Source: Jiangella sp. DSM 45060 (GTDB taxonomy: Bacteria > Actinomycetota > Actinomycetes > Jiangellales > Jiangellaceae). From it: a DNA stretch of 64,000 nucleotides. The position numbers and the translations under genes were made by a program. How positions within the stretch are numbered: the stretch's first letter is position 1; each line of letters starts with the position of its first letter. A model generated the notes under the pieces. It made no database searches. It worked only from the letters and a program-made list of their open reading frames with translations, and was not told where the DNA came from. Positions 1-64,000 of this stretch are shown here, piece by piece. The stretch spans positions 1,178,001 through 1,242,000 of the forward strand of contig NZ_LT629771.1 in the NCBI RefSeq assembly GCF_900105175.1. Direction: 5' to 3'.

Positions 1-608
1 ACATGCGGCTGCTGGTGTCCGACATGGCCGGCCGGGCCAGCATCGAGCTGAAGAGCCGCGAGCTGGGCTACGACGTGTCAGGCGACCCCGAGCTGGTCAC
101 CCGCGTCACCCGCAAGGTGAAGGACCTCGAGGCGGCCGGCTACACCTTCGAGGCGGCCGACGCGTCGTTCGAGTTGCTGCTGCGCGAGGAGGCCGAGGGC
201 CGGCCCAGCTACTTCGACGTGGAGTCGTGGCGGGTCATCACCGAGTCGCGCCCTGGCGGCGACGCCGTCAGCGAGGCGACGGTGAAGCTGCGGGCGGGGG
301 GCGAGCGCGTCGTCGTGACCGGTGAGGGGAACGGTCCGGTCAACGCGCTCGACCACGCCCTGCGCACCGCGATCGGCGCGCTCTACCCGGAGATCGCCAA
401 ACTGGAGCTGATCGACTTCCGGGTGCGGATCCTGGACGCGGCCCACGGCACGGACGCGGTGACGCGCGTGCTCGTGGAGATGACGGACGGCAAGACGTCC
501 TGGGAGACCGTGGGTGTCGGGGCCAACATCATCGAGGCCTCGTGGGAGGCGCTCGTCGACGCCGTCACCTACGGACTGCTGCGCCAGGGGGAGTCGGCGA
601 TCAGCTGA
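1..608 (+). CDS. cimA: Citramalate synthase, C-terminal part (5' end outside window)
   Basis: This is the C-terminal ~200 residues of an alpha-isopropylmalate/citramalate synthase family protein; the reading frame is open at the window edge, so the TIM-barrel catalytic half lies upstream. The visible part begins at VSDMAGRASIELKSRELG, the linker typical of CimA, and continues into the LeuA-type regulatory dimer domain, with EGNGPVNALDHAL and a late GVGANIIEASWEAL helix. CimA condenses pyruvate and acetyl-CoA to citramalate on a threonine-independent route to isoleucine. Family assignment rests on the linker and the regulatory domain; plain LeuA is less likely. The TGA stop overlaps by 8 bases the end of a convergent gene. 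Confidence 0.85.
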   Translation, partial: MRLLVSDMAGRASIELKSRELGYDVSGDPELVTRVTRKVKDLEAAGYTFEAADASFELLLREEAEGRPSYFDVESWRVITESRPGGDAVSEATVKLRAGGERVVVTGEGNGPVNALDHALRTAIGALYPEIAKLELIDFRVRILDAAHGTDAVTRVLVEMTDGKTSWETVGVGANIIEASWEALVDAVTYGLLRQGESAIS

Positions 609-834
609 CGAGCTTGAACGCGCTGCTCATGACGGCCGACGCGTCGGCCCACGTGGGCAGCGCGTCGATCTCGATGATGGTACGGCGGAGAGGTTCGGTG
701 TCGTACAGTTCGACCCGCCAGCCGTTGCTGCCGTGGTCGAGGATCCCCCGGATCACGTGCGGTCCCTTCTCGTGTGTTGTGTACTGCGGTATGACCGAAG
801 TGAATTCTGTCACTTTCGGACCGGCGTGTCGCAT
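601..834 (-). CDS. Small conserved-looking hypothetical protein (77 aa)
   Basis: I do not recognise this protein. It is 77 residues, soluble and without a signal peptide or membrane segment. It has a balanced composition, unlike the Arg/Pro-rich antisense shadows nearby. It contains a strand-rich middle (GWRVELYDTEP) and an acidic, Trp-containing segment (IDALPTWADASAVMSSAF). It converges on cimA, overlapping its end by 8 bases, and lies just downstream of the alpha/beta hydrolase gene on the same strand (24-base gap). It could therefore be the last gene of the ArsR operon or stand alone. Confidence 0.6.
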   Translation of the reverse strand: MRHAGPKVTEFTSVIPQYTTHEKGPHVIRGILDHGSNGWRVELYDTEPLRRTIIEIDALPTWADASAVMSSAFKLVS

Positions 835-858
835 CGAATTCCGGCGGGTCGACCAAGA

Positions 859-1683
859 TCAGCCGTTCGGCCCATGGGCCGACGTCGCCCGCAGCGCCTC
901 GACCATGGACGCCGCGACGGCGTCGGGCGCCGTCCAGAAGGCGGAGTGGTCGAGGCCGGGCAGGCTCTCGTACCGGCCGTGCGGCAACTGAGTGACCAGC
1001 GCCTTCGCACCGGTGTGGAAGAACGGTTCGGAGTTCTCGCCCACGGCGACGACCGCCGGCTGGCTCACCGTCCACCGGTCGGTGGGCAGCGGGGTGCCGT
1101 CCTGCGTGCCCGCGAGGATCTGCCCGTCGTGACCCAGCGTGTGCGCGTACCCCGCCATCGTCTCCCACGACGGGTCGGCCTTCATCGGCCCGATGTACTC
1201 GGCGGGCACGCCGACGACCTGCGTCATGAACAGCTCGACGGCGTCGCCGCGCCGGTCGGCGGCGACCAGTGCGTCGACCTGCTCCACCCAGTCGGCGGGC
1301 ACCGGCGGCCGGGAGTCGTCGACGATGAACGGCGGCTCGAAGAGGTAGATGCCCGTCACGGCGGCGCCGAGCGCGGTCGCGGCCGCGAGGACCAGCCCGC
1401 AGCCGCCGGAGCCGGCGGCCAGGGCGGCGGACCCGCCGACCGCCTGGATCACCGCGGCGAGGTCCTCGATCTCGCGTTCGGGGGCGTACGGGCCGCCCGC
1501 GCCGCTCTGACCGACGCCGCGGCGGTCGTAGCCGACGACGGTGAAGTCGCCGGCCAGCGCCGCGGCGGTGGCGTCGAGGCCGTGGTGGTCGTCCATGGTC
1601 GTGTTGACGAGGACGAGCGCGGGCCCCGCCCCCTGGGTCGTGTAGGCGATGGTGGTGCCGTCGGCGGAGGTGATCTGGTCCAT
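859..1683 (-). CDS. Alpha/beta hydrolase, 274 aa
   Basis: The protein has an alpha/beta hydrolase fold. The early strand motif VLVNTTMDDHHGLD is followed by VVGYDRRGVGQSG, the usual strand before helix B. The nucleophile elbow region reads AAGSGGCGLVLAAA, which suggests the G-x-S-x-G serine lies in ALAAGSGGCG and is not quite canonical. A late GLDHSAFW segment supplies the catalytic histidine. The substrate is unknown. I chose ATG at 1683 because AGGAG precedes it and the upstream extension is Arg/Pro-rich nonsense. It lies 35 bases downstream of the SRPBCC gene on the same strand, third in the ArsR-led operon. Confidence 0.85.
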   Translation of the reverse strand: MDQITSADGTTIAYTTQGAGPALVLVNTTMDDHHGLDATAAALAGDFTVVGYDRRGVGQSGAGGPYAPEREIEDLAAVIQAVGGSAALAAGSGGCGLVLAAATALGAAVTGIYLFEPPFIVDDSRPPVPADWVEQVDALVAADRRGDAVELFMTQVVGVPAEYIGPMKADPSWETMAGYAHTLGHDGQILAGTQDGTPLPTDRWTVSQPAVVAVGENSEPFFHTGAKALVTQLPHGRYESLPGLDHSAFWTAPDAVAASMVEALRATSAHGPNG

Positions 1684-1718
1684 GGTGTGCTCCTGGTGGC
1701 GTCGGTGTGGGGGTTCGG

Positions 1719-2222
1719 TCAGCCGGCGAGGGGAGCGCCGGTCTCGAGCAGGCTCTTGAGGTCGCTGAGCACCCAGGCGTGACCGCCGCCGGCGCCCTCG
1801 GCCTCGTTGTCGCCGTGCACCATGGCCGCGAGCAGCGGCGCGCCGGCCAGCTCGTGCGTCACCGTCAGGGCGCAGGAGTTGCCGTCGGGTGCGGGCGAGA
1901 TCTCGTGCGTGATGCGGGTGAAGCCCTCCTCGGCCATGGCCGGGTCCATCAGCATCCGGAACGTCGTGACGAGGCGCTTCGGCGGCTCGGCCTCGATGAC
2001 CTCGCCGTCGATGATGACGTCGGGGCACGGGAAGCCCTGCGCCTCGGCCGCGGCCCTGAACTCCGGCGTCGGCGCGACGGTGTACGCGCCGCCGGGACGC
2101 AGGTCGTAGCTGGCGAGGCCGGTGTAGCCGTAGCGCGCCGTCCACTCCGGCTTCGTGATGGCGTCCCAGATCGCCTCCGGGGTGGCCTTGATGTAGATGC
2201 GGTACACCTGCGTCGTCGTCAT
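1719..2222 (-). CDS. SRPBCC / AHSA1 (ATPase-activator-like) domain protein, 167 aa
   Basis: This is an AHSA1-type START-like fold. The N-terminus (YRIYIKATPEAIWDAITKPE) is the standard first strand and helix of SRPBCC proteins, and the usual LRPGG and WVLSDLKSLLE segments follow, the latter being the long C-terminal helix that closes the hydrophobic pocket. The family's bacterial members bind small hydrophobic ligands; the ligand here is unknown. The start overlaps the upstream arsR stop by 4 bases (ATGA), so the two are translationally coupled. ArsR plus AHSA1 is a recurrent actinobacterial pair. Confidence 0.9.
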   Translation of the reverse strand: MTTTQVYRIYIKATPEAIWDAITKPEWTARYGYTGLASYDLRPGGAYTVAPTPEFRAAAEAQGFPCPDVIIDGEVIEAEPPKRLVTTFRMLMDPAMAEEGFTRITHEISPAPDGNSCALTVTHELAGAPLLAAMVHGDNEAEGAGGGHAWVLSDLKSLLETGAPLAG

Positions 2223-2536
2223 GATTCGTCCTCCAGTTCAGCCTTGAGCTGCAAGAGCGCCGTCGTGTGGTGCTCGGTGTACTTGTCGATCCAGCGGTCG
2301 TGGATCTCGCGGATCGGGACCGGGTTGAGGAAGTGCAGCTTCTCCCGCCCCGACCGGCGCGTGACCACGAGGTTCGCTTCCTCCAGCACGCGCAGGTGCT
2401 TCATGACCCCGAAGCGGCTCATCTCCAGCTCGGACTCCAGCTCGGTCAGCGTGCGCCCGTCGCGGGCGAACAGCAGGTCGAGCAGGAAGCGCCGCGTCGG
2501 ATCGGCGAGTGCCTTGAAGACCCGGTCGTCGGTCAT
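2219..2536 (-). CDS. ArsR-family winged-helix repressor, 105 aa
   Basis: This is a short winged-helix protein: FKALADPTRRFLLDLLF is the ArsR dimer/first-helix signature, LTELESELEMSRFGVMKHLRVLEEANLV is the helix-turn-helix, and VTRRSGREKLHFLNP is the wing. The cysteine metal site of ArsR/SmtB sensors is absent, so it is probably a metal-independent member of the type found beside AHSA1 proteins. I chose ATG at 2536 (MTDD): it starts at the conserved N-terminus and lies 7 bases from a good -10 box with no Shine-Dalgarno, predicting a leaderless mRNA. An upstream in-frame ATG at 2566 would lie inside the operator. It is the first gene of an operon with the SRPBCC and hydrolase genes and is probably autoregulated. 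Confidence 0.9.
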   Translation of the reverse strand: MTDDRVFKALADPTRRFLLDLLFARDGRTLTELESELEMSRFGVMKHLRVLEEANLVVTRRSGREKLHFLNPVPIREIHDRWIDKYTEHHTTALLQLKAELEDES

Positions 2537-2543
2537 GGCTGGA

Positions 2544-2573
2544 ACGATAGGTGACCAAATGGTCACATGTCAA
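2544..2573 (-). promoter_or_regulatory. arsR operon promoter with palindromic operator in the spacer
   Basis: On the minus strand a consensus -35 TTGACA (2568-2573) and a -10 TATCGT (2544-2549) are separated by 18 bases. The spacer holds a perfect inverted repeat, arms GTGACC and GGTCAC around four bases (2551-2566). A dimeric repressor bound there would block RNA polymerase directly, which fits autoregulation by the adjacent ArsR protein. The predicted transcription start falls on or next to the arsR ATG. Confidence 0.75.
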
Positions 2574-2668
2574 TCCCTTCACACCGGTCACCGGCGGTGC
2601 CATGCTGCGAAGTGGGGAACGTCAGGCGGCCCGGTGCCGCACGCCCGGGCCAGGCAGCACAGGGGGCG

Positions 2669-4123
2669 ATGGCCATGCCGGACGACGAGAACGGGACGGG
2701 TACCCAGCTCATCGAGCGGCCGTTCGAGAATCCGCACGCGGGCGATCCGGTCCTCGGGCCGAGGTACGCCGACGGCTACAAGGAGGGCGCGTTCGGCGAC
2801 CACACGCTGGACAACAATCCCGCGGGCGAGCCGGGTCCGGCCGAGGACGCGTTCAAGGAGGGCTTCGAGGACGGCATGGCCCGGTTCGAGGCCTACAAGA
2901 AGGGGTTCAAGCGCGGCATCACCGTCGGGCTGCGCGGCGTCACGGTCGACGACTTCGTCCCGCCGCCGCTGGGCACCGAGCACGTCGAGGACCTGAAGGC
3001 GGCCTGGTTGGAGGGCCGCGACGACGGCCTGGGGGTGGCCCGGATCGTGCGCGACGGCATCGAGGCGAAGGCGCTGGAGGCGCCGGGCTTCGACGCGCCC
3101 GCCGGGCCGATCCACTCGACGCCGGTGAGTGGCGGGCGCCTCTACTCGCAGGAGTTCAACGGCGAGCGGGCGATCTACTTCCTCCACCCGTCCGGCGACG
3201 CGTTCGCGATCGATGCGCCGATCTTCGCGGAGTACGAGGAACTCGGCGGACTGGGCAGCTTCCTGGGCCGGCCGACCACCGACACGAAGCGGATTCCCGA
3301 CGGCCGCGGCAAGATCACCGAGTTCGAGTCGGGCACCATGTACTCGACCGCGACCACCGGCGCGCACGAGGTGCACGGGCTGATCGGCGCGAAGTGGAAG
3401 GAGCTGGGCGGGCCCACGGGCGATCTCGGCTACCCGACCAGCAACGAGCAGTTCGAACGGGCCGACCGCGGCAAGGTCAGCACGTTCGAGCACGGCGACA
3501 TCTACCTGTGGGACGACCTCGGCCTGCAGGTGGTCCGCAGCATCCAGGTCCGCTATCGCGGGACGAACTGCTTCGCGGAGTCCGACGAGCTCTCCGGCCA
3601 GGACGAGACCTACGTCGTCGCCACCTCCGTGGGGCCGAACCGGGACGCCACCGTCTCCGTCCGATCGCCGATCATCGACGTCGACGCCGGCGGGACGTTC
3701 CCGGACGCCATGGTCGTCTACCAGGGGCCGCCGGCCGGGATCGGCGCCCTGACGGTCACGATGGCCGAGCACGACACCGGGAATCCGGACGAGTACCGCG
3801 GCCAGATCGAGGCCGGGGTGCGGCTGGCGATGAACGGCCTGGCCGCCGCCGTCGCCGCGACCGGGGTCGGGCTCACCGTCAGTGGCATCGCGCTCGCGCT
3901 GGCCAACGCCGGAGCCGGGCCGATCGCCGACGCCATCAACGACGCCATCGACAGCGGCGACGACACCATCGGCACGGCCGTCTTCCCACTGGCGCCGAAG
4001 TCGCTGATCGGCCTCGCCCGCTCGCCGTTGCAGCGCGAGCGCGACGTCGAGTTCCACCTGGCCACGCCGCTGCTCACCGGGGAGGGGGCGTACAAGGCCT
4101 ACTTCGACGTGACCTTCGGCTGA
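2669..4123 (+). CDS. LGFP-repeat protein with glycine-rich C-terminal region, ~484 aa
   Basis: The N-terminal ~115 residues carry several short lysine/glycine/acidic repeats (YKEGAF, FKEGFEDG, YKKGFKRG, WLEGRDDG). Two LGFP repeats follow (about residues 170-290), with ELGGLGSFLGRPTTD, IGAKWKELGGPTGDLGYPTS and the F-x-x-G-x-I-Y pattern. LGFP modules are usually in secreted or wall-associated actinobacterial proteins. The last third has an Ala/Gly-rich apolar stretch (MNGLAAAVAATGVGLTVSG) that could contact membrane. No signal peptide is visible at ATG 2669 or at ATG 2675; the latter has AGGGGG at better spacing. It diverges from arsR and may share its control region. Function is unknown. Confidence 0.75.
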   Translation: MAMPDDENGTGTQLIERPFENPHAGDPVLGPRYADGYKEGAFGDHTLDNNPAGEPGPAEDAFKEGFEDGMARFEAYKKGFKRGITVGLRGVTVDDFVPPPLGTEHVEDLKAAWLEGRDDGLGVARIVRDGIEAKALEAPGFDAPAGPIHSTPVSGGRLYSQEFNGERAIYFLHPSGDAFAIDAPIFAEYEELGGLGSFLGRPTTDTKRIPDGRGKITEFESGTMYSTATTGAHEVHGLIGAKWKELGGPTGDLGYPTSNEQFERADRGKVSTFEHGDIYLWDDLGLQVVRSIQVRYRGTNCFAESDELSGQDETYVVATSVGPNRDATVSVRSPIIDVDAGGTFPDAMVVYQGPPAGIGALTVTMAEHDTGNPDEYRGQIEAGVRLAMNGLAAAVAATGVGLTVSGIALALANAGAGPIADAINDAIDSGDDTIGTAVFPLAPKSLIGLARSPLQRERDVEFHLATPLLTGEGAYKAYFDVTFG

Positions 4124-4134
4124 CGACGCTCGAT

Positions 4135-4188
4135 CCTTTCGCGGGTCCGGCACGTACAAGAGACGGACCCGTACCGACCCGCGAAAGG
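4135..4188 (+). promoter_or_regulatory. Possible SD-masking hairpin with an alternative fold
   Basis: A 13-base inverted repeat, CCTTTCGCGGGTC (4135-4147) and GACCCGCGAAAGG (4176-4188), precedes the next gene, and its right arm contains the AAAGG of the Shine-Dalgarno (4184-4190). A second, mutually exclusive 8-base pairing, CGGGTCCG (4142-4149) with CGGACCCG (4164-4171), would free the SD. No T-run follows either arm on either strand, so it does not look like an ordinary terminator. A translational on/off leader is inferred, not shown. Confidence 0.5.
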
Positions 4189-4196
4189 GATGTCAG

Positions 4197-4712
4197 ATGA
4201 AGCGCATACCCGCAGCCGTGCTCGCGTCGCTCGCCACCGCCGCGCTCGTGGCGCTGCCCGCGTCGGGCGGGAACGGGCACTCGAAGGGCCGCACGGTGGT
4301 CGAGGCCGACACCATGGTCCCGGTCGACGGTCCGTACGTCGGCACCGCCAACCCGATCCGCGGCGTCAACGGCGGCGGCCTGCCGTGGCAGCTCGACGAC
4401 GCGGACGTGGAGCTGAACAGCGATGGCCGCATCGAGGTGGAGGTCGAGGGGCTCGTCCTGCTCGAGGCCGCGCCGGTGCCGCCGGACCGTCAGGGCATCA
4501 ACCCGGCGCCCGCCTTCGTGGCCGTCGTCAGCTGCCTCACCACGGTCGACGGCGCCGCGACGACGGTGAACGTGGCCACCGACCCGTTCCCGGCGTCCAC
4601 CAGCGGCGACTCGGAGATCGAGGACCGCGTCGACCTGCCGGATCCGTGCATCGCCCCGGTCGTCTTCGTCGGGCCGAACGCCACCACCTGGTTCGCCGCG
4701 ACCGGCGTCTGA
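4197..4712 (+). CDS. Small secreted protein, 171 aa
   Basis: The protein starts with a clear Sec signal peptide: MKR, then the apolar core LASLATAALVALPASG, with probable cleavage near residue 24. The mature part is acidic and lacks membrane segments. Two cysteines (in VVSCLTTVDG and LPDPCIAPV) could form one disulfide. It repeats short hydrophobic/acidic strands and ends at TTWFAATGV. The layout resembles small secreted beta-rich proteins of actinomycetes, but I do not recognise a named family. Translation may be controlled by the hairpin directly upstream. It converges on the helicase gene with no intergenic base. Confidence 0.8.
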   Translation: MKRIPAAVLASLATAALVALPASGGNGHSKGRTVVEADTMVPVDGPYVGTANPIRGVNGGGLPWQLDDADVELNSDGRIEVEVEGLVLLEAAPVPPDRQGINPAPAFVAVVSCLTTVDGAATTVNVATDPFPASTSGDSEIEDRVDLPDPCIAPVVFVGPNATTWFAATGV

Positions 4713-7235
4713 CTAGAGGCGTCCGGCGTCGCTGACGGCCACGACGGGGGCGCCGGCGGCGTTGGACTCGGCGAGGTCGACGGTGACGGTGAAGCCCCAG
4801 TCGTGGTCGCCGGCGGGGTCGTCGAGGATCTGCCGGACCTCCCAGCGGTCCGGGTGCTCGGTGACGATCAGCAGCTTCGCGCTGCGCGCGTCGGGGCCGA
4901 TGCCGATGTCGGCGTGCTCGTCGTAGTACGGCTCCAGCGCGTCCTGCCAGTCGTCGGCCGTCCAGTCGTCGGCGGAGTCGAGCGCGGCCAGCCCGGCCCA
5001 GTCGCGCCGGGCGGCCAGCTCGACCCGCCGGAACAGCGCGTTGCGGACGCCGACCAGGAACGCCCGCCGGTTCTCGGTGATCGGCCGCGGCGCGTTCTCG
5101 ACCGGGACCGCGCCGCCGTCGTCGTCGAGCGCCGCGGGGTTGCGCAGCGCCTCCCACTCGTCCAGCAGCGAGGAGTCGACCTGGCGGACCAGCTCGCCCA
5201 GCCACTCGACGAGGTCGGCGACCTCCTCGGTGCGGGCCTCCTCGGGCACCGTCTGACGCATCGCGCGGTAGGCGTCGGCGAGGTAGCGCAGCACCAGCCC
5301 TTCCGAGCGCGCCAGGCTGTAGAACGCCACGTACTCGCCGAAGCTCATGGCGCGTTCGTAGAGGTCACGGGCGACGGACTTGGGCGACAGCTCGTAGTCG
5401 CCGACCCACGGGTGGCTCTGCCGGTAGATCGTGAACGCGGCGTCGAGCAGTTCCTCCAGCGGCTTCGGGTGGGTGACGTCCTCGAGCAGCTCCATGCGCT
5501 CGTCGTACTCGATGCCCTCGGCCTTCATCGCCGCGACGGCCTCGCCGCGGGCCTTGAACTGCTGCGCCGACAGCACCTGACGGGGGTCGTCCAGCGTCGC
5601 CTCGACGACGGAGAGCAGGTCCAACGCGTGCGTCGGCGACTCCTGGTCGAGCAGGTCGAACGCGGCCAGCGCGAACGGCGACAGCGGCTGGTTGAGCGCG
5701 AAGTCCGGCTGCAGGTCGACCGTCAGCCGGACCGTCCGTCCCTCGGCGTCGGGCGGATCGATCCGCTCGACGACCTGGGCGGCGACCAGCGCCCGGTAGA
5801 TCGCGACGGCGTCGTGCACGTGCTTGCGGGTGCGCGACGGCGGCTCGTGGTTGTCGGTGAGCAGCGTGCGCGCGTGCGCGAACGCGTCGCCCGGCCGGGC
5901 GATCAGGCCCAGCACCATGGCGTTGCTGATCTCGAAGCTGGACGTCAGCGGCTCCGGCTCGGCCGCGATGAGCCGCTGCATGCTGGCCTCGCCCCACGAG
6001 ACGAACCCCTCCGGCGCCTTCTTCCGGACGACGCGCTTCAGCTTCTTGGGGTCGTCGCCCGCCTTCGCGATCAGCCGCTGGTTCTCGATCTCGTGCTCCG
6101 GCGCCTGGACGATGACCTCACCGAGGGTGTCGTACCCGGCCCGGCCGGCCCGTCCGGCGATCTGGTGGAACTCGCGAGCCGAGAGCTGGCGCATGCGGAC
6201 GCCGTCGTACTTGGTGAGGCCGGAGAAGACGACGGTGCGGATGGGGACGTTGATGCCGACGCCGAGGGTGTCCGTCCCGCACACCACCTTGAGCAGGCCG
6301 GCCTGCGTCAGCCGCTCGACCAGGCGGCGGTACTTCGGCAGCATGCCGGCGTGGTGGACGCCGATGCCGGCGCGGACCAGCCGGTTCAGCACCTTCCCGA
6401 ACCCGGAGCTGAACCGGAACCCGCCGATCTCCGTGGCGATGCGGTCGCGCTGCTCGCGGCTGGCGACGTTGACGCTGACCAGCGCCTGCGCCCGCTCGAC
6501 CGCCGCCGCCTGGGTGAAGTGGACGACGTACACCGGCGCGCGGTGCGTCGACAGCAGCTCGGCCAGCAGGTCGTGCGTCGCCTCGCGCGAGTACTGGTAG
6601 GTCAGCGGCACCGGGCGCTGCGCCGACGTGACCACGGCGACCTCGCGGCCGGTGCGGCGGCGCAGGTCCTTCTCGAAGAACGCGACGTCGCCGAGGGTGG
6701 CGGACATCAGCAGGAACTGCGCCTTCGTCAGCTCCAGCAGCGGCACCTGCCAGGCCCAGCCGCGCTGCGGGTCGGAGTAGAAGTGGAACTCGTCCATGAC
6801 GACCTGGCCGACGTCGGCGTCGTCGCCGCTGCGCAGCGCGATGTTGGCGAGGATCTCGGCCGTGCAGCAGATGATCGGCGCCGTCGGGTTGACGCTGGAG
6901 TCGCCGGTCATCATGCCGACGTTCGCGGCGCCGAAGATCTCGATCAACGCGAAGAACTTCTCCGACACCAGCGCCTTCAGCGGCGCCGTGTAGAACGTCC
7001 GCCGTCCGTCGGCCAGCGCCGCGAAGTGCGCCGCGACCGCCACCAGGCTCTTGCCCGACCCCGTCGGCGTGCTGAGGATGACGTGCGAGCCGGAGACCAG
7101 CTCGATCAGCGCCTCCTGCTGCGCCGGGTACAGGTCGAAGCCGCGTTCGGCCGCCCACTCGGTGAAGGCGTCGTAGAGGGAATCCGGATCGTGGTCAGCG
7201 TGTTCGAGCGACGTCGTCAGATCCGGCACGGTCAC
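4713..7235 (-). CDS. Ski2-like DEAD/DEAH-box helicase with DUF3516 C-terminal half, 840 aa
   Basis: This is a superfamily 2 RNA/DNA helicase. It has YPAQQEAL (about 36-43), Walker A STPTGSGKS (55-63), the variant Walker B box DEFH (148-151), motif III SAT (178-180), and motif VI in EFHQIAGRAGRAGYD. The C-terminal half matches the actinobacterial DUF3516 extension by layout and length. Actinobacterial relatives of about 830-850 residues are intact proteins, so this one looks full length. The exact substrate is unknown; RNA or DNA unwinding in the cytosol is the family role. GTG 7235 is the assigned start, with GTG 7229 possible. The first 41 bases overlap the end of the next gene upstream, so the two may be co-transcribed. 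Confidence 0.92.
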   Translation of the reverse strand: MTVPDLTTSLEHADHDPDSLYDAFTEWAAERGFDLYPAQQEALIELVSGSHVILSTPTGSGKSLVAVAAHFAALADGRRTFYTAPLKALVSEKFFALIEIFGAANVGMMTGDSSVNPTAPIICCTAEILANIALRSGDDADVGQVVMDEFHFYSDPQRGWAWQVPLLELTKAQFLLMSATLGDVAFFEKDLRRRTGREVAVVTSAQRPVPLTYQYSREATHDLLAELLSTHRAPVYVVHFTQAAAVERAQALVSVNVASREQRDRIATEIGGFRFSSGFGKVLNRLVRAGIGVHHAGMLPKYRRLVERLTQAGLLKVVCGTDTLGVGINVPIRTVVFSGLTKYDGVRMRQLSAREFHQIAGRAGRAGYDTLGEVIVQAPEHEIENQRLIAKAGDDPKKLKRVVRKKAPEGFVSWGEASMQRLIAAEPEPLTSSFEISNAMVLGLIARPGDAFAHARTLLTDNHEPPSRTRKHVHDAVAIYRALVAAQVVERIDPPDAEGRTVRLTVDLQPDFALNQPLSPFALAAFDLLDQESPTHALDLLSVVEATLDDPRQVLSAQQFKARGEAVAAMKAEGIEYDERMELLEDVTHPKPLEELLDAAFTIYRQSHPWVGDYELSPKSVARDLYERAMSFGEYVAFYSLARSEGLVLRYLADAYRAMRQTVPEEARTEEVADLVEWLGELVRQVDSSLLDEWEALRNPAALDDDGGAVPVENAPRPITENRRAFLVGVRNALFRRVELAARRDWAGLAALDSADDWTADDWQDALEPYYDEHADIGIGPDARSAKLLIVTEHPDRWEVRQILDDPAGDHDWGFTVTVDLAESNAAGAPVVAVSDAGRL

Positions 7236-7884
7236 CGAGCCTACGGTCGCCGGCGAGGAACAGCCAGCCCACGCCGAGCAGCAGGACCGTGATGCCCGCC
7301 GCGTTCAGCAGCGTGCGCCCGTAGCCGATCTCGATGACGTCGATGAACGGGTACGGGTACCAGTCGACGGCCTCGCCGCGGATCAGCGTGTACACGAGCC
7401 AGAGCACCGGCCAGATCAGGGTCAGCAGGATCGTCGAGGTGTCGATGCGCGGCCACGGCCCGAACAGCAGCCAGCCGGCGACCGCCAGGACCGGCGTCAG
7501 GTAGTGCAGGCCGATGTTGGCGGCCTGTGCCGCACCTTCCAGGTCGACCAGCGGCGCCAGCAGCGTCGCGTAGACGACACCGGTGACGCTGATGCCGATC
7601 AGCCCGGTGAGCCGCAGCACCCGCAAGCCCCGGCCGTCGCGGTGCGGGTCGATGACGAGCAACAGCGCGCCGGCCATGACCAGGATGTTGCTCTGCACGG
7701 TGAAGTAGCTGAAGAAGTTCGCCACTCGCAGCGCCGTCGACGGCGGCTCGTCGCCGTCCTCGACCAGCACGTTGCCGCCGTCGAGCACGAGGGCGAACTG
7801 CATGGCGAGGGCGGCCAGCGGGATGAGCGCGGTGACGAGGTGCCAGACGCGGGCGGTCGTCGGGTCGGTGCGCCACGGTCGCAT
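7195..7884 (-). CDS. Pr6Pr-type membrane protein (FAR-17a/AIG1-like), 229 aa
   Basis: This is a six-helix integral membrane protein. Predicted apolar segments include LIPLAALAMQFALVL, FFSYFTVQSNILVMAGALLL, VTGVVYATLLAPLV, TPVLAVAGWLLFG, ILLTLIWPVLWLVYTLI and GITVLLLGVGWLFLAG. The YFTVQSN motif after helix 2, and the WYPYPFID segment before the last helix, are characteristic of Pr6Pr family proteins. Function is unknown in bacteria. ATG 7884 has no Shine-Dalgarno; TACGCT on the minus strand (7891-7896) ends 6 bases before it, so a leaderless mRNA is likely. Confidence 0.88.
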   Translation of the reverse strand: MRPWRTDPTTARVWHLVTALIPLAALAMQFALVLDGGNVLVEDGDEPPSTALRVANFFSYFTVQSNILVMAGALLLVIDPHRDGRGLRVLRLTGLIGISVTGVVYATLLAPLVDLEGAAQAANIGLHYLTPVLAVAGWLLFGPWPRIDTSTILLTLIWPVLWLVYTLIRGEAVDWYPYPFIDVIEIGYGRTLLNAAGITVLLLGVGWLFLAGDRRLGDRAGSDDVARTR

Positions 7885-7890
7885 GGTCGG

Positions 7891-7896
7891 AGCGTA
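7891..7896 (-). promoter_or_regulatory. -10 box of the Pr6Pr/helicase transcript
   Basis: TACGCT on the minus strand fits TANNNT and lies 6 bases before the ATG at 7884, so the first transcribed base would be the A of ATG. No good -35 box is visible 17-18 bases upstream. The 50-base divergent gap towards the lipoate ligase gene holds nothing else I can support. Confidence 0.4.
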
Positions 7897-7934
7897 GCGG
7901 GAACAGCTCTGTGGCCGGTGCGGTTGTCACGATC

Positions 7935-8981
7935 ATGCATGGTGAGTTCAAGGTGCCGGGCGGCAAGCTGGTCGTCGTCGACCTCGACGTCCTCGACGGC
8001 GTCATCCGGCACGCGCGCGTCAGCGGCGACTTCTTCCTCGAACCCGACGACGCGCTCGAACGCATCGACGCCGCGCTCGTGGGCGCACCGGTCTCGCTGT
8101 CCGCGGCCGAGCTGGCCGCCCGCGTCGACGGCGTGCTCGACGGCGTCGTCATGCTCGGGTTCTCCGCCGAGGCCGTCGCGGTCGCCGTCCGCCGGGCCCT
8201 CACCGGCGCCACGTCCTGGACCGACCACGACTGGCACTTCCTGCACGAGGGGCCGCAGCCGCCGGCGCTGCAGATGGCGCTCGACCAGGTGCTGGCCGAG
8301 CAGGTCGGCGCGGGGGAGCGGCCGCCGACGCTGCGGGTCTGGGAGTGGGCGTCGAACGCGGTGATCATCGGCAGCTTCCAGTCGCTGCGCAACGAGGTCG
8401 ACCTGTCCGGCGCTGCGCGCCATGACGTGACCGTGGTGCGGCGGATCTCCGGCGGCGGCGCCATGTTCGTCGAGCCGGGCAACACCATCACGTACTCGCT
8501 CTACGTGCCCGAGTCGCTGGTCTCCGGCCTCTCCTTCGTCGACTCCTACGCCTTCCTCGACGAGTGGGTCGTGGCGGCGCTGCGCGACCTCGGCATCGAG
8601 GCCAGTTACCAGCCGATCAACGACATCACCTCACCGGCCGGCAAGATCGCCGGCGCCGCCCAGAAGCGCCTCGCCGGCGGCGTCGTCCTGCACCACGTCA
8701 CCATGGCCTACGACATCGACGCCGCGAAGATGCTCGAGGTGCTGCGCATCGGCCGCGAGAAGCTCTCCGACAAGGGCACGAAGAGCGCCAACAAGCGGGT
8801 CGACCCCCTGCGGTCACAGACCGGGCTGCCGCGGGCCGACGTCATCGACCGCATGGTGGGGACGTTCCGGGCCCGCTACGGGCTGACCGACGACACGCTG
8901 GACGAGAAGACGCTGCGGCTGGCCTCCGACCTCGTCGACACGAAGTTCGGCACCGACGACTGGCTCACCCGCGTCCCGTGA
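7935..8981 (+). CDS. lplA: Lipoate-protein ligase A family protein, 348 aa
   Basis: The catalytic biotin/lipoate ligase fold is clear from RRISGGGAMFVEPGNTITYS (the lipoyl-AMP pocket) and the lysine motif PAGKIAGAAQKR. It is preceded by a ~95-residue module with HGEFKVPGGKLVVVD and LDGVIRHARVSGDFFLEP. That module corresponds to the small LplA accessory domain, which in E. coli LplA is C-terminal, so the order here is swapped. Such enzymes attach lipoate to E2 and H proteins. I prefer ATG 7935, at the start of the accessory domain, over GTG 7911; neither has a clear SD. The end overlaps the next gene by GTGA. Confidence 0.88.
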   Translation: MHGEFKVPGGKLVVVDLDVLDGVIRHARVSGDFFLEPDDALERIDAALVGAPVSLSAAELAARVDGVLDGVVMLGFSAEAVAVAVRRALTGATSWTDHDWHFLHEGPQPPALQMALDQVLAEQVGAGERPPTLRVWEWASNAVIIGSFQSLRNEVDLSGAARHDVTVVRRISGGGAMFVEPGNTITYSLYVPESLVSGLSFVDSYAFLDEWVVAALRDLGIEASYQPINDITSPAGKIAGAAQKRLAGGVVLHHVTMAYDIDAAKMLEVLRIGREKLSDKGTKSANKRVDPLRSQTGLPRADVIDRMVGTFRARYGLTDDTLDEKTLRLASDLVDTKFGTDDWLTRVP

Positions 8982-9532
8982 CCGCGTTCCGCGGCAGCGG
9001 GCTGTTCACGCGCGACGGCTGGCCCGCGCGCGCCGACGTGGAGGCCTGCTGGGCGGCGGTCGCCGACGGGCGGCTGACCCGTGCGGCCGCCCACGACTGG
9101 GCCGTCCCCTGGATCGAGGGTGACGCCGCCGGCCACGCCGATGGTGCGCCGACGGTGACGGGGCTGACCCACCTGCACGGCGTCGACCGCCGATCGCTCG
9201 ACGAGATCCGAGCGGACCTCGAGCACTGGCGGGTGGGCTGCGTCGAGTACGACGCCGATCCGGAGACCGACCGGCTGCGGAAGATCGCGGTCGCGATGGC
9301 GCGGTCGACCTGCCGATCACGGACGTGCAGCGCGCCATACTGCGGCGGGCGCTGCTCCAGTGGGGCGGCCCGGCGACGTGCTCGGAGGAGCTCGCGCGGG
9401 CGATGGGCTTCCGGAGCGTGGCGGCCTTCGGCGCGGAGACACGCCGGTTGCTGGCCGCGTTGCGCGATGGGCGGCCGCTGCCGCCGGCGGACTGGGTGCG
9501 GCTGCTGCTGTCTGCGGAGATCGTGGTCATGA
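8978..9532 (+). pseudogene. Hypothetical gene, N-terminal half; reading frame appears shifted near 9280-9300
   Basis: GTG 8978 overlaps the ligase stop (GTGA) and opens a sensible ~100-residue protein: LFTRDGWPARADVEACWAAV, AAHDWAVPWIEGD, then LTHLHGVDRRSLDEIRADLEHW. This looks like the small acidic hypothetical proteins common in actinomycetes. After about codon 102 the frame turns into Arg/Cys/Ser-rich nonsense up to 9532, while sensible coding continues in the frame one base earlier. Either a single-base frameshift (real or a sequencing error) has split one gene, or the true C-terminus belongs to a second gene that starts inside it. No function is assigned. Confidence 0.5.
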
Positions 9533-9663
9533 GCGATGTCGTCGGCGCGGGCCGCGACTGGGCCATCGTCACCGGACACTCGGACGCCGAGACCCTGGTG
9601 GCGCTGCGCGGCCTGCAGCGCCAGATCAGCCGCCGCTGGTCGCAGCCGCCGCGCGGCCCTTAG
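9325..9663 (+). CDS. Hypothetical helical protein, probable C-terminal half of the frameshifted gene
   Basis: This frame encodes a credible helical protein: RAILRRALLQWGGPATCSEELARAMGF reads like a helix-turn-helix-like unit, and LPPADWVRLLLSAEIVVMSDVVG continues it. Sensible coding extends upstream of the GTG at 9325 to about 9283 (DGAVDLPITDVQRAIL) without an in-frame start, supporting the view that it was once joined to the gene beginning at 8978. It ends 4 bases into the convergent glycosylase-like gene. Function is unknown. Confidence 0.55.
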   Translation: MQRAILRRALLQWGGPATCSEELARAMGFRSVAAFGAETRRLLAALRDGRPLPPADWVRLLLSAEIVVMSDVVGAGRDWAIVTGHSDAETLVALRGLQRQISRRWSQPPRGP

Positions 9664-10547
9664 GGATCCGTGGCGAGTGAGGTGCTCGCGGCAGGGGTGA
9701 CGGCGACCCGGTCGCACTCGGCGAGCAGGCGCGCCCGGACGTCGGCGCCGCGGGCGGCGAAGGCGCGCTGCCGTTCGACGTACTCGCGCTTGCCATCCGT
9801 CGTTTCGATGCGGATCGGTTCGTAACCGAGCCCGCTGAGGTCGTACGGCGACGCGCGCATGTCGAGCTCGCGGATCTCGCCGGCCAGTTCGAACGCGTCG
9901 ACGACCAGTTCGGACGGCAGCAGCGGGGTGAGCTTGTAGGCCCACTTGTAGAGGTCCATACCGGCGTGCAGGCAGCCCGGCTGCTCCATGGCGGGCTGCG
10001 TGGCCCGCGACGGCGTCAGGGCGTTGAGCGGCCGCGCGGACGGCGTGAAGAAGCGGAACGCGTCCAAGTGCGAGCACCTGATCTGGTGCGCCTCGACCAC
10101 CTCGTCGGTGCCGGAGTGGCCGAGCCGCAGCGGGTACGCCTCGTGCCGCACGTCGCCGGGCTTCGTCCGGTAGACCATGGCCCATTCGTGCAGGCCGAAG
10201 CAGCCGGTGTGGGCGGACCGCGAGGCCGTGGCGGCCAGCAGTGCGCGCACCCAGTCGACGGTGGCCGCCCGCCGCGAGGTCACCGCGGCGCCGACGGCCA
10301 CACCGGACGGCCCGGCGACGTACCCCGACCACGACGCGTGCGGCGGCGACCCCGCCAGCACGACGCCCAGCCCCGGGTGCCAGCGGCGCAGCTGGGCCGG
10401 CTTGAAGCTGTAGTAGGTGAAGAGGAAGTCGTGGACGGGGTGGGCCACCCCGTCACGCCGGCGTGAGAGGTGCGGCCCCACCAGCGCGTCGACGCGCGCC
10501 TCGTGGGCGAGCTGGCGCGCCCGCCACTCCGACTCGGCCAGGATCAC
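9660..10547 (-). CDS. Protein annotated in relatives as 3-methyladenine DNA glycosylase-like, 295 aa
   Basis: The N-terminus WRARQLAHEARVDALVGPH and the motif HPVHDFLFTYYSFKPAQLRRWHPG are the hallmark of a large actinobacterial family often labelled 3-methyladenine DNA glycosylase. It has no visible helix-hairpin-helix and no known catalytic residue for that activity, so the label is weak. Further conserved-looking segments are GCFGLHEWAMVYR and DLYKWAYKLTPLLPSELV, rich in aromatic and His residues. It is a soluble cytosolic protein. Its ATG at 10547 overlaps the end of the RidA gene by 4 bases, so it is the last gene of the creatininase operon. Confidence 0.75.
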   Translation of the reverse strand: MILAESEWRARQLAHEARVDALVGPHLSRRRDGVAHPVHDFLFTYYSFKPAQLRRWHPGLGVVLAGSPPHASWSGYVAGPSGVAVGAAVTSRRAATVDWVRALLAATASRSAHTGCFGLHEWAMVYRTKPGDVRHEAYPLRLGHSGTDEVVEAHQIRCSHLDAFRFFTPSARPLNALTPSRATQPAMEQPGCLHAGMDLYKWAYKLTPLLPSELVVDAFELAGEIRELDMRASPYDLSGLGYEPIRIETTDGKREYVERQRAFAARGADVRARLLAECDRVAVTPAASTSLATDP

Positions 10548-10930
10548 CCATCCAGCGTAGGCAATGCGGCGACGACGTCGACCTCGACGAGGATGTCCAT
10601 GAGGTCCGAGCCCACGGTGGTGCGGACGGGGAACGGCGGCCGGAAGAACTCCTCGTACGGCTCGTTGTAGGCGGCGAAGTCGCGCTTCAGGTGCTGCAGG
10701 TGGACGGTCACCTTGACGACGTCGGCGAAGCCCAGGCCGTGCGCGGCCAGGACCGTCCCGACGTTGCGCAGCACCTGGCGGGTCTGCTCGGCGACGCCGT
10801 CGGGGACGCGGCCGGTGGCGGGGTCCTGCGGGCCGAATCCGGCCGTGTACAGGAACCCGTGGGCGACGGCGGCGTGGCTGTAGGGTCCGGCCGGCGACGG
10901 CGCGCCCGGCACGGTGGCGAAGGCCGGCAT
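10544..10930 (-). CDS. RidA/YjgF family enamine/imine deaminase, 128 aa
   Basis: RidA proteins hydrolyse reactive enamines and imines made by PLP enzymes and dehydratases. This one has the family opening SPAGPYSHAAVAHGFLYTAG, the central LRNVGTVLAAHGLGFADVVKVTVHL and the C-terminal VRTTVGSDLMDILVEVDVVA. The catalytic arginine of the P-x-R-x-T motif is present as PVRTTV; the usual final E-I-E acidic residue appears as VEVDVVA. I chose ATG 10930 because it opens the family fold and overlaps the upstream stop as TGATG. It is coupled to an enolase-superfamily dehydratase or racemase, a sensible source of enol/imine products. Confidence 0.9.
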   Translation of the reverse strand: MPAFATVPGAPSPAGPYSHAAVAHGFLYTAGFGPQDPATGRVPDGVAEQTRQVLRNVGTVLAAHGLGFADVVKVTVHLQHLKRDFAAYNEPYEEFFRPPFPVRTTVGSDLMDILVEVDVVAALPTLDG

Positions 10931-12057
10931 CAGTGGGTCAGGTCCCCTTCCTTCTCGTTGAGCGCCGCGTAGTGCGCGAGCTTGTCCTCGTCGACGACGA
11001 CCCCGAGGCCGGGCCCGGACGGGACGGCGAGCGCGCCGCCGGCGAGGTCGAGCGGCTCGATGATGTCGTCGGCGTGCAGGTAGTACATGCTGTCGATGGC
11101 GCGGTCCAGGATCGGCGTGCTTCCTACGACTGCGAGGTGCGCCGCCGTCGCGATGCCCAGCTCGCCGCCGCTGTGCAGGTTCATCCCGAGCCCGAACGTC
11201 TGGCAGTGCGCAGCCAGGTGCTTGGTCGCCGACACGCTGCCCCACTTGTAGACGTCGCCGTGTACGACGTCGACGGCGCCGAGGCGGACGGCGGGCGCGA
11301 AGTCCTCGAACCGGACGACGCACATGTTGGTGCACAGCGGGATGCGGACCCGGCGGCGCACCTCGGCCATGCCCTCGATGCCGGCGCACGGGTCCTCGAG
11401 GTACTCCAGGTCCAGCTCCTCCAGCCGCAGCCCGGCCCGGACGGAGTCGGGCACCGACCACGCGGCGTTCGGGTCCACCCGCAGCTCGACGTCGGGCAGC
11501 CGGGACCGGATCGCCCGCAGGATCTCCACGTCGCCGAACGGGTCGCGGGTGCCCTTGAGCTTGACCGCGGTGAACCCGCCGGACGCCACGACGGCGGCGG
11601 CGTGCTCGGCCAGCGCGGCTGGCAGGTCGCGCGGCGCGACGTCACCGGCATCGGCCCGGGTGACCAGAGCGGTGATCGGGACGCGGTCGCGCACCCGGCC
11701 GCCGAGCAGGTTCACCAGCGGCTGCCCGGTGAGCTTGCCCATCGCGTCCCAGCAGGCGACGTCGAGCGCGGCGAGGGCGGCGTAGCCGAGGTAGCCGTGG
11801 AAGAACGGCACCATCGTGTGCGTGGCGTGGAACGCCTCCAGGTCGAACGGGCTCCGCCCGACCAGGGACTCGCCCAGCCGGCGCACCAACGCGGCGACCG
11901 GCTGCCCCCACATCGTCTCGCCCCAGCCCTCGACGCCGTCGTCGAGGCGGATCCGCACGACGGTGCGGGTCTCGCCGGTCTTCGTCTCGAACGAGCTGGT
12001 GAACGGGTTGGTGAGCGGGAGGTTGACCACCCACGCGTCGACGGACCTGATCTGCAT
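10930..12057 (-). CDS. Enolase-superfamily enzyme, glucarate-dehydratase-like subgroup, 375 aa
   Basis: The N-terminal capping domain is followed by a TIM barrel with the catalytic pair AVKLKG and metal ligands in RVDPNAAW (Asp) and EYLEDPC (Glu). The third ligand position reads PLCTNMCV, so it is Asn rather than Glu, as in the glucarate dehydratase subgroup. NLHSGGELGIA supplies the opposing general-base histidine. It is likely a sugar-acid dehydratase; the substrate is unknown. Length is usual for the family (~370-450). It sits between creatininase and RidA genes: TAG of creatininase abuts its ATG without a gap, and its stop overlaps the RidA ATG. Confidence 0.88.
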   Translation of the reverse strand: MQIRSVDAWVVNLPLTNPFTSSFETKTGETRTVVRIRLDDGVEGWGETMWGQPVAALVRRLGESLVGRSPFDLEAFHATHTMVPFFHGYLGYAALAALDVACWDAMGKLTGQPLVNLLGGRVRDRVPITALVTRADAGDVAPRDLPAALAEHAAAVVASGGFTAVKLKGTRDPFGDVEILRAIRSRLPDVELRVDPNAAWSVPDSVRAGLRLEELDLEYLEDPCAGIEGMAEVRRRVRIPLCTNMCVVRFEDFAPAVRLGAVDVVHGDVYKWGSVSATKHLAAHCQTFGLGMNLHSGGELGIATAAHLAVVGSTPILDRAIDSMYYLHADDIIEPLDLAGGALAVPSGPGLGVVVDEDKLAHYAALNEKEGDLTH

Positions 12058-12804
12058 CTAGTTCCTCTCCCGGTGATGTGAGGCGGCGGTCGCCTCGTCG
12101 AACGCCCGGATCGCGGCGGCCAGCCGGGCGCCGAGCCCGGCCAGCAGGTCGTGGTCGGCTGCCGCGCCGCTCGCGTCGTCGGTGACGCCGCCGGCGCGGG
12201 CCCACTCGCCGTGCCGCTCGGCGACCAGGCCCGGGTACGGCGGGTGCTCGAACAGCGGCGGCGGCGACGGCGCCGGCGAGGAAGCGCCCGCGGGCCGGAC
12301 CAGCGCCGGCTCCGCCGCCAGCAGCAGCGACGTCTCGAACCGGCCGGCGTGGCCGGGGGAGCGGCCGGGATCGCCGAGGCTCCAGTAGTTCGCCGCCGCG
12401 ACGGCGACATCGTGGCGCAGCGCCGCGGACTTCACGGCCAGCCGCATGGGCTCGTCGTTGCCGCCGTGACCGTTGACGATCAGCATCCGGCGGAAGCCGC
12501 AGTCCACCAGGCTGTCCAGCACCTCGCCCAGCACCGCCTGCAGGGTGGACGCCGTCAGCGTCACCGCCGCGGCGAACCGGTGGTGCGGGCTCAGGCCGTA
12601 CGGCAGCGCCGGCGCCAGCACGACGTCGGGCAGCTCCTCCGCGAGCGCGCGGGCGACGATCGTCCGGACCAGCAGGGTGTCCGTGCCCAGCGGCAACCGG
12701 GCGCCGTGCTGCTCCTGCGACCCGATCGGCAGCAGCGCGATCGAGGCCGGCGCGACGGCGCGCAACTCGGCCCAGGTCAGCTCGTCCAGCTGGCGTACAG
12801 TCAT
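12058..12804 (-). CDS. Creatininase family amidohydrolase, 248 aa
   Basis: The diagnostic motifs of the family are all visible: LLPIGSQEQHGARLPLGTDT (metal-binding Glu, His and Asp), LIVNGHGGNDEP and GHAGRFETSLLL. Family members hydrolyse cyclic or linear amides such as creatinine, mycofactocin precursor or formamidopyrimidines; nothing here picks the substrate. It lacks a signal peptide. It is the first gene of a four-gene minus-strand operon with the dehydratase-like gene, RidA and the glycosylase-like gene. The start has GGGGAG at good spacing. Only 35 bases separate it from the divergent ROK gene. Confidence 0.9.
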   Translation of the reverse strand: MTVRQLDELTWAELRAVAPASIALLPIGSQEQHGARLPLGTDTLLVRTIVARALAEELPDVVLAPALPYGLSPHHRFAAAVTLTASTLQAVLGEVLDSLVDCGFRRMLIVNGHGGNDEPMRLAVKSAALRHDVAVAAANYWSLGDPGRSPGHAGRFETSLLLAAEPALVRPAGASSPAPSPPPLFEHPPYPGLVAERHGEWARAGGVTDDASGAAADHDLLAGLGARLAAAIRAFDEATAASHHRERN

Positions 12805-12839
12805 CTCCTTCTCCCCATGCCCGGAAGGAGGGCGCGACG

Positions 12840-13730
12840 ATGCTGGGCGCGGTCGAGCTGCTCCCCGGGCTGGTGCGCGCGGCCGCGGTGGACGACGACG
12901 GGCAGCTGCGCCAGCTGGTCGAACGCTCCTTCGCCGCGGGCGCCGGACGCGCCGACGTCGAGGCGGTCATCGCCGACGTCGCCGCGCAGTGCTTCACCTT
13001 CCAGCGGGTCCGCGGCATCGGCATCGCCTGCCCCGGCCTGGTCGACGTCCACACCGGCGCCATCGTCGAGCTGCTGGACCTCCCGCAGCTCAAGGGCTTC
13101 CCACTGTCCGACGTCGTCGCGAAGCACGGCCGCGCCCCCGCCGTCGCCGAGCACCGGGCCCGGCTGCAGGCCATGGGCGACCGCTGGTTCGGGCAGGGCC
13201 GCGGCCGCCGCTCGTTCGCGTCGGTGACCACCGGCGAGACGCTGGGCGTCGGCATCCTCTACGACGGCCAGGTCATCGCGCCGCCGGGCGGGCGCAGCGG
13301 CGCGCACATGATCGTCGCCGCCGAGGGCGAGATGTGCACGTGCGGCAGCCTGGGCTGCTGGAAGACGGTCGCGACGACGGCCTGGCTGCGGCGCGCGGCC
13401 GCGGCGGCCGGACTCGACGGCGTCACCGGCCTGCCCGACCTCGTGCGACGGACGGAGCCCGCGGCGGAGGCCGTGCTCGACCGGTACGCCGACCACCTCG
13501 CGCTCGGCCTGATCAACATCCAGCACCTGTTCGCGCCCGGCCGGTTCATCGTGCACGGCGAGGCGCGCGCCGCCGGCCAGGCGTTCCGCGACCGCATCGA
13601 GGACCGCCTGCTCGCGGTGACGTCGTGGAGCGCCGAGGCCGAGCGGCCGCACCTGGTCGTCGCCGACGTCGACGAGGACGTGTCGGCGCTGCTCGGCGGC
13701 GCCGGGCTGGTGCTCACGCGGCTGGGCTGA
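12840..13730 (+). CDS. ROK-family protein lacking kinase motifs (probable pseudo-kinase), 296 aa
   Basis: The overall fold and the zinc-binding cluster CTCGSLGCW with an upstream GAHMIV histidine identify a ROK (repressor / ORF / kinase) protein. Key kinase elements are missing: the N-terminal DxGGT phosphate loop reads AVELLPG, the catalytic N-D dipeptide region reads VAEHRARLQAMGD with no Asp at that position, and the Glu of the GExGH motif is gone. There is no N-terminal helix-turn-helix either. It therefore is probably neither an active sugar kinase nor a DNA-binding repressor. It has an excellent SD (GGAAGGAGG) and is divergent from the creatininase operon. A sensing or binding role is possible. 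Confidence 0.75.
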   Translation: MLGAVELLPGLVRAAAVDDDGQLRQLVERSFAAGAGRADVEAVIADVAAQCFTFQRVRGIGIACPGLVDVHTGAIVELLDLPQLKGFPLSDVVAKHGRAPAVAEHRARLQAMGDRWFGQGRGRRSFASVTTGETLGVGILYDGQVIAPPGGRSGAHMIVAAEGEMCTCGSLGCWKTVATTAWLRRAAAAAGLDGVTGLPDLVRRTEPAAEAVLDRYADHLALGLINIQHLFAPGRFIVHGEARAAGQAFRDRIEDRLLAVTSWSAEAERPHLVVADVDEDVSALLGGAGLVLTRLG

Positions 13731-13732
13731 CC

Positions 13733-14551
13733 TCATGAGGCCGCCCGCGACGCGCGCAGCCGCGACCGGGCCGGGTCGGGCTCCGGGACGGCGTCGATGA
13801 GCGCCCGCGTGTACGGGTGCGACGGCGCCGTGAACAGCGTCCCGGTCTCGCCCAGCTCGACGACGGCGCCGTCCTTCATGACGGCGACGCGGTCGGCGAT
13901 GCGGCTCACCACCGCCAGGTTGTGCGAGACGAACACGTAGGTCAGGCCGAACTCGCGCTTCAGCGCGGCCAGCAGGTCGAGCACCTGCGCCTGTACGCTG
14001 ACGTCCAGCGCGCTGGTCGGCTCGTCCAGCACGACGATCTCGGGGTTCAGCGCCAGTGCCCGCGCGATGGAGATGCGCTGGCGCTGCCCGCCGGAGAACT
14101 CGTGCGGGTAGCGGCGCGCGGCGCCGGCGTCGAGCCCGACGGCTTCCAGCAGCTCGGAGACGCGGGCCGCGCGCCGCTCCCGTCCGGCCCGGCCGCGCGC
14201 CGTCGGCTCGTGCGTGACCAGCGGCTCGGCGACGATGTCGGCGACGCGCAGCCGCGGGTTCATGCTCGAGTACGGGTCCTGGAAGACCACCTGCAGCCGG
14301 CGGCGCAGGCGCCTCAGCTCGGCCGCGCCGCAGGTCGCGGGGTCGGTGCCGGCCACGCGCACCGTCCCCGACGTCGGGCGCAGCAGCCCGAGCAGCAGCC
14401 GGGTCAGCGTCGTCTTGCCCGAGCCGGACTCGCCGACGACGGCGAGCGTCTCGGCCGGCTCGACGGTCAGGCTCACGTCGTCGACGGCGACCGTGGGCGG
14501 CCGCCCGCCGCGGCCGGGGAACTCCATGCGCAGCCGGTCCAGCTCGATCAT
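13733..14551 (-). CDS. Dipeptide/oligopeptide ABC transporter ATPase (DppF/OppF type), 272 aa
   Basis: This is the second ATPase of a peptide-type importer. It has Walker A VGESGSGKTT, the Q-loop VVFQDPYSSMNPR, the signature FSGGQRQRISIARAL, Walker B IVVLDEPTSALD and switch histidine VSHN. The N-P-R after the Q-loop and the C-terminal HPYTRALIDAVPEPD are typical of OppF/DppF. ATG 14551 overlaps the end of the upstream DppD-type gene by 4 bases. It converges with the ROK gene, 2 bases apart. The longer upstream open frame is a shadow of the neighbouring ATPase gene. Confidence 0.93.
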   Translation of the reverse strand: MIELDRLRMEFPGRGGRPPTVAVDDVSLTVEPAETLAVVGESGSGKTTLTRLLLGLLRPTSGTVRVAGTDPATCGAAELRRLRRRLQVVFQDPYSSMNPRLRVADIVAEPLVTHEPTARGRAGRERRAARVSELLEAVGLDAGAARRYPHEFSGGQRQRISIARALALNPEIVVLDEPTSALDVSVQAQVLDLLAALKREFGLTYVFVSHNLAVVSRIADRVAVMKDGAVVELGETGTLFTAPSHPYTRALIDAVPEPDPARSRLRASRAAS

Positions 14552-15354
14552 CGCGACGCCCCCTCGATCAGCCGCGGCGTGGCCGCCAGCAGGTTGCGGG
14601 TGTACTCGTGCGACGGCGCCGCGAACAGCTCTTCGCAGCGTCCGGTCTCGACGATCTCGCCGGCCCGCATGACCGCGACCCGGTCGGCGACGTCGGCCAC
14701 GACGCCGAGGTCGTGGGTGATGAGCAGGATCGCCATGCCGTGCCGGTCCTGCAGCCGCGCCAGCAGCTCCAGGATCTGCGCCTGCACGGTGACGTCCAGC
14801 GCCGTCGTCGGCTCGTCGGCGATCAGCACCCGCGGCCGCGTCACCAGCGCCATCGCGATCATGGCGCGCTGGCGCAGCCCGCCGGACAGCTCGTGCGGGT
14901 ACTGGTCGGCGCGCTCCTCCGGCCGCGGGACGCCGGCCTCGGCCAGCGCCTCGACGACGGCCGGGCGGACCTCGCGGCGGCCCACCCCGCGGTGCAGCCG
15001 AAGCGCCTCGCCGATCTGCCGGCCCACCTTCTTCAGCGGGTTCAGGCTGGTCATCGGGTCCTGGAAGATCATCGCGACGTCGTTGCCGCGGACCGGCCGC
15101 AGTTGCGGTTCCGGCCGCGCGAGCAGGTCGGCGCCGTCGAGCTCGATCGTCCCGGCCGGGTAGACGCACGGCGGCTGCGGGTTGAGCCGCAGGATCGACA
15201 GCGCGGTCGCGGTCTTGCCGCTGCCGGACTCGCCGACCAGCGCGAGGGTCTCGCCGGCGGCCACCTCCAGCGACACGCCGCGGACGGCGTGCACGGTCTC
15301 GCCGTCCAGCTCGAAGTCGACGGTCAGGTCGCGGATGCGCAGCAATGGGGTCAT
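14548..15354 (-). CDS. Dipeptide/oligopeptide ABC transporter ATPase (DppD/OppD type), 268 aa
   Basis: This ATP-binding subunit has Walker A VGESGSGKT, Q-loop MIFQDPMTSLNPLKK, signature LSGGLRQRAMIAMAL and Walker B VLIADEPTTALDV. It ends with the HEYTRNLLAATPRL segment of DppD-type proteins. The C-terminus is shorter than that of many DppD proteins, which carry a ~330-residue length with an iron-sulfur-binding tail; that tail is not visible here. Its ATG (15354) overlaps the permease stop by 4 bases. It powers import of the substrate captured by the lipoprotein encoded at 17250-18818. Confidence 0.93.
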   Translation of the reverse strand: MTPLLRIRDLTVDFELDGETVHAVRGVSLEVAAGETLALVGESGSGKTATALSILRLNPQPPCVYPAGTIELDGADLLARPEPQLRPVRGNDVAMIFQDPMTSLNPLKKVGRQIGEALRLHRGVGRREVRPAVVEALAEAGVPRPEERADQYPHELSGGLRQRAMIAMALVTRPRVLIADEPTTALDVTVQAQILELLARLQDRHGMAILLITHDLGVVADVADRVAVMRAGEIVETGRCEELFAAPSHEYTRNLLAATPRLIEGASR

Positions 15355-16256
15355 CGGCGGTAGGCCTTCGGGTCGGTGGCGTCCCGGATGGCGTCTCCGG
15401 TGATGTTGATCGCCAGGGAGGTCAGCATCAGCGCCAGGCCGGGGAAGACCGCGATCCACCACGACGTGCCCAGGTACAGCTGCCCGTCGGCGAGCATGCT
15501 GCCCCAGGTGGGCACGTCGCTGGGCACGCCCAGCCCGAGGAAGCTCAGCGCGCTCTCGGCGACGATCGCCGCGGCGACGTTGAGCGTGGCGATGGTGGCC
15601 AGCGGCGCGCTGACGTTGGGCAGCAGGTGCCGCCGGATGATCGTCGCGTCGCCCACCCCGATGGCCCGCGCCTCCGTCACGAAGTCGCGGGTCTTCAGGC
15701 TGACCACTTCGGAGCGGACGACCCGCGCGTACGACACCCAGCCGGTGACGCCGAGGACGACGATGACGATCCAGAGGCCGGTGCCGAGGAAGGCGACGAC
15801 GGCCAGCGCCAGCAGGATCGACGGGAACGCCAGTTGGACGTCGGCCAGCCGCATCAGCACTCGGTCGGCCCAGCCGCCGTAGTAGCCGGCCACGAGCCCG
15901 ACGACCGCGCCGATGACGCCGGCCATCAGCGCCGCCGCGACGCCGACCAGCAGCGACACCCGGCTGCCGTAGATCAGCCGGCTCAGCACGTCGCGGCCGA
16001 GGTGGTCGGTGCCCAGCAGGTGGCTCGCGTCGCCGCCGGCCCACGCGGGCGGGGCGAGCCGTCCGAGCAGGTCCTGCGTCTGCGGGTCGTGTGGCGCGAT
16101 CACCGGCGCGAGGACGGCGGCCAGCACCACGACGGCGAGGAACGCCATCGCCGTCAGGCCCCAGCGGTTGACCAGCAGCGCGCGCCACGCGTTGTGCGAC
16201 CGGGCGGTGCGGGCGGCGGTCCCGGCGGACGCCGCGATCGAGACGTCGGCCATCAC
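15351..16256 (-). CDS. Dipeptide-type ABC transporter permease (DppC-like), 301 aa
   Basis: This is a membrane subunit with about six transmembrane helices; the first is LTAMAFLAVVVLAAVLAPVI after a cytosolic N-terminus. The DppC hallmark GTDHLGRDVLSRLIYGSRVSL and the EAA-type loop EARAIGVGDATIIRRHLLPNV are both present. The final periplasmic PTWGSMLADGQ segment is also standard. It pairs with the DppB-like permease, whose stop overlaps its start by 4 bases. Confidence 0.93.
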   Translation of the reverse strand: MMADVSIAASAGTAARTARSHNAWRALLVNRWGLTAMAFLAVVVLAAVLAPVIAPHDPQTQDLLGRLAPPAWAGGDASHLLGTDHLGRDVLSRLIYGSRVSLLVGVAAALMAGVIGAVVGLVAGYYGGWADRVLMRLADVQLAFPSILLALAVVAFLGTGLWIVIVVLGVTGWVSYARVVRSEVVSLKTRDFVTEARAIGVGDATIIRRHLLPNVSAPLATIATLNVAAAIVAESALSFLGLGVPSDVPTWGSMLADGQLYLGTSWWIAVFPGLALMLTSLAINITGDAIRDATDPKAYRR

Positions 16257-17257
16257 TTCTCCATCCGGACGCGCGGGTCGAGGAGGCGGTACGAGAGGTC
16301 CACGAGCAGGTTGATCACCACGAAGATCGCCGCGAACAGCAGCACCGTGCCCTGCACGAGCGGCAGGTCCCGGTTCGAGATCGCCTCGACGGTGAGCCGC
16401 CCGAGGCCGGGCCAGCTGAACACCTGCTCGGTGAGGATCGCGCCCCCCAGCAGCGACCCGACCTCCAGCCCGACGACGGTGACCACCGGCAGCGACGCGT
16501 TGCGCAGCCCGTGCGACAGGACGGCGCGGGTCGGGCCGTACCCCTTCGCCGTCGCGGTGCGCAGGTAGTCCGACGACAGCACGTCGATCAGCGACGAGCG
16601 CAGCAGCCGGGCGACGACGGCGACCGAGTACACCGCGAGCGTGACGGCCGGCAGCACGAGGTGCGCGAACGTGCCGTACCCCGAGGCCGGCAGCACCTGC
16701 AGCTGCACCGCGAACACCAGGATCAGCACGATGCCGACCCAGAACGCCGGCGTCGACTGGCCGACCAGGACCAGCGCCATGATGCCCTTGTCGGCGGCCC
16801 GGCCGCGGCGCATGGCGGCGGCGATGCCGGCCGGCACGGCGATGACCAGCGCCACCGCCAGCGCCGACACCGCGAGCAGCGCCGTCGCGGGCAGCCGGTC
16901 GGCGATCACCTCGGAGACCGGCTGGTTGTAGAAGATCGAGTCGCCGAGGTCGAGCCGGACCAGTCCGGCCAGGTAGTCGCCGTACTGCACGAGCAGCGGC
17001 TGGTCCAGGCCGAGTGTCGCCGCCAGCTGGTCGGCCTGCTCAGCGGTGGCGTCCGGCGGCAGCAGCAGCGCCAGCGGGTCGCCGGAGATGCGCACCAGCA
17101 GGAACGTGCCGGTGGCGGCGAGGAACATGACGATCAGCGCCGACAGCAGCTTCGAGCCGACGCCGAGCAGGACGGCGCGGGTGCGGCCCGGCCGCGGCGG
17201 GGCGGACGCCGGCGGTGCGGGCGTGGCCTCGCCGGCGAGGACGGTGCGCTCAGTCAT
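16253..17257 (-). CDS. Dipeptide-type ABC transporter permease (DppB-like), 334 aa
   Basis: The protein begins with a long Ala/Pro-rich cytosolic tail, then the helix LIVMFLAATGTFLLVRISGD and the DppB-specific LGLDQPLLVQYGDYLAGLVRLDLG. The EAA loop reads RTATAKGYGPTRAVLSHGLRN. About six membrane helices are predicted. The tail of ~30 residues before the first helix is longer than usual. Its start overlaps the end of the binding-protein gene by 8 bases, making the whole ABC set one tightly packed operon. Confidence 0.93.
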   Translation of the reverse strand: MTERTVLAGEATPAPPASAPPRPGRTRAVLLGVGSKLLSALIVMFLAATGTFLLVRISGDPLALLLPPDATAEQADQLAATLGLDQPLLVQYGDYLAGLVRLDLGDSIFYNQPVSEVIADRLPATALLAVSALAVALVIAVPAGIAAAMRRGRAADKGIMALVLVGQSTPAFWVGIVLILVFAVQLQVLPASGYGTFAHLVLPAVTLAVYSVAVVARLLRSSLIDVLSSDYLRTATAKGYGPTRAVLSHGLRNASLPVVTVVGLEVGSLLGGAILTEQVFSWPGLGRLTVEAISNRDLPLVQGTVLLFAAIFVVINLLVDLSYRLLDPRVRMEK

Positions 17258-18818
17258 CGTTCACCTCCGCGCGGTCCATCGCCAGCGCGCCGGTGACGTT
17301 GGGCCGCCAGGCGACCCGGTCGTTGTGCACCAGGATGGTGTCGATCTGGTACAGGAACACGAACGGCGCCTCCTCCTCGAGCAGCCGCTGCAGCTCGGCG
17401 AAGGCCGCCCGCCGCTGGTCCGGGTCGACCGACAGCTCCTCGGCGTCGATCAGCGCGTCGGCCTCGTCGGAGGTCCACCGGCTCTGCCGGCGGTCGCGGC
17501 GCACGTTCGACTGCACGTTGCTGGCGCCGTCGAGCGTCCAGCCGGTGCTGGCGGCCAGGTAGACCGGTCCGAGCGCGCGCCGGTTGTCCGACGTCAGCCG
17601 CTCGGAGTAGATGGCCGGGTCGAGCAGCTCGACCCGCGCGTCCACGCCGACCCGGGCCAGCAGCCCGGAGATGGCCTGGGCGACGAACGCGTCGTTGTTC
17701 GACGCGGTGAGCGTGGTGCGGAAGCCGTCCGGGTGGCCGGCCTCGGCCAGCAGTTCGCGGGCCCGGTCCAGGTCGCGGGTGTACGGCTGGACGGAGTCGT
17801 CGAACCCGAACGACTCGCGCGGGATCATCGTCGGCACCTCGCGGGCCTTGCCGTCGAGCACCGCCTCGATCAGCTGCGGGACGTCGACGGCGTGGTTGAG
17901 CGCCTGGCGCACCCGCTTGTCGGAGAGCACCGGGTCCTCGGTGTCCAGCGACAGGTACGACGTGCGGATGCCGGGGTGGTTGCTGATCCGGACGCCCTGG
18001 TAGCCCTGCAGCTGCAGCGCGGCGTCGGGGACCAGGCCGGTGACGAGGTCGACCTCGTCGCTCTGCAGCGCGGCCAGCGCCGACGCCGGGTTGGGGATCG
18101 GCTTGAAGATCAGCCGGTCGACCGGCGGCGGCCCGGCCCAGTGGTCGTCGTACGCCGCCAGCTCGACCTGCACGGCGCGCTGGTACTCGACGAACCGGAA
18201 CGGCCCGCACCCGACCGGGTGCTCGGCGAACCCGGCGTCGCCGGTCTCCTGGAGGTAGGCCGGCGGCACCATGACGCCGCCGAACAGCGACAGCTTCTCC
18301 GGGATGATCGGGTCCGGCTGGCTGGTGTTCAGGTGCACGGTGTACGGGTCGACGACGGTGACGCCGGTGACGTAGCGCAGCTCGACGATGGGCGAGGCGG
18401 TGTCCGGGTTCAGCAGCCGCTCGATGCTGAACCGGACGGTCTCGGCGTCGAACGGCTCACCGTTGTGGAAGGTGACGCCCTCGCGCAGCCGGAACCGCCA
18501 GGTGAGGTCGTCGACCGCGGTCCACTGCAGCGCCAGCCGCGGCACCAGCTCGTTGTGCTCGTCCCGGCCGGTCAGCGTGTCGAAGAGGTTGATCAGCACG
18601 TTCATCGAGGGCATGTCGCCCTGCTTCTGCGGGTCCAGCGTGCGCGGCTCGCCGGCCTGCGACACCCGCAGCGTGCGCCGTCCGGATTCCGTCGCCGGGC
18701 CGGAGCCGCACCCGGTCAGCAGGCCGGACAGCGCGACGGCGGGCACGGTGAGGCCGGCCAGCCGGAGCACGGACCGCCGGCTGAGGCGCCGGTCCGGTCC
18801 CGATGCGGTTGCGTCCAT
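17250..18818 (-). CDS. ABC transporter substrate-binding lipoprotein, family 5, 522 aa
   Basis: This is an extracytoplasmic peptide/nickel/opine-type binding protein. The signal has twin arginines (RRLSRRSVLRLAG), an apolar core and the lipobox LLTGC, so it is probably a Tat-exported lipoprotein anchored after Cys. Family 5 features include RTLDPQKQGD and the VDDLTWRFRLREGVTFHNGE segment. The ligand is not readable from sequence; the adjacent IclR and serine hydrolase genes suggest an amide, ester or peptide-like compound. ATG 18818 is preferred over TTG 18827. The gene opens the operon, opposite the IclR gene across a 68-base regulatory gap. Confidence 0.93.
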   Translation of the reverse strand: MDATASGPDRRLSRRSVLRLAGLTVPAVALSGLLTGCGSGPATESGRRTLRVSQAGEPRTLDPQKQGDMPSMNVLINLFDTLTGRDEHNELVPRLALQWTAVDDLTWRFRLREGVTFHNGEPFDAETVRFSIERLLNPDTASPIVELRYVTGVTVVDPYTVHLNTSQPDPIIPEKLSLFGGVMVPPAYLQETGDAGFAEHPVGCGPFRFVEYQRAVQVELAAYDDHWAGPPPVDRLIFKPIPNPASALAALQSDEVDLVTGLVPDAALQLQGYQGVRISNHPGIRTSYLSLDTEDPVLSDKRVRQALNHAVDVPQLIEAVLDGKAREVPTMIPRESFGFDDSVQPYTRDLDRARELLAEAGHPDGFRTTLTASNNDAFVAQAISGLLARVGVDARVELLDPAIYSERLTSDNRRALGPVYLAASTGWTLDGASNVQSNVRRDRRQSRWTSDEADALIDAEELSVDPDQRRAAFAELQRLLEEEAPFVFLYQIDTILVHNDRVAWRPNVTGALAMDRAEVNDD

Positions 18819-18860
18819 GGCGGACAAGAGTGGCGCAACGTTCAGCTACATGTAAGTCCC

Positions 18861-18877
18861 GTTCCGTATGTCGGAAC
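18861..18877. promoter_or_regulatory. IclR-type operator in the divergent binding-protein/iclR gap
   Basis: GTTCCG (18861-18866), TATGT, then CGGAAC (18872-18877) form a perfect inverted repeat with six-base arms, of the shape IclR proteins commonly bind. It lies 10-20 bases before the iclR start and would cover the -35 region of a promoter whose -10 box is TAGGAT (18883-18888). Control of both the iclR gene and the ABC operon is inferred. Confidence 0.6.
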
Positions 18878-18886
18878 GCTGCTAGG

Positions 18887-19597
18887 ATGTGCGACGTGAC
18901 CGAGGCCTTACCACTGCCGCCGTCGGGCGGGTCCGTCGAGAAGGCGTTCGCGCTGGTCGCCGAGTTGGCGGCCGGTGCGGGCCCGCAGCGGCTCGGCGAC
19001 CTCGCCGCGCGCGTCGGCATCACCAAACCGACCGCGCACCGGCTGCTGCGGTCGCTGACCGCGCTCGGCTACGTCCGCCCGCTCGGCGCCGGTGCCTACA
19101 CGGTCGGCCCCGCGCTGGTCGGCGTGGCAGCCGCGACGCTGGGCGCGCTGAAGGACCGGCCGCTGGTCCGCCGCAGCCTCGACGACCTGCACGTGCGCAC
19201 CGGCCTGACCACGTCGTACGCCATCCGGTCCGGCGCCGCGGCCGTCGTCGTCGACAACGTCGAGCCCGATCAGGCCTACCGCGTCTCGCCCCGGCTGGGC
19301 GTGCCGGTGCCGCTGGACGACTGCGCGGCCGGGGTGGCCATGCTGGCCGCCGCCGAGGGCACGGCCCTGCCCGGTGGCTACGCCTACGACGACGGCGAGC
19401 CGGTGCGCTCGCTGGCCGCGGCCGTCACCCACCACCGCGGCGCGGTGGCCGGCGCGCTGGTCGTCAGCGGGCTGAGCTTCACGCTGAACGCCGAGTCCGC
19501 CGGCGTGCTCGGTCCGCTGGTCGCCGAGCAGGCCCGGCTGCTGTCGGCGACGCTGCAGGCCATGCTGCCGCCCGAGGCCGCCGAGGGCATCGCGTGA
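18887..19597 (+). CDS. IclR-family transcriptional regulator, 236 aa
   Basis: The N-terminal winged helix reads SVEKAFALVAELAAG, QRLGDLAARVGITKPTAHRLLRSLTALGYV and the wing AYTVGPALVG. The effector domain follows (LHVRTGLTTSYAIRSGAAAVVVDNVE), then DDCAAGVAMLAA and the late LVVSGLSF. It probably senses the compound carried by the divergent peptide-type importer. ATG 18887 is used here, but the -10-like TAGGAT overlaps it; GTG 18896 would be a leaderless start and may be the real one. Its stop overlaps the following gene by GTGA. Confidence 0.88.
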   Translation: MCDVTEALPLPPSGGSVEKAFALVAELAAGAGPQRLGDLAARVGITKPTAHRLLRSLTALGYVRPLGAGAYTVGPALVGVAAATLGALKDRPLVRRSLDDLHVRTGLTTSYAIRSGAAAVVVDNVEPDQAYRVSPRLGVPVPLDDCAAGVAMLAAAEGTALPGGYAYDDGEPVRSLAAAVTHHRGAVAGALVVSGLSFTLNAESAGVLGPLVAEQARLLSATLQAMLPPEAAEGIA

Positions 19598-20631
19598 GCG
19601 CCGCGCGCATCGAGGCGCTGCTGGCCCGCGCCCGCGACGAGCGGGTGTTCTCCGCCGCGGCGTGGTCGGTCGGGACGGCGGACGGCGAACTGGCCGGCGG
19701 GGTGCTCGGCACCCGGTCGTGGGACGGTCCGGCGCTGGAGCGCGGCGACCTGTTCGACCTCGCCTCGGTGACGAAGCCGATCGCCGGGCTGGCCGTCATG
19801 GCGCTGCTCGAGGAGGGCGCGCTGACGCTCGGCACCACCGTCGGCGACCTGCTGCCGTTCTTCCGCGGCTCGACCAAGGAGGCGCTGACCGCCCGCGACC
19901 TCATGCTGCACACGTCCGGGCTGCCCGGCCAGGTCCCGATGTACCGCGACCACCCGACCCGCGAGGCCATGCTCGACGGCTTGTGGACGCTGCCGCCGCG
20001 GCGGCCGCCGGGGGAGGCCGTCGAGTACTCGTCGCAGGGCCTCATGCTGCTCGGGATGATGGCCGAGGCGGCGGCGTCCGCCACCCTGGACGTCCTCGTC
20101 GAGCGGTACGTCGCGGCGCCGGCCGGTGTGTCGTCGCTGCGGTTCGCGCCCGGTCCGGGGGAGCGCGAGCGGTGCGTCGCCACCGAGGACTGCCCGTGGC
20201 GCGGCCGCGTCGTCACCGGCGAGGTGCACGACGAGAACGCCGTCGTGCTCGGCGGGGTAGCCGCGCACGCCGGGCTGTTCGGCGGCGTCGACGACCTCGC
20301 CCGGCTGGGCCGCGCGCTGCTGGCCAATCGCACCGAGCGCGTGCTGCTGCACCCGGCGACGTTCGCGGCGATGACCCGCCCGCGCACAGTGCACCTCGGC
20401 GAGGTCCGCGCGCTCACCTGGCAGGGCTACGACGACACCGGCTCACCGGCCGGCGACCTCGTGGGGCCGGCGACGTTCGGCCACACCGGGTTCACCGGCA
20501 CCAGCCTGTTCGCCGACCCCGAGCTCGGCCGCTACTTCGTGCTGCTCACCAACCGCGTGCACCCCAGCCGCGCGGGCGCCGGCATCGTCGCCGTCCGCCG
20601 CGCGTTCCACAACCTCGCCGTGCTCAGCTGA
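19594..20631 (+). CDS. Class C beta-lactamase-type serine hydrolase, 345 aa
   Basis: The active-site motifs are SVTK (58-61; Ser nucleophile and Lys), YSS (145-147; usually YxN or YxS) and GHTG near residue 295 (equivalent to KTG). The family includes esterases, D-aminopeptidases and amide hydrolases. There is no signal peptide, so it acts in the cytosol, which argues against antibiotic resistance. Coupled to iclR by a GTGA overlap and opposite the peptide-type importer, it probably hydrolyses the imported compound. It converges on the TAXI gene, overlapping it by 8 bases. Confidence 0.88.
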   Translation: MSAARIEALLARARDERVFSAAAWSVGTADGELAGGVLGTRSWDGPALERGDLFDLASVTKPIAGLAVMALLEEGALTLGTTVGDLLPFFRGSTKEALTARDLMLHTSGLPGQVPMYRDHPTREAMLDGLWTLPPRRPPGEAVEYSSQGLMLLGMMAEAAASATLDVLVERYVAAPAGVSSLRFAPGPGERERCVATEDCPWRGRVVTGEVHDENAVVLGGVAAHAGLFGGVDDLARLGRALLANRTERVLLHPATFAAMTRPRTVHLGEVRALTWQGYDDTGSPAGDLVGPATFGHTGFTGTSLFADPELGRYFVLLTNRVHPSRAGAGIVAVRRAFHNLAVLS

Positions 20632-21391
20632 GCTCGCCGAGGGCCTGCTCCGCGCCCGGGTGAAGCGGGATCGGGTCGATCTCCGTCGCCACCGACGCGT
20701 CGATGTCGGCGGCCGCCGCGTCCGTCCCGTACGTCTCGGCCGGGATCTCGCCCTCGGTGTAGACGGGGTTGATCTCCTGCAGCGCGGGCAGCAGCGGCGT
20801 GATGTCGACGAACGCGATGTCGTCGCCCATGGACGTGAACAGGTCGGTCATCGCGGCGGTGGGCAGGCCGCCGGACCACACCAGCCCGTCGATGGAGCCG
20901 TCCTTCATGCCGTCGACGGTCTTGGTGAGGTCCAGCCGCTGCGCCTGCACGTTGCTCGCGGGGTCCAGGCCGGCCGCCTCCAGCAGCCGGTGCGCGATGA
21001 CCTCGGTGCCGGAGTTCGGCGACCCGGTCGAGATGGTCCTGCCGGCCATGTCCTCGATCGACGTGATCCCGGAGTCGGCGCGCACCACCACCTGCGTGTA
21101 GTTGGGGTAGATGCGCCCGAGCGCCGACACCGGCTGCGGCTCGTCGAACGCGGCGGTCCCCTCGGTGGCGTCGGCGGCGGTGTCGGCCAGCGAGAAGGCG
21201 AGGTCGTAGTCGCCGGCCACCAGCTGCTGGATGTTCTGCACCGACGCGCCGGTCTCGGCCGCCGTCGCGGTGATGTCGGTCTCGTCGCCGATCAGCTGCG
21301 CCAGGCCGCCGCCGAGCGCGTAGTAGACGCCGGTGGAGTTGCCGGTCGCGAGCAGTCCTGCCACCAGCCGGGTGACGACGCGAGTTCTCAT
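20624..21391 (-). CDS. TAXI-family TRAP solute-binding protein with damaged N-terminus, 255 aa
   Basis: The mature fold is a TAXI binding protein: ATGNSTGVYYALGGGLAQLI, TAAETGASVQNIQQL, GSPNSGTEVIAHRLL and the terminal PLHPGAEQALG. The start (ATG 21391, good SD GAGAGGAGC) gives only MRTRVVTRLVAGLLA before the mature domain, so most of the apolar signal core and any lipobox are missing compared with family members of ~310-340 residues. An in-frame N-terminal deletion is likely and export doubtful. It overlaps the truncated permease gene by ATGA, suggesting that the whole TRAP system has decayed. Confidence 0.75.
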   Translation of the reverse strand: MRTRVVTRLVAGLLATGNSTGVYYALGGGLAQLIGDETDITATAAETGASVQNIQQLVAGDYDLAFSLADTAADATEGTAAFDEPQPVSALGRIYPNYTQVVVRADSGITSIEDMAGRTISTGSPNSGTEVIAHRLLEAAGLDPASNVQAQRLDLTKTVDGMKDGSIDGLVWSGGLPTAAMTDLFTSMGDDIAFVDITPLLPALQEINPVYTEGEIPAETYGTDAAAADIDASVATEIDPIPLHPGAEQALGELS

Positions 21392-22555
21392 GTCGAAAGC
21401 TCCTCTCGGGTCGACGACGTGACTCGATGTACGACGACGGCGGCGGCGAGCACGCCGGCGCCGAGCGCGCGGCGGACGATCCAGCCGCCGGCGGCCGCGG
21501 CCAGGGCGGCGACGGCGACCGCCGAGACGGCGACGGTCCAGGCGACGTCGCCGGCCGGGCGTTCCAGCAACAGCGCCGAGCCGTTGTCCGTCAGCACGAA
21601 CGCCAGCGGCACCAGGAACGCCGGCAGCGCGTACTTGCACGCCTGCCACATCGTCGCGATGACCCGGCCGCCGGTGATCGCCGCCGACGCGACCGCCGCG
21701 AGCGCCGTCGGCGGCGACACCTCGGACAGCACGGAGAAGTAGAAGATGAACATCGCGACGGCCGGCGCGGGCACGTCGAGGTCCAGCAGCGCCGGGCCGA
21801 TGACCACCCAGCTGATGATGAACGACGCCGTCACCGGCACCGCCAGCCCGAGCACCAGGATCGCGACCGCGGCCAGCACCGCGCTGAGCACCAGCACGAC
21901 GGTCGCGTTGTCGGAGACCGCGGACGCGGTGTCGACGAGCAGGTCGGACAGCACCTGGCCGAGACCCGTCTTGGTGATCGTCGAGACGATGATCCCGGCG
22001 GCGGCGCACACCGCGGCCACCGGCAGCACCGAGCGCACGCCGTCGGACAGCGACAGGTAGAGCACGCGCGCCGTCTCGGCGGCGACGCCGGCCCAGTCGC
22101 GGCCGCGCCGCCGCACGACCGCGTCGACGATGCCGAACCCGACGGCGACGGCGGTCGCGTAGACGACGGCGCGGAACGGCGTCAGGCCCGCCGCCAGGAA
22201 CGCGACGATGACGCCCAGCGACAGGACGTGGTAGCCGGAGCGCGCCAGCAGCCGCCACGGGTTCTTCCGCTCCACCTCGACGGCCTCGACGCCGGCCTTG
22301 CGCGCGTCGATCTCGATCGCCAGCACGATGCCCAGGTAGTAGAGCAGCGTCGGCACCAGCGCCCACACCAGCACGTCCAGGTACGAGACGCCGAGGTACT
22401 CGGCGATGATGAACGCCGCCGCGCCCAGCGTCGGCGGCGACAGGATCGCGCCGATGCCCGAAGCCGCCAGCATGCCGCCGGCGTTCTCGCGCGGGTAGCC
22501 GGCCTTGCGCAGCACCGGCCACGTCACCGCGCCGAGGCCGACCGCCGTCGCGATC
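21388..22555 (-). pseudogene. TRAP transporter fused permease, N-terminal half missing
   Basis: About 390 residues match the C-terminal large-subunit part of fused TRAP permeases: VTWPVLRKAGYPRENAGGML, GIGAILSPPTLGAAAFIIAE, the hydrophobic helix run, and FSVLSEVSPPTALAA. Complete fused permeases are ~650-700 residues. Homology stops at about 22550-22555, in the middle of the motif that precedes TWP, and the frame then runs into the antisense of a mannitol dehydrogenase tail (residues VHVVEEERRDRR are not permease-like). A GTG at 22593 could still initiate, but the product lacks the small subunit and the first half of the large one. Confidence 0.8.
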
Positions 22556-23058
22556 CGGCGATCTCGACGTTCCTCCTCGACTACATGGACCACGAGGCGA
22601 CGCCGACGCTGCGGCCGGTTCCAGGCGTCGACCTCGCGGCGTACAAGCGCACGCTCATCGAGCGCTACCGGAACCCGGACGTGCGCGACACCCTCGCCCG
22701 GCTGTGCGCCGACTCGTCCAATCGGATCCCGAAGTGGCTCGTCCCGGTGATCCGTGAGCAGGCGTCACGTGGCGGCCGGCTCCGGAACTGCGCCGCGATC
22801 GTCGCGAACTGGGCCCGGTATGCCGAGGGGGTCGACGAACACGGCGAACCGATCGACGTCGTCGACACGCACAAGGACACGCTGGTGCCGCTGGCCCGGA
22901 CGCAGCGCGACAATCCGACGGCGTTCATCGAGCAACGGCAGTTCTTCGCCGACCTCGTCGATCATCCGCCGTTCGTCGAGGCGTACACGAGCACCCTGGC
23001 CGCACTGCACCATGTCGGTTCACGCACGACGCTGGAGCGACTGGTCAACGGCACGTAG
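22552..23058 (+). pseudogene. Mannitol dehydrogenase family, C-terminal fragment
   Basis: The frame from 22552 encodes DPAISTFLLDYMDHEATPTL, then VPGVDLAAYKRTLIERYRNP, VRDTLARLCADSSNRIPKWL and a normal C-terminal end at TAG 23058. This is the last ~170 residues of a polyol (mannitol/fructuronate) dehydrogenase, including the region of the catalytic-domain lysine helix. The Rossmann half is absent because homology begins exactly at the junction with the truncated TRAP permease on the other strand. No start codon or SD fits the fragment. It is a rearrangement remnant. Confidence 0.82.
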
Positions 23059-23194
23059 GCGGTGCCTCGGCGCCGCCGCAGCGCAGACCTGGCGCCGTTG
23101 CGGAACTTGGCGATCATCGCACCGCTCACGGCAGCCGCCGCGCCAAATCGACCATCTCCATAAACTCTTAATATAAAAGCGCTATGCTTCAGGC

Positions 23195-23653
23195 ATGGGT
23201 CGTCAAGCCACCGCTCCTGGCGCGTCCGCCGCCATCGGGGCAGCCCTCTACGGGCTGGCCACCAGGGCTGTGAGACGCCTTCCGCGCGATATGAGCCTGA
23301 CGTCCGCCGCCACCCTGGCGACCCTGCACAGGACCGGCCCGCGGCGCATCACCGATCTGGCCGCGATCGAGGGCGTTACCCAGCCCGCGATGACCGTGCT
23401 GGTCCGGGTGATGGAGGAGTCCGGCCTGGTCGAGCGGCGAGGCGACGCGTCCGACAAGCGGGTCACGCTGGTTTGTCTGACCGAGGCCGGCGCGTCGTAC
23501 GTTCAGACGCGACGCCAGGCGGGCGCCGATGCGTTCGCGCGGCTGATCGACGATCTTGCCGACGACGAGGTCGATGCCCTGGTGGCGGCACTTCCGGCGC
23601 TGGCGCACCTGGCAGAGCTCGAAAGCCAGGACCGTGAGGGGCCGAAACGGTGA
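23195..23653 (+). CDS. MarR-family transcriptional regulator, 152 aa
   Basis: This MarR winged helix has MSLTSAATLATLHRTGPRRI, TDLAAIEGVTQPAMTVLVRVMEESGLVE as the recognition part and the wing RRGDASDKRVTLVCLTEAG with the conserved D-x-R. It overlaps the start of an MFS exporter gene by GTGA and most likely represses the pair until a toxic ligand binds. An AT-rich stretch just upstream (23161-23190) contains TATGCT (23183-23188), 6 bases before the ATG, with no SD, so the mRNA may be leaderless. The 136 bases between the mannitol dehydrogenase remnant and this gene hold no other feature I can support. Confidence 0.9.
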   Translation: MGRQATAPGASAAIGAALYGLATRAVRRLPRDMSLTSAATLATLHRTGPRRITDLAAIEGVTQPAMTVLVRVMEESGLVERRGDASDKRVTLVCLTEAGASYVQTRRQAGADAFARLIDDLADDEVDALVAALPALAHLAELESQDREGPKR

Positions 23654-25053
23654 CGGGGCGCACCCTGGAGCGGTCCGAGACGCGGATGCTGGTCCCCGCC
23701 CTGCTGTTCATCGCACTGGTTGTGGCGGCGGTCGCCAGCCTCGGGACGCCGCTGATCACCAGTGTGGCGACCAGCTTCCACGTCTCGCTCGACAGCGCGC
23801 AGTGGACGCTGACCGTCGCACTGCTCAGCGGCGCCGTCGCCACGCCCGTCCTCGGCCGGCTCGGCGCCGGCCCGCACCGACGGGCCACGATCCTCGCCAC
23901 GCTGGCGATCGTCGTCGTCGGCAGCGCGCTGACCGTGCTGCCGCTGCCGTTCGCGTGGCTGCTGGCCGGCAGGGCGGCCCAAGGTGTCGGGCTCGGGCTG
24001 ACGGCGCTGATGATGGGCGTGGCCCGGGACCACCTCCCCGAGGAGCGCAGCACGGCGACGATCGCCCTGATCTCGGTGGTCTCGATCATCGGGGCCGGCG
24101 TCGGCTACCCGCTGGCCGCACTGCTCGCTGAGCTCGGCGGGGTACGGGCCGCCTACGGGCTCGGCCTGGTCGTCACCGCCGCCGCCCTCCTGACCGCGTG
24201 GCGCTCCATGCCCGAAGCCCCCGCAGGCCGCTCCGCCCGCGTGGACGTGGCAGGCGCGGTCGTCCTGGCCGCTGCGCTGCTCCTGGTGCTTGTCCTCGCC
24301 GGCGAACGGGATCTGTGGAGCCGGCACCTCGCCGCAGCGGCGGGCCTCGCCGTCGCCGCGGTGGTGCTGCTGTGCGTCTGGGCCGTCATCGAGCTGCGCA
24401 GCACGACACCCCTGGTCGACGTACGGGCGTTGCGGCACCCGGCGGTCGCCGGGGCGAACCTCGCCATGTTCGTCGGCGGGATCGGCATGTACCTCCTGCT
24501 CACGCTCATCACCCGGTACGCGCAGACGCCGCACGGCGCCGGCTACGGCTTCGGGCTGACGACCTTCGTCGCCGGGCTGGTCCTCATCCCGTTCTCGGTG
24601 CTGGGGTTCGTCGCCGGCAAACTCACGCCCCGGGCCCGGACGCGGATCGCCGACCCCCTGCTCCTGGCCGGCAGCGCCGTCATCGTCGGCGGCGGGTTCA
24701 CCGTGTTCGCGGCGGCCCGGTCGGACCTGGCCGACCTGTTCGTGGCGATGGGCGTGCTCGGCTTCGGCGTCGGCGGCTTCTCAGCCGCCATGCCCGGCGT
24801 CATCCTGGCCGTCACCCCCAAGCGAGAAACGTCGAGCGCCATGAGCTTCAACTACGTCGTCCGCAGCGTCGGGTACTCCCTGGGCAGCGCCATCGGCGGC
24901 CTGATCCTCGCCGCGGGCACCGGCCCCGGCCATCTCTTCCCCGACGCCAGCGCCTACACCACCGCGGCGCTGGTCGGCATCGGCGCGATGGCGATCACGA
25001 CGCTGACAAGCCTCGCTCTCGCCCGACGACGCTCGTCCGAGACCAACCCGTAA
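23650..25053 (+). CDS. MFS multidrug-type transporter (DHA2-like), 467 aa
   Basis: This is a major facilitator with about 14 predicted helices. It has the early LFIALVVAAVASLGTPLI, the motif-C-like region LISVVSIIGAGVGYPLAALLAE and a long central loop after the sixth/seventh helices. VTAAALLTAWRSMPEAPAGR, then the pair of extra central helices (VVLAAALLLVLVLAG, LAVAAVVLLCVWAVIEL), point to the 14-helix drug:proton antiporter subfamily. GTG 23650 is coupled to marR. It probably exports a toxic organic compound. Confidence 0.9.
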   Translation: MTGRTLERSETRMLVPALLFIALVVAAVASLGTPLITSVATSFHVSLDSAQWTLTVALLSGAVATPVLGRLGAGPHRRATILATLAIVVVGSALTVLPLPFAWLLAGRAAQGVGLGLTALMMGVARDHLPEERSTATIALISVVSIIGAGVGYPLAALLAELGGVRAAYGLGLVVTAAALLTAWRSMPEAPAGRSARVDVAGAVVLAAALLLVLVLAGERDLWSRHLAAAAGLAVAAVVLLCVWAVIELRSTTPLVDVRALRHPAVAGANLAMFVGGIGMYLLLTLITRYAQTPHGAGYGFGLTTFVAGLVLIPFSVLGFVAGKLTPRARTRIADPLLLAGSAVIVGGGFTVFAAARSDLADLFVAMGVLGFGVGGFSAAMPGVILAVTPKRETSSAMSFNYVVRSVGYSLGSAIGGLILAAGTGPGHLFPDASAYTTAALVGIGAMAITTLTSLALARRRSSETNP

Positions 25054-25086
25054 GTCAGATGCACTCATCTCAACACTGGAGGTTCC

Positions 25087-25380
25087 ATGCCCAAGGGCTA
25101 CTGGGTCAGCGTCTAGCCCGCCATTTCCGACCCCGAGGGGCTGACCGACTACAACGAGCTGGCGGGTCTGGCCGTCCGGGCCGGGGGCGGGCGCGTCCTG
25201 TCCAATTTCGGTCGAGTCGTCGCCCACGAGGCCGGAATCACCGAACGCGTCGTTCTGATCGAGTTCGACAGCTTTGAACAGGCGGTCGCGGCATACGAGA
25301 GCGAGGCATACCAGAAGGCGCTGGTGGCTCTCCCCGACGGCTTCGAGCGCGACTTCCGCATCGTCGAAGGCATCGACTGA
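25087..25380 (+). pseudogene. DUF1330 protein gene interrupted by an in-frame TAG
   Basis: A perfect SD (GGAGG) and ATG 25087 open MPKGYWVSV, followed by TAG at 25114-25116 (codon 10). The same frame then continues PAISDPEGLTDYNELAGLAV, HEAGITERVVLIEFDSFEQA, YESEAYQKALVALPDGFERD and IVEGID to TGA 25380: a complete DUF1330 domain of normal size (98 codons). In intact relatives an amino acid, often Tyr, stands at the TAG position, so a single TAC/TAT to TAG change explains it. No alternative start with an SD lies just downstream. It follows the MFS gene by 33 bases. Confidence 0.8.
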
Positions 25381-25600
25381 CCGAGGTCCAGCGTCCCGAA
25401 GAAGCCGCCGAGCTGCGCCGCGCCAACCGCGACCTTCCAGGCAAGGGATGGGGCTGGATCTCCCTGGAAGCGGCCACGCCCCACGCCGGCGGCGAGTGGA
25501 CCATCACCGGAAAGGCCCGAGACGACCGGCCGCTGAAGCAACGCGAGATCGGCGACGTCCGTAAGATCCCGTCGCCGCCAGAACTCGGGGACGGCCGGAG
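25381..25600. other. Non-coding or remnant stretch between the DUF1330 pseudogene and the tRNA terminator
   Basis: One frame stays open on the plus strand with a few plausible coding segments (EEAAELRRANRDLPGKG, GGEWTITGKARDDRP) but has no start codon or SD, and I recognise no family. It may be a gene remnant. Nothing else is supported here. Confidence 0.4.
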
Positions 25601-25606
25601 AGACGA

Positions 25607-25647
25607 AAGCGCCCCTCACCCGGCGTTTCCGCAGGTGAGGGGCGCTT
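25607..25647 (-). terminator. Terminator downstream of tRNA-Glu (dispersed-repeat type)
   Basis: On the minus strand a 14-base stem AAGCGCCCCTCACC pairs with GGTGAGGGGCGCTT across a short loop, and TTTCGTCT follows. It sits directly after the tRNA-Glu 3' end. The whole element, including the loop sequence, recurs at 51229-51272 in the opposite genome orientation. Confidence 0.75.
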
Positions 25648-25652
25648 CTCTG

Positions 25653-25725
25653 TAGCCCCGACGGGATTCGAACCCGCGCTACCGCCTTGAGAGGGCGGCG
25701 TGCTAGGCCGCTACACAACGGGGCC
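25653..25725 (-). tRNA. trnE: tRNA-Glu (anticodon CTC)
   Basis: The cloverleaf folds fully. The acceptor GGCCCCG pairs with CGGGGCT (one G-U at the end). The D arm contains TAGCGGCCTA. The anticodon stem GCCGC/GCGGT-type pairing encloses the loop CTCTCAA with anticodon CTC, and the T arm has GGTTCGAATCC. CCA is not encoded. It lies 89 bases downstream of tRNA-Gln on the same strand, with a strong terminator behind it. Confidence 0.95.
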
Positions 25726-25814
25726 GTTGCGACCGAGGTCGCGAGGTGAAACTGTACCCGAGCCTTGCTCCGACTCCAAACCGGCTGGAGATCGTCGCGA
25801 GGCCGTGCCGGGCG

Positions 25815-25886
25815 CTGGGGTACCAGGACTCGAACCTAGACTAACTGAACCAGAATCAGTCGTGCTGCCAATTACACCATACCCCA
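25815..25886 (-). tRNA. trnQ: tRNA-Gln (anticodon CTG)
   Basis: The acceptor TGGGGTA pairs with TACCCCA, the U1-A72 pair being typical of tRNA-Gln. The anticodon stem ACTGA/TCAGT encloses TTCTGGT with anticodon CTG, and the T loop reads GGTTCGAGTCC. CCA is not encoded. It lies 148 bases after gltX on the same strand, so a gltX-trnQ-trnE transcript is possible. Confidence 0.95.
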
Positions 25887-26034
25887 CTGGATCGGGCGGG
25901 TATCCCGCTCGACCGCCCGGTAAGGATAGCGGTCGGAGGGGGTCCGATCCAAACCGGCTGGACGGCCGCGCCGCAGCTCAGCGAGACGTGGGGAACATCA
26001 CCACGAAACGGGCGGCGACGCGGCCGAAGGCTGG

Positions 26035-27564
26035 TCAGCCGATGCGGGCGAGGGCGGCGTCGAGGCGGGTGAGGGTGCGGTCGCGGCCGAGCAGCTCCAG
26101 CGACTCGAACAGCGGCGGCGACACCCGGCGCCCGGTGACGGCGACGCGGACGGGGCCGAAGGCGTGCTTGGGCTTCAGGCCCAGCTCGTCGACGAGCGCC
26201 GAGCGCAGCCCCGCCTCGATCGTCTCCGTCGACCACTTCTCCAGCGACGCCAGCCGGTCGCGGGCGGCGAGCAGCACCGGCCGCGCGGCGTCCGTCAGCA
26301 CCTTGCCGACGGCGTCCTCGTCGAACGCGACGGCGCCGGGGGCGAACAGGAAGCCGAGCATGCCGACCGCTTCGTCGAGCACCGTCATGCGCTCCTGGAC
26401 GAGCGGGGTGGCGGCGCGCAGCAGCTCCAGCGAGGCGTCCGGCACGGGAGCCGGCAGCACCCCGGCCGCCTGCAGGTACGGCACCATCCGGTCGGCGAGG
26501 TCGTCAGAGGACAGCCGGCGCAGCCAGACGCCGTTGATGGCCTCGGCCTTCTTGAGGTCGAACCGGGCCGACGCGGAGTTGACGCGGGTGACGTCGAAGG
26601 CGGCGGCCATCTCGTCCATGGAGAAGACCTCGACGTCGTCGCCGATGGACCAGCCGAGCAGGGCGAGGTAGTTGAGCAGGCCCTCGGGCAGGAACCCGCG
26701 GTCGCGGTAGAGCTGCAGCGACGACTCCGGGTCGCGCTTGGACAGCTTGCGGTTGCCCTCGCCCGTGACCAGCGGCAGGTGCCCGAACCGCGGCAGCGGC
26801 CCGGACGCGAACCCGATGTCGCGCAGCGCCTGGTGCAGGACGAGCTGGCGCGGCGTCGACGACAGCAGGTCCTCGCCGCGCAGCACGTGCGTGATGCCCA
26901 TCAGCGCGTCGTCGACCGGGTTGACCAGCGGGTAGAGCGGCCGGCCGTTGGCGCGGACGATGACGTAGTCGAACAGGTTGAACCGGTCGACGGTGATCTC
27001 GCCGCGGATGAGGTCGACGAACGTGACGTCCTGGTCGGGCATGCGCAGCCGCAGGACAGGCATGCGGCCCTCGTCGACGAACGCGGCGATCTCGGCGTCG
27101 GACAGCGACCGGCACTTGCCGTCGTACCCGCTCGGCTTCCCGGCCGCCCGGGCCGCCTCGCGCCGCTCGTCCAGCTCCTCGGGCGTGCAGTAGCAGTGGT
27201 ACGCGTGCCCGGTCTCGCGCAGCCGCTCCGCCGCGGACGCGTAGATCTCGTGCCGCAGCGACTGCCGGTACGGCGCATACGGGCCGTCGACGTCGGGCCC
27301 CTCGTCCCAGTGCAGCCCGAGCCAGCGCAGCGCCTCGAGCATCGCCTCGTACGACTCCTCGCTGTCGCGCGCGGCGTCGGTGTCCTCGATGCGGAACACG
27401 AACGTGCCGCCGAAGTGACGCGAGAAGGCCGAGTTGTAGAGGGCGGTGCGGATCACGCCCACGTGCGGGTTGCCCGTGGGGGACGGGGAGAAGCGCACGC
27501 GGACGTCGGCCGGCGCGACGTCGCCGAGCACCAGAGCGTCCGACGAGCCGGAGCCGTCAGTCAC
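26035..27564 (-). CDS. gltX: Glutamyl-tRNA synthetase, 509 aa
   Basis: This is a class I synthetase. The HIGH-type motif is [11 protein letters not shown] (26-36), the Glu-pocket region contains FVFRIEDTD, and the KMSKS-type motif is KLSKRDP (about residue 270). The C-terminal helical anticodon-binding domain ends at [11 protein letters not shown]. Actinobacteria generally lack GlnRS and use a non-discriminating GluRS plus GatCAB, so this enzyme probably charges both tRNA-Glu and tRNA-Gln; the clustering with exactly those two tRNA genes fits. GTG 27564 has AAAGGTGA upstream. It is likely co-transcribed with the FAH-family gene 50 bases upstream. Confidence 0.96.
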
Positions 27565-27614
27565 AGCAGATCACCTTTGGTTTCGGGGAGGAACGGATGG
27601 ACGGCAGGCTACCG

Positions 27615-28397
27615 TCAGTCGGCGGCGACGACGGGGTTGGCCAGCACGCCGATCCCCTCGACGGTGACGGCGACGTGGTCGCCCGCCGTGATTGGCCCGA
27701 CGCCCGCCGGCGTGCCGGTGAGGATGACGTCGCCGGGCAGCAGCGTGAACGCCGCGCTGATGTATTCGATGAGCGTCGCGACGTCGAAGATCAGCTGCGA
27801 CGTGCGGCCGTGCTGGCGCTCCTCGCCGCCGACGCGGCAGCGCACCGCGAGGTCGGCCGGGTCGAGGTCGGTCTCGATCCACGGCCCGAGCGGGCAGAAC
27901 GTGTCGAAGCCCTTGGCCCGGGCCCACTGGTTGTCCGTCTTCTGCAGGTCGCGCGCGGTGACGTCGTTGCCGCAGGTGTAGCCGAAGATCACCTCGGACA
28001 CGCGGTCGCGCGGCACAGACTTCGCGATGCGCCCGATGACGACGGCCAGCTCGGCCTCGTGGTGCACATTGCTCGACTGCGGCGGCAGCACGATCGGCTC
28101 GTCCGGCCCGATGACGGACGTGTTCGGCTTGAGGAACAGCAGCGGCTGCTCGGGCAGCGGATTGGACATCTCGGCGGCGTGGTCGGCGTAGTTGCGCCCG
28201 ACGCCGATGACCTTGCTGCGCGGGATGACCGGCGCCAGCAGCCGCACGTCCTCGAGCGCCAGCTTCTCGCCGGTCAGCTGCGGCGTCCGGTAGAGCGGGT
28301 CGCCTTCGAGGACCGCGATGACGGTCGCTCCGCTGTCGTCCTGTCCCACCGCTCCGAAGCGTGGGTCGTCCCCGGTCGTGAACCTCGCGATACGCAC
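27615..28397 (-). CDS. Fumarylacetoacetate hydrolase family protein, 260 aa
   Basis: This protein has the FAH fold with the metal/active-site motifs KVIGVGRNYADHAAEM, FLKPNTSVIGP, VHHEAELAVVIG (Glu ligands), GYTCGNDVTARDLQ and DVILTGTPAGVGP. Members hydrolyse or decarboxylate 2-keto acids such as acylpyruvates, so it could be an acylpyruvase or oxaloacetate decarboxylase. GTG 28397 begins the conserved domain; no SD is present and TACCCT (28405-28410, minus strand) is 7 bases upstream, predicting a leaderless mRNA. Relatives sit beside gltX in many actinomycetes. Confidence 0.92.
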   Translation of the reverse strand: MRIARFTTGDDPRFGAVGQDDSGATVIAVLEGDPLYRTPQLTGEKLALEDVRLLAPVIPRSKVIGVGRNYADHAAEMSNPLPEQPLLFLKPNTSVIGPDEPIVLPPQSSNVHHEAELAVVIGRIAKSVPRDRVSEVIFGYTCGNDVTARDLQKTDNQWARAKGFDTFCPLGPWIETDLDPADLAVRCRVGGEERQHGRTSQLIFDVATLIEYISAAFTLLPGDVILTGTPAGVGPITAGDHVAVTVEGIGVLANPVVAAD

Positions 28398-28579
28398 GTG
28401 GGTGAGGGTATCTCGACCGGGCACACACCCCTGGGGATCCTGGTGGTGGTGGCGTCGAGGAGCCGGTCGATCGGGCCGGCCGTTGTGGCCGGTATGTGGC
28501 CACAAGTGGAGCTAGCCTGCTGGCATGTCCGCCGGCACCGGCACCCGAGCGCTCGAACTCACGGATGAAGGACACGCGG

Positions 28580-29815
28580 ATGCCGAAGTCTGACCCGCCG
28601 GCCGTTCGGCTGGTGACCGATCAGGAGCGTCGCACCCGAATCGGCGTCAGGCAGGCTCTCGCCGGATCGTCGAGGGTTCGCACCCCCGAAGACGCGGCCC
28701 GATCGGTCGTCTGCCTGCACGCGACCGACCCGCCGAGCGTGCACCTGTCGTGCTGGGCGCGCAGCGACACACTGAGCATCGATGACGTGGAGCGGGCGCT
28801 CTACGAGACCCGGTCGCTGGTGCGGCAGCAGTCCATGCGCGAGACGATCTTCGTGTTCCCCCGCGATCTCGTCCCGGCCGTGTGGGGCAGCGCCGCCGCG
28901 CGCGTCGCCGCCGTGTCCCGCAAGCGGCTCATCAGGGACCTCGAACGCTGGGGCACCGTGCCGGAAGGGGACGGCGCCGCCTGGCTCCAAGGCGCTGCGA
29001 ACGCCGTCCTGGCTCACCTCGCCGACGGGGTGCCGCGCTCCTCGAAGCAACTGCGCGAGGAGGTGCCGGAGGCCGGCGGGTTCATCGTGCCGTTCCCCGA
29101 CAAGACCTGGGGCGGCAAGGTGGCGATCGCGCCGAGACTGCTGGCCCAGCTCAGCATGGACGGTGTGGTCGCTCGGGCCGGCAACGCGGGAGCGTGGTAC
29201 ACGAGCCGGCCATTGTGGACGACGACCGAGGCCTGGTGGGGCGGTGACGTTCCCCACGCACTCGAATCGCGACAGGGCTATGCCGAGCTGGTGAACCGGT
29301 GGCTGTGGTCCTACGGTCCAGGCACGGTCGAGGACATCACCTGGTGGCTCGGCAGCACCAAGGCGACGGTGGGCACGGCCCTTCAGGATCTCGGCGCGCG
29401 GAAGGTGACCCTGGAGAACGGCTCGATCGGCTGGCTGCGGCACGACGACCTCGACCCAGTCGATGATCCCGAGCCCTGGGTCGCTCTGCTGCCCCTTCTC
29501 GACCCCACCATCATGGGCTGGAAGGAACGCGACTTCTTCCTCGGACCGCACGGACCCCAGCTGTTCGACAGCGCCGGCAACGCCGGCACCACGGCCTGGG
29601 TCGATGGGCGCGTCGTCGGAGTCTGGGTCCAGGACGCCGAAGGAGTCGTGCAGCTCAGACTCCTGGAAGAGATCACCGCGCCGGCTCGCGACGCGCTGCA
29701 CGCCGAGGCCCGGCGGCTCACCGAATCGTTGGACGGTCAGCGAGTCTTCACGGTCTACCCCTCGCCCGCCATGCAACCCGGGCCGCAGCGCGATCAGCGA
29801 GCAGGTCAGGTCTGA
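28580..29815 (+). CDS. Winged-helix DNA-binding domain protein (HTH_42 / AlkZ-like), 411 aa
   Basis: The protein belongs to the HTH_42 group of AlkX/AlkZ-type proteins. It opens with ERRTRIGVRQALAG, then CLHATDPPSVHLSCWAR, ALYETRSLVRQQSMRETIFVF, and later LLDPTIMGWKERDFFLG and GNAGTTAWVDGRVVGVW, the usual C-terminal landmarks. Some members (AlkZ, YcaQ) are DNA glycosylases for crosslinks or bulky adducts; I cannot confirm the QxQ/QxD catalytic motif here (RQQSMRETI is the closest). ATG 28580 is chosen because AAGGA stands 7 bases upstream; ATG 28565 is possible. It converges with the DUF1801 gene, overlapping by 10 bases. Confidence 0.85.
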   Translation: MPKSDPPAVRLVTDQERRTRIGVRQALAGSSRVRTPEDAARSVVCLHATDPPSVHLSCWARSDTLSIDDVERALYETRSLVRQQSMRETIFVFPRDLVPAVWGSAAARVAAVSRKRLIRDLERWGTVPEGDGAAWLQGAANAVLAHLADGVPRSSKQLREEVPEAGGFIVPFPDKTWGGKVAIAPRLLAQLSMDGVVARAGNAGAWYTSRPLWTTTEAWWGGDVPHALESRQGYAELVNRWLWSYGPGTVEDITWWLGSTKATVGTALQDLGARKVTLENGSIGWLRHDDLDPVDDPEPWVALLPLLDPTIMGWKERDFFLGPHGPQLFDSAGNAGTTAWVDGRVVGVWVQDAEGVVQLRLLEEITAPARDALHAEARRLTESLDGQRVFTVYPSPAMQPGPQRDQRAGQV

Positions 29816-30156
29816 TCCAGCCGGACGGCCTGGGTGATGTAGTCGCTCAGTGCTGCTTCGTCGACGTCTTCGAGCTTCTTGAGCTTGACGTGGCGGGTCT
29901 TCTTGCCGACGCCGTCGAGGAGCCCGTGGGTGTCGGTGAACTCCGCGCCGCGTTCGAAGGCGAACGTGAGGTGGGTCTTGCTGGCGCTGATGATCGCGAG
30001 CGCCTTGCGGGCCTTCCACGCCAGTGACCCGTACATGATGACTTCGGCGGCCTCGGGTGCGTGGGTGCGCATCAGCTCGCGCAGGCTGGCGACGATGGGC
30101 TGGTGCGCCGGCGCGATGCGGGTCTGGACGTAGGTTTCGATGGCCTCGGTGGTCAT
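29806..30156 (-). CDS. DUF1801-family protein, 116 aa
   Basis: The single domain is a YdhG-like/DUF1801 fold: IAPAHQPIVASLRELMRTHA, the VIMYGSLAWKARKA core and TGVGKKTRH-type basic patch (LDGVGKKTRHVKLKKLEDVD). Function is unknown; such proteins resemble the iron chaperone frataxin in fold but without defined activity. ATG 30156 has AGGAG. Its 5' side faces the regulatory region of the carbohydrate locus. Confidence 0.85.
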   Translation of the reverse strand: MTTEAIETYVQTRIAPAHQPIVASLRELMRTHAPEAAEVIMYGSLAWKARKALAIISASKTHLTFAFERGAEFTDTHGLLDGVGKKTRHVKLKKLEDVDEAALSDYITQAVRLDQT

Positions 30157-30276
30157 GGCGCTCCTGGATCGGGTCGAATGGTCGTCGAACGATCTCCTGA
30201 GCGTCCGGGACTGTCAACAGATCGAGCTCGGCCGCAGCGAATCTCCGATCTGTGGCTGGCATGCACACGCGTGTAA

Positions 30277-30311
30277 ATGTATTGACATTCAGGTCTTATG
30301 AACATAAGGTC
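30277..30311 (+). promoter_or_regulatory. Promoter and two overlapping operators of the carbohydrate locus start
   Basis: A consensus -35 TTGACA (30283-30288), 17-base spacer and -10 TAAGGT (30306-30311) point towards the glycosidase-like gene. Two inverted repeats lie on it: AATGT / ACATT around ATTG (30277-30290), covering the -35, and CTTATG / CATAAG around AA (30296-30309), overlapping the -10. The first matches the core of the operator at 44581-44602 beside the GntR gene. The rest of the 248-base gap from 30157 to 30404 shows no gene. Confidence 0.75.
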
Positions 30312-30404
30312 GAGCGGCGAGGGCCGCTTCCGTGACGTCGTTGCGTGCGTCGTCGGGTGCCGGCATGTGCCTTGTCGCGTTCGACTAGACCTTGAGGATG
30401 AACG

Positions 30405-32432
30405 GTGACCAACGATCAGTACGAGTTCGTTCGTGAAGCCGACGAGTGGACGCTGAGGCGCGACGGTGCCCCGGTCCTGCGAGTGCTGGGGCGCGCGGGG
30501 GCCAGCGACAGTTTCACGCCGATCGAGAACGGGTTCTGGCTGTGGGAGCGCGTGTGCGACGAGCCGACCGACTCGATGCGGATGGAGCTCGAGACGGCGT
30601 TCACGCCGGAATTCACGATGGTGCCGGGCATCAGCTACAACGGCAACGGCTGGGGAGACACACCCGAGTACGTGGGTGACCGGGCCTCCGACGGCACACC
30701 CTGGACGTGGGCGTGGCACCGCTGCACGATCCCCGCGTGCACCTACTCGGCCGCGGGTGGGCAGGCGGTCGTGCTGTCGGGAGCGCTCGACGACGCCGTC
30801 AGCTGCTCGCTCACGCGCGAGGGCGACGTCGAGCGGCACACGCTGCTGTGGCCCGAGGTCGAGGGCCCGCAGGTGCTCCATCGGCACTTCTGGAAGGACC
30901 CCTACCAGGGCACGATGGAGCCGAGGCGCACCTTCCAGGCGGTGATCGGCGGATTCGCGGCACCACGGGCGCACCTGGACTACCAGCCGCTGCTCGACTT
31001 CGCCTTGCGGTACTACGGCCACCCGGTCCAGGAACCGCTCGGACCGCAGCGGCTCTACGACCTGAGCATCGCGTACACCAAGTTCCTCTGGACCCAGGAG
31101 CCGGACGGTTTCATCAGCATCAACCGAGGCTGCGGCTGGCACGAGGACGTCACCGCCTTCGGCAAGACGAGGATCTCCAAGTACGAGATCGGCTGGGTCG
31201 GTCAGAGCGCGTCGCTGTCGGTGGCGCTCCTGGAGGAGTATCTGCGCAGTGGCGACGAGGACGCCCGCGACAAGGGGCTGAGCGTGCTGGACCACTGGTG
31301 CCGATTCGTGCTGCCCAACGGCATGATCCGCATCAAGTTCAACATCTCTCCCGAGGTGGACGGCGTGATGGAGACGCCCGTCGAGAAGCTGGTGCAGAGC
31401 AAGGAGCCCGGGAAGGAACTCCCGTACGAGGAGTACCACCCGGAGTTCGTCACCGGCGCCGACGGCAAGCGCATCTTCCCGATCGACGCCTGCAACCTCG
31501 GTGGTGCGGCGGAGTACCTGCTGGACGCCTATCTGCTGGCGGAGCGGGCCGGAACGCCGCGTGAGCCCTACAAGAGCGCCGCGCTGGGGATCTGTGACTT
31601 CGCACTGCGCGAGCAGAAGGCGAACGGGCAGTTCGCCAAGGCCTGGAATCCGGACGGCAGCGTGTTCCGCGAGGGCGGCACCGTCGGCTGCTTCCTCGTT
31701 CCCGCATTGCTGAGGGCGTACGAGGTCACGCACGAGGAGCGTTACCTGGAGAGCGCGAAGCGCGCGTTCGACTTCTATTACGACGAGCTGCTGCGCGACG
31801 GCTACACCACCGCCGGTGCGCTCGACACCTACTGCATCGACAAGGAGTCCTCCAGCCCGCTGTTGATCTCGGCGCTCCGCCTGCATCGGCTCACTGGTGA
31901 GCATCGCTACCTCGAGGCGGCCGAGACCACGGCGTGGTACCTGAGCACGTGGATGATGCACTTCACCGTGCGGTACCCGGAGGGCAGCCTTCTCCGCCAG
32001 GTCGGCATCGACACCTTCGGCATGACGTCGGTGTCGACGGCCCACACCGCGGTCGACCAGTACTCGCTGCACGACGTGCTGTCGTTCCTGGAGCTCGCCG
32101 AGGTCACCGGCAACGCGCAATGGCGCGAGCGGGCGCTGGCGTTGTGGGTCGGGGCCAACCAACTGGTCTCCGACGGCACCCTGACGGTCCGCGGCCGGGT
32201 CCGGCCGGCGGGCTCCCAGGACGAGGCCATCTTCCACACCCGCTGGGGCCGGCCGGTCGTGACCGAGTTCAAGCCGTGCGAATGGCTGCCGGCCTGGCCG
32301 ACGGCGTTCCGCCTGGAGGTGCTCCGCACGCTCGAGAGCTGGGACGCCCTCGAGAAGGGCCTCCCATCGATCGCCGGGGAGATCGACGTCCCGCGGCTGC
32401 CGGAGCCGGCAGCGCCGCTGGGCGTGAGTTAG
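30405..32432 (+). CDS. Six-hairpin glycosidase-like (alpha/alpha)6 protein, 675 aa
   Basis: The N-terminal ~200 residues look like a beta-sandwich (WTLRRDGAPVLRVLGR, GFWLWERVC). The following ~450 residues are helical repeats typical of an (alpha/alpha)6 toroid: YDLSIAYTKFLWTQ, NRGCGWHEDVTAF, SASLSVALLEEYLRSG, ALRLHRLTGEHRYLEAAE and DQYSLHDVLSFLELAEVTG. Such folds occur in GH families 88, 105, 127 and others; I cannot assign one. No signal peptide is present, so it is cytosolic and probably acts on imported oligosaccharides. GTG 30405 has GAGGA 6 bases upstream. It is the first gene of the locus. Confidence 0.8.
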   Translation: MTNDQYEFVREADEWTLRRDGAPVLRVLGRAGASDSFTPIENGFWLWERVCDEPTDSMRMELETAFTPEFTMVPGISYNGNGWGDTPEYVGDRASDGTPWTWAWHRCTIPACTYSAAGGQAVVLSGALDDAVSCSLTREGDVERHTLLWPEVEGPQVLHRHFWKDPYQGTMEPRRTFQAVIGGFAAPRAHLDYQPLLDFALRYYGHPVQEPLGPQRLYDLSIAYTKFLWTQEPDGFISINRGCGWHEDVTAFGKTRISKYEIGWVGQSASLSVALLEEYLRSGDEDARDKGLSVLDHWCRFVLPNGMIRIKFNISPEVDGVMETPVEKLVQSKEPGKELPYEEYHPEFVTGADGKRIFPIDACNLGGAAEYLLDAYLLAERAGTPREPYKSAALGICDFALREQKANGQFAKAWNPDGSVFREGGTVGCFLVPALLRAYEVTHEERYLESAKRAFDFYYDELLRDGYTTAGALDTYCIDKESSSPLLISALRLHRLTGEHRYLEAAETTAWYLSTWMMHFTVRYPEGSLLRQVGIDTFGMTSVSTAHTAVDQYSLHDVLSFLELAEVTGNAQWRERALALWVGANQLVSDGTLTVRGRVRPAGSQDEAIFHTRWGRPVVTEFKPCEWLPAWPTAFRLEVLRTLESWDALEKGLPSIAGEIDVPRLPEPAAPLGVS

Positions 32433-32446
32433 ACCCGATCCGACCG

Positions 32447-32502
32447 CCCCGCCGACGGGGGCACAGCACTGAGGGCCGTGGCTGACCAGCCGCGGCCCTC
32501 AG
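32447..32502 (+). terminator. Tandem hairpins after the six-hairpin glycosidase gene
   Basis: A small hairpin CCCCG / CGGGG (32447-32460) is followed by a strong 15-base-pair stem beginning CTGAGGGCCG and ending CGGCCCTCAG (32469-32502, four-base loop, one G-T pair). No long T-run follows. Stem length and the position 36 bases after the stop suggest termination. Confidence 0.6.
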
Positions 32503-32534
32503 TCGCGCTTCCCGGGATCGCCCGACGCGAACCT

Positions 32535-32588
32535 TTGACCTCCTCCACGAGGACCGCTACGGTGACGTTAGAACAACTCAATTGTTCT
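32535..32588 (+). promoter_or_regulatory. Promoter and operator of the secreted GH43-like gene
   Basis: A -35 TTGACC (32535-32540) and -10 TACGGT (32558-32563) are 17 bases apart. A perfect inverted repeat, AGAACAA and TTGTTCT around CTCAA (32570-32588), sits on the predicted start of transcription, a classical repression site. It differs from the operator at 30277 and 44581 but shares CAACTCAAT (32574-32582) with the gntR upstream region. Confidence 0.7.
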
Positions 32589-32658
32589 TACATTTGCACC
32601 GCAGGCGACATCCACTCTCGTGGAGACCCGAGCACCCACTCACCCCCGTGGAGCCCCG

Positions 32659-35600
32659 ATGACGCGTGTGTCCACCACTCTGGCCGCGATGGTCGCTGCC
32701 GTTGCCTTGCTCTTCTCCGGTCTCGTCGCATCGTCGGCCTCGGCCGCCGATGAGACGGTCGTCTACCTCGACCAGGCCGGCGGCGACGACACGTCTCCTG
32801 GAACCGACCCTGACCAACCCCTGCGGACGCTCACCCAGGCGCTGCGGAAGGTCACTCCTGACGGCGGCCGCATCGTCATCATGAGCGACTACCGGCTCGA
32901 ACTCTCGATCACCGAGCCCGCGCATACCGGCGACATCCTCGTGACCAGCTCCGACGGCGAGATGGACTATCCGGGGCGGCTGATCTTCGGGGACACGCCG
33001 TTCATCGAGTACAACCTCGCGGGACCCACGACCTTCGCGGACCTGGGGGTCGTCACCTCGCAGTGGGCGGTCTTCGCCGCGAACTGGAACCCGATCACCT
33101 TCGGTGAGGGCGTCGCGATGGAGAGCACCCCGACGGCGGGCCGGCGCCAGGTGTTCGTGGTGGGTGGCTATCACGGGCCGTCCGCGGAGGACACCGTGCT
33201 CGACGCCGACTCGCACATCACGATCAACTCGGGGACCTTCTACAAGGTGACCGGCTTCAGCCGCGGCAAGGGCGCCGGGACGCAGACCTACACCGGTACC
33301 TCTCACATCACGCTCAACGGCGGCATCGTCCAGGAGATCTTCGGGGCATCGCTCGAGAACCACTACTCGGGCAGCACCGAGATCACGATGACGGGCGGCC
33401 GCGTGGGCGCCTTGCACACGGCCGGCGACGTGACCCGCTACCTCGTCGGCGGTGCCGATGTCGAGCTCACCGGCGGTCACGTCAACACGATCGACATCAA
33501 CAACGTGGTCGAGGATGTCGACCTCACGCTCGACGGCGTGGACTGGGACGCCATCGAGGCCGAGAACGCCTGGGGCGGGGAAGGCCGTCACCAGCAGATC
33601 CTCGAGTTCGCAGCGGTCCGGACGGTGCGCTTCGCGGGACAGCACCACACGGCCGACCAGGTCGCGGCGCTCAGGGAGATCTTCGACGTCCTGATCAACA
33701 CCGCGGACGTCCACGTCAGTGCCGACGGCGGCGGCAGCGCATGCACCGCGGAGAGCCCGTGCGGCAGCCTGGAGACCGCGCTCGGCCTGCTCGCCGCTGA
33801 CGGCGGGGCGATCACGATTCACGGCGACGTCGCCTGGGACGTCGATGCGGCCACGCTGGCCGCCGGCGCAGGACGGGTCACGTTCGTCGGTGACGGTGCG
33901 GCATCGATCGCCTTCCCCGCCGGCGCCGAGCTCGCGATCGCACGTGACGTCACCTTCAGCTCGGTCGAGCTGGCGAACGCGGGCGCGTTGGAGCTGTTGG
34001 CCGACGGCGTGGACCTGACGATCGGCGAGGGCGTCAGCGTGGCCGACGGCAGCCAGGTCGGTGTGGCCGGCAGCAGCGACGGCGCCTCGATCTCGATCGA
34101 GTCCGGCGAGTTCGCCCGCGTCGCCGGCAGCACCGATCTGACCGGCGACTTCGACGGCACGACGGACGTGACGATCGCTGGTGGTGAGGTCGAGCAGGTC
34201 TGGGCGGGCACGGACTCGGCGCACGACGTCGCTGGTGCGACGGTGACCGTCGCCGGCGGTGAGGTCGGGACGCTCCACGCCTCCGCGGGCCGGATCACCG
34301 AGACGCTGATGGCTCGCTTCCTCGGGGGCAGCGTCCGGAACGCGCAGCTCGAGCGTGCTGACGGCGAGGTCAGGATGCGGCTCGGCGAGACCGAGATCGC
34401 GGAGATCTCGATCGCCGACTGGGCGGCTGCCGACGGCGCGGAGCGCGCGCTGACGCGGCTCCCGGGTGCCGACCAGGAGGTGATCGACCAGATCGCGGCG
34501 GCCTTCGACGGCATCACCGAGGACGAGGTCGTGTACCTGTCCGCCGGCGGCGATGGTGACGGCAGCAGCCCGACCCACGCCAGCGGTGACCTGAGTGCGG
34601 CGATCGCCGCACTGTCCGGTGACGGGCGCGTGGTGGTGACGGACCAGTACACGGTCGAGGAGGGGTACGACGTCGACGACCACAGCGCGCACGCCGTGCT
34701 GACGACCGACGACGGCGACATCGACTTCGCCGCCGACGGTGCGGCGCTGCAGATCGAGGGCGCGCTGCGGCTGGGCGGTCCGACCACGTTCGAGAACGTG
34801 CTGCTGCAGTCCCCGGCCGTCGACGGCACCATCTACGCGATGGGTGAGCCCTTGACGATCGGCGCCGGCGTCGACACCGCGTTCACCCGGCGCGGCGAGA
34901 CCTACCTGAGCATCGTCGGCGGGAGCAACGACACCGAGCCCGCACCGGTCACGTCGGTGACGGTCGAGGGCGGGCAGTGGGCCGGACTGCGTGGCGGGTC
35001 CGCCAGCACCGCGGCGGTGACGACCGGCGCCGAGGTGTCCGTCCAGATCGACGGCGGCACGTTCTACGGGCCGGTCGTCCTCTCCCACCGTGGCGAGAGC
35101 TCGGGATCGGCGTCCGCCACGATCGACGGCGGGACCTTCATGCGGGGTGTCTACGCCGTCCACGAGGAGGACGGCAGCGACTACGCGGCCGACTACGACG
35201 CGGACATCACGGTGAACGGCGGTCAGTTCTGGTCGACGATCGCGCCGGCGAAGTCCCGTTCGACGGTGCTGGCCGGCACCTTCGACCTCACGGTCACCGG
35301 TGGCGACTTCGGCCACCTCACCGACCTGCTCGGGACGGAGGGCTACGCCGGCGACATGGCCAGCGCCCTGCACATCGATCCCGCGATCGAGGCGGCCGTG
35401 CCGGAGGGTGAGCTGACGTTCACCAACCCGCTCGTCCGAGCGGCCGACCCGTACATGTTCACCCACGAGGGGCAGTACTACTTCCTGGCGACGTCCAGCA
35501 CCACGATGGCGCTGCACAAGGTCGCCAACCCCTCGGACCTGTCCGAGTCCGTGGGTTCGGTGATCTTCGCTCCGGAGGACATGCAGAACCTGTGGTCGCC

Positions 35601-37053
35601 GGAGATCCATCATCTGACAGCCGAGGAGGTCGGCGAGGAGAACGCCGGGTGGTACCTGTACCTGTCGGCGACCGACCCGAACGATCCGGCTGCCGAGGGC
35701 CAGCGCCAGTACGTGCTCAAGGCGCTCGACGGCGATGATCTGCTGGGCCGCTGGGGCAACCCGGTCACCGGCGAGGTGAACGTCCCGCAGCGCATCACGA
35801 ACGCGGATGATCCCGACTTCAACACCGACGAGTTCGTGGCGGGCATCTCGCTCATGCGAGTCGCCGGCGAGACCTACATCACCTACGTCGCCGAAGAAGG
35901 ACGCGGAACGGCCGACTTCCACCAGACGATCAACATGAGCCACATGGTCAACCCGTGGACCCTCGCCGGTGAGCCGAGCATCATCACCAAGTCCGAGTAC
36001 GACTGGGAGATGCACGGGTACGCCCAGTCGACCAGCGACCCGAACATGTGGTGGCCGAAGGTCGTGGAGGGCGGTACCGCCGTCTACGGTGACGACGGCG
36101 AGGTGTTCATGGCGTACTCCGCCAGCGGCTACTGGACCATCTACTACGCCATCGGCTATCTGAGGTACACCGGCGGCGACCCGATGGACGCCTCGAACTG
36201 GGTCAAGAACCCGACCCCGATCATGAGCAAGAACACCGAGGTCACGGGCCCGGGTACCGGTCCGAACTTCGTCGACCACGAGGGCACCGACTGGTTCCTG
36301 TTCCAGGCTCGCCCGGGCCCGGACACCCAGACGGCCCGGTACGCCTTCATCGAGCCGTACACCGCAGACGCCGACGGGTTGACGATCGGCGACGGCTCGG
36401 GCCATCCGGCGCCGCTGGGGACCGAGTACACGTTGAGCGTGAACCCGATCCCACTGAGCGAGAAGATCAGTGGGTTCACCCCCGCCGATGACGTACGCCC
36501 GGACGTGTCCCTGGTATCGCCGTCGGCGGCGGGGCCGATGCCCGAGGTGGCGATCCAGGTCGATGCGACCGACGACGTCGGGCTGGCGAGGATCGTGGCG
36601 AACGTCTACGACGGCGACACGCTCGTGAAGAGCACGTCGTCCACGGCCGGCGGCGCCGCCTCGGCCACGCACACCGCGACCGTGACGCTGCCCGACGGCC
36701 GGTACACGATCCGGTACAACGCGCACGACCTGGCGGGCAACGTGTCGCGGACCTCGACCTTCGACGTCACCGCGGACACCACGGCGCCGACGGTCACCGT
36801 GAAGGAGGGCCCGCGGTTCACCGTCGAGGCGGACGGCGGGGGCTACGCACAGGTCAGCTACAAGCTCCACGACGCCGGGAAGATCGACAAGGCCGTGCTG
36901 AACGGCACCGTGATCGACCTGGTCGACGACGTCTGGTCGGACCTGAACGCCGTCCGGCCCGGCGCCTTCGGTGCCGCCGTCAGGGGCGAGAACACGCTGG
37001 TCGTGTACGACGTCGCGGGTAACGGCGAGGCGGTCACGTTCACCCTGGAGTGA
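32659..37053 (+). CDS. Large secreted multidomain protein with GH43-like catalytic domain, 1464 aa
   Basis: A Sec signal peptide (apolar core LAAMVAAVALLFSGLVA, cleavage near ASA, residue 29) is followed by three related beta-helix-like modules starting near residues 34, 351 and 624. Each opens with a strand, a GG-rich turn and an SLETAL/TLTQAL-type helix, and then repeats TGG/DGG strands. Residues ~921-1275 form a five-bladed GH43-like domain: NPLVRAADPYMFTHEGQYYF (the Asp general base), LWSPEIHHL, and WWPKVVEGGTAVY (candidate Glu acid). An Ig-like module (PDVSLVSPSAAGPMPEV) and a final beta domain (TAPTVTVKEGPRF) complete it. It probably cleaves a plant or microbial polysaccharide outside the cell. 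ATG 32659 has GTGGAG. There is no LPXTG anchor. Confidence 0.85.
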   Translation: MTRVSTTLAAMVAAVALLFSGLVASSASAADETVVYLDQAGGDDTSPGTDPDQPLRTLTQALRKVTPDGGRIVIMSDYRLELSITEPAHTGDILVTSSDGEMDYPGRLIFGDTPFIEYNLAGPTTFADLGVVTSQWAVFAANWNPITFGEGVAMESTPTAGRRQVFVVGGYHGPSAEDTVLDADSHITINSGTFYKVTGFSRGKGAGTQTYTGTSHITLNGGIVQEIFGASLENHYSGSTEITMTGGRVGALHTAGDVTRYLVGGADVELTGGHVNTIDINNVVEDVDLTLDGVDWDAIEAENAWGGEGRHQQILEFAAVRTVRFAGQHHTADQVAALREIFDVLINTADVHVSADGGGSACTAESPCGSLETALGLLAADGGAITIHGDVAWDVDAATLAAGAGRVTFVGDGAASIAFPAGAELAIARDVTFSSVELANAGALELLADGVDLTIGEGVSVADGSQVGVAGSSDGASISIESGEFARVAGSTDLTGDFDGTTDVTIAGGEVEQVWAGTDSAHDVAGATVTVAGGEVGTLHASAGRITETLMARFLGGSVRNAQLERADGEVRMRLGETEIAEISIADWAAADGAERALTRLPGADQEVIDQIAAAFDGITEDEVVYLSAGGDGDGSSPTHASGDLSAAIAALSGDGRVVVTDQYTVEEGYDVDDHSAHAVLTTDDGDIDFAADGAALQIEGALRLGGPTTFENVLLQSPAVDGTIYAMGEPLTIGAGVDTAFTRRGETYLSIVGGSNDTEPAPVTSVTVEGGQWAGLRGGSASTAAVTTGAEVSVQIDGGTFYGPVVLSHRGESSGSASATIDGGTFMRGVYAVHEEDGSDYAADYDADITVNGGQFWSTIAPAKSRSTVLAGTFDLTVTGGDFGHLTDLLGTEGYAGDMASALHIDPAIEAAVPEGELTFTNPLVRAADPYMFTHEGQYYFLATSSTTMALHKVANPSDLSESVGSVIFAPEDMQNLWSPEIHHLTAEEVGEENAGWYLYLSATDPNDPAAEGQRQYVLKALDGDDLLGRWGNPVTGEVNVPQRITNADDPDFNTDEFVAGISLMRVAGETYITYVAEEGRGTADFHQTINMSHMVNPWTLAGEPSIITKSEYDWEMHGYAQSTSDPNMWWPKVVEGGTAVYGDDGEVFMAYSASGYWTIYYAIGYLRYTGGDPMDASNWVKNPTPIMSKNTEVTGPGTGPNFVDHEGTDWFLFQARPGPDTQTARYAFIEPYTADADGLTIGDGSGHPAPLGTEYTLSVNPIPLSEKISGFTPADDVRPDVSLVSPSAAGPMPEVAIQVDATDDVGLARIVANVYDGDTLVKSTSSTAGGAASATHTATVTLPDGRYTIRYNAHDLAGNVSRTSTFDVTADTTAPTVTVKEGPRFTVEADGGGYAQVSYKLHDAGKIDKAVLNGTVIDLVDDVWSDLNAVRPGAFGAAVRGENTLVVYDVAGNGEAVTFTLE

Positions 37054-37066
37054 GTGCAGTTCGTCC

Positions 37067-37113
37067 CGCCGGCCTGCGACCGTTCCCGAACGGACGCAGG
37101 CCGGCGGCGTTTT
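37067..37113 (+). terminator. Rho-independent terminator after the GH43-like gene
   Basis: CGCCGGCCTGCG (37067-37078) and CGCAGGCCGGCG (37095-37106) form a perfect 12-base-pair stem, with an extra GTTC/GAAC pairing in the loop and TTTT shortly after. It separates the glycosidase gene from the ABC operon. Confidence 0.85.
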
Positions 37114-37147
37114 CCGGCACGTGGGATAATGTAAGTACCTCTAGACA

Positions 37148-37176
37148 TTGACACAATAAAAACGGCTTCATATGCT
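37148..37176 (+). promoter_or_regulatory. Promoter of the sugar ABC transporter operon
   Basis: TTGACA (37148-37153), a 17-base spacer and TATGCT (37171-37176) give a near-consensus promoter about 70 bases before the binding-protein gene. AATGT (37128-37132) and ACATT (37145-37149) flank its upstream side as a spaced inverted repeat that recalls half-sites of the GntR-type operator; this is weaker than the sites at 30277 and 44581. Confidence 0.75.
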
Positions 37177-37245
37177 GCCTCAATCAGCAGCAGCGTCAGG
37201 TGTGCGTCCCGCACGTCGGTGCTGTCCGGACAAGGAGGTCTGACG

Positions 37246-38607
37246 GTGGTCAGCAGCAATCGACAGCTCAGCCGGCGCGGTCTGCTGGGTGGAGCCCTCG
37301 GGCTCATGGCGGGATCGAGCCTGCTCTCGGCCTGCGGCGGCTCCGGCGACGGTGGCGGCGGGAGCGCGAACCCGCCCGACGATCAGGGGTCCGCGGACGA
37401 GGGCGAGCTGGTCGTCTGGGGTGGTGTGGCGCCCGAGAGCGGTCCGCAGGAACTGGTCGCCGCGTTCATGGAGAAGTACCCCGGCATCAAGGTCGAGTAC
37501 GTCCGGTACGTCAACGACGAACAGGGCATCCTCAAGCTCGACACCGCGTTGCAGGGTGGCGTCCCGATCGACGTGTTCTTCTCGTACGGGACCGTCGACG
37601 TGGTCCGTCGCTCGCAGGCAGGCCTTGCGCTGGACCTCACCGACCTCGCGCGCCAGGACGACATGGCGAAGGCGTTCGTCCAGGACGAGCCGATCAGCAC
37701 CCTGGTCGACGGCAAGCTCTACTCGATCCCGACGACTCACTTCCCGAACTTCGTCGTCATCAACCAGGACGCGATGGACGCCGCCGGTATCGAGATCCCG
37801 TACGACTGGACGGTGGACGACTATCACCGGGTCGCGCAGGAGTTCAAGGCTGCCGGATTCGACGTCGGCGCCTACAACGTGCCTCGGCATGCGGCCGCCG
37901 GCCTCGGCGGTGACTACCTCTACAAGGAGGGCGGCACCGAGTCCAACTTCGACCACCCGCTCTTCCGGCAGCGGCTCGAGCAGACCCTCGCGATGGAGGA
38001 CGACGGCTCGATCTTCACCCAGGAACGGATCTCGGCCGAGGGCATCGGCGGTTACGCGCAGAACTACTTCCTCGACGGAACGTTCGCCATGATGCTCGAC
38101 GGAACGATCGCGATCCGGTACGTCAAGAACCTCGAGGAATACCCGCACGACTTCCGCACCACCTTCCGGCCGTACCCGGGTCTCGTGACCGGCGAGCCGT
38201 ACTTCAATCCCGGCGTGCGCGGCGACGACGTCCAGATCTCCTCGAAGAGCCAGTACCAGTCCGCGGCGTGGACCTTCGTCAAGTTCTGGATGGGCGAAGG
38301 AGCGCACTTCATGTCGCCCTCCGGCAAGGTCTCGCCGGCGCAGTACGACAACCCGACGGACGAGCTGTACGAAAGCCTGTTCGGCCCGGACGCCGACGCC
38401 CTCTTCGACGTCGAGGCGTTCGAGAAGACGTTCTTCGCCCCGGAGCCGCCGCTCTCCGTGCGCAGCATCACGACCGCCTACACCGAGATCTCCCAGATCA
38501 AGGAACAGATCGAGGGCGAGATCCGGTTGCGCACCAAGTCGATCGACGACGGTCTCGCGGAGATGAAGCAGAAGGCCGACGAGGCCATCGCCGCCGCGCT
38601 GTCCTGA
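37246..38607 (+). CDS. Sugar ABC transporter substrate-binding lipoprotein, 453 aa
   Basis: This family 1 (MalE/UgpB-like) binding protein has a twin-arginine signal (LSRRGLLGGALG) with lipobox LLSAC followed by a Gly/Ser-rich linker. The mature domain has VVWGGVAPESGPQELVAAFMEKYPGI, and LYSIPTTHFPNFVVINQDA, typical of carbohydrate binders. GTG 37246 is preferred since AAGGAGG is 7 bases upstream; the ORF otherwise extends to 37219. It delivers a mono- or oligosaccharide to the two permeases downstream. No ATPase is encoded in the locus, so a shared MsiK-type ATPase is implied. Confidence 0.93.
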   Translation: MVSSNRQLSRRGLLGGALGLMAGSSLLSACGGSGDGGGGSANPPDDQGSADEGELVVWGGVAPESGPQELVAAFMEKYPGIKVEYVRYVNDEQGILKLDTALQGGVPIDVFFSYGTVDVVRRSQAGLALDLTDLARQDDMAKAFVQDEPISTLVDGKLYSIPTTHFPNFVVINQDAMDAAGIEIPYDWTVDDYHRVAQEFKAAGFDVGAYNVPRHAAAGLGGDYLYKEGGTESNFDHPLFRQRLEQTLAMEDDGSIFTQERISAEGIGGYAQNYFLDGTFAMMLDGTIAIRYVKNLEEYPHDFRTTFRPYPGLVTGEPYFNPGVRGDDVQISSKSQYQSAAWTFVKFWMGEGAHFMSPSGKVSPAQYDNPTDELYESLFGPDADALFDVEAFEKTFFAPEPPLSVRSITTAYTEISQIKEQIEGEIRLRTKSIDDGLAEMKQKADEAIAAALS

Positions 38608-38610
38608 CGG

Positions 38611-39579
38611 ATGACACCTGTGACTGTAACCGAAGAGCTGACCAAGCCGAGCGGAGGGGCGGCGAAGCCGTCCCGCGCCCGGAAACCGGGCCGACTCGTC
38701 AACGGCTACCGCTGGTGGGTGCCGTGGATGTTCCTGGTCCCGATCGTCGTCCTGGTGCTGGCGTTCCTGGTGGTCCCGCTGTTCTCGGGCCTGTTCATCG
38801 CCTTCACCGACTGGAACGTCGTCTCCGGGATCGAGGGCATTCGGTGGATCGGCCTGGCCAACTTCCAGGAGCTCTTCCAGGACGACATGTTCTGGTCGTC
38901 CATCGGCAGGACGTTGTTCTACGCCGGCATCGGGACGCCGCTCACGGTCGCCGTCGGGATGGTGCTCGGCCTGGCGCTGAACCAGCCGATGCCCGCGCGC
39001 GGCCTGATCCGGGCGATCTTCTTCCTTCCCGCCCTCGTCAACACGATCGCGGCGGGGACCGTGTGGCTCTCGTTGCTCCACCCGACGTCGGGACCCGTGA
39101 ACCAGGCGCTGACCGCACTCGGGATCGAGAACCCGCCCACGTGGTTCGTCTCGCAGGACTGGGCGCTGCCGGCGATCGTGATCATGTCGGTGTGGATCAG
39201 CGCCGGATACGTGGCGATCCTGGTCATCGCGGCGTTGCAGGACATGCCGCCCGAGCTGTACGAGGCCGCCAAGATCGACGGAGCTGGGGCGTTCCGGCAG
39301 TTCACCACCGTCACCCTCCCGGGGCTGGTCCCGATCCTCACCTTCCTGCTCATCACCTCGTTCATCGGGCGATCGCAGACGTTCGGACTGATCCAGTTCA
39401 TGACCGGAGGTGGCCCGGGCGATTCGACCACCGTGCTCTCGTACTACATGTACGAGGCCGGCTTCCACTCGTACCGCTTCGGTTACGCGGCGGCGATCGG
39501 TGTGATGAGCATGCTGGGCGTGCTGGTGCTGTCGGTGGGGCTGTTCCGTCTGCAGCGGGGCCGGGGACTGTACACATGA
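38611..39579 (+). CDS. Sugar ABC transporter permease (MalF-like), 322 aa
   Basis: This is a CUT1-type permease with about six transmembrane helices after a cytosolic N-terminus. The first helix is MFLVPIVVLVLAFLVVPLFSG, then FYAGIGTPLTVAVGMVLGLAL and the EAA loop ELYEAAKIDGAGAFRQFTTVTLP, which docks on the ATPase. It starts 3 bases after the binding-protein stop; the SD is weak, so translation is probably coupled. Confidence 0.93.
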   Translation: MTPVTVTEELTKPSGGAAKPSRARKPGRLVNGYRWWVPWMFLVPIVVLVLAFLVVPLFSGLFIAFTDWNVVSGIEGIRWIGLANFQELFQDDMFWSSIGRTLFYAGIGTPLTVAVGMVLGLALNQPMPARGLIRAIFFLPALVNTIAAGTVWLSLLHPTSGPVNQALTALGIENPPTWFVSQDWALPAIVIMSVWISAGYVAILVIAALQDMPPELYEAAKIDGAGAFRQFTTVTLPGLVPILTFLLITSFIGRSQTFGLIQFMTGGGPGDSTTVLSYYMYEAGFHSYRFGYAAAIGVMSMLGVLVLSVGLFRLQRGRGLYT

Positions 39580-39589
39580 GGAGCCACGA

Positions 39590-40477
39590 ATGAGCACGGC
39601 GTCCGTCGAGACGGCGCAGCGCGCGCCCCACCCGGGCCGGATCCGGCGCCGGCGCAGGGCACGCATCGCGTACTGGACCCGCGGGCTGATCATGTCGCTG
39701 CTCGCGCTGCTGTTCCTGACACCCTTCCTGTGGATGCTGTCCTCGGCACTGAAGCGGAACGGGGACATCTTCTCGGTGCCGACGCAGTGGATCCCGGATC
39801 CGCTGGTGTGGGACAACTTCATCGACGTCTGGACCGGCGAACGGTCCATGCTGCGCTACTTCAGCAACTCCACCATCGTCGTGGTGGCGACCATTCTCGG
39901 CCAGCTCTTCGTGGTCACGCTCGCCGGCTACGCCTTCGGGCAGCTGAAGTTCAAGGGCCAGAACGTGCTGTTCATCGCCTTCCTGGCCACGTCGATGGTG
40001 CCGACCCAGTTGCTGCTGGTGCCGCGCTTCATGTTCTTCAGCCAGATCGGCCTCTACGACACCCTCATGGCCCTGATCGTTCCGGGCCTGGCCTCGGTCT
40101 TCGCGACGTTCCTCCTGCGGCAGCATTTCGCCGCGGCGCCACGCGAGCTCGGTGAGGCCGCACGTATCGACGGTGCGAGCGAGTGGCGGATCTTCTTCCA
40201 CATCTACCTGCCCCTGGCGCGGCCGATGCTCGCCGCCCTGGCGATCCTGATCTTCGACTCGACGTGGAACGACTACGAGAGCGCACTGATCATGATCACG
40301 GACGAGGCGAAGTACACGGTGCCGCTCGGGCTGACCCGCTTCATGTCGGACGACGGCACGGTGTCGCTGGGGCCGGCGCTGGCCGGCTCGGTCTCCTCGA
40401 TCATCCCGGTGCTGATCATCTTCCTGATCTTCCAGCGGCATTTCATGAAGTCGATGGCGCGAGCCGGCCTACGTTGA
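39590..40477 (+). CDS. Sugar ABC transporter permease (MalG-like), 295 aa
   Basis: This is the second CUT1 permease. It has LLFLTPFLWMLSSALKRNGDIF, a typical MalG opening, AFLATSMVPTQLLLVPRFMF and the EAA loop ELGEAARIDGASEWRIFFHIYLPL. About six membrane helices are predicted. SD GAGGAG lies before ATG 39590, 10 bases after the first permease gene. It forms the channel with the MalF-like protein. Confidence 0.93.
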   Translation: MSTASVETAQRAPHPGRIRRRRRARIAYWTRGLIMSLLALLFLTPFLWMLSSALKRNGDIFSVPTQWIPDPLVWDNFIDVWTGERSMLRYFSNSTIVVVATILGQLFVVTLAGYAFGQLKFKGQNVLFIAFLATSMVPTQLLLVPRFMFFSQIGLYDTLMALIVPGLASVFATFLLRQHFAAAPRELGEAARIDGASEWRIFFHIYLPLARPMLAALAILIFDSTWNDYESALIMITDEAKYTVPLGLTRFMSDDGTVSLGPALAGSVSSIIPVLIIFLIFQRHFMKSMARAGLR

Positions 40478-40496
40478 CGAATCGTACGGAGGAACC

Positions 40497-41486
40497 ATGA
40501 CGGCTGCGGCCGCCGAGCACCAGGTCACGTCGGTCTCCGGGTGGGAGGCGCTGCGGCTGTCGACGAGCGATCTCGAGGTCACCGTCCTTCCGGGCAAGGG
40601 CGCGGACATCACCTCGATCCGCGATCGCGCCGGCGACGTGGAGCTGCTGTGGACCCCGCGCTGGGGTCTGCGGCCGCCGTGGGCGCTGCCAATGCCCGGG
40701 GCGCCCGATGCGCTGGCCCTCGACCGCTCCGGTGGTGGCTGGAACACGATGTTCCCCAACGCCGGCCGCGCCTGCGTCGAGCACGGCGTCGACTGGGGCT
40801 TCCACGGCGAGACCTGGCTCGCTCCCTTCGACTGGGAACCGGAGCCGGGCGGGGTTCGCCTGACGACGGCGCTGGCCCGCAGCCCGTTCACCGTCAGCAA
40901 GCTCGTGCGCGTCACCGGCAACCAGGTCGTGGTCACCGAGTCCGTGACGCACGTGGGGGCGCGGCCCGTCGACGTGCTCTGGTGTCAGCACCCGGCGTTC
41001 GGCGCACCGCTGATCGGGCCGGCGACCACGGTCGCGATCACCGGATGCGTGGTGCACCCGGACCTGCCCGACGACATCCCGGCCACCACCGCGCCGCCAC
41101 GCTGGCCCGAGCACACCGAGGTCGACGGCGCCCACCTCGATCTCTCCCGGCTCGACGCCGCGGGGAGCGGTGGGGCGCGGCTGGCGTTCCTCGGCTCGTT
41201 CGAGGACGAGCAGGTGCGCGCGCGGATCCACAACCCCGAGCTCGGGCTCGGGGTGGAGCTGGCCTGGAGCAGGCAGGACTTCCCCTTCGCCTGGTACTGG
41301 TACGAGTCCGGCGGGCGACAGGACTACCCCTGGTACGGGACCGCGCACTCGCTGGCGCTGGAGCCGGCCTCGGGCTATCCCAGTGGGGTGCACCGGGCGC
41401 GCCGGCTCACCGGCACCGAGCTGACGATCCACCCGGGGGAGACCGTGACCAAGTCTGTGGCGATGACGGTCGTACGCGGCGACTGA
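40497..41486 (+). CDS. Aldose 1-epimerase-like (galactose mutarotase fold) protein, 329 aa
   Basis: The protein has the beta-sandwich mutarotase fold: LEVTVLPGKGADITSIRDRA near the start, GWNTMFPNAG, CVEHGVDWGFHGETW (the family's conserved His region), VLWCQHPAFGAPL and ALEPASGYPSG with the late Glu. This matches the DUF4432/epimerase-like group of catabolic loci. It may equilibrate anomers of the imported sugar. SD GGAGG is good. It is the last plus-strand gene of the ABC operon and converges on the SDR gene with 14 bases between. Confidence 0.85.
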   Translation: MTAAAAEHQVTSVSGWEALRLSTSDLEVTVLPGKGADITSIRDRAGDVELLWTPRWGLRPPWALPMPGAPDALALDRSGGGWNTMFPNAGRACVEHGVDWGFHGETWLAPFDWEPEPGGVRLTTALARSPFTVSKLVRVTGNQVVVTESVTHVGARPVDVLWCQHPAFGAPLIGPATTVAITGCVVHPDLPDDIPATTAPPRWPEHTEVDGAHLDLSRLDAAGSGGARLAFLGSFEDEQVRARIHNPELGLGVELAWSRQDFPFAWYWYESGGRQDYPWYGTAHSLALEPASGYPSGVHRARRLTGTELTIHPGETVTKSVAMTVVRGD

Positions 41487-41500
41487 GCCGCCGGGGCGCC

Positions 41501-42289
41501 TCAGAAGGGGTCGTCCAGCATGGAGTCGATCGCGCCGTCGATGGACTGGCCGCCGTCGACGGTGATCGTCTGGCCGACGATGAAGCGACTCTTGGACTCG
41601 TCGGCCAGGAACACGGCGAGCTCCGCGATGTCGGCGGGCGTCCCGCCGCCCCCGAAGGGGATCTTGCGGTTGAAGCCGTTGAGGTCGCGCTCGGAGTAGC
41701 GGTCGAGGGCCTTGGTGTGGATCAGGCCCGGGGCGATGCAGTTGACGTTGATCCCGTACTCGATCAGTTCCACCCCGAGCGACTTGGTCATCATGTTCAG
41801 CCCCGCCTTGGCGGCCGAGTACGGCAGCGCCTTGCGGCGGACCCAGGTGACGTCGCCGTGGATCGACGAGATGTTGATGATGGCGCCGTGCACCTCCTGA
41901 GCGACCATCGACTTCGCCGCGGCACGCGCGCAGTAGGACGCCGCGCTCAGGTTGAGGGCGATCTGGCTGTCCCAGTACTCGGTCGGCATGTCGATGAAGC
42001 CGCCGGGCGGCATGCGCAGCGCTCCGCCGGCGTTGTTGACGAGCACGTCGATGCGCCCGAAGCGTTCGACGAAGCGCTCGACCATGGCGTGGGCCTCGCC
42101 CGCATCGGCGACGTCGGCGGCGAAGATCTCCGCCTCGACACCGAACTCCCGGCACTGCTGCGCGACCTGCTCCGCGTCCGCTGCCGAGGATCTGTGGTTG
42201 ACGCCGACGTGGTACCCCTCGCGGGCGAACGCCAGCGCGCAGCCGGCGCCGATCCCGCGCGAGGCCCCGGTGATCAGGGCGGCCTTCAT
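41501..42289 (-). CDS. Short-chain dehydrogenase/reductase, 262 aa
   Basis: This is a classical SDR with ALITGASRGIGAGCALAF (nucleotide loop), NNAGG, the catalytic ISSIHGDVTW Ser and YSAAKAG Tyr-x-x-x-Lys, and the terminal ITVDGGQSIDGAI. Cofactor preference leans to NADP(H), judged by HRSSA after strand 2. It is presumably a dehydrogenase for the sugar or polyol of this locus. Its ATG at 42289 overlaps the stop of the MBL gene (ATGA). With the MBL and Gfo/Idh genes it forms the minus-strand operon driven from 44592. Confidence 0.93.
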   Translation of the reverse strand: MKAALITGASRGIGAGCALAFAREGYHVGVNHRSSAADAEQVAQQCREFGVEAEIFAADVADAGEAHAMVERFVERFGRIDVLVNNAGGALRMPPGGFIDMPTEYWDSQIALNLSAASYCARAAAKSMVAQEVHGAIINISSIHGDVTWVRRKALPYSAAKAGLNMMTKSLGVELIEYGINVNCIAPGLIHTKALDRYSERDLNGFNRKIPFGGGGTPADIAELAVFLADESKSRFIVGQTITVDGGQSIDGAIDSMLDDPF

Positions 42290-43170
42290 GTGTGCTCTCC
42301 CTCGGCGGCCTCCTGGTAGGCGGCGACCGTGTGCATTGGTAGGAACAGTTTCTCCGGCTCGACCCCGCCGACGCTGCCGACCAGCGCCCGCGCGGCCGCA
42401 TGCGGGTCGGTGACACCGGCCGCCGCCATCCCGGCCACGAACCCGCGATCGTGCTCGTAACAGCCGATGCAGGTGGCGAGGAAGCGGCGGGCCGCCTCCT
42501 CGCCGATGGCGGTCTCGCCCAGTGGCAGGTAGGGGTGCCCGCAGACGATGTTCCGCACCGGCAGCGCCAGCAGGCGGTGCAACGAGTCCAGGTACCGGGC
42601 CGGGTCGAACAACAGCGCGCAGCCCTGCGAGATCGTCCCGTTGAGCTGCAGCGAATCGCCCGTGACCAGGGTGCCGGAGCGGACGTCGAAGAAGCAGCAC
42701 GCATCGGTGTCGTGGCCCGGCGTGTGGATCACGCGCAGCGGGCCGACCAGGTCACCGTCGTCGAACAGGAGGTCGGGCTCGACGCCGTCGAGCACGGGCG
42801 GCGGCGCCGGGCTGTGCTCGGGAAACCTCGCGCGGATCTCACGGCTGTACGCGAGCGGGTCGCGCATGCGTGCCGCCGACTCGGAGAACACGCCCAGTTT
42901 GATCGACGGTGCGATCTCGCGCATGCGTGCGATGCCGCCGACGTGGTCACCGTGGATGTGGGTGGCGAGTACCCAGCCGACGTCGGAGAGCTCGAGCCCC
43001 AGCTCGGCCAGTGCCGGCACGATCGTGGAGTCCACGGTCTCGCCGGAACCCCCGCTGTCGACGAGGATCGGTGGACCGTCGCCGAGCACCAACGTGACGC
43101 CGGTCCACACGCCGGTGAACGGAACCCTGAGCAGGAAGACGCCGTCGGCGATGGGGGTGAAACGCTCCAC
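42286..43170 (-). CDS. MBL-fold metallohydrolase, 294 aa
   Basis: This metallo-beta-lactamase fold protein has the full metal motif THIHGDHVGG, the Asp-containing LVDSGGSGETV strand, HTPGHDTDACCFFD, VTGDSLQ and the distal NIVCGHPYLP histidine. Members hydrolyse lactones, thioesters or phosphodiesters; in this setting a lactonase acting on an oxidised sugar is a plausible guess. Start ATG 43170 lies 3 bases after the Gfo/Idh stop. There is no signal peptide. Confidence 0.9.
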   Translation of the reverse strand: MERFTPIADGVFLLRVPFTGVWTGVTLVLGDGPPILVDSGGSGETVDSTIVPALAELGLELSDVGWVLATHIHGDHVGGIARMREIAPSIKLGVFSESAARMRDPLAYSREIRARFPEHSPAPPPVLDGVEPDLLFDDGDLVGPLRVIHTPGHDTDACCFFDVRSGTLVTGDSLQLNGTISQGCALLFDPARYLDSLHRLLALPVRNIVCGHPYLPLGETAIGEEAARRFLATCIGCYEHDRGFVAGMAAAGVTDPHAAARALVGSVGGVEPEKLFLPMHTVAAYQEAAEGEHT

Positions 43171-43173
43171 GGG

Positions 43174-44445
43174 CTACGCCCCGAGGCCGATGGCGTCGTC
43201 GATGCCGGCCTGGTAGTCGCCGACGGAGCCGTCGAGGACGTCGTCGACGGTGACGATGCGGCCCCCGGCGGCGCCGGATTCCATCATGGCGTAGCAGACC
43301 GCGATGGCCCGGATGCCCTCCTCGAGGCCGACCTCCGGCGGGGTGCGGGTCGCGATGGCGTTCCCGAACTCGGCGTACTCCACGGCGAGCAGGAGCCGGT
43401 CGACGGTCTCGAAGTCGAGGCCGTACGCGGTCGCCTGCGGGCCGCCGAACAGCGCGGCGGTCACGTCGTCGAGCCGGAACCGCGGGACCAGCGGGAGGAT
43501 CTCCGCACCCGTGTAGGTCTTGCTGCGGTCCAGGGTCAGCACGAGCGGCCGGCCGCTGCGGTCCTTGGGAATCTCCACCGCCCCCGCCGAGCCGTGGACG
43601 CTGCGGGCCCAGCTCTCACGGCCGTGCTCGGCGCGGTTCTCGGCGTACTGCCCGACGGCGCCCGAGGCGAAGTTGACCATGGCGAACAGCGCGTCGTCGG
43701 CCGTCGCCTCGAACTCGGCCGGCATCGCCGCCTGGGACTGGCCGTACACGCCTCCGGGGTTCGAGGCCGGGGCGCCGCCGGTCGCCGCCGGGTTGTAGCG
43801 GATCTTCTCGAACAGCCGCATCTGCGCGTAGACGCTGACGACGGGGCCTAGGTAGTACTCCATCATGTCCGTGTAGTGCGTGCCCGCGTCGAAGAGGATG
43901 CCGCTCTCGTCCTTCAGGTGACGCCACATCGAGATCGCCATCAGGTTGCCGCCGCCACCGGAGCTCTGGTGGAAGTAGCGCGGCTCGCCGAGGACGCCGT
44001 CGTCGATGAGGGCCTTGACGAGGCGGTTCGTCGGGTCGCGGCGGAAGTTCTCGGCCACGCTGAGGATCCGGTCCGACCCGGCGACGGCGTCCTTCAGCTG
44101 CCGGGCGGCCGCGAGCGTGAGCCCGACCGGCTTCTCCACCATCACGTCGAGCCCGAGCGACATCGCGTCGGCGGCGAGGCTGTGATGGAACCGCGGCACG
44201 GTGGTGATGTCGACCGCCACCGCGCCGAGGCGCCGCGCCGAGTCGAGGTCGGCGCACGGGGCCGGGCGGCGCCCGAGCCGCGCCTGCGCCTCATCGGCCA
44301 GGCGCTCGGCGCGAGCGGGGTCGACGTCGCAGACGGCAACGAGGTCGAACGGATTCAGATCGGCCCGCTCGAGTTCGGCCAGGCCGAACAGGTGGCGTGT
44401 CCCCATGCCGCCGCAGCCGACGATCGCGACGGGAATCCGTTCCAT
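43174..44445 (-). CDS. Gfo/Idh/MocA-family oxidoreductase, 423 aa
   Basis: The Rossmann motif AIVGCGGMGTRHLFGLAE and the catalytic EKPVGLTLAAARQLKDA lysine-proline segment define the family. The C-terminal domain holds DAGTHYTDMMEYYLG, the usual position of the active-site His. It uses NAD(P) to oxidise a sugar or cyclitol hydroxyl. SD AGGGAAGG precedes ATG 44445. It is the first gene of the minus-strand operon (Gfo/Idh, MBL, SDR), transcribed from a promoter whose -35 lies in the 22-base operator. Confidence 0.92.
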   Translation of the reverse strand: MERIPVAIVGCGGMGTRHLFGLAELERADLNPFDLVAVCDVDPARAERLADEAQARLGRRPAPCADLDSARRLGAVAVDITTVPRFHHSLAADAMSLGLDVMVEKPVGLTLAAARQLKDAVAGSDRILSVAENFRRDPTNRLVKALIDDGVLGEPRYFHQSSGGGGNLMAISMWRHLKDESGILFDAGTHYTDMMEYYLGPVVSVYAQMRLFEKIRYNPAATGGAPASNPGGVYGQSQAAMPAEFEATADDALFAMVNFASGAVGQYAENRAEHGRESWARSVHGSAGAVEIPKDRSGRPLVLTLDRSKTYTGAEILPLVPRFRLDDVTAALFGGPQATAYGLDFETVDRLLLAVEYAEFGNAIATRTPPEVGLEEGIRAIAVCYAMMESGAAGGRIVTVDDVLDGSVGDYQAGIDDAIGLGA

Positions 44446-44502
44446 GCTGCCGCACCTTCCCTAGGTTCTCGTTCAACGCCGCGCGGCACCCACGCCGAAC
44501 TG

Positions 44503-44541
44503 GTTCCCGCGGCCGGGGGCCGGGTGGCCGCCCGGGGGAAC
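44503..44541 (-). other. GC-rich hairpin in the Gfo/Idh operon leader
   Basis: GTTCCCGCGGCC (44503-44514) pairs with GGCCGC (44526-44531) and GGGAAC (44536-44541) with a four-base bulge, forming a 12-base-pair stem in the ~110-base leader of the operon. Its role is unknown; in GC-rich DNA such a stem can occur by chance. Confidence 0.3.
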
Positions 44542-44562
44542 GACGACGCCGCGCGTACCCTG

Positions 44563-44602
44563 ACGCTAATTGGCCAGAGCTTAATATGTCAATACATATT
44601 AA
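44563..44602 (-). promoter_or_regulatory. Promoter and 22-base palindromic operator of the Gfo/Idh operon
   Basis: On the minus strand, -35 TTGACA (44587-44592) and -10 TAGCGT (44563-44568) are 18 bases apart. The -35 lies within a perfect inverted repeat: TTAATATGT (44581-44589), CAAT, ACATATTAA (44594-44602). Nine-base perfect arms in such GC-rich DNA are very unlikely by chance. The adjoining gntR gene encodes the probable binder. Confidence 0.8.
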
Positions 44603-44635
44603 CGAGCGACGGTGCCGGTGCTGCCGGGTGGTGCG

Positions 44636-45382
44636 TCAGTTCTCCTCGAGCACGAGATCGATCGCGTAGCCGTCGGACCGGTAGACGTGCTCGGCATGCT
44701 CGACCGGCGCGCCGCCCGGCTCGAATGCCGTGCGGCTCAAGGCGATGACGGGGAGCCGGCCGGAGATCTCGAGCAACTCGCTCTCCTCCGCCGTCGGCAG
44801 CCGTGCCGAGATGGACTGGTGCGCGACCACGGAGCCGACGCCGTGATCGCGCAGCATCGAGTAGAGGCCCCGTTGCTCGAGCTGTTCCTGCGTGATCGAG
44901 ATGAACCGCGGCGGAAGCCAGTTCTGCATGATGGCCAGCGGCTCGCCGTCGGCGAACCGCAGCCGTCGCAGGGCGAGCAGCTCCGATTCCGGATCGAGGT
45001 CGAGAGCCCCCGCCGCCTTCGGGTAGCGCTCGTTCGCCCGGCTGAGCACCTTGGTGCTGGGGTTGCGGCCCTGAATCGACAGGTCCTCGTACAGGCTGCC
45101 CTTGCTCACGCGCCGGTGCACTCGACGACTGGTGACGAAGGTGCCGCGCCCCTGCCTGCGCACGAGCAGACCTTGGTCGACGAGGTGGTGGATCGCACGC
45201 CGAACCGTCGGACGAGACAAGCCCAGCCGTTCGCTCATGGCGACCTCGTTCTCGAACGGGTCGCCGGGCTGCGCCTGTCCACCTGAGATCGCCGCCGCCA
45301 GCTGCTCGGCGAGCTGGAAGTACAGCGGAATGGGCGAGGCGCGGTCGAGAGCCACTGGGACTACCGCTTCTCCTGCTGGCAT
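44636..45382 (-). CDS. GntR/HutC-family transcriptional regulator (UTRA domain), 248 aa
   Basis: The N-terminal winged helix has PIPLYFQLAEQLAAAI, EVAMSERLGLSRPTVRRAIHHLVDQGLL and RRQGRGTFV, standard for GntR. The rest is a UTRA effector domain (LRRLRFADGEPLAIMQNWLP, SRTAFEPGGAPVEHAEHVYR), so it belongs to the HutC subfamily, which senses sugar phosphates or histidine-like ligands. ATG 45382 is favoured because AGGG lies 5-8 bases upstream; GTG 45388 is the alternative. It probably represses the locus through the palindromes at 44581 and 30277. A weaker repeat, TGTCA / TGACA (45408-45425), lies in its own upstream region. Confidence 0.92.
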   Translation of the reverse strand: MPAGEAVVPVALDRASPIPLYFQLAEQLAAAISGGQAQPGDPFENEVAMSERLGLSRPTVRRAIHHLVDQGLLVRRQGRGTFVTSRRVHRRVSKGSLYEDLSIQGRNPSTKVLSRANERYPKAAGALDLDPESELLALRRLRFADGEPLAIMQNWLPPRFISITQEQLEQRGLYSMLRDHGVGSVVAHQSISARLPTAEESELLEISGRLPVIALSRTAFEPGGAPVEHAEHVYRSDGYAIDLVLEEN

Positions 45383-45481
45383 CTTCACCCTGTTCTGACG
45401 TTCAACATGTCAACTCAATGTGACAATAGCGGCGAGCCACATGCTGAGACAAGGAGGCGGGGCGGTAGCGGGCCCGGCGGT

Positions 45482-46441
45482 TCACCGACGCTGCGCGTGT
45501 GACTCGAGCAGCTCGGCCACCTCGGCCATCGTGGGCATGGCGGCCGAGCATGCGCGCCGCGACGTCACGATCGCCCCCGCGGCCGCGGCATGGCGCATCG
45601 TCTCGTCGAGTGGCCAACCGGCCACGGCGCCCTTGACGAGCAGTCCGCCGAACGCGTCGCCGGCGCCCAGCCCGTTGACCGGCCGCACCGGGAACGCGGG
45701 CTGCTCGACGAGGAGCTCGCGGGTGGCGGCGAGCGCCCCGGCCGCTCCCTGTTTGACGACGGCCAGTCGCGGCCCCCTGCTCAGCAGCCGGCGTGCGAGA
45801 TCTTCCGGTGTCCCGGTCTCGCCGAGCGCGATCGCCACCTCGTGCAGGTTTCCGATCACGGCATCGACCTGGGGTAGCACTGGCAGCAGGCGATCGTGCA
45901 GGGCGTGCTCGCTCGGCCAGAAGTCCGGCCGGTAGTCGAGGTCCAGGAAGACCTGGCGTGCGGTGGCGATCGCAGCGGTCTGCGCGGCGGCCGACCGGGC
46001 TGTGGCGAACCCGGAGGCCGTGATCCACAGGACGCGCGACGCGGCCCCGGCGGCCACGAGCTCGTCGACGTCGAGGGCGTCCTCCGGCGGTGGGGTGTCG
46101 CGGAAGAAGGTCAGCCCGGGGCTGTGGGGGTTCTCGAGATCGCACACCGCGAGCGTGGTCCGGCGGCCGGGAACGGCGTGGACCCACCGGGTGTCGACGC
46201 CGAAGGTCTCGAGCTGATCGATCACGAAGTCGTGGAAGAGGTCGTCGCCCGTGCGGGTCACCACCGCGCTGCGCAGGCCGGCCCGAGCCGCCGCGACCGC
46301 GACGTTCGTCGGCGATCCGCCGAGGTACTGGCGGTAGGCCTCCACGTTCTTCGGCGGGCGACCGTCCTCCGCCGGATAGAGATCGACGACCGCCCGCCCG
46401 GCCGTCACGACGTCGAACTCTGCCCGCACCTGTTCACACAT
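45482..46441 (-). CDS. PfkB-family carbohydrate kinase, IolC-like, 319 aa
   Basis: This is a ribokinase-fold sugar kinase. The N-terminus AGRAVVDLYPAEDGRPPKNV and YRQYLGGSPTNVAVAAARAG closely follow 5-dehydro-2-deoxygluconokinase (IolC). The C-terminal anion-hole motif NGLGAGDAFGGLLVKG carries the catalytic Asp. IolC phosphorylates 2-deoxy-5-keto-gluconate in inositol breakdown; the same or a similar keto-deoxy sugar acid is likely here. ATG 46441 has no SD and stands 6 bases after a minus-strand -10 box (TAATAT, 46448-46453). It diverges from the matching aldolase gene. Confidence 0.9.
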   Translation of the reverse strand: MCEQVRAEFDVVTAGRAVVDLYPAEDGRPPKNVEAYRQYLGGSPTNVAVAAARAGLRSAVVTRTGDDLFHDFVIDQLETFGVDTRWVHAVPGRRTTLAVCDLENPHSPGLTFFRDTPPPEDALDVDELVAAGAASRVLWITASGFATARSAAAQTAAIATARQVFLDLDYRPDFWPSEHALHDRLLPVLPQVDAVIGNLHEVAIALGETGTPEDLARRLLSRGPRLAVVKQGAAGALAATRELLVEQPAFPVRPVNGLGAGDAFGGLLVKGAVAGWPLDETMRHAAAAGAIVTSRRACSAAMPTMAEVAELLESHAQRR

Positions 46442-46474
46442 AGAAACATATTAACAATCTGTTAGCATCACCTC
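46442..46474. promoter_or_regulatory. 33-base divergent promoter for kinase and aldolase genes
   Basis: Both directions have a -10 box exactly 6 bases before the ATG: TAATAT (46448-46453, minus strand) for the kinase and TAGCAT (46463-46468, plus strand) for the aldolase. Neither gene has an SD, so both mRNAs look leaderless. ACATATTAA (46446-46454), identical to one arm of the 44581 operator, overlaps the kinase -10 box. Confidence 0.6.
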
Positions 46475-47371
46475 ATGAACATGCCGGATGGGAGCACGGC
46501 GGTCGCCGACGGAGGACCGCCCATGGCAGTGCTGGCGTTCGATCACCGCGAACGTGCGTTCGCCTCAGTGCGCTCCACGGGGATGACGCGCGAGGAGATC
46601 GGCCGGTCGAAGGAGCTGATCTTCGAGGCGTTCGAAGCCGCCGTGGAGAGCGGGCTCGCCGGGACGCGCCCCGGCATCCTCATCGACGAGGAGTTCGGCG
46701 CACCCATCGCGCGGCGCGCCGTCGCGCTCGGGGTTCCGGTGTCGATGCCGGTGGAACGGGCCTTCGAGCCGGTGTTCACCTTCGAGTACGGCGGCGACTT
46801 CCGGCGGCATCTGCTGGAGTTCCGGCCCGCCTACGCCAAGGCGCTCGTGCACCACCGCACGACAGACGCTCCCGAGGCCAAGCAGACACAGCTCGCGAGG
46901 CTGCGCGAACTCTCCGAGTTCCTGGCCGAGCAGTCGATCGGCTTCATGCTCGAGCTGATCGTCGGTCAGAGCGACGGCGGCACCGGGGAGATCCCCACCG
47001 TCGACGTCGAGGAGTTGCGCGGGTCGATGACCGAGATGCAGAACGCGGGTGTGCGCGTGGACCTGTGGAAGGTCGAGGGCATCTCCTCACACGACGAGGC
47101 GGCACAGGTCGCCGCGCAGGCCGTCGCCGCGAATCCGCAGGCCACGTGCGTGGTCCTGGGAGCCGGCGCGCCCAACGACGTCGTCGGCCATTGGCTCGAC
47201 GTCGCAGCCGCCACCCCCGGCTTCGGCGGGTTCGCGATCGGGAGGAGCATCTGGGGCGGTCCCGTCGCGTCCTGGCTGGATGGCAGGCTTGCGCGGGAAC
47301 AGGCCATCGAGCAGATCGCGTCGACGTACAGGTCGTGCGCGCTGCGCTACATGGGAGCACGAGTCGGCTGA
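46475..47371 (+). CDS. DUF2090-type aldolase, IolJ-like (5-dehydro-2-deoxyphosphogluconate aldolase), 298 aa
   Basis: The sequence matches the C-terminal half of bifunctional IolC-IolJ proteins: AVLAFDHRERAFASVRSTG, ILIDEEFGAPIARRAVALG, VSMPVERAFEPVFTFEYGGD, AYAKALVHHRT, RVDLWKVEGISSHDEA and GFGGFAIGRSIWGGPV. These are class I TIM-barrel aldolases. The family splits 2-deoxy-5-keto-gluconate 6-phosphate into dihydroxyacetone phosphate and malonate semialdehyde. Here it is a separate gene divergent from its kinase partner. The start is probably leaderless. TGATG overlap couples it to the alcohol dehydrogenase gene. Confidence 0.85.
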   Translation: MNMPDGSTAVADGGPPMAVLAFDHRERAFASVRSTGMTREEIGRSKELIFEAFEAAVESGLAGTRPGILIDEEFGAPIARRAVALGVPVSMPVERAFEPVFTFEYGGDFRRHLLEFRPAYAKALVHHRTTDAPEAKQTQLARLRELSEFLAEQSIGFMLELIVGQSDGGTGEIPTVDVEELRGSMTEMQNAGVRVDLWKVEGISSHDEAAQVAAQAVAANPQATCVVLGAGAPNDVVGHWLDVAAATPGFGGFAIGRSIWGGPVASWLDGRLAREQAIEQIASTYRSCALRYMGARVG

Positions 47372-48378
47372 TGCAGGCATTGCGCAAGACGGGGCCCGAG
47401 CCCGGCGCCATCGAACTGCAGGACGTCCCGCGACCCACGGCAGCGCCCGGTCAGGTCGTGGTCGACGTGGCCGCGGCGGGTCTGTGCGGCACCGACCTGC
47501 ACATCCTCGACGGCAGCTACGGTTCGCGGCCCCCGGTCACGCTGGGGCACGAGGTCAGCGGCACGATCGCCACCGTCGGCGCCGGCGTCGACCCGGCTCG
47601 TGTCGGTGAGCGAGTCGCTCTCGAGACCTTCTTCTCGACCTGCGGCGAGTGCCGCGACTGCCGCGGTGGTTCGCCGAATCGCTGCCGGTCGCGAGTGTCG
47701 ATCGGTTCCGGGGCGGACGGCGGGTTCGCGGAGCAGGTCGTCGCACCCGCCCGCAACGCCCGCCGGCTGCCGGCGCACGTGTCGTCGGAGGCGGGTGCGC
47801 TCAGCGAACCGCTGGCCTGCGTGTGCCGTTCGCTGTTCCAGCCGACGCCGGCAGTGCGGGCGGGCGATCGCGTCCTCGTCATCGGGCCGGGAGCGATCGG
47901 GCTGCTCGCGGCGCAGGTCGCTCGGGTCTCGGGTGGCGAGCCGGCTGTGCTCGGCACGCCGGCCGACGCCGAACGACTGGAGGTCGCCAGGGCGCTGGGG
48001 TTCACGGTCGCCGCCGACCCGGCGGACGCGCCCGCCGACGTCGACGTCGTCCTGGAGTGCTCCGGCTCGGGCGCCGGCATGGCGTTGGGGATCGAGCGGG
48101 TCCGCAGGGGCGGCCGGTACGTCCAGATCGGCCAGCGGGGCGACGCGGTTCCCGTCGACCTCGCACTGGTCTCCTTCCACGAGCTCGTCATCACCGGCGG
48201 ATTCGCCAGCACGGCCGACTCCTGGGATCGCGCGATGCGGCTACTCGACCACAGGCTCGTCGACCTCGAGCCACTCGTCAGCCGCAGGTATCCCTTGCGC
48301 GACTGGCAGGCGGCGTTCGACGCGGTGCGTACGAGCGCGGGCGTCAAGCAGCTCCTCTGCCCGGAGAGGACGCCATGA
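47371..48378 (+). CDS. Zinc-dependent alcohol/sorbitol dehydrogenase family protein, 335 aa
   Basis: This MDR-superfamily protein has the catalytic zinc ligands in GLCGTDLHILDG and LGHEVSGTI, the structural zinc cysteines in CGECRDCRGGSPNRC, and the cofactor motif VLVIGPGAIGLLAAQVA. It is similar to polyol and threonine dehydrogenases, which oxidise a secondary alcohol with NAD. The substrate is probably a sugar alcohol, cyclitol or sugar acid of this locus. ATG 47371 overlaps the aldolase stop and its own stop overlaps the next ATG by 4 bases. Confidence 0.92.
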   Translation: MQALRKTGPEPGAIELQDVPRPTAAPGQVVVDVAAAGLCGTDLHILDGSYGSRPPVTLGHEVSGTIATVGAGVDPARVGERVALETFFSTCGECRDCRGGSPNRCRSRVSIGSGADGGFAEQVVAPARNARRLPAHVSSEAGALSEPLACVCRSLFQPTPAVRAGDRVLVIGPGAIGLLAAQVARVSGGEPAVLGTPADAERLEVARALGFTVAADPADAPADVDVVLECSGSGAGMALGIERVRRGGRYVQIGQRGDAVPVDLALVSFHELVITGGFASTADSWDRAMRLLDHRLVDLEPLVSRRYPLRDWQAAFDAVRTSAGVKQLLCPERTP

Positions 48379-49271
48379 AGCTGGGGTACAACACCTGGTC
48401 GACGCCGAACCTGCCGTTCGACCAGGCCGTGCGAACTCTGTCGCGCATCGGCTACGACAGCGTGGAGGTCACGGTCTGCGAAGGGTGGCCCACCGACGCG
48501 CTCACCGCCACCGACGACGACGCCGGGCGCTGGCGAGCAGCCGCTGACGCCGCCGGCCTCGAGATCTCCAGCGTGACCGCGAACGCACCGTTGGTGTGCG
48601 ACGAGGACACGTGGGCCGGCAGCCGCCGCCGGCTCATCCGCTCGTTCGAGGTGGCCGCGGTCCTCGGCGGGGGACGGGCGCTGCCGGTCAGCCTGGGCGC
48701 GCACAAGCCCAAGGCGCCGTTGCTGGGGGGCAACCCGCCGCCGATCATCGCCCAGGACAGCTGGGAGTCGGACCGGTCGCTCATCGCCGACCGTTTCGGG
48801 GACCTCGTCGAACGTGCTGTCGCCGCCGGCTGCACCGTCGCCCTCGAACCGCACGCCGGCGCCGTCGTCTCGACGCCGGAACAGGCGATCGCGGTTCTGT
48901 CCGATGTCGGCTCACCGGCGCTCGGGCTCAACCTCGACATCTCCCACTTCGCGGTGCGCCACTTCGCCCTGGCCGACGTCGTGGCGTCGTTGTTGCCGCA
49001 CGCCGTCGTGGTCGAGGTCAAGGACCACCGGCACACCGACGACGGGTTCGACTTCCTCATCCCGGGGGAGGGCGAGTTCGACTACCCCGCCTTCCTGGGG
49101 CTGCTCCACCGCGGCGGGTATCGCGGAACCGTCTCGGTCGAGATCAGCGTTCGCCGTCAGGCGCTGCCGGACTTCGACGAGGTGAAGGCGGCCGAGTCGT
49201 CGTATCAGACCTTGGCGGCCGCCGCACAGCAGGCCGGGATCGTCCGGGAATCACGCGGAGGGCGCTCATGA
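48375..49271 (+). CDS. Sugar phosphate isomerase/epimerase-type TIM-barrel protein, 298 aa
   Basis: This is an AP-endonuclease-2 family (xylose-isomerase-like) barrel. MKLGYNTWSTPNLPFDQAV opens the first strand; metal ligands are expected in VALEPHAGAVV (Glu), LNLDISHFAV (Asp, His), VEVKDHRH and VSVEISV (Glu). Relatives include IolE dehydratase, IolH, IolI inosose isomerase and the beta-eliminating enzymes of levoglucosan and C-glycoside breakdown, so dehydratase, isomerase and lyase are all possible. It is coupled by ATGA overlaps to the dehydrogenase before it and the Gfo/Idh gene after it. Confidence 0.9.
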   Translation: MKLGYNTWSTPNLPFDQAVRTLSRIGYDSVEVTVCEGWPTDALTATDDDAGRWRAAADAAGLEISSVTANAPLVCDEDTWAGSRRRLIRSFEVAAVLGGGRALPVSLGAHKPKAPLLGGNPPPIIAQDSWESDRSLIADRFGDLVERAVAAGCTVALEPHAGAVVSTPEQAIAVLSDVGSPALGLNLDISHFAVRHFALADVVASLLPHAVVVEVKDHRHTDDGFDFLIPGEGEFDYPAFLGLLHRGGYRGTVSVEISVRRQALPDFDEVKAAESSYQTLAAAAQQAGIVRESRGGRS

Positions 49272-50401
49272 CCGGCGACGTGCGTGTCGGTGTCATCGGC
49301 CTGGGCAGGTTCGGCACGGTTCACGCCGAGGCCGCCGCCGCCCTGCCCGGCGTCGAGGTGGCCGGACTGTGCTCCCGATCCTTGGCGCGAGCGCAGGAGC
49401 TGGCCCAGCGGTTTCCCGGCGCGACGGCGTACGACTCACTCGAGCGCATGCTCGCGGAGGCGGACCTCGACGCCGTCCTCGTCGCCACCCCGCACAAGGC
49501 TCACTTCGAGCCCGCGATGCGGGTCATCGGCGCCGGCGTCGCCGTACTGGTCGAGAAGCCGCTGACGACATCGCTCACCGAGGCCCACGAACTCGTCGTG
49601 GCGGCTGACGACGCCGGGGTGGCGCTCGGGACCGTCTTCCAGCGCCGGTTCGTCCCGGCCGTCGAGCGCATGCATCGTGCGATCGCCGCAGGACGCCTCG
49701 GTCGTGTGGTCGCCGCCGAGTGCCTTGCGCACCTCGGCCGCGACCGCGGTTACTACGAGCAGGACGACTGGCGCGGCTCGTGGGCCGGTGAGGGCGGCGG
49801 TGTGCTGCTCACCATGGCCATCCACTACATCGACATGATGAATTGGATGCTCGGCACCCCGGCCTCGGTCTATGGACGCTGGGCGACGCTGAAGCACGCC
49901 GACTACATCGACGTCGAGGACGTCGCGGGCGCGGTCGTCACCTATGAGAGCGGTGCGATCGCGACGGTTCAGGCGACGACGACGTTCGAGAACGGCTTCG
50001 CCTCGACGCCCAGCCCCGCGGTCCGTCACCGCGCGCCGGGCTTCCGGCTGGCGGTCCACGGCACGGCAGGCCACAGCGTGGGCGTCGCGGAAGATCCCGA
50101 ACTCGCGCAGGCCGTCAACGACCTGTGGACGTTCGACGGAGAGGAACAGCACGTGAAGAGCTGGCGTGAGGAGGAGGCCGGACGTCCCAGCGTGCCCGAG
50201 TTCCATGGTCGCCAGATCGCGGAGTTCCTCGACGCCGTGCGTGAGCGTCGTTCCCCGGCCGTCACCGGTCGTGACGGCCTCGCGGCGCTCGAGGTCGTCA
50301 AGGGCGTCTACCTCGCGCAGGAACGTCGGGCTCCCGTGGCGTTGCCGATGTCCGATGGCGACCGCCGCGCCGCCGACGCGCTCACCGAGGGTGTCGCGTG
50401 A
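49268..50401 (+). CDS. Gfo/Idh/MocA-family oxidoreductase, 377 aa
   Basis: The protein has VGVIGLGRFGTVHAEAAAAL as the Rossmann loop and VLVEKPLTTSLTEAHELV with the catalytic Lys. The C-terminal segment GGGVLLTMAIHYIDMMNWMLG carries the expected active-site His and Asp. It resembles inositol 2-dehydrogenase and glucoside 3-dehydrogenase homologues. It is the second such enzyme in the locus, consistent with an oxidise-then-reduce scheme. Start and stop overlap its neighbours by 4 bases. Confidence 0.92.
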   Translation: MTGDVRVGVIGLGRFGTVHAEAAAALPGVEVAGLCSRSLARAQELAQRFPGATAYDSLERMLAEADLDAVLVATPHKAHFEPAMRVIGAGVAVLVEKPLTTSLTEAHELVVAADDAGVALGTVFQRRFVPAVERMHRAIAAGRLGRVVAAECLAHLGRDRGYYEQDDWRGSWAGEGGGVLLTMAIHYIDMMNWMLGTPASVYGRWATLKHADYIDVEDVAGAVVTYESGAIATVQATTTFENGFASTPSPAVRHRAPGFRLAVHGTAGHSVGVAEDPELAQAVNDLWTFDGEEQHVKSWREEEAGRPSVPEFHGRQIAEFLDAVRERRSPAVTGRDGLAALEVVKGVYLAQERRAPVALPMSDGDRRAADALTEGVA

Positions 50402-51165
50402 GCGCCGCCGGCCGGGTCGCTCTCGTCACGGGCGGCGCCACCGGAATCGGCCGCGCGACCTGCCTGGAGCTCGCGCGGCGCGGCATCGCGGAGATCCACA
50501 TCGGGTACTCACGATCGGGCCAGGCAGCCGAGGAGCTCGCCGTCGAGCTACGCGCCCTGGGCGCCACCGCGTACCCGCTTCGCGTCGACGTCGCCGACCG
50601 TGACGCCGTCGTCCGCGCCGCCGCGCACCTGGTGGAGACCAGCGGCGGCCTCGACGTGCTGGTGAACAGCGCGGCGACGACCGTGAAGATCGACTTCGCC
50701 GACCTCGACGCGGTGACGCCGGAACTCTGGGACGAGCTGCTCGGCGTCAACGTGCTGGGCACGTTCTGGGTTTGTCAGGCGTTCGCGGAGTCGCTCAAGG
50801 AACGTCACGGCTCGATCGTCAACGTCACGTCGATCTCCGCGACCCGCGTCGTCGGCAGCTCGTTGCCGTACAGCGTGAGCAAGGCGGCGCTGGCGCAACT
50901 GACCCGAGCACTGGCTGTCGCCCTCGCTCCCACGGTGCGTGTCAACGCCGTCGCGCCCGGCACCGTGATCTCGGGCTGGCACGAGCGGCTCGTCGGCGCC
51001 GCGAACGCTCGGAGAAACTTCGAGGCCGAGGTGGACCACGTCCCGCTGGGGCGGCTCGCCGACGCCGGGGACATCGGCAAGGCCGTCGCGACCGTTGCGC
51101 TCGACCTGGCGTTCGTGACGGGGCAGGAGATCATCGCCGACGGTGGCAAGGCGCTGCGCTACTGA
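50398..51165 (+). CDS. Short-chain dehydrogenase/reductase, 255 aa
   Basis: This classical SDR has ALVTGGATGIGRATCLELA, the catalytic NVTSISATRV Ser, YSVSKAALAQL Tyr-Lys and a final EIIADGGKALRY. The NNAG motif is replaced by NSAATT, so the structural Asn of helix 4 is shifted. HIGYSRSG after strand 2 suggests NADP(H). It is the last gene of the five-gene plus-strand operon that begins with the aldolase, and is followed by a strong terminator. Confidence 0.92.
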   Translation: MSAAGRVALVTGGATGIGRATCLELARRGIAEIHIGYSRSGQAAEELAVELRALGATAYPLRVDVADRDAVVRAAAHLVETSGGLDVLVNSAATTVKIDFADLDAVTPELWDELLGVNVLGTFWVCQAFAESLKERHGSIVNVTSISATRVVGSSLPYSVSKAALAQLTRALAVALAPTVRVNAVAPGTVISGWHERLVGAANARRNFEAEVDHVPLGRLADAGDIGKAVATVALDLAFVTGQEIIADGGKALRY

Positions 51166-51228
51166 ACCTGCCGTCGCCACCAGCCACCGTGTGCTCGACC
51201 ATCACGCTGACTTCGTCTCGTGACCGGG

Positions 51229-51272
51229 GCGCCCCTCATCTGCGGAACGTCAGGTGAGGGGCGCTTTCGTCT
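51229..51272 (+). terminator. Terminator of the aldolase-SDR operon; copy of the tRNA-Glu terminator repeat
   Basis: GCGCCCCTCA and TGAGGGGCGC form a 10-base-pair stem with CTG/CAG pairing inside the loop, followed by TTTCGTCT. It stands 63 bases after the SDR stop. Aligned to the reverse complement of 25601-25645, it differs by three substitutions and one deletion, and the loop TCTGCGGAAC is shared, so the two are copies of one dispersed element. Confidence 0.75.
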
Positions 51273-51310
51273 ACCCGGCGTGATTCACAAGAGATAGACG
51301 TTGGTCACTA

Positions 51311-51340
51311 TTGACACATGCCGTACTGCTCCGCCATGCT
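51311..51340 (+). promoter_or_regulatory. Probable promoter of the carbamoylsarcosine-amidase/transporter operon
   Basis: TTGACA (51311-51316) with an 18-base spacer leads to CATGCT (51335-51340), an imperfect -10. GTCA / TGAC half-sites (51305-51314) overlap the -35 and could be a regulator site. The remaining bases from 51273 to 51382 hold no gene I can support. Confidence 0.45.
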
Positions 51341-51382
51341 GCTCGCACTGCGGCGAACGGGCCGCTGGACGTAGGGAGCGAC

Positions 51383-52063
51383 ATGGGCCAGACAGGTCAG
51401 ACGTACGTGCACAGCCTCGCGAATCCGGACCTGCGTGAGTTCTACGAGGCGGCAGGATTCGCGGGCCGGGTCGGCTGGGGCGAGCGCCCCGCGTTGCTGG
51501 TCATCGACATGGCCGGCGCGTGGACCGACCCCGGTGAGCAGATCGGCACCGACCTGTCGGCCGTCGAGGCCGCGACGGTGCGGTTGCTCGGCGTCGCCCG
51601 GTGCAAGGGCCTGCCGGTCATCTTCACCACCATGGCGTGGGATCCCAGTCTGGCCGAGATCGGTGAGGTCGTCCGGCGCAAGACCCCGCACAGCGAGAAG
51701 ATGCTCATCGGTTCGGAGCGGGTCACGCTGCGCCCCGCGCTCGAACGGCGGCCGGACGAGCCGCTCGTCGTCAAGCCGCGTGCGTCGGCGTTCTTCGGGA
51801 CCAACGTCGAGGCGATGCTCACGTCGGCCAAGGCGGACACCGCCATCGTCGTCGGCTGCAGCACGAGCGGCTGCATCCGCGCGACCGCCGAGAGCGCATT
51901 CAACCGCGGCTACCACGTCATCGTCCCGGCCGAGGCCGTGGGCGACCGGTCCGAGTCGGCGCACGCGGCGAACCTGTTCGACATCGACGCCCGGTACGGC
52001 GACGTCGAGCCGCTCGAGGCCGTCCTCGCCAGGCTGGAGACGCTCCCCGAGGGCCAGGACTGA
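51383..52063 (+). CDS. Isochorismatase-family cysteine hydrolase, N-carbamoylsarcosine amidase-like, 226 aa
   Basis: The catalytic triad is readable: Asp in LLVIDMAGAWTDPG, Lys in LVVKPRASAFFGTN and Cys in VVGCSTSGCIRATAES. That Cys motif and the long N-terminal extension match N-carbamoylsarcosine amidohydrolases, which release ammonia and CO2 from carbamoyl amines. The substrate is inferred from context: the same operon encodes a hydantoinase that would supply N-carbamoyl products. ATG 51383 has GGGAG; the frame is open further upstream but without an SD. It is the first gene of the operon. Confidence 0.87.
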   Translation: MGQTGQTYVHSLANPDLREFYEAAGFAGRVGWGERPALLVIDMAGAWTDPGEQIGTDLSAVEAATVRLLGVARCKGLPVIFTTMAWDPSLAEIGEVVRRKTPHSEKMLIGSERVTLRPALERRPDEPLVVKPRASAFFGTNVEAMLTSAKADTAIVVGCSTSGCIRATAESAFNRGYHVIVPAEAVGDRSESAHAANLFDIDARYGDVEPLEAVLARLETLPEGQD

Positions 52064-52066
52064 GCC

Positions 52067-52849
52067 ATGACGGCGACGGCACCCGTCCTTGTCGCGAGCG
52101 AGCTGCGCAAGTCCTACGGTCACGTGAAGGCGCTCCGCGGCGCGAGCCTGTCGGTGCGTCCCGGCGAGGTCGTCGCGATCGTCGGCGACAACGGCGCGGG
52201 CAAGAGCACGTTCATCTCGTGCATCTGTGGCGCCCTGACCCCCGACGCGGGGAACGTCACGATCGACGGCACGCCCCTCGAGCCGGGCTCGATCGCGTCG
52301 GCCATGAGCGCGGGACTCGCGGCGGTCTACCAGGACCTCGCGGTCGCGCCGCACCTCTCGGTCGTCGAAAACATCTTCCTCTCCACTGAGATCCGCAGCG
52401 GGGGACCGCTGGGCCGGCTCGGCGTCCTGGACCGGCGCACCATGCGGCGCGAGGCCGAGCAGCTCATGCACAGCCTCGGCATCGACCTGCCCAACCTGGA
52501 CCGGCCGGTCGAGCAGCTCTCGGGCGGCCAGCGGCAGGTCGTCGCGGTGGCGCGGGCCGTGTCCCGCGCGAGCCGCGTGATCGTGCTGGACGAACCCACC
52601 GCCGCCCTCGGGGCGAAGCAGTCGCAGATCGTCCTCGACACGATCACGGCCACGCGCAGACGCGGCATCGCGGTGCTGCTGATCTCGCACGACCTCCCGC
52701 GGGTGCTCGAGGTGGCCGACCGGATCGTCGTCATGCGACTCGGCTCGGTGGCGTCGGAGATCGACCCCAGCGGCACGACCGTGAGCGACGTCGTCGCGGC
52801 GATGCTCGGCGAGAACCGCGAGAACGGCGAGGACAGGAGGACACCATGA
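52067..52849 (+). CDS. Ribose-type ABC transporter ATPase, single-domain, 260 aa
   Basis: This is a CUT2-type ATPase with Walker A VGDNGAGKSTF, LAAVYQDLAVAPHLSVVENIFL, signature LSGGQRQVVAVARAV, Walker B VIVLDEPTAALG and switch His LLISHDL. It contains one ATPase domain rather than the fused pair of RbsA (~500 residues), so it must dimerise. It starts 3 bases after the amidase stop and ends with a 4-base overlap with the permease gene. Confidence 0.93.
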   Translation: MTATAPVLVASELRKSYGHVKALRGASLSVRPGEVVAIVGDNGAGKSTFISCICGALTPDAGNVTIDGTPLEPGSIASAMSAGLAAVYQDLAVAPHLSVVENIFLSTEIRSGGPLGRLGVLDRRTMRREAEQLMHSLGIDLPNLDRPVEQLSGGQRQVVAVARAVSRASRVIVLDEPTAALGAKQSQIVLDTITATRRRGIAVLLISHDLPRVLEVADRIVVMRLGSVASEIDPSGTTVSDVVAAMLGENRENGEDRRTP

Positions 52850-53898
52850 CCACCAACGCGGGAATCGTCGACGAGAACGGCGTGGCCGTGCGCGACCGGT
52901 GGTCCTTCGCCGCCGTCTCGACCACCTGGTACGTCCTCGCGGCCGTCGTGCTCCTCGTCGTCGTCTTCACCGTCATCGGTCCGGAGGCCCGGTTCGTCTC
53001 CGTGACGAACCTGCAGGCCATCGGGCGCAACAGCGCCGGACTGCTGCTCCTGGCCATCGGACTGGCGTTCGTGCTGGGTGCCGGCCACATCGACCTGTCG
53101 GTCGGTGCGAACCTGGTGCTGTCCTCGGTGGTCGCGGCGAAGACGGTCGTCCTGGTCTCCGGCGGCAGCGCGGCCGCGGCAGCCGGCGAGTACACCGACA
53201 CCGGACTGGCGATCGTGGCCGGTCTCGTCGCCGGAATGGTCGCCGGCATGCTGGTGGGCCTGTTCAACGGGTTGCTCGTCACCCGGCTGCGGATCAACTC
53301 GTTCGTCGTCACGCTCGGGACGATGGGTGTGGCCACCGGCCTCGCACAGGTGATCACGGACGGCGCCAACGTGCCGTACCTGCCGCCGAGCCTGCAGAGC
53401 ACGGTGGGCATGCGGACGCTGCTGGCCGTGCCCGTCCCGCTCGTCGTGGGCCTCGTCGTGGGCGCCGTGGCCGCGGGCGTCCTGGCGTGGACCCGCTTCG
53501 GCCGGCACACGCTCGCGATCGGCTCCAGCGCGAGCGGCTCGCGACGGGCGGGGGTGCGCGTCGAGGCGACCGCGACGAAGGTGTTCGTCCTGTGCGGGCT
53601 CATGGCCGGCGTGGCCGGATTCCTCGACATCACCCGGTTCGGCACGACGGCCATCTCCGGACACGAGACCAGCATGCTGCAGGCGCTGTCGGCGGTGATC
53701 ATCGGCGGCACGAGCCTCTTCGGCGGACGTGCGTCGGTCGTCGGCGCCATGTCCGCGACCTTCATTCCCACGGTGCTGCTCGCGGGATTCGTCATGGTCG
53801 GCGTCGGGTCCTTCTACCAGAACATCGCGATCGGACTCGTCCTCATCGCCGCCGTCTGGATCGACGGCGTGCGCCGCGGGCAACTCGTCCCCCGATGA
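52846..53898 (+). CDS. Ribose-type ABC transporter permease (RbsC-like), 350 aa
   Basis: This CUT2-type permease has about nine to ten membrane helices. The conserved GLLLLAIGLAFVLGAGHIDLSVGANL is the RbsC signature region, with NGLLVTRLRINSFVVTLGTMG and the C-terminal SVIIGGTSLFGG-type segment (ALSAVIIGGTSLFGGRASV). An unusual polar insert, VSGGSAAAAAGEYTDTG, separates two early helices. It works with the single-domain ATPase before it and the lipoprotein after it. Confidence 0.93.
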   Translation: MTTNAGIVDENGVAVRDRWSFAAVSTTWYVLAAVVLLVVVFTVIGPEARFVSVTNLQAIGRNSAGLLLLAIGLAFVLGAGHIDLSVGANLVLSSVVAAKTVVLVSGGSAAAAAGEYTDTGLAIVAGLVAGMVAGMLVGLFNGLLVTRLRINSFVVTLGTMGVATGLAQVITDGANVPYLPPSLQSTVGMRTLLAVPVPLVVGLVVGAVAAGVLAWTRFGRHTLAIGSSASGSRRAGVRVEATATKVFVLCGLMAGVAGFLDITRFGTTAISGHETSMLQALSAVIIGGTSLFGGRASVVGAMSATFIPTVLLAGFVMVGVGSFYQNIAIGLVLIAAVWIDGVRRGQLVPR

Positions 53899-53906
53899 GT
53901 CCCGCA

Positions 53907-53933
53907 TCGAACCTCTCGAACCTCTCGAACCTC
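53907..53933 (+). repeat. Three perfect tandem copies of TCGAACCTC
   Basis: The nonamer TCGAACCTC occurs three times head to tail between the permease stop (53898) and the SD of the binding-protein gene. It is non-coding, in the mRNA leader of the third transporter gene, and could vary in copy number by slippage. Confidence 0.9.
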
Positions 53934-53949
53934 CACGACAGGAGACACC

Positions 53950-54951
53950 ATGACCACGAACCGGCTGCTGGGCCCGGCGTTACTCGCCGTCTCCGTCCTC
54001 GCCGCGACCGCGTGCGGAACGAGCGCTCAGACGGAGTCCGGCGGCGATGACGGCGGCGCGCTCGACATCTCGCTGCTCACCACCTACAACGGGCTGCCGT
54101 TCTACACCGCGATGCTGTGCGGAGCGAAGGACGCCGCCGCGGACCTGGGTGGCGGGATCGAGATCTCGACCGACGGCCCGTCGCGGGGGATGAACGCCGC
54201 CGACCAGGTCCCGGTTCTCGAATCCGTCGTCAACGCCGGTCCCGACGGGCTGATCTTCGTGCCGGCGGACCCGCAGGCCATGCTCGCGCCCGTGCGCACA
54301 GCGGTCGACTCCGGCATCGCGGTGGTGACCACCGACGCCGTGCTCGCGGACGAGGTGGCCCTGGCCCAGTTCCACGGCGACAGCATCGCCGGAGGCGCGC
54401 TCGCCGCGGAGGAACTGCTCACCCGCGTCGGTGACGCGGAGGGCAAGGTCCTCGTGCTCGACAACCGTCCCGGCCTGCCGCTCACCAACGAGCGCGCCGA
54501 GGGGTTCATCACCGGCCTCGAGGGCGCGGGCAACCTGGAGGTGCTCGAGACACAGTACTTCGAGGACGACCCCAACCAGGCGTCGTCGATCGTGCAGTCG
54601 AGCCTGCAGGCGCACCCGGACATCGTGGGCATCTTCGCGACGGCCGAGGCCGGCGCCACCGGGGCGGCGAACGCGCTCCAGGCGATGAACGCCGAGGACG
54701 TCGCCGTCATCGCCTACGACGCCGGGCCCGTTCTCGTGCGCGGGCTTCAGGACGGGACCCTGGACGCGCTCGTGGCACAGGGCTCGTACCAGCAGGGCTA
54801 CGACGCGCTCACCCGGCTCGTCTCGCACCTGCGCGACGAGGACACGGCGGATCTTCCGTTCGACAATGTCGTCGACAACGTCCTGGTGACGGCGGACAAC
54901 ATGGACGATCCCGAGGTCGCCAAGTTCCTGTATCCGGAATCGTGCTCCTGA
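53950..54951 (+). CDS. Ribose-type periplasmic-binding lipoprotein (Peripla_BP_4), 333 aa
   Basis: A lipoprotein signal (LLGPALLAVSVLAATAC) precedes a type I periplasmic-binding fold: DISLLTTYNGLPFYTAMLCG, VVNAGPDGLIFVPADPQAML, DSGIAVVTTDAVL, and VLVLDNRPGLPLTNERAEGF. These match sugar or small-polar-compound binders of the RbsB group. The acidic Asp/Glu-rich ligand cleft cannot be read without a structure. SD GGAG before ATG 53950 is good. Together with the ATPase and permease genes it forms one complete importer. Confidence 0.92.
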   Translation: MTTNRLLGPALLAVSVLAATACGTSAQTESGGDDGGALDISLLTTYNGLPFYTAMLCGAKDAAADLGGGIEISTDGPSRGMNAADQVPVLESVVNAGPDGLIFVPADPQAMLAPVRTAVDSGIAVVTTDAVLADEVALAQFHGDSIAGGALAAEELLTRVGDAEGKVLVLDNRPGLPLTNERAEGFITGLEGAGNLEVLETQYFEDDPNQASSIVQSSLQAHPDIVGIFATAEAGATGAANALQAMNAEDVAVIAYDAGPVLVRGLQDGTLDALVAQGSYQQGYDALTRLVSHLRDEDTADLPFDNVVDNVLVTADNMDDPEVAKFLYPESCS

Positions 54952-54982
54952 GGCAGGCGGTCGTGATCGAGGAGGTGGACGG

Positions 54983-55717
54983 GTGAGGCAGGAGACCGAC
55001 GGCGCGGTCGTCGTCACCGGGGCCGCGTCCGGCATCGGCCGGGCCGTCGTCGAGACGCTGGTCCAGGCCGGTCGGCCGGTGGTGGCGCTCGACCTCGCGG
55101 ACTCGGTCGGCGAGCTCGCCTCCGCGACCGTGCGCGCGGTCGTCGGCGACGCCGCCGATCCCGCGGTCCTCGCCGGCGCCGTCGACGACGGCGCGGACCT
55201 CGCCGGCGCGGTCACGGGCGCCGTGGCCGCCGCGGGGATCACCCGGGCCGGCACCGTCGACACGATGGATCTCGGGACCTGGGACGCCATCGTGCGCACC
55301 AACCTCACCGCGGTGTTCCTCCTGGCGAAGGCCTGCGTGCCGCGGTTCCGGCGAGCCGGCGGCGGGTCGTTCGTCGCGATCGCATCGCAGGTGGGCATGG
55401 TCGGGTATCCCGAGAACGTCGCGTATTGCGCCGCCAAGGGTGGTGTGATCAACTTCGTGCGCGCACTGGCGGTCGACGGCGGGCCCGACGGCATCAGGGC
55501 CAACGCCGTGTGCCCAGGGCCCGTCGACACCCCGATGCTGCGCGAAGGCTTCGACCAGACCGGCGAGGACCTGGACGTCGTGACCCGACGGGTACCGCTG
55601 GGCCGGGTCGGCCGGCCTGACGAGATCGCGGCCGCGGTCGGGCTGCTGCTCGGTCCCGCGGGCGGATTCGTCACGGGCGCGGTCTGGCCCGTCGACGGCG
55701 GCTACACGGCGCAGTAG
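54983..55717 (+). CDS. Short-chain dehydrogenase/reductase, 244 aa
   Basis: This SDR has VVVTGAASGIGRAVVETL, ALDLADS with an Asp that favours NAD(H), the YCAAKGG catalytic Tyr/Lys and a VWPVDGGYTAQ end. The Ser is in FVAIASQVGMVGY. The SDR is coded in a nitrogen-compound operon, so it may oxidise a hydroxyl on the same substrate, but this is not testable from sequence. GTG 54983 has GGAGG 8-9 bases upstream. Confidence 0.9.
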   Translation: MRQETDGAVVVTGAASGIGRAVVETLVQAGRPVVALDLADSVGELASATVRAVVGDAADPAVLAGAVDDGADLAGAVTGAVAAAGITRAGTVDTMDLGTWDAIVRTNLTAVFLLAKACVPRFRRAGGGSFVAIASQVGMVGYPENVAYCAAKGGVINFVRALAVDGGPDGIRANAVCPGPVDTPMLREGFDQTGEDLDVVTRRVPLGRVGRPDEIAAAVGLLLGPAGGFVTGAVWPVDGGYTAQ

Positions 55718-55734
55718 ACGAGTGAGGGGATGGC

Positions 55735-56499
55735 ATGGTGACCGACGACCCGCGAGAGCGCGCGCTGCTGGAGCTCATCGCCGAGTTGCAGCCGGTGGGG
55801 GCGCGTGAGATCGGCAAGCGACTCGACGGGCCGCTGGCCGGACTGAGCGAGTCGACGCTGTCGCGGCTGCTCCGCCGGCTCGACTCCGCCGGCCTCACGG
55901 GGTCGCCGAACGGCAAGGGCCGCGTGCTCACGCCGGCGGGCAGGGAGGTGGCCGACCGGGTCGCCAACGAGCGCAGGTGGTCGGCCGAGCTCGGACCGCT
56001 GGAACTGCGCACCGCCCAGGACGTGGCCGACCTGTTGCACGCCCGGCGAGGCGTGGAGAGCGAGATCGCCCGTGCTGCCGCGCTGGCGGCCGGTCCGGCG
56101 GAGGTCGAGCACCTGTCCCGGCTGCTGGCCGGACACGAGACGTCGATGGACACCGAGGACGAACGCCCCCGGCGTGCCGTCGACTTCCACCGGGCCCTCG
56201 CCGATCTCGTCCCCAACCGCGTCCTGCGAGGACTGGCCGCGGTGGTGTTCGATCCCCGGTTCGACCACCTCGAGCAGGTGCTCGACGTCATCACCGAGAG
56301 CCGCGGAACCACCCGCCGGTCGACGAACGAGCACCACGAGCTCATGGACGCCATCGCGGGCCGCGACCCCGACCGTGCGGAGGCGGCCATGGCGCGGCAC
56401 CTCGACCGCCTCATCGAGGACGCCACGACCGACGTCACGACCACCCGGGAGGCGATCGCCCTCTTCCTCGCCGCCCACCGAGGCACGACGCCCGCCTGA
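55735..56499 (+). CDS. FCD-domain transcriptional regulator with an RNase-R/NrpR-like winged helix, 254 aa
   Basis: The C-terminal domain is an FCD ligand-binding helical bundle (RRGVESEIARAAALAAG, DFHRALADLVPN, HHELMDAIAGRDPDRAEAAM), with the Asp/His positions of its metal site present. FCD normally follows a GntR winged helix. Here the N-terminus (LLELIAELQPVGAREIGKRL, TLSRLLRRLDSAGL, GKGRVLTPAGREVAD) resembles the winged helix of NrpR/RNase-R-type proteins (HTH_12). I infer that it regulates the flanking operon. SD GAGGGG is good. The following 73 bases are non-coding. Confidence 0.85.
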   Translation: MVTDDPRERALLELIAELQPVGAREIGKRLDGPLAGLSESTLSRLLRRLDSAGLTGSPNGKGRVLTPAGREVADRVANERRWSAELGPLELRTAQDVADLLHARRGVESEIARAAALAAGPAEVEHLSRLLAGHETSMDTEDERPRRAVDFHRALADLVPNRVLRGLAAVVFDPRFDHLEQVLDVITESRGTTRRSTNEHHELMDAIAGRDPDRAEAAMARHLDRLIEDATTDVTTTREAIALFLAAHRGTTPA

Positions 56500-56572
56500 C
56501 CCGACAGCGAGGCCGAACAGTTCCCCGCCCCGACGGCGGGTGCCCGATCACGCACACCGGAAGGTTCTTCGC

Positions 56573-56968
56573 ATGCCCCTGCTCGAACAGATCAGCACGA
56601 CCGAGGCTCCCGCGCCGAGCGCGTCGTACTCCCAGGCCATCGCCTGGGACCGGTTGGTCGCGACCGGCGGCCAGGTGGGCGCCGACCCGCGCACCGGCGC
56701 CCTGCCGGAGGCCTTCGAGGACGAGGTGCGCCAGGCGCTGGAGAACCTGCGCGCCGTCCTGCGCGCGGCGGGCACGTCGCCCGAGCGGGTCCTGAAGACC
56801 ACGTGCTTCCTCACCGACATCTCCACGTTCCCCACGTTCGATCGGATCTATCGCGACTTCTTCCCCGACCCGCTGCCGGCGCGGAGCACGATCGGCATCG
56901 CGCTCGCCGGCGGCCTGCGGTTCGAGATCGAGGCGTGGGCCGTCCGTGACCCGGAAGGCCCCGCGTGA
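56573..56968 (+). CDS. RidA/YjgF-family protein, 131 aa
   Basis: This is a RidA-type trimeric deaminase or related hydrolase. It has SASYSQAIAWDRLVATGGQVGADP at the start, QALENLRAVLRAAGTSPERVLKTTCFL in the core and the catalytic arginine in PARSTIGIALAG, with FEIEAWAVRDPE as the acidic end. Many RidA relatives act in pyrimidine and hydantoin metabolism (RutC-like). SD AAGG is 8 bases upstream of ATG 56573. Its stop overlaps the hydantoinase GTG by 4 bases. Confidence 0.9.
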   Translation: MPLLEQISTTEAPAPSASYSQAIAWDRLVATGGQVGADPRTGALPEAFEDEVRQALENLRAVLRAAGTSPERVLKTTCFLTDISTFPTFDRIYRDFFPDPLPARSTIGIALAGGLRFEIEAWAVRDPEGPA

Positions 56969-58347
56969 CCTGGTTCGACACCGTCGTCCGCGGCGCCACG
57001 GTGGTGGCCGGGGGAGCGGCGCGACGCCTCGACCTCGGCATCCGGGACGGCCGGTACGCCGCCGTCCTCGAGCCGGACGCGCCGGCCGACGCGGAGCACG
57101 TGGTGGACGCCGGCGGCCTCGTCGCCACGCCCGGCGCCATCGACACCCACACCCACATCGACTGGCCCTATGACGGCACCCGCACGGTCGACGGCCCGCT
57201 CGGCGCCAGCCGTGCCGCGCTGCTCGGCGGCACCACGACGGTCGTCGACTTCGTCCCGCCGGCCGAGCCGGGCCGGAGTCTCGTCGACGCGTGCCACGAG
57301 CGGGTGGACGCACTGGGCGAGGCCATCGCGGTCGACTTCGCCCTGCACCCGATCCTGCTCGACGCGTCGACGGCCGTTCTCGGCGAGCTGCCGCACGTGG
57401 TCGCGGACGGCTTCACGTCGTTCAAGATGTACACGACCTACGAGGACCGCCGCGTCGACGACGGCGCGGCGTGGCAGCTCATGCGGGCCATCGCCCGACT
57501 GGGCGCGCTGCCGGGCTTCCACGCCGAGAACCACGAACTGCTCACCGCCACCCTCGGAGAGCAGGAACGGCTCGGCCGGCTCGCCGCCGGTGACTATCCG
57601 GCCAGCCGCCCCGCGCTCGCCGAGGCCGAGGCGATCGGCATGGTGTCGCTCTACGCGCGGCGCATCGGCACCCCGGTGTACATCTTCCACGTCAGCGGCG
57701 CGGAGGCGCTCGGGGCCGTCGAGGCGGCCAGACGCGCCGGGAGCGTCGTCCACGCCGAGACCTGCACGCACTACCTCGTCCACGACGATTCGGTGTTCTC
57801 CGGAGCGGACCCCTGGCGTTTCGTCATCTCGCCGCCCATCCGGTCGGCCGCCGACCGGGAACGGTTGTGGGAGGGCCTGCGGACCGGCTCCGTGACGACC
57901 GTCGGTTCCGATCACTGCGCGTACGAGTCGGGCCGCAAGGCCGCACACAGCGACGATCACCGCCATGTGCCGGCCGGGGCTCCGGGGATCGAGGCGCGGA
58001 CGCTCCTGTTGTGGAGTGAGGGCCTGCACCGGCACGGCGTGAGCCTGCCCGAGTTCGTGGCGGCGAACAGCGAGCGCGCCGCCGCGGTGCTCGGCCTGAC
58101 GGCGAAAGGCCGCATCGCCGTCGGCGCCGACGCCGATCTCGTGCTGTGGGACCCGGCCCTGCGCTGGCGCGGCGCCGACCTCCCGCCGTCGTCTCCCGAG
58201 ACGTTCAGCCTCTACGACCGATGTGACGGGACGGGCCGGCCGCGGCACGTGTTCCTCCGCGGAACCGCGGTGGTCCGCGACGGTGCTCTCACCGACGAAG
58301 CGCCGCGCGGGCGCTTCGTGCACCGGCAGCCCCGATCGCCGAGGTGA
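56965..58347 (+). CDS. Dihydropyrimidinase / D-hydantoinase family amidohydrolase, 460 aa
   Basis: This is a cyclic amidohydrolase with the binuclear metal site fully readable: DTHTHIDWP (HxH), FTSFKMYTTYE (Lys to be carboxylated), FHAENHEL, FHVSGAEAL and VGSDHCAY (Asp). Members open hydantoins, dihydropyrimidines or allantoin to N-carbamoyl acids. With the carbamoylsarcosine-amidase-like gene at the other end of the operon, it could process a hydantoin or creatinine-derived N-methylhydantoin in two steps. GTG 56965 is coupled to ridA. Confidence 0.9.
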   Translation: MTWFDTVVRGATVVAGGAARRLDLGIRDGRYAAVLEPDAPADAEHVVDAGGLVATPGAIDTHTHIDWPYDGTRTVDGPLGASRAALLGGTTTVVDFVPPAEPGRSLVDACHERVDALGEAIAVDFALHPILLDASTAVLGELPHVVADGFTSFKMYTTYEDRRVDDGAAWQLMRAIARLGALPGFHAENHELLTATLGEQERLGRLAAGDYPASRPALAEAEAIGMVSLYARRIGTPVYIFHVSGAEALGAVEAARRAGSVVHAETCTHYLVHDDSVFSGADPWRFVISPPIRSAADRERLWEGLRTGSVTTVGSDHCAYESGRKAAHSDDHRHVPAGAPGIEARTLLLWSEGLHRHGVSLPEFVAANSERAAAVLGLTAKGRIAVGADADLVLWDPALRWRGADLPPSSPETFSLYDRCDGTGRPRHVFLRGTAVVRDGALTDEAPRGRFVHRQPRSPR

Positions 58348-58390
58348 TGTCCCGGCGCGGCTGCCATCCGTCCTCGGTGGCGACCGTTCA

Positions 58391-58467
58391 TGCACGATTG
58401 TGCACGATTACCCCTTGATTTGCCGCACCGCGTTCTCTAGTGTCTGTTTTAACAGGACGGCGTCCTG
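58391..58467 (+). promoter_or_regulatory. IclR-gene promoter with direct and inverted repeats
   Basis: A direct repeat of TGCACGATT (58391-58399 and 58401-58409) precedes a promoter with -35 TTGATT (58415-58420), 17-base spacer and -10 TAGTGT (58438-58443). Just downstream lie two overlapping palindromes: CTGTT / AACAG around TT (58444-58455) and CAGGAC / GTCCTG around GGC (58453-58467). These are candidate IclR operators at the transcription start. Confidence 0.65.
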
Positions 58468-58491
58468 ATATCACTGACGCAGGGAGTCGTG

Positions 58492-59214
58492 ATGAGTCAG
58501 ACCTACTCGACCTCGCTGACCACGCTCGCGGTGCTGGAGCGGGCCGGCCGGGAAGGGCGCGCCTTCCGGGCCGCCGACATCCGGGAGAGCCTCGGGCTCA
58601 CCCGTGGACAGCTCTTCGCGCACCTGGTGACGCTGCGCGAGGCCGGCTGGCTGGAGCACCTGCCGGACAGCACGTTCCGGCTGTCGCTCAAGGCGCATCA
58701 CCTGGGTCAGCGGGCACTCGCGCAGGCGGGCATCGGCGAGCGGGTCCGGCCGGTCATGGAGGAGCTCACCATGGCGGTGATGGAGGCGGTGTCGCTGGCC
58801 GTCATCGAGGGCGAGACCGCGCGGATCGTGCAGCGGGTCGAGCCCGATCGCGCCGTCGTCGCCGACTCCACCTATGAGAGCCGGATGGACCTGCGCCATT
58901 CCGCGTCCGGGCGCGTGCTGCTGGCCTGGGGCAACGCGACCAGCGTGGAGGCACTGCGGGCGTCCGGCGTGGACGTGCCCGGCGACGACGAGCTCGCCGC
59001 CATCCGCAGCCTCGGGCACGCCCTGTCCGACACCGACCTCGGTCTCGAGACGGTCGCCGTCGCGGTGCCGGTCTTCGACGCGCGTGGCGTGGCGACGGCG
59101 GCGCTGTCGATCATCGGCCCGGTCAGCCGGTTCGACCCGCACCGGGCACTGGACGACCTGCGCGCGGCCGCCGCCCGCATCAACGAGCTGCAGACCGGCG
59201 GCGATGCCCGATGA
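58492..59214 (+). CDS. IclR-family transcriptional regulator, 240 aa
   Basis: The N-terminal winged helix reads SLTTLAVLERAGREGRAF, RAADIRESLGLTRGQLFAHLVTLREAGWL and STFRLSLKAHHLG. The effector domain contains EAVSLAVIEGETARIVQRVE, MDLRHSASGRVLLAWG and VAVPVFDARGVATAALSIIG. ATG 58492 follows AGGGAG by 5 bases; GTG 58489 is the alternative. It likely controls the following operon of unknown proteins and dipeptidase, whose first start it overlaps by 4 bases. Confidence 0.92.
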   Translation: MSQTYSTSLTTLAVLERAGREGRAFRAADIRESLGLTRGQLFAHLVTLREAGWLEHLPDSTFRLSLKAHHLGQRALAQAGIGERVRPVMEELTMAVMEAVSLAVIEGETARIVQRVEPDRAVVADSTYESRMDLRHSASGRVLLAWGNATSVEALRASGVDVPGDDELAAIRSLGHALSDTDLGLETVAVAVPVFDARGVATAALSIIGPVSRFDPHRALDDLRAAAARINELQTGGDAR

Positions 59215-60899
59215 CGGTCCGCGATCCGGCCCGGCTCATGCGCCCGGAGCGGCTGGCCGTGCTGCAGCCGAGCAGGTTGTCGGCCAGCCGCGCGCTGATG
59301 AACATGCTCGTCGGCGCCGACTGGTCCATCTCGCGGGTGACGTGGGACATCGACGACCGCGGCCGCGGCGAGGCGCTGTACCGGGTCGATGCCGGCGGGT
59401 ACACGTTCGACCTCGTCGCCCTCTCGTTCGAACCACGGGTCGAGGGCCGCACCGCGCGCATCATCGGCCGGCACTGGGACATGATGGGCGCGCTCATCGA
59501 AGGACCGGTGAGCCCCGAGGTGCTCGAGCAGACCCGCTCCGAGCTGCCCAAGCTGTACGAGGGCCGCGCTCCGGAGGGCACGCTCGCGTGGGCCCGGTCC
59601 AACCGCAGCCTGCGGGCGTTCGAGCACGTGGTCGACAGCCTCGCCGCGGGCCGCCAGCCGGAGCTGGACCGGCTCGCCGAGGCCGGCTACATCCTGCGCA
59701 ACACCGGGCTGGACGGCAACGGGACGTTCGGCACCCGCTCGTTCCTCGGCTACGACGAGGGCCACCCGCTGGCCGTGCCGTACTTCGCGCAGATGCTGGC
59801 CGCCTACCTGATGCGCGAGTTCGGCTTCGACCTGGCCGAGTCGCTGGCGCGCTCGCGCAGCGCCGGCGCGGTCGCGCTCGACCCGCGGGTGAAGACCTAC
59901 CTGGGGCTGGGCAACGGGTCCGGGCTCGGACTCATCCTCTGGGTGCACAACCATCCACGGGTCGTGTCGAAGTGGATCGAGCTGCGGGAGCGGGCGATCG
60001 CCCGGGCCGCGGCGCTGGGCCCGGACGAGATCGGCGACGGCTTCGAGCTGCTGCGGGACCTGCTGGTCAAGGCGGCACGGCATCGGCGCCAGGACCGCAC
60101 CCGCTACGACGCGTTCGACGCCAGCGACGAGGTCGCCCGCGACCTGGACCGCATCGTCGAGGCCGCCGACGACATCGCCGCCCGGACCCGGGCCGGCTCA
60201 CTCGTCGAGGCCCCGCTGGCCGAGTTGCGCCGGCGGGTCGAACCGCTGGTGTCGCCGACGGCGGCCGAGACGCTCGACTCGCTGCTCATCGAGCTGGTGC
60301 CGGAGTATGCCGACGCGCTGCTGCGCGAGCTGACGGTCAGCGAGATCCTGGTGCGGACGCCGCAGTCCAGCGTCGGCGAGCTGAAGGCGCTCGTCGACCG
60401 CCAGTACGGCTGGGCGCTCGAGCTGGCCCGGACCGGCGTCCCGGACGATCCGCGGGTGCTCTACAAGTCGCGCAACGCCGAGGAGCCGCGCCGCGGGCCG
60501 CGTTCGGAGGCCGGCGAGGCGATCGACCTCGCGCTGCACCTGCCCACGCTGCTCGCCGGCCTGCGGCGCGAGCTCGACGAGCATCCCGACGAAAGCTCGG
60601 TCGCCCGCTTCCTCGTGGAGCATCCGCGCCGGCGGCAACTGGTCGAACGGGTGCAGGCACTCGCGGACGAGCCGTATCACACCCCGCTCATGGAGCTGCT
60701 CGGCGAGACGGTCAACCCGGCGCACATCATCGGCCTGGTCAACATCGCGTTCTACGGCCTGGACCGGACCAAGGACCACCTGCGACGCACGCTGCGCGGA
60801 CTGCTCTTCCACGGCGCACCGACGTGGAGCGACCTGCGCGAGCGGGGGAGCACGCACTGGTTCTGGCCGGCCGAGCCGCAGATGGGAGCGACGGCATGA
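59211..60899 (+). CDS. Conserved hypothetical protein, 562 aa
   Basis: I recognise no catalytic domain. The protein is soluble, without signal or membrane segments. It starts MTVRDPARLMRPERLAVLQP and has notable conserved-looking segments MNMLVGADWSISRVTWDID, GGYTFDLVALSFEPR, NTGLDGNGTFGTRSFLGY, LGLGNGSGLGLILWVHNHPR and VNIAFYGLDRTKDHLRRTL. Aromatic/His-rich loops suggest an enzyme. It overlaps iclR by 4 bases and the next gene by 4 bases, so it works with the following hypothetical protein and the M19 protein. Confidence 0.85.
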   Translation: MTVRDPARLMRPERLAVLQPSRLSASRALMNMLVGADWSISRVTWDIDDRGRGEALYRVDAGGYTFDLVALSFEPRVEGRTARIIGRHWDMMGALIEGPVSPEVLEQTRSELPKLYEGRAPEGTLAWARSNRSLRAFEHVVDSLAAGRQPELDRLAEAGYILRNTGLDGNGTFGTRSFLGYDEGHPLAVPYFAQMLAAYLMREFGFDLAESLARSRSAGAVALDPRVKTYLGLGNGSGLGLILWVHNHPRVVSKWIELRERAIARAAALGPDEIGDGFELLRDLLVKAARHRRQDRTRYDAFDASDEVARDLDRIVEAADDIAARTRAGSLVEAPLAELRRRVEPLVSPTAAETLDSLLIELVPEYADALLRELTVSEILVRTPQSSVGELKALVDRQYGWALELARTGVPDDPRVLYKSRNAEEPRRGPRSEAGEAIDLALHLPTLLAGLRRELDEHPDESSVARFLVEHPRRRQLVERVQALADEPYHTPLMELLGETVNPAHIIGLVNIAFYGLDRTKDHLRRTLRGLLFHGAPTWSDLRERGSTHWFWPAEPQMGATA

Positions 60900-61675
60900 A
60901 CCATCCATCCCTGGTCAGCGCCGAGGCACAGCCGCACGGGCGGTGGTCCGGCGACGAGAACGGCGTCATGCGGCTGAGTCCGCGCGAGACCCGGCTCGTC
61001 GTCGAGCGCAACCTGCTGCTGCTCGGCTTCGCGCAGAGCGAGAGCGGCCCGGTCCGCGACCTGTTCCTGGAGGCGCAGGCCCTGGGCCTCGGGGCGCTGG
61101 ACCTGCTGGCCGGCGACTTCGACCGCATCCGCGAGCGCAACGGGCAGCGGGTCACGATCGTCAGCGACGACGCCGAGTTCCTGCGGGTCAGCGCGCACGG
61201 ATCGTTCTCACTGTTCGTCGCGCCGAGCATCGTCGACCTCGTCGTCGACACGACGTTCCGGCACGGCCGCGCCGTGGTGACGATCGACGACGTGCTGCAT
61301 CCGCGGCTGCTCGCGGCGCTGACGGCCTCGGCCTACCGCTACGGCGTCAGCGTCGTGGTGGTCGACGGCGGCGGCGTGGCCAGCGCCTCGACGGCCGACG
61401 GCGACGCTCACGACGTCACCGGTGACGTCGTGGTGATCGGCGCCCGTGCGCCCGACACCGGCCGCCCCGCCGGCGTCGCCGCCGTGGCGGGCGGAACGGC
61501 ACTGCTGCGTGCGGCGCGTCAGGGGATGCCGACGGCCGCGAGCGTCTACTGGTCCGCCTACGACCGCGCCCTGCTCGCACTGGCCCCGGACAACGAGGTG
61601 TCCAGCCGGCATGCCGGCCCGATGATGATCGACGCCGACGGCGTCGTCCATGGCGAGTCCTTCGAGGAGCTGTAG
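60896..61675 (+). CDS. Conserved hypothetical protein, DUF3726-like opening, 259 aa
   Basis: The N-terminal part has a helical LSPRETRLVVERNLLLLGFA, followed by DLFLEAQALGLGALDLLAGD, recalling DUF3726-type proteins (LSLxE then a paired helix); this match is tentative. The middle is alpha/beta with VDTTFRHGRAVVTIDDVLHP, and the end GMPTAASVYWSAYDRALLAL plus MMIDADGVVH. No catalytic motif is recognised. It overlaps the previous gene (ATGA), and the dipeptidase ATG directly follows its TAG. A partner or accessory subunit of the preceding 562-residue protein is likely. Confidence 0.8.
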   Translation: MNHPSLVSAEAQPHGRWSGDENGVMRLSPRETRLVVERNLLLLGFAQSESGPVRDLFLEAQALGLGALDLLAGDFDRIRERNGQRVTIVSDDAEFLRVSAHGSFSLFVAPSIVDLVVDTTFRHGRAVVTIDDVLHPRLLAALTASAYRYGVSVVVVDGGGVASASTADGDAHDVTGDVVVIGARAPDTGRPAGVAAVAGGTALLRAARQGMPTAASVYWSAYDRALLALAPDNEVSSRHAGPMMIDADGVVHGESFEEL

Positions 61676-62647
61676 ATGATCTACGTCGACGGGCTGGAGA
61701 ACAGCATCTACGACCGGCAGGTCTTCCAGGAGCTGCGCACCGGCCGCATCACCTGTGCCGTCGTCACCATGGCGTTCTGGGAGGACACGCTCGAGACGAT
61801 GGACCGCATCGGCCAGTGGCACGACTTCGCCGAGCAGAACGCCGACCTCATCGTGCTCGCCCGCACCACGAGCGACATCGAGCACGCGGCGGCCACCGAC
61901 CGTACCGCGATCATGCTGGGCACGCAGAACAGCAGCCCCATCGCCGACCGCGTCCGGTTCGTCGAGCTCTTCCACGACATGGGCCTGCGGGTCATGCAGC
62001 TGACGTACAACAATCAGAACGCCCTCGGCGGCAGCTGCTACGAGCCGCGCGACTCCGGCCTCACCCGGTTCGGCGCGCAGGTGGTCAAGGAGATGAACCG
62101 CGTCGGCATGCTCGTCGACATCTCGCACGTCGGCGAGCGGACCGGGCTCGAGGCCGCCGAGCTTTCCGAAAAGCCGATCGCCATCACGCACGCCAACGCG
62201 AGCTCGCTGGTACCGCACAAGCGGAACAAGGGCGACGACCTCATCAGAGCCGTCGCCGAGCGCGGCGGGATCATCGGCATCCCGACCTACCCGAAGATCT
62301 GCGGCGAGTACTACTCCGCGAGCCTCGAACGCTGGTGCGAGCTGATCCTGCGCACGGTCGAGCTCGCCGGCATCGACCACGTCGGCATCGGCACCGACAT
62401 CGGCCGCAACGAGGACCAGGCCTACCTCGACTGGATGCGGGTCGGCCGGTGGACCAAGGGCGAGTTCTACGGCGCCGGCTCCGCCGCCTCGCCGGGCGTG
62501 ACACCGCCGCCCGACTTCATGAAGACGACGGAGGGCTTCCCCGCCGTCGAGGCGGAGTTGCGCCGTCACCTGCCCGAGGCCGACGTCGCGAAGGTCATGG
62601 GCGGCAACTGGATACGCGTGTACCGCGACGTGATCGACCCGTCCTGA
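61676..62647 (+). CDS. Membrane-dipeptidase-like (peptidase M19) protein with atypical metal site, 323 aa
   Basis: The M19 barrel is clear from QLTYNNQNALGGSCYEPRDS, DISHVGERTGLEAAE, ITHANASSLVPHKRNKGDD, GGIIGIPTYP and DHVGIGTDIG. Yet the N-terminal H-x-D metal pair of renal dipeptidases is replaced by VDGLENSIYD, and the bridging Glu position reads MLGTQNSSP. The two His and one distal Asp remain. Relatives with this QNSSP variant, as I recall, occur in betaine and carnitine catabolic clusters of Pseudomonas rather than in peptide breakdown. The substrate may therefore be a non-peptide amide, or the protein may act differently. It starts immediately after the previous stop. Confidence 0.85.
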   Translation: MIYVDGLENSIYDRQVFQELRTGRITCAVVTMAFWEDTLETMDRIGQWHDFAEQNADLIVLARTTSDIEHAAATDRTAIMLGTQNSSPIADRVRFVELFHDMGLRVMQLTYNNQNALGGSCYEPRDSGLTRFGAQVVKEMNRVGMLVDISHVGERTGLEAAELSEKPIAITHANASSLVPHKRNKGDDLIRAVAERGGIIGIPTYPKICGEYYSASLERWCELILRTVELAGIDHVGIGTDIGRNEDQAYLDWMRVGRWTKGEFYGAGSAASPGVTPPPDFMKTTEGFPAVEAELRRHLPEADVAKVMGGNWIRVYRDVIDPS

Positions 62648-62685
62648 GCAGCACGAACCAGACGAGATCCAGAAGGAGACCTCCC

Positions 62686-63849
62686 GTGACGGAGAAGAAG
62701 CTCAACATCGGCGTGCTCGGGGTGGGCGAGATCGCACTCGGCCCGCACGGCGTGCTGCCCAACCTGCGCCACATCGCGCACAAGGTGAACCTCGTGGCGC
62801 TGGCCGACCCGGTCGAGGACCGGCTGGCCGCCGCGGCCAAGACCTACGCCGTCCCACACACGTTCGCGTCGCTGGACGAGCTGCTCCAGCTGGACGAGCT
62901 CGACGCCGTCGTCAACCTGACGCCGATCCCCGCGCACGGCGACACGTCGCGGCGCATCCTCGAGGCCGGCAAGCACCTGGCGCTGGAGAAGCCGGTCGCC
63001 ACCACGATGGACGACGCGAACGCCATCGTCCAGCTCGCCGAGGAGCAGGGGCTGACGGTGGTCGTGTCGCCGCCGAACATGCTCTACCCGTCGCGCAGCG
63101 AGGCCCGGAAGCTGATCCGCGACGGCGTCATCGGCCGGGTGGCGTTCGCCCGGGCCCGCCCGTCCGGCGCGGGACCGGCCGCCGGCGCGCCGTGGCGGGA
63201 CCCGTCGTGGTTCTACCAGGAGGGCTCGGGTCCGACGTTCGACGTCGGCGTCTACGGCATCCACGAGCTGCTCGGCCTGCTGGGCCCGGTGCGGCGGGTG
63301 ACGGCGTTCTCCGGCATCACCGACCCGGTCCGGACGGTGCGGCGCGGCCCGTACAAGGGCCTGGAGATCCCGGTCACCGCCGACGACAACACGCTGATGC
63401 TGCTCGACTTCGGCGACTCCGTGTTCGCCACCGTCGACTCGACGTTCAACGTCTATGCGTCGAAGGGGCCGCGCATCGAGATCTACGGGCGCGAGGGTGC
63501 CCTGAACGTCAACTACAACATCAACCAGTCCGGGCCGGCGCCGCAGCTGGAGGTGTACCGCACCGACATCAACGGCAGCGAGTTCGACGGCTGGGTCGCG
63601 CCGAACCTCGGCCACCTCTCCGGCGCGGAGACGTGGGCGCTGAACCTCAAGCGCGCGCTGCTGGTCGACCACCTCGCCGACTGCGTCCTCGGCGGCACGT
63701 CGTCGGCGCTCGGCGCCGACCTCGCCCGGCACGCGCTGGAGATCATGCTCGGTGCGTACGAGTCCGCGCGTACCGGCGCGGCGGTGCCGATCGACTCCAC
63801 GTTCACCGACGTGCAGCCGCCGGCGCCGTCGCTCGGCTCGCAGTGGTGA
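62686..63849 (+). CDS. Gfo/Idh/MocA-family oxidoreductase, 387 aa
   Basis: It has the Rossmann motif NIGVLGVGEIALGPHGV, the LALEKPVATTMDDANAIV catalytic Lys segment and the C-terminal domain with GPTFDVGVYGIHELLGLLG and FNVYASKGPRIEIYG. GTG 62686 has AAGGAG at correct spacing. It stands 38 bases after the M19 gene in the same direction and precedes another probable Gfo/Idh gene, so a dual-oxidoreductase arrangement is likely here as well. The substrate is unknown. Confidence 0.92.
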   Translation: MTEKKLNIGVLGVGEIALGPHGVLPNLRHIAHKVNLVALADPVEDRLAAAAKTYAVPHTFASLDELLQLDELDAVVNLTPIPAHGDTSRRILEAGKHLALEKPVATTMDDANAIVQLAEEQGLTVVVSPPNMLYPSRSEARKLIRDGVIGRVAFARARPSGAGPAAGAPWRDPSWFYQEGSGPTFDVGVYGIHELLGLLGPVRRVTAFSGITDPVRTVRRGPYKGLEIPVTADDNTLMLLDFGDSVFATVDSTFNVYASKGPRIEIYGREGALNVNYNINQSGPAPQLEVYRTDINGSEFDGWVAPNLGHLSGAETWALNLKRALLVDHLADCVLGGTSSALGADLARHALEIMLGAYESARTGAAVPIDSTFTDVQPPAPSLGSQW

Positions 63850-63856
63850 GGCCGCG

Positions 63857-64000
63857 ATGACGGAACTCTCCGCGATCGTGATCGGGCTGGCCAGCGACCA
63901 TGCGTGGTCCATGGCCGACGGTCTGCTCTCGACCGGCAAGGTCGCCATCGACGCCGTCGTCGACGGGGGCGAGCACCGGCGTGCCCACGCCCAGAAGCTG
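63857..64000 (+). CDS. Probable oxidoreductase, N-terminal part (3' end outside window)
   Basis: Forty-eight codons are visible from ATG 63857 (SD GAGG). The start IVIGLASDHAWSMADGLLS followed by VAIDAVVDGGEHRRAHAQKL fits the first strand and helix of a Gfo/Idh/MocA-type Rossmann domain, though its glycine loop is atypical (G-L-A-S-D-H). It lies 7 bases after the previous Gfo/Idh gene. Assignment is tentative because of length. Confidence 0.55.
   Translation, partial: MTELSAIVIGLASDHAWSMADGLLSTGKVAIDAVVDGGEHRRAHAQKL

Follow-up and report, generated by a model that had tools for sequence, protein, structure and literature searches.

A secreted Jiangella protein with three related beta-helix-type modules in front of a divergent GH43-like domain

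Main finding

Jiangella sp. DSM 45060 encodes a secreted protein of 1464 residues, in which three mutually homologous modules are followed by a GH43-like domain and two small beta domains. The gene was studied in a window of 64,000 nucleotides, which is the whole stretch of DNA analysed here (contig NZ_LT629771.1, positions 1,178,001 to 1,242,000). This domain order is real and conserved, it is built from known folds, and so far as our literature search goes it is undescribed: no GH43 domain with tandem beta-helices was found among the open-licence papers searched. In modelling, the first module takes the fold type of a right-handed beta-helix, the GH43-like domain is related to solved GH43 enzymes, and the gene is under purifying selection and lies in a conserved island.

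Gene and domain architecture

The reading frame and its parts are listed below with their positions in the window.

32570..32588, no strand: perfect inverted repeat AGAACAActcaaTTGTTCT in front of the gene, a probable operator
32659..37053, + strand: ORF of the secreted protein, from ATG at 32659 to the stop at 37053, 1464 aa, with 8 full-length family members
32659..32745, + strand: Sec-type signal peptide, residues 1-29, sequence MTRVSTTLAAMVAAVALLFSGLVASSASA, by inspection
32749..33708, + strand: module 1, residues 31-350, homologous by shuffles, right-handed beta-helix by model and structural matches
33709..34521, + strand: module 2, residues 351-621, homologous and least conserved, likely spacer
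34522..35409, + strand: module 3, residues 622-917, homologous by shuffles, many invariant polar or aromatic residues in its core
35410..36483, + strand: GH43-like (GH43_26-related) domain, residues 918-1275, by sequence matches, hhalign (100%) and structural matches
36487..36783, + strand: Ig/FN3-like domain, residues 1277-1375, optional module, Big_13 E 1.4e-7
36784..37050, + strand: second C-terminal beta domain, residues 1376-1464, with a 57% identical copy on a 919-aa protein

The inverted repeat has 0 mismatches, where 0.13 such repeats are expected at up to 3 mismatches, and it was present at the same position upstream of the orthologs in genomes G005 and G014. The two terminal beta domains expected by the original prediction were recovered as an Ig-like domain, with FN3-like structural matches at Z about 8, and one further beta domain, which travels with it and has its 57% identical copy in the same genome. 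This C-terminal module is also present on other large proteins outside the family. Both of its domains are absent in 4 of the 8 members, and it is therefore optional, because those members stop right behind the GH43 domain.

The order of three modules and GH43 was found in 8 proteins, from three genomes of Jiangella and four of Ruaniaceae. Full-length relatives were present in two further genomes of the same genus (93% and 85% identity) and in Occultella glacieicola (80%); three more Ruaniaceae genomes, of which one carries two copies, have them at about 76% and 58%. A single scan of genome contigs revealed Occultella only, and whole-genome searches around Occultella gave the other Ruaniaceae members; a sample of 394 genomes of the class yielded no further full-length member.

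Homology and fold of the N-terminal modules

Smith-Waterman comparison against shuffled sequences gave z values of 14.3 (modules 1 and 2), 11.4 (1 and 3) and 6.7 (2 and 3), and 0 of 300 shuffled pairs reached the real score. Similarity by shared composition is ruled out by this shuffle test, and by sequence the three modules are truly related. It bears out the original prediction of three tandem related modules, and the start pattern it had described, a strand, a glycine-rich turn, a (T/S)LxxAL-type helix and GG repeats, was seen in the module alignment.

An AlphaFold2 model from an alignment of four rows had pLDDT of about 70-87 over much of module 1, although for modules 1-2 together the mean pLDDT was 57 and module 2 was poor. 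The model from module 3 to the C-terminus had a mean of 47.5. When the module 1 model was compared with VIA-align, HxuA (Z 12.9, 221 residues), tailspikes, AlgE4, PL6 lyases and pertactin were among the top rows, all of them right-handed beta-helices. Foldseek found nothing with E under 0.001 for the module 1-2 model, so the fold claim for module 1 rests on VIA-align. The modelling thus supports a right-handed beta-helix for module 1; modules 2 and 3, whose own models are weak, probably share it through their homology to module 1.

Residues 30-920 had been thought to lie outside known families, and this held. No Pfam or NCBIfam family matched the modules above its cut-off, and module profiles A2 and A10 found no match among all PDB chains (E up to 1 and 10). 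The same profile comparison detected no sequence similarity to CBM54 or CBM89 among PDB chains, which covers the solved members alone. CBM54 and CBM89 structures were also absent among the module 1 structural matches listed, an absence that carries no weight. Viral contigs scanned with the module profiles gave no match, and a plasmid search returned GH43 relatives only, with no credible relative of the modules. One GH43 turned up in the viral contig scans.

Unequal conservation of the modules

The three modules are not conserved equally. Across the 8 members, 56% of columns are invariant in the module 1 core (131-300), close to the 55% of the GH43 domain, against 45% in the module 3 core and 26% in the module 2 core. 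Counting H, D, E, K, R, N, Q, W, Y, C and F as polar or aromatic, the invariant residues number 29 in the core of module 1, 23 in that of module 3 and 4 in that of module 2. Those in module 1 include H172, D178, D184, K196, R202, H216, E233, H235, Y236, H253, D257, R260, E285 and D286. Measured against the G005 ortholog, dN/dS was lowest in the GH43 domain (0.11) and rose from module 1 (0.15) through module 3 (0.20) and module 2 (0.32) to the C-terminal part (0.71).

From this pattern we infer that modules 1 and 3 bear functional faces. Module 2 looks like a spacer, because it has 4 invariant polar or aromatic residues versus 29 and 23 in modules 1 and 3. The original prediction saw in the three modules a means of binding along an extended polysaccharide. 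Such binding is plausible by analogy with CBM54 and CBM89, but the modules would not act as three equal units, as module 2 is without the invariant polar residues of its neighbours.

The main rival to a binding role is that module 1, and perhaps module 3, is itself an enzyme of beta-helix fold, be it lyase, epimerase or glycosidase, which would make the protein a two-step enzyme. A core as conserved as the GH43 domain, its 29 invariant polar or aromatic residues, and fold matches mostly to beta-helices that act on carbohydrates (PL6, AlgE4, tailspikes) speak for it. We consider it unlikely, since no catalytic family was matched by sequence, binding sites, if conserved, would give the same picture, and in the lyase-like modules CBM54 and CBM89 no activity, or no conserved catalytic residues, were seen.

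Beyond the family itself, the sequences nearest to the modules belong to large surface-type proteins in 4 of 149 Coriobacteriia genomes (open frames of 1495-2381 aa), and the two of these proteins that were read carry long GG-repeat arrays. As in those surface proteins, the three modules might be a stalk or surface-adhesion element only, which here would keep the enzyme in place. It seems a distinctly improbable role: the modules are N-terminal on a secreted protein, no cell-wall anchor is visible in the 1464-aa sequence, and polar residues so densely invariant as in modules 1 and 3 would be unexpected for a mere stalk.

GH43-like domain

The domain behind the modules is related to the GH43 structures 3akf, 5m8b and 9nxg, and the GH43 relationship that had been predicted is thus confirmed. 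The closest solved relatives of residues 918-1241 are SaAraf43A (3akf, E 4e-16, residues 918-1209) and AtAbf43C (9nxg, E 4e-11), and the similarity was also found by profile (E 9e-18) and by hhalign (probability 100%). It is not an ordinary member, however. PF04616 (Glyco_hydro_43), a match to which is a practical and not a defining criterion for GH43, did not match residues 917-1275 at E up to 10, whereas the scanned relatives at 26-30% identity match it at 1e-45 to 1e-80. The closest stand-alone relative is 34% identical across residues 921-1203. In a tree with nine relatives the domain branched off by itself on a stem of 1.94 changes per site, a placement that is rough because the sample is small and less than the full CAZy set. 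We regard the domain as a deep branch, with 26-34% identity to its nearest relatives.

In the model of the GH43 part (pLDDT 47.5, weak) the first structural match was 9nxj (Z 11.5, 104 residues), and the best matches belonged to GH43_26, covering about 104-162 residues only. The mean pLDDT of the models (57 and 47.5) is too low for reading catalytic geometry. Three positions of the predicted active site were compared in the alignments.

35446..35448, + strand: Asp930, predicted general base (ADP motif), invariant in 8/8 and at the base position in all alignments
36067..36069, + strand: Glu1137, probable general acid (VVEG for VNEG), 8/8, by hhalign and HMMER
35842..35844, + strand: Gly1062, aligned with the pKa-modulating Asp of GH43 in three MAFFT modes and Gly in 8/8

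MAFFT shifts Glu1137 by one residue from the general acid, while hhalign and HMMER align it there. HMMER against 5m8b/5m8e also puts Gly1062 at the pKa-modulator position; hhalign instead makes a five-residue insertion and puts there D1057, which is Glu in G796. Thr1200 stands where the His of the GPGH motif is expected. Replacement of the pKa-modulator Asp with Ala abolishes activity of AtAbf43C and SaAraf43A, and the GPGH His is dispensable for AtAbf43C activity (PMC12493170).

With Gly1062 in place of the modulator Asp in 8/8 members, Thr1200 for the GPGH His, no PF04616 match and a toroid neighbour that could do the hydrolysis, the domain might have lost catalysis. It would then be a non-catalytic sugar-binding propeller, and the protein a secreted glycan-capture device feeding the ABC importer. 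We think this improbable, as neither the Asp930 base nor the probable acid Glu1137 varies, the hhalign alignment permits D1057 as the modulator, and AtAbf43C is active without the GPGH His. The GH43-like domain is also the most constrained part of the protein at dN/dS 0.11, a value that rules out a decaying domain. The site may be altered yet active, or the domain may be a binding one. It is possible, although we would rather doubt it, that the proteins found a GH43 subfamily or related family with a rearranged site without the canonical pKa-modulating Asp, together with a new family of tandem beta-helix binding or catalytic modules.

Neighboring genes and import island

Around the gene lie the following genes, among them those for a putative glycosidase and a sugar importer.

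30405..32432, + strand: 675-aa alpha/alpha-toroid protein, putative glycosidase, weak GH127/GH88/GH76 toroid matches
37219..38607, + strand: sugar ABC transporter substrate-binding protein (SBP_bac_1, 1.7e-23)
38611..39579, + strand: ABC permease (BPD_transp_1)
39590..40477, + strand: ABC permease (BPD_transp_1)
40497..41486, + strand: DUF4432 (mutarotase-like) protein
41501..42265, - strand: SDR oxidoreductase
42286..43170, - strand: metallo-beta-lactamase-fold protein
43174..44445, - strand: Gfo/Idh/MocA-type dehydrogenase
44636..45388, - strand: GntR/UTRA regulator

The 675-aa toroid protein matched a PDB GH76 structure at E 0.002 and no family above its cut-off, and this neighbor differs in Ruaniaceae. 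Occultella and G806 have the gene together with the same substrate-binding protein, permease pair and DUF4432 gene as here; the substrate-binding protein of the Occultella island is 78% identical and syntenic, and there the SDR and metallo-beta-lactamase genes come next, as in the Jiangella window. The importer, DUF4432 and toroid genes of G806 lie between two paralogs. The gene set recurs in Occultella and G806, which suggests an island that is retained or transferred as a whole across two distantly related families of actinobacteria.

Proposed function

Our best explanation, in which we have about even confidence, is a secreted multimodular carbohydrate-processing protein whose propeller trims a polymer that modules 1 and 3 hold, with module 2 as spacer and uptake by the importer. 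The GH43-like domain, presumably a five-bladed propeller and a distant relative of exo-alpha-1,5-L-arabinofuranosidases, would most likely remove a pentose-type or related sugar; exo action and sugar type are presumed, and the target may be a polymer or an oligosaccharide. Modules 1 and 3 would grip the polymer by their conserved polar residues in the manner of CBM54 and CBM89, and module 2 would be a structural spacer between them. We propose such carbohydrate-binding platforms because the CBM54 and CBM89 beta-helix modules bind polysaccharide and no catalysis was found for them. The released sugar could then enter through the adjacent ABC importer and be oxidized by the island's SDR and Gfo/Idh enzymes. 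Against this explanation count the modulator Asp that aligns to Gly, the modules without a PDB sequence match, and the weak models of modules 2 and 3 and of the GH43 domain.

Comparison with known systems

To our knowledge, few beta-helix binding modules of glycosidases have been solved (CBM54, CBM89). In CBM54 (ChiW chitinase, PMC5132251) and CBM89 (CapGH10 xylanase, PMC8810776) the module binds polysaccharide, and catalysis was not detected. They place a right-handed beta-helix module N-terminal of a glycosidase, an arrangement that the protein reported here, going by its module 1 model, would share; they differ in having one module instead of three and a GH18 or GH10 partner, and no sequence similarity was detected. 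The likeness would thus be functional, and family membership is without sequence support.

With the GH43_26 enzymes SaAraf43A (3akf) and AtAbf43C (9nxg) the protein shares the base Asp, the probable acid Glu and an accessory module on the same chain. Characterized GH43_26 enzymes have 49-63% identity to AtAbf43C (PMC12493170), whereas the domain here has about 26-34% to its nearest relatives; its modulator Asp is Gly in most alignments, and its accessory modules are predicted beta-helices, where theirs is a beta-trefoil CBM42. AbnA, a multimodular GH43 arabinanase of Geobacillus, is likewise a secreted GH43 with several accessory domains, but there the propeller comes first, followed by three other accessory domains, and a beta-helix is not mentioned (PMC9110388). 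The Coriobacteriia GG-repeat surface proteins L036 and L074 have an N-cap and GG-repeat module related to module 1 (E 3e-12 to the family profile), with far longer repeat arrays; a Pfam scan of L036 found no domain.

Compared with these systems, three tandem beta-helix modules, with a division of labor visible in their conservation, would, if true, be a new way of placing a propeller enzyme on a polymer. The apparent loss of the modulator, a residue regarded as indispensable in GH43 and Gly in 8 proteins under strong purifying selection, opens the GH43 mechanism to direct testing, and the conserved import island offers a way in to the substrate.

Inverted repeats

Two perfect inverted repeats were found in the window:
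32570-32588, AGAACAA-N5-TTGTTCT, upstream of the gene for the large secreted GH43-like protein
44581-44602, TTAATATGTcaatACATATTAA, with 9-bp arms, in the intergenic stretch that separates the Gfo/Idh gene from that of the GntR/UTRA regulator

Within the genus, each of the three genomes with the main gene conserves the first repeat. The counterpart of this repeat in Occultella glacieicola, which has a full-length relative of the protein, is degenerate. No perfect 9-bp inverted repeat such as the second would be expected by chance, and it is possibly the operator of the GntR/UTRA regulator. Antisense to the main gene there is also an open frame of 1430 aa (minus strand, 32578-36870), which is most likely a high-GC artefact rather than a gene.

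Relatives of the domains

The C-terminal Ig and beta module of the main protein was also present, with 57% identity, on a 919-aa secreted-type protein encoded elsewhere in the same genome (locus L020, 7426-10185, at about 1.39 Mb). Other large proteins with this module occur in the family of this organism and in Ruaniaceae, some with tandem copies.

A GH43 relative is encoded on a Bacteroides finegoldii plasmid (locus L038, 1396-2499). Alignment places Glu at its base position and His at its modulator position, making it, as judged from sequence, a further GH43 case with a changed catalytic site.

Toroid protein

One protein showed no family match above the cut-off:
30405-32432, alpha/alpha-toroid protein

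It may represent an undescribed glycosidase family. The toroid protein of Occultella is distinct from it (about 30% identity over 300 residues), and its gene lies on the opposite side of the sugar ABC importer.
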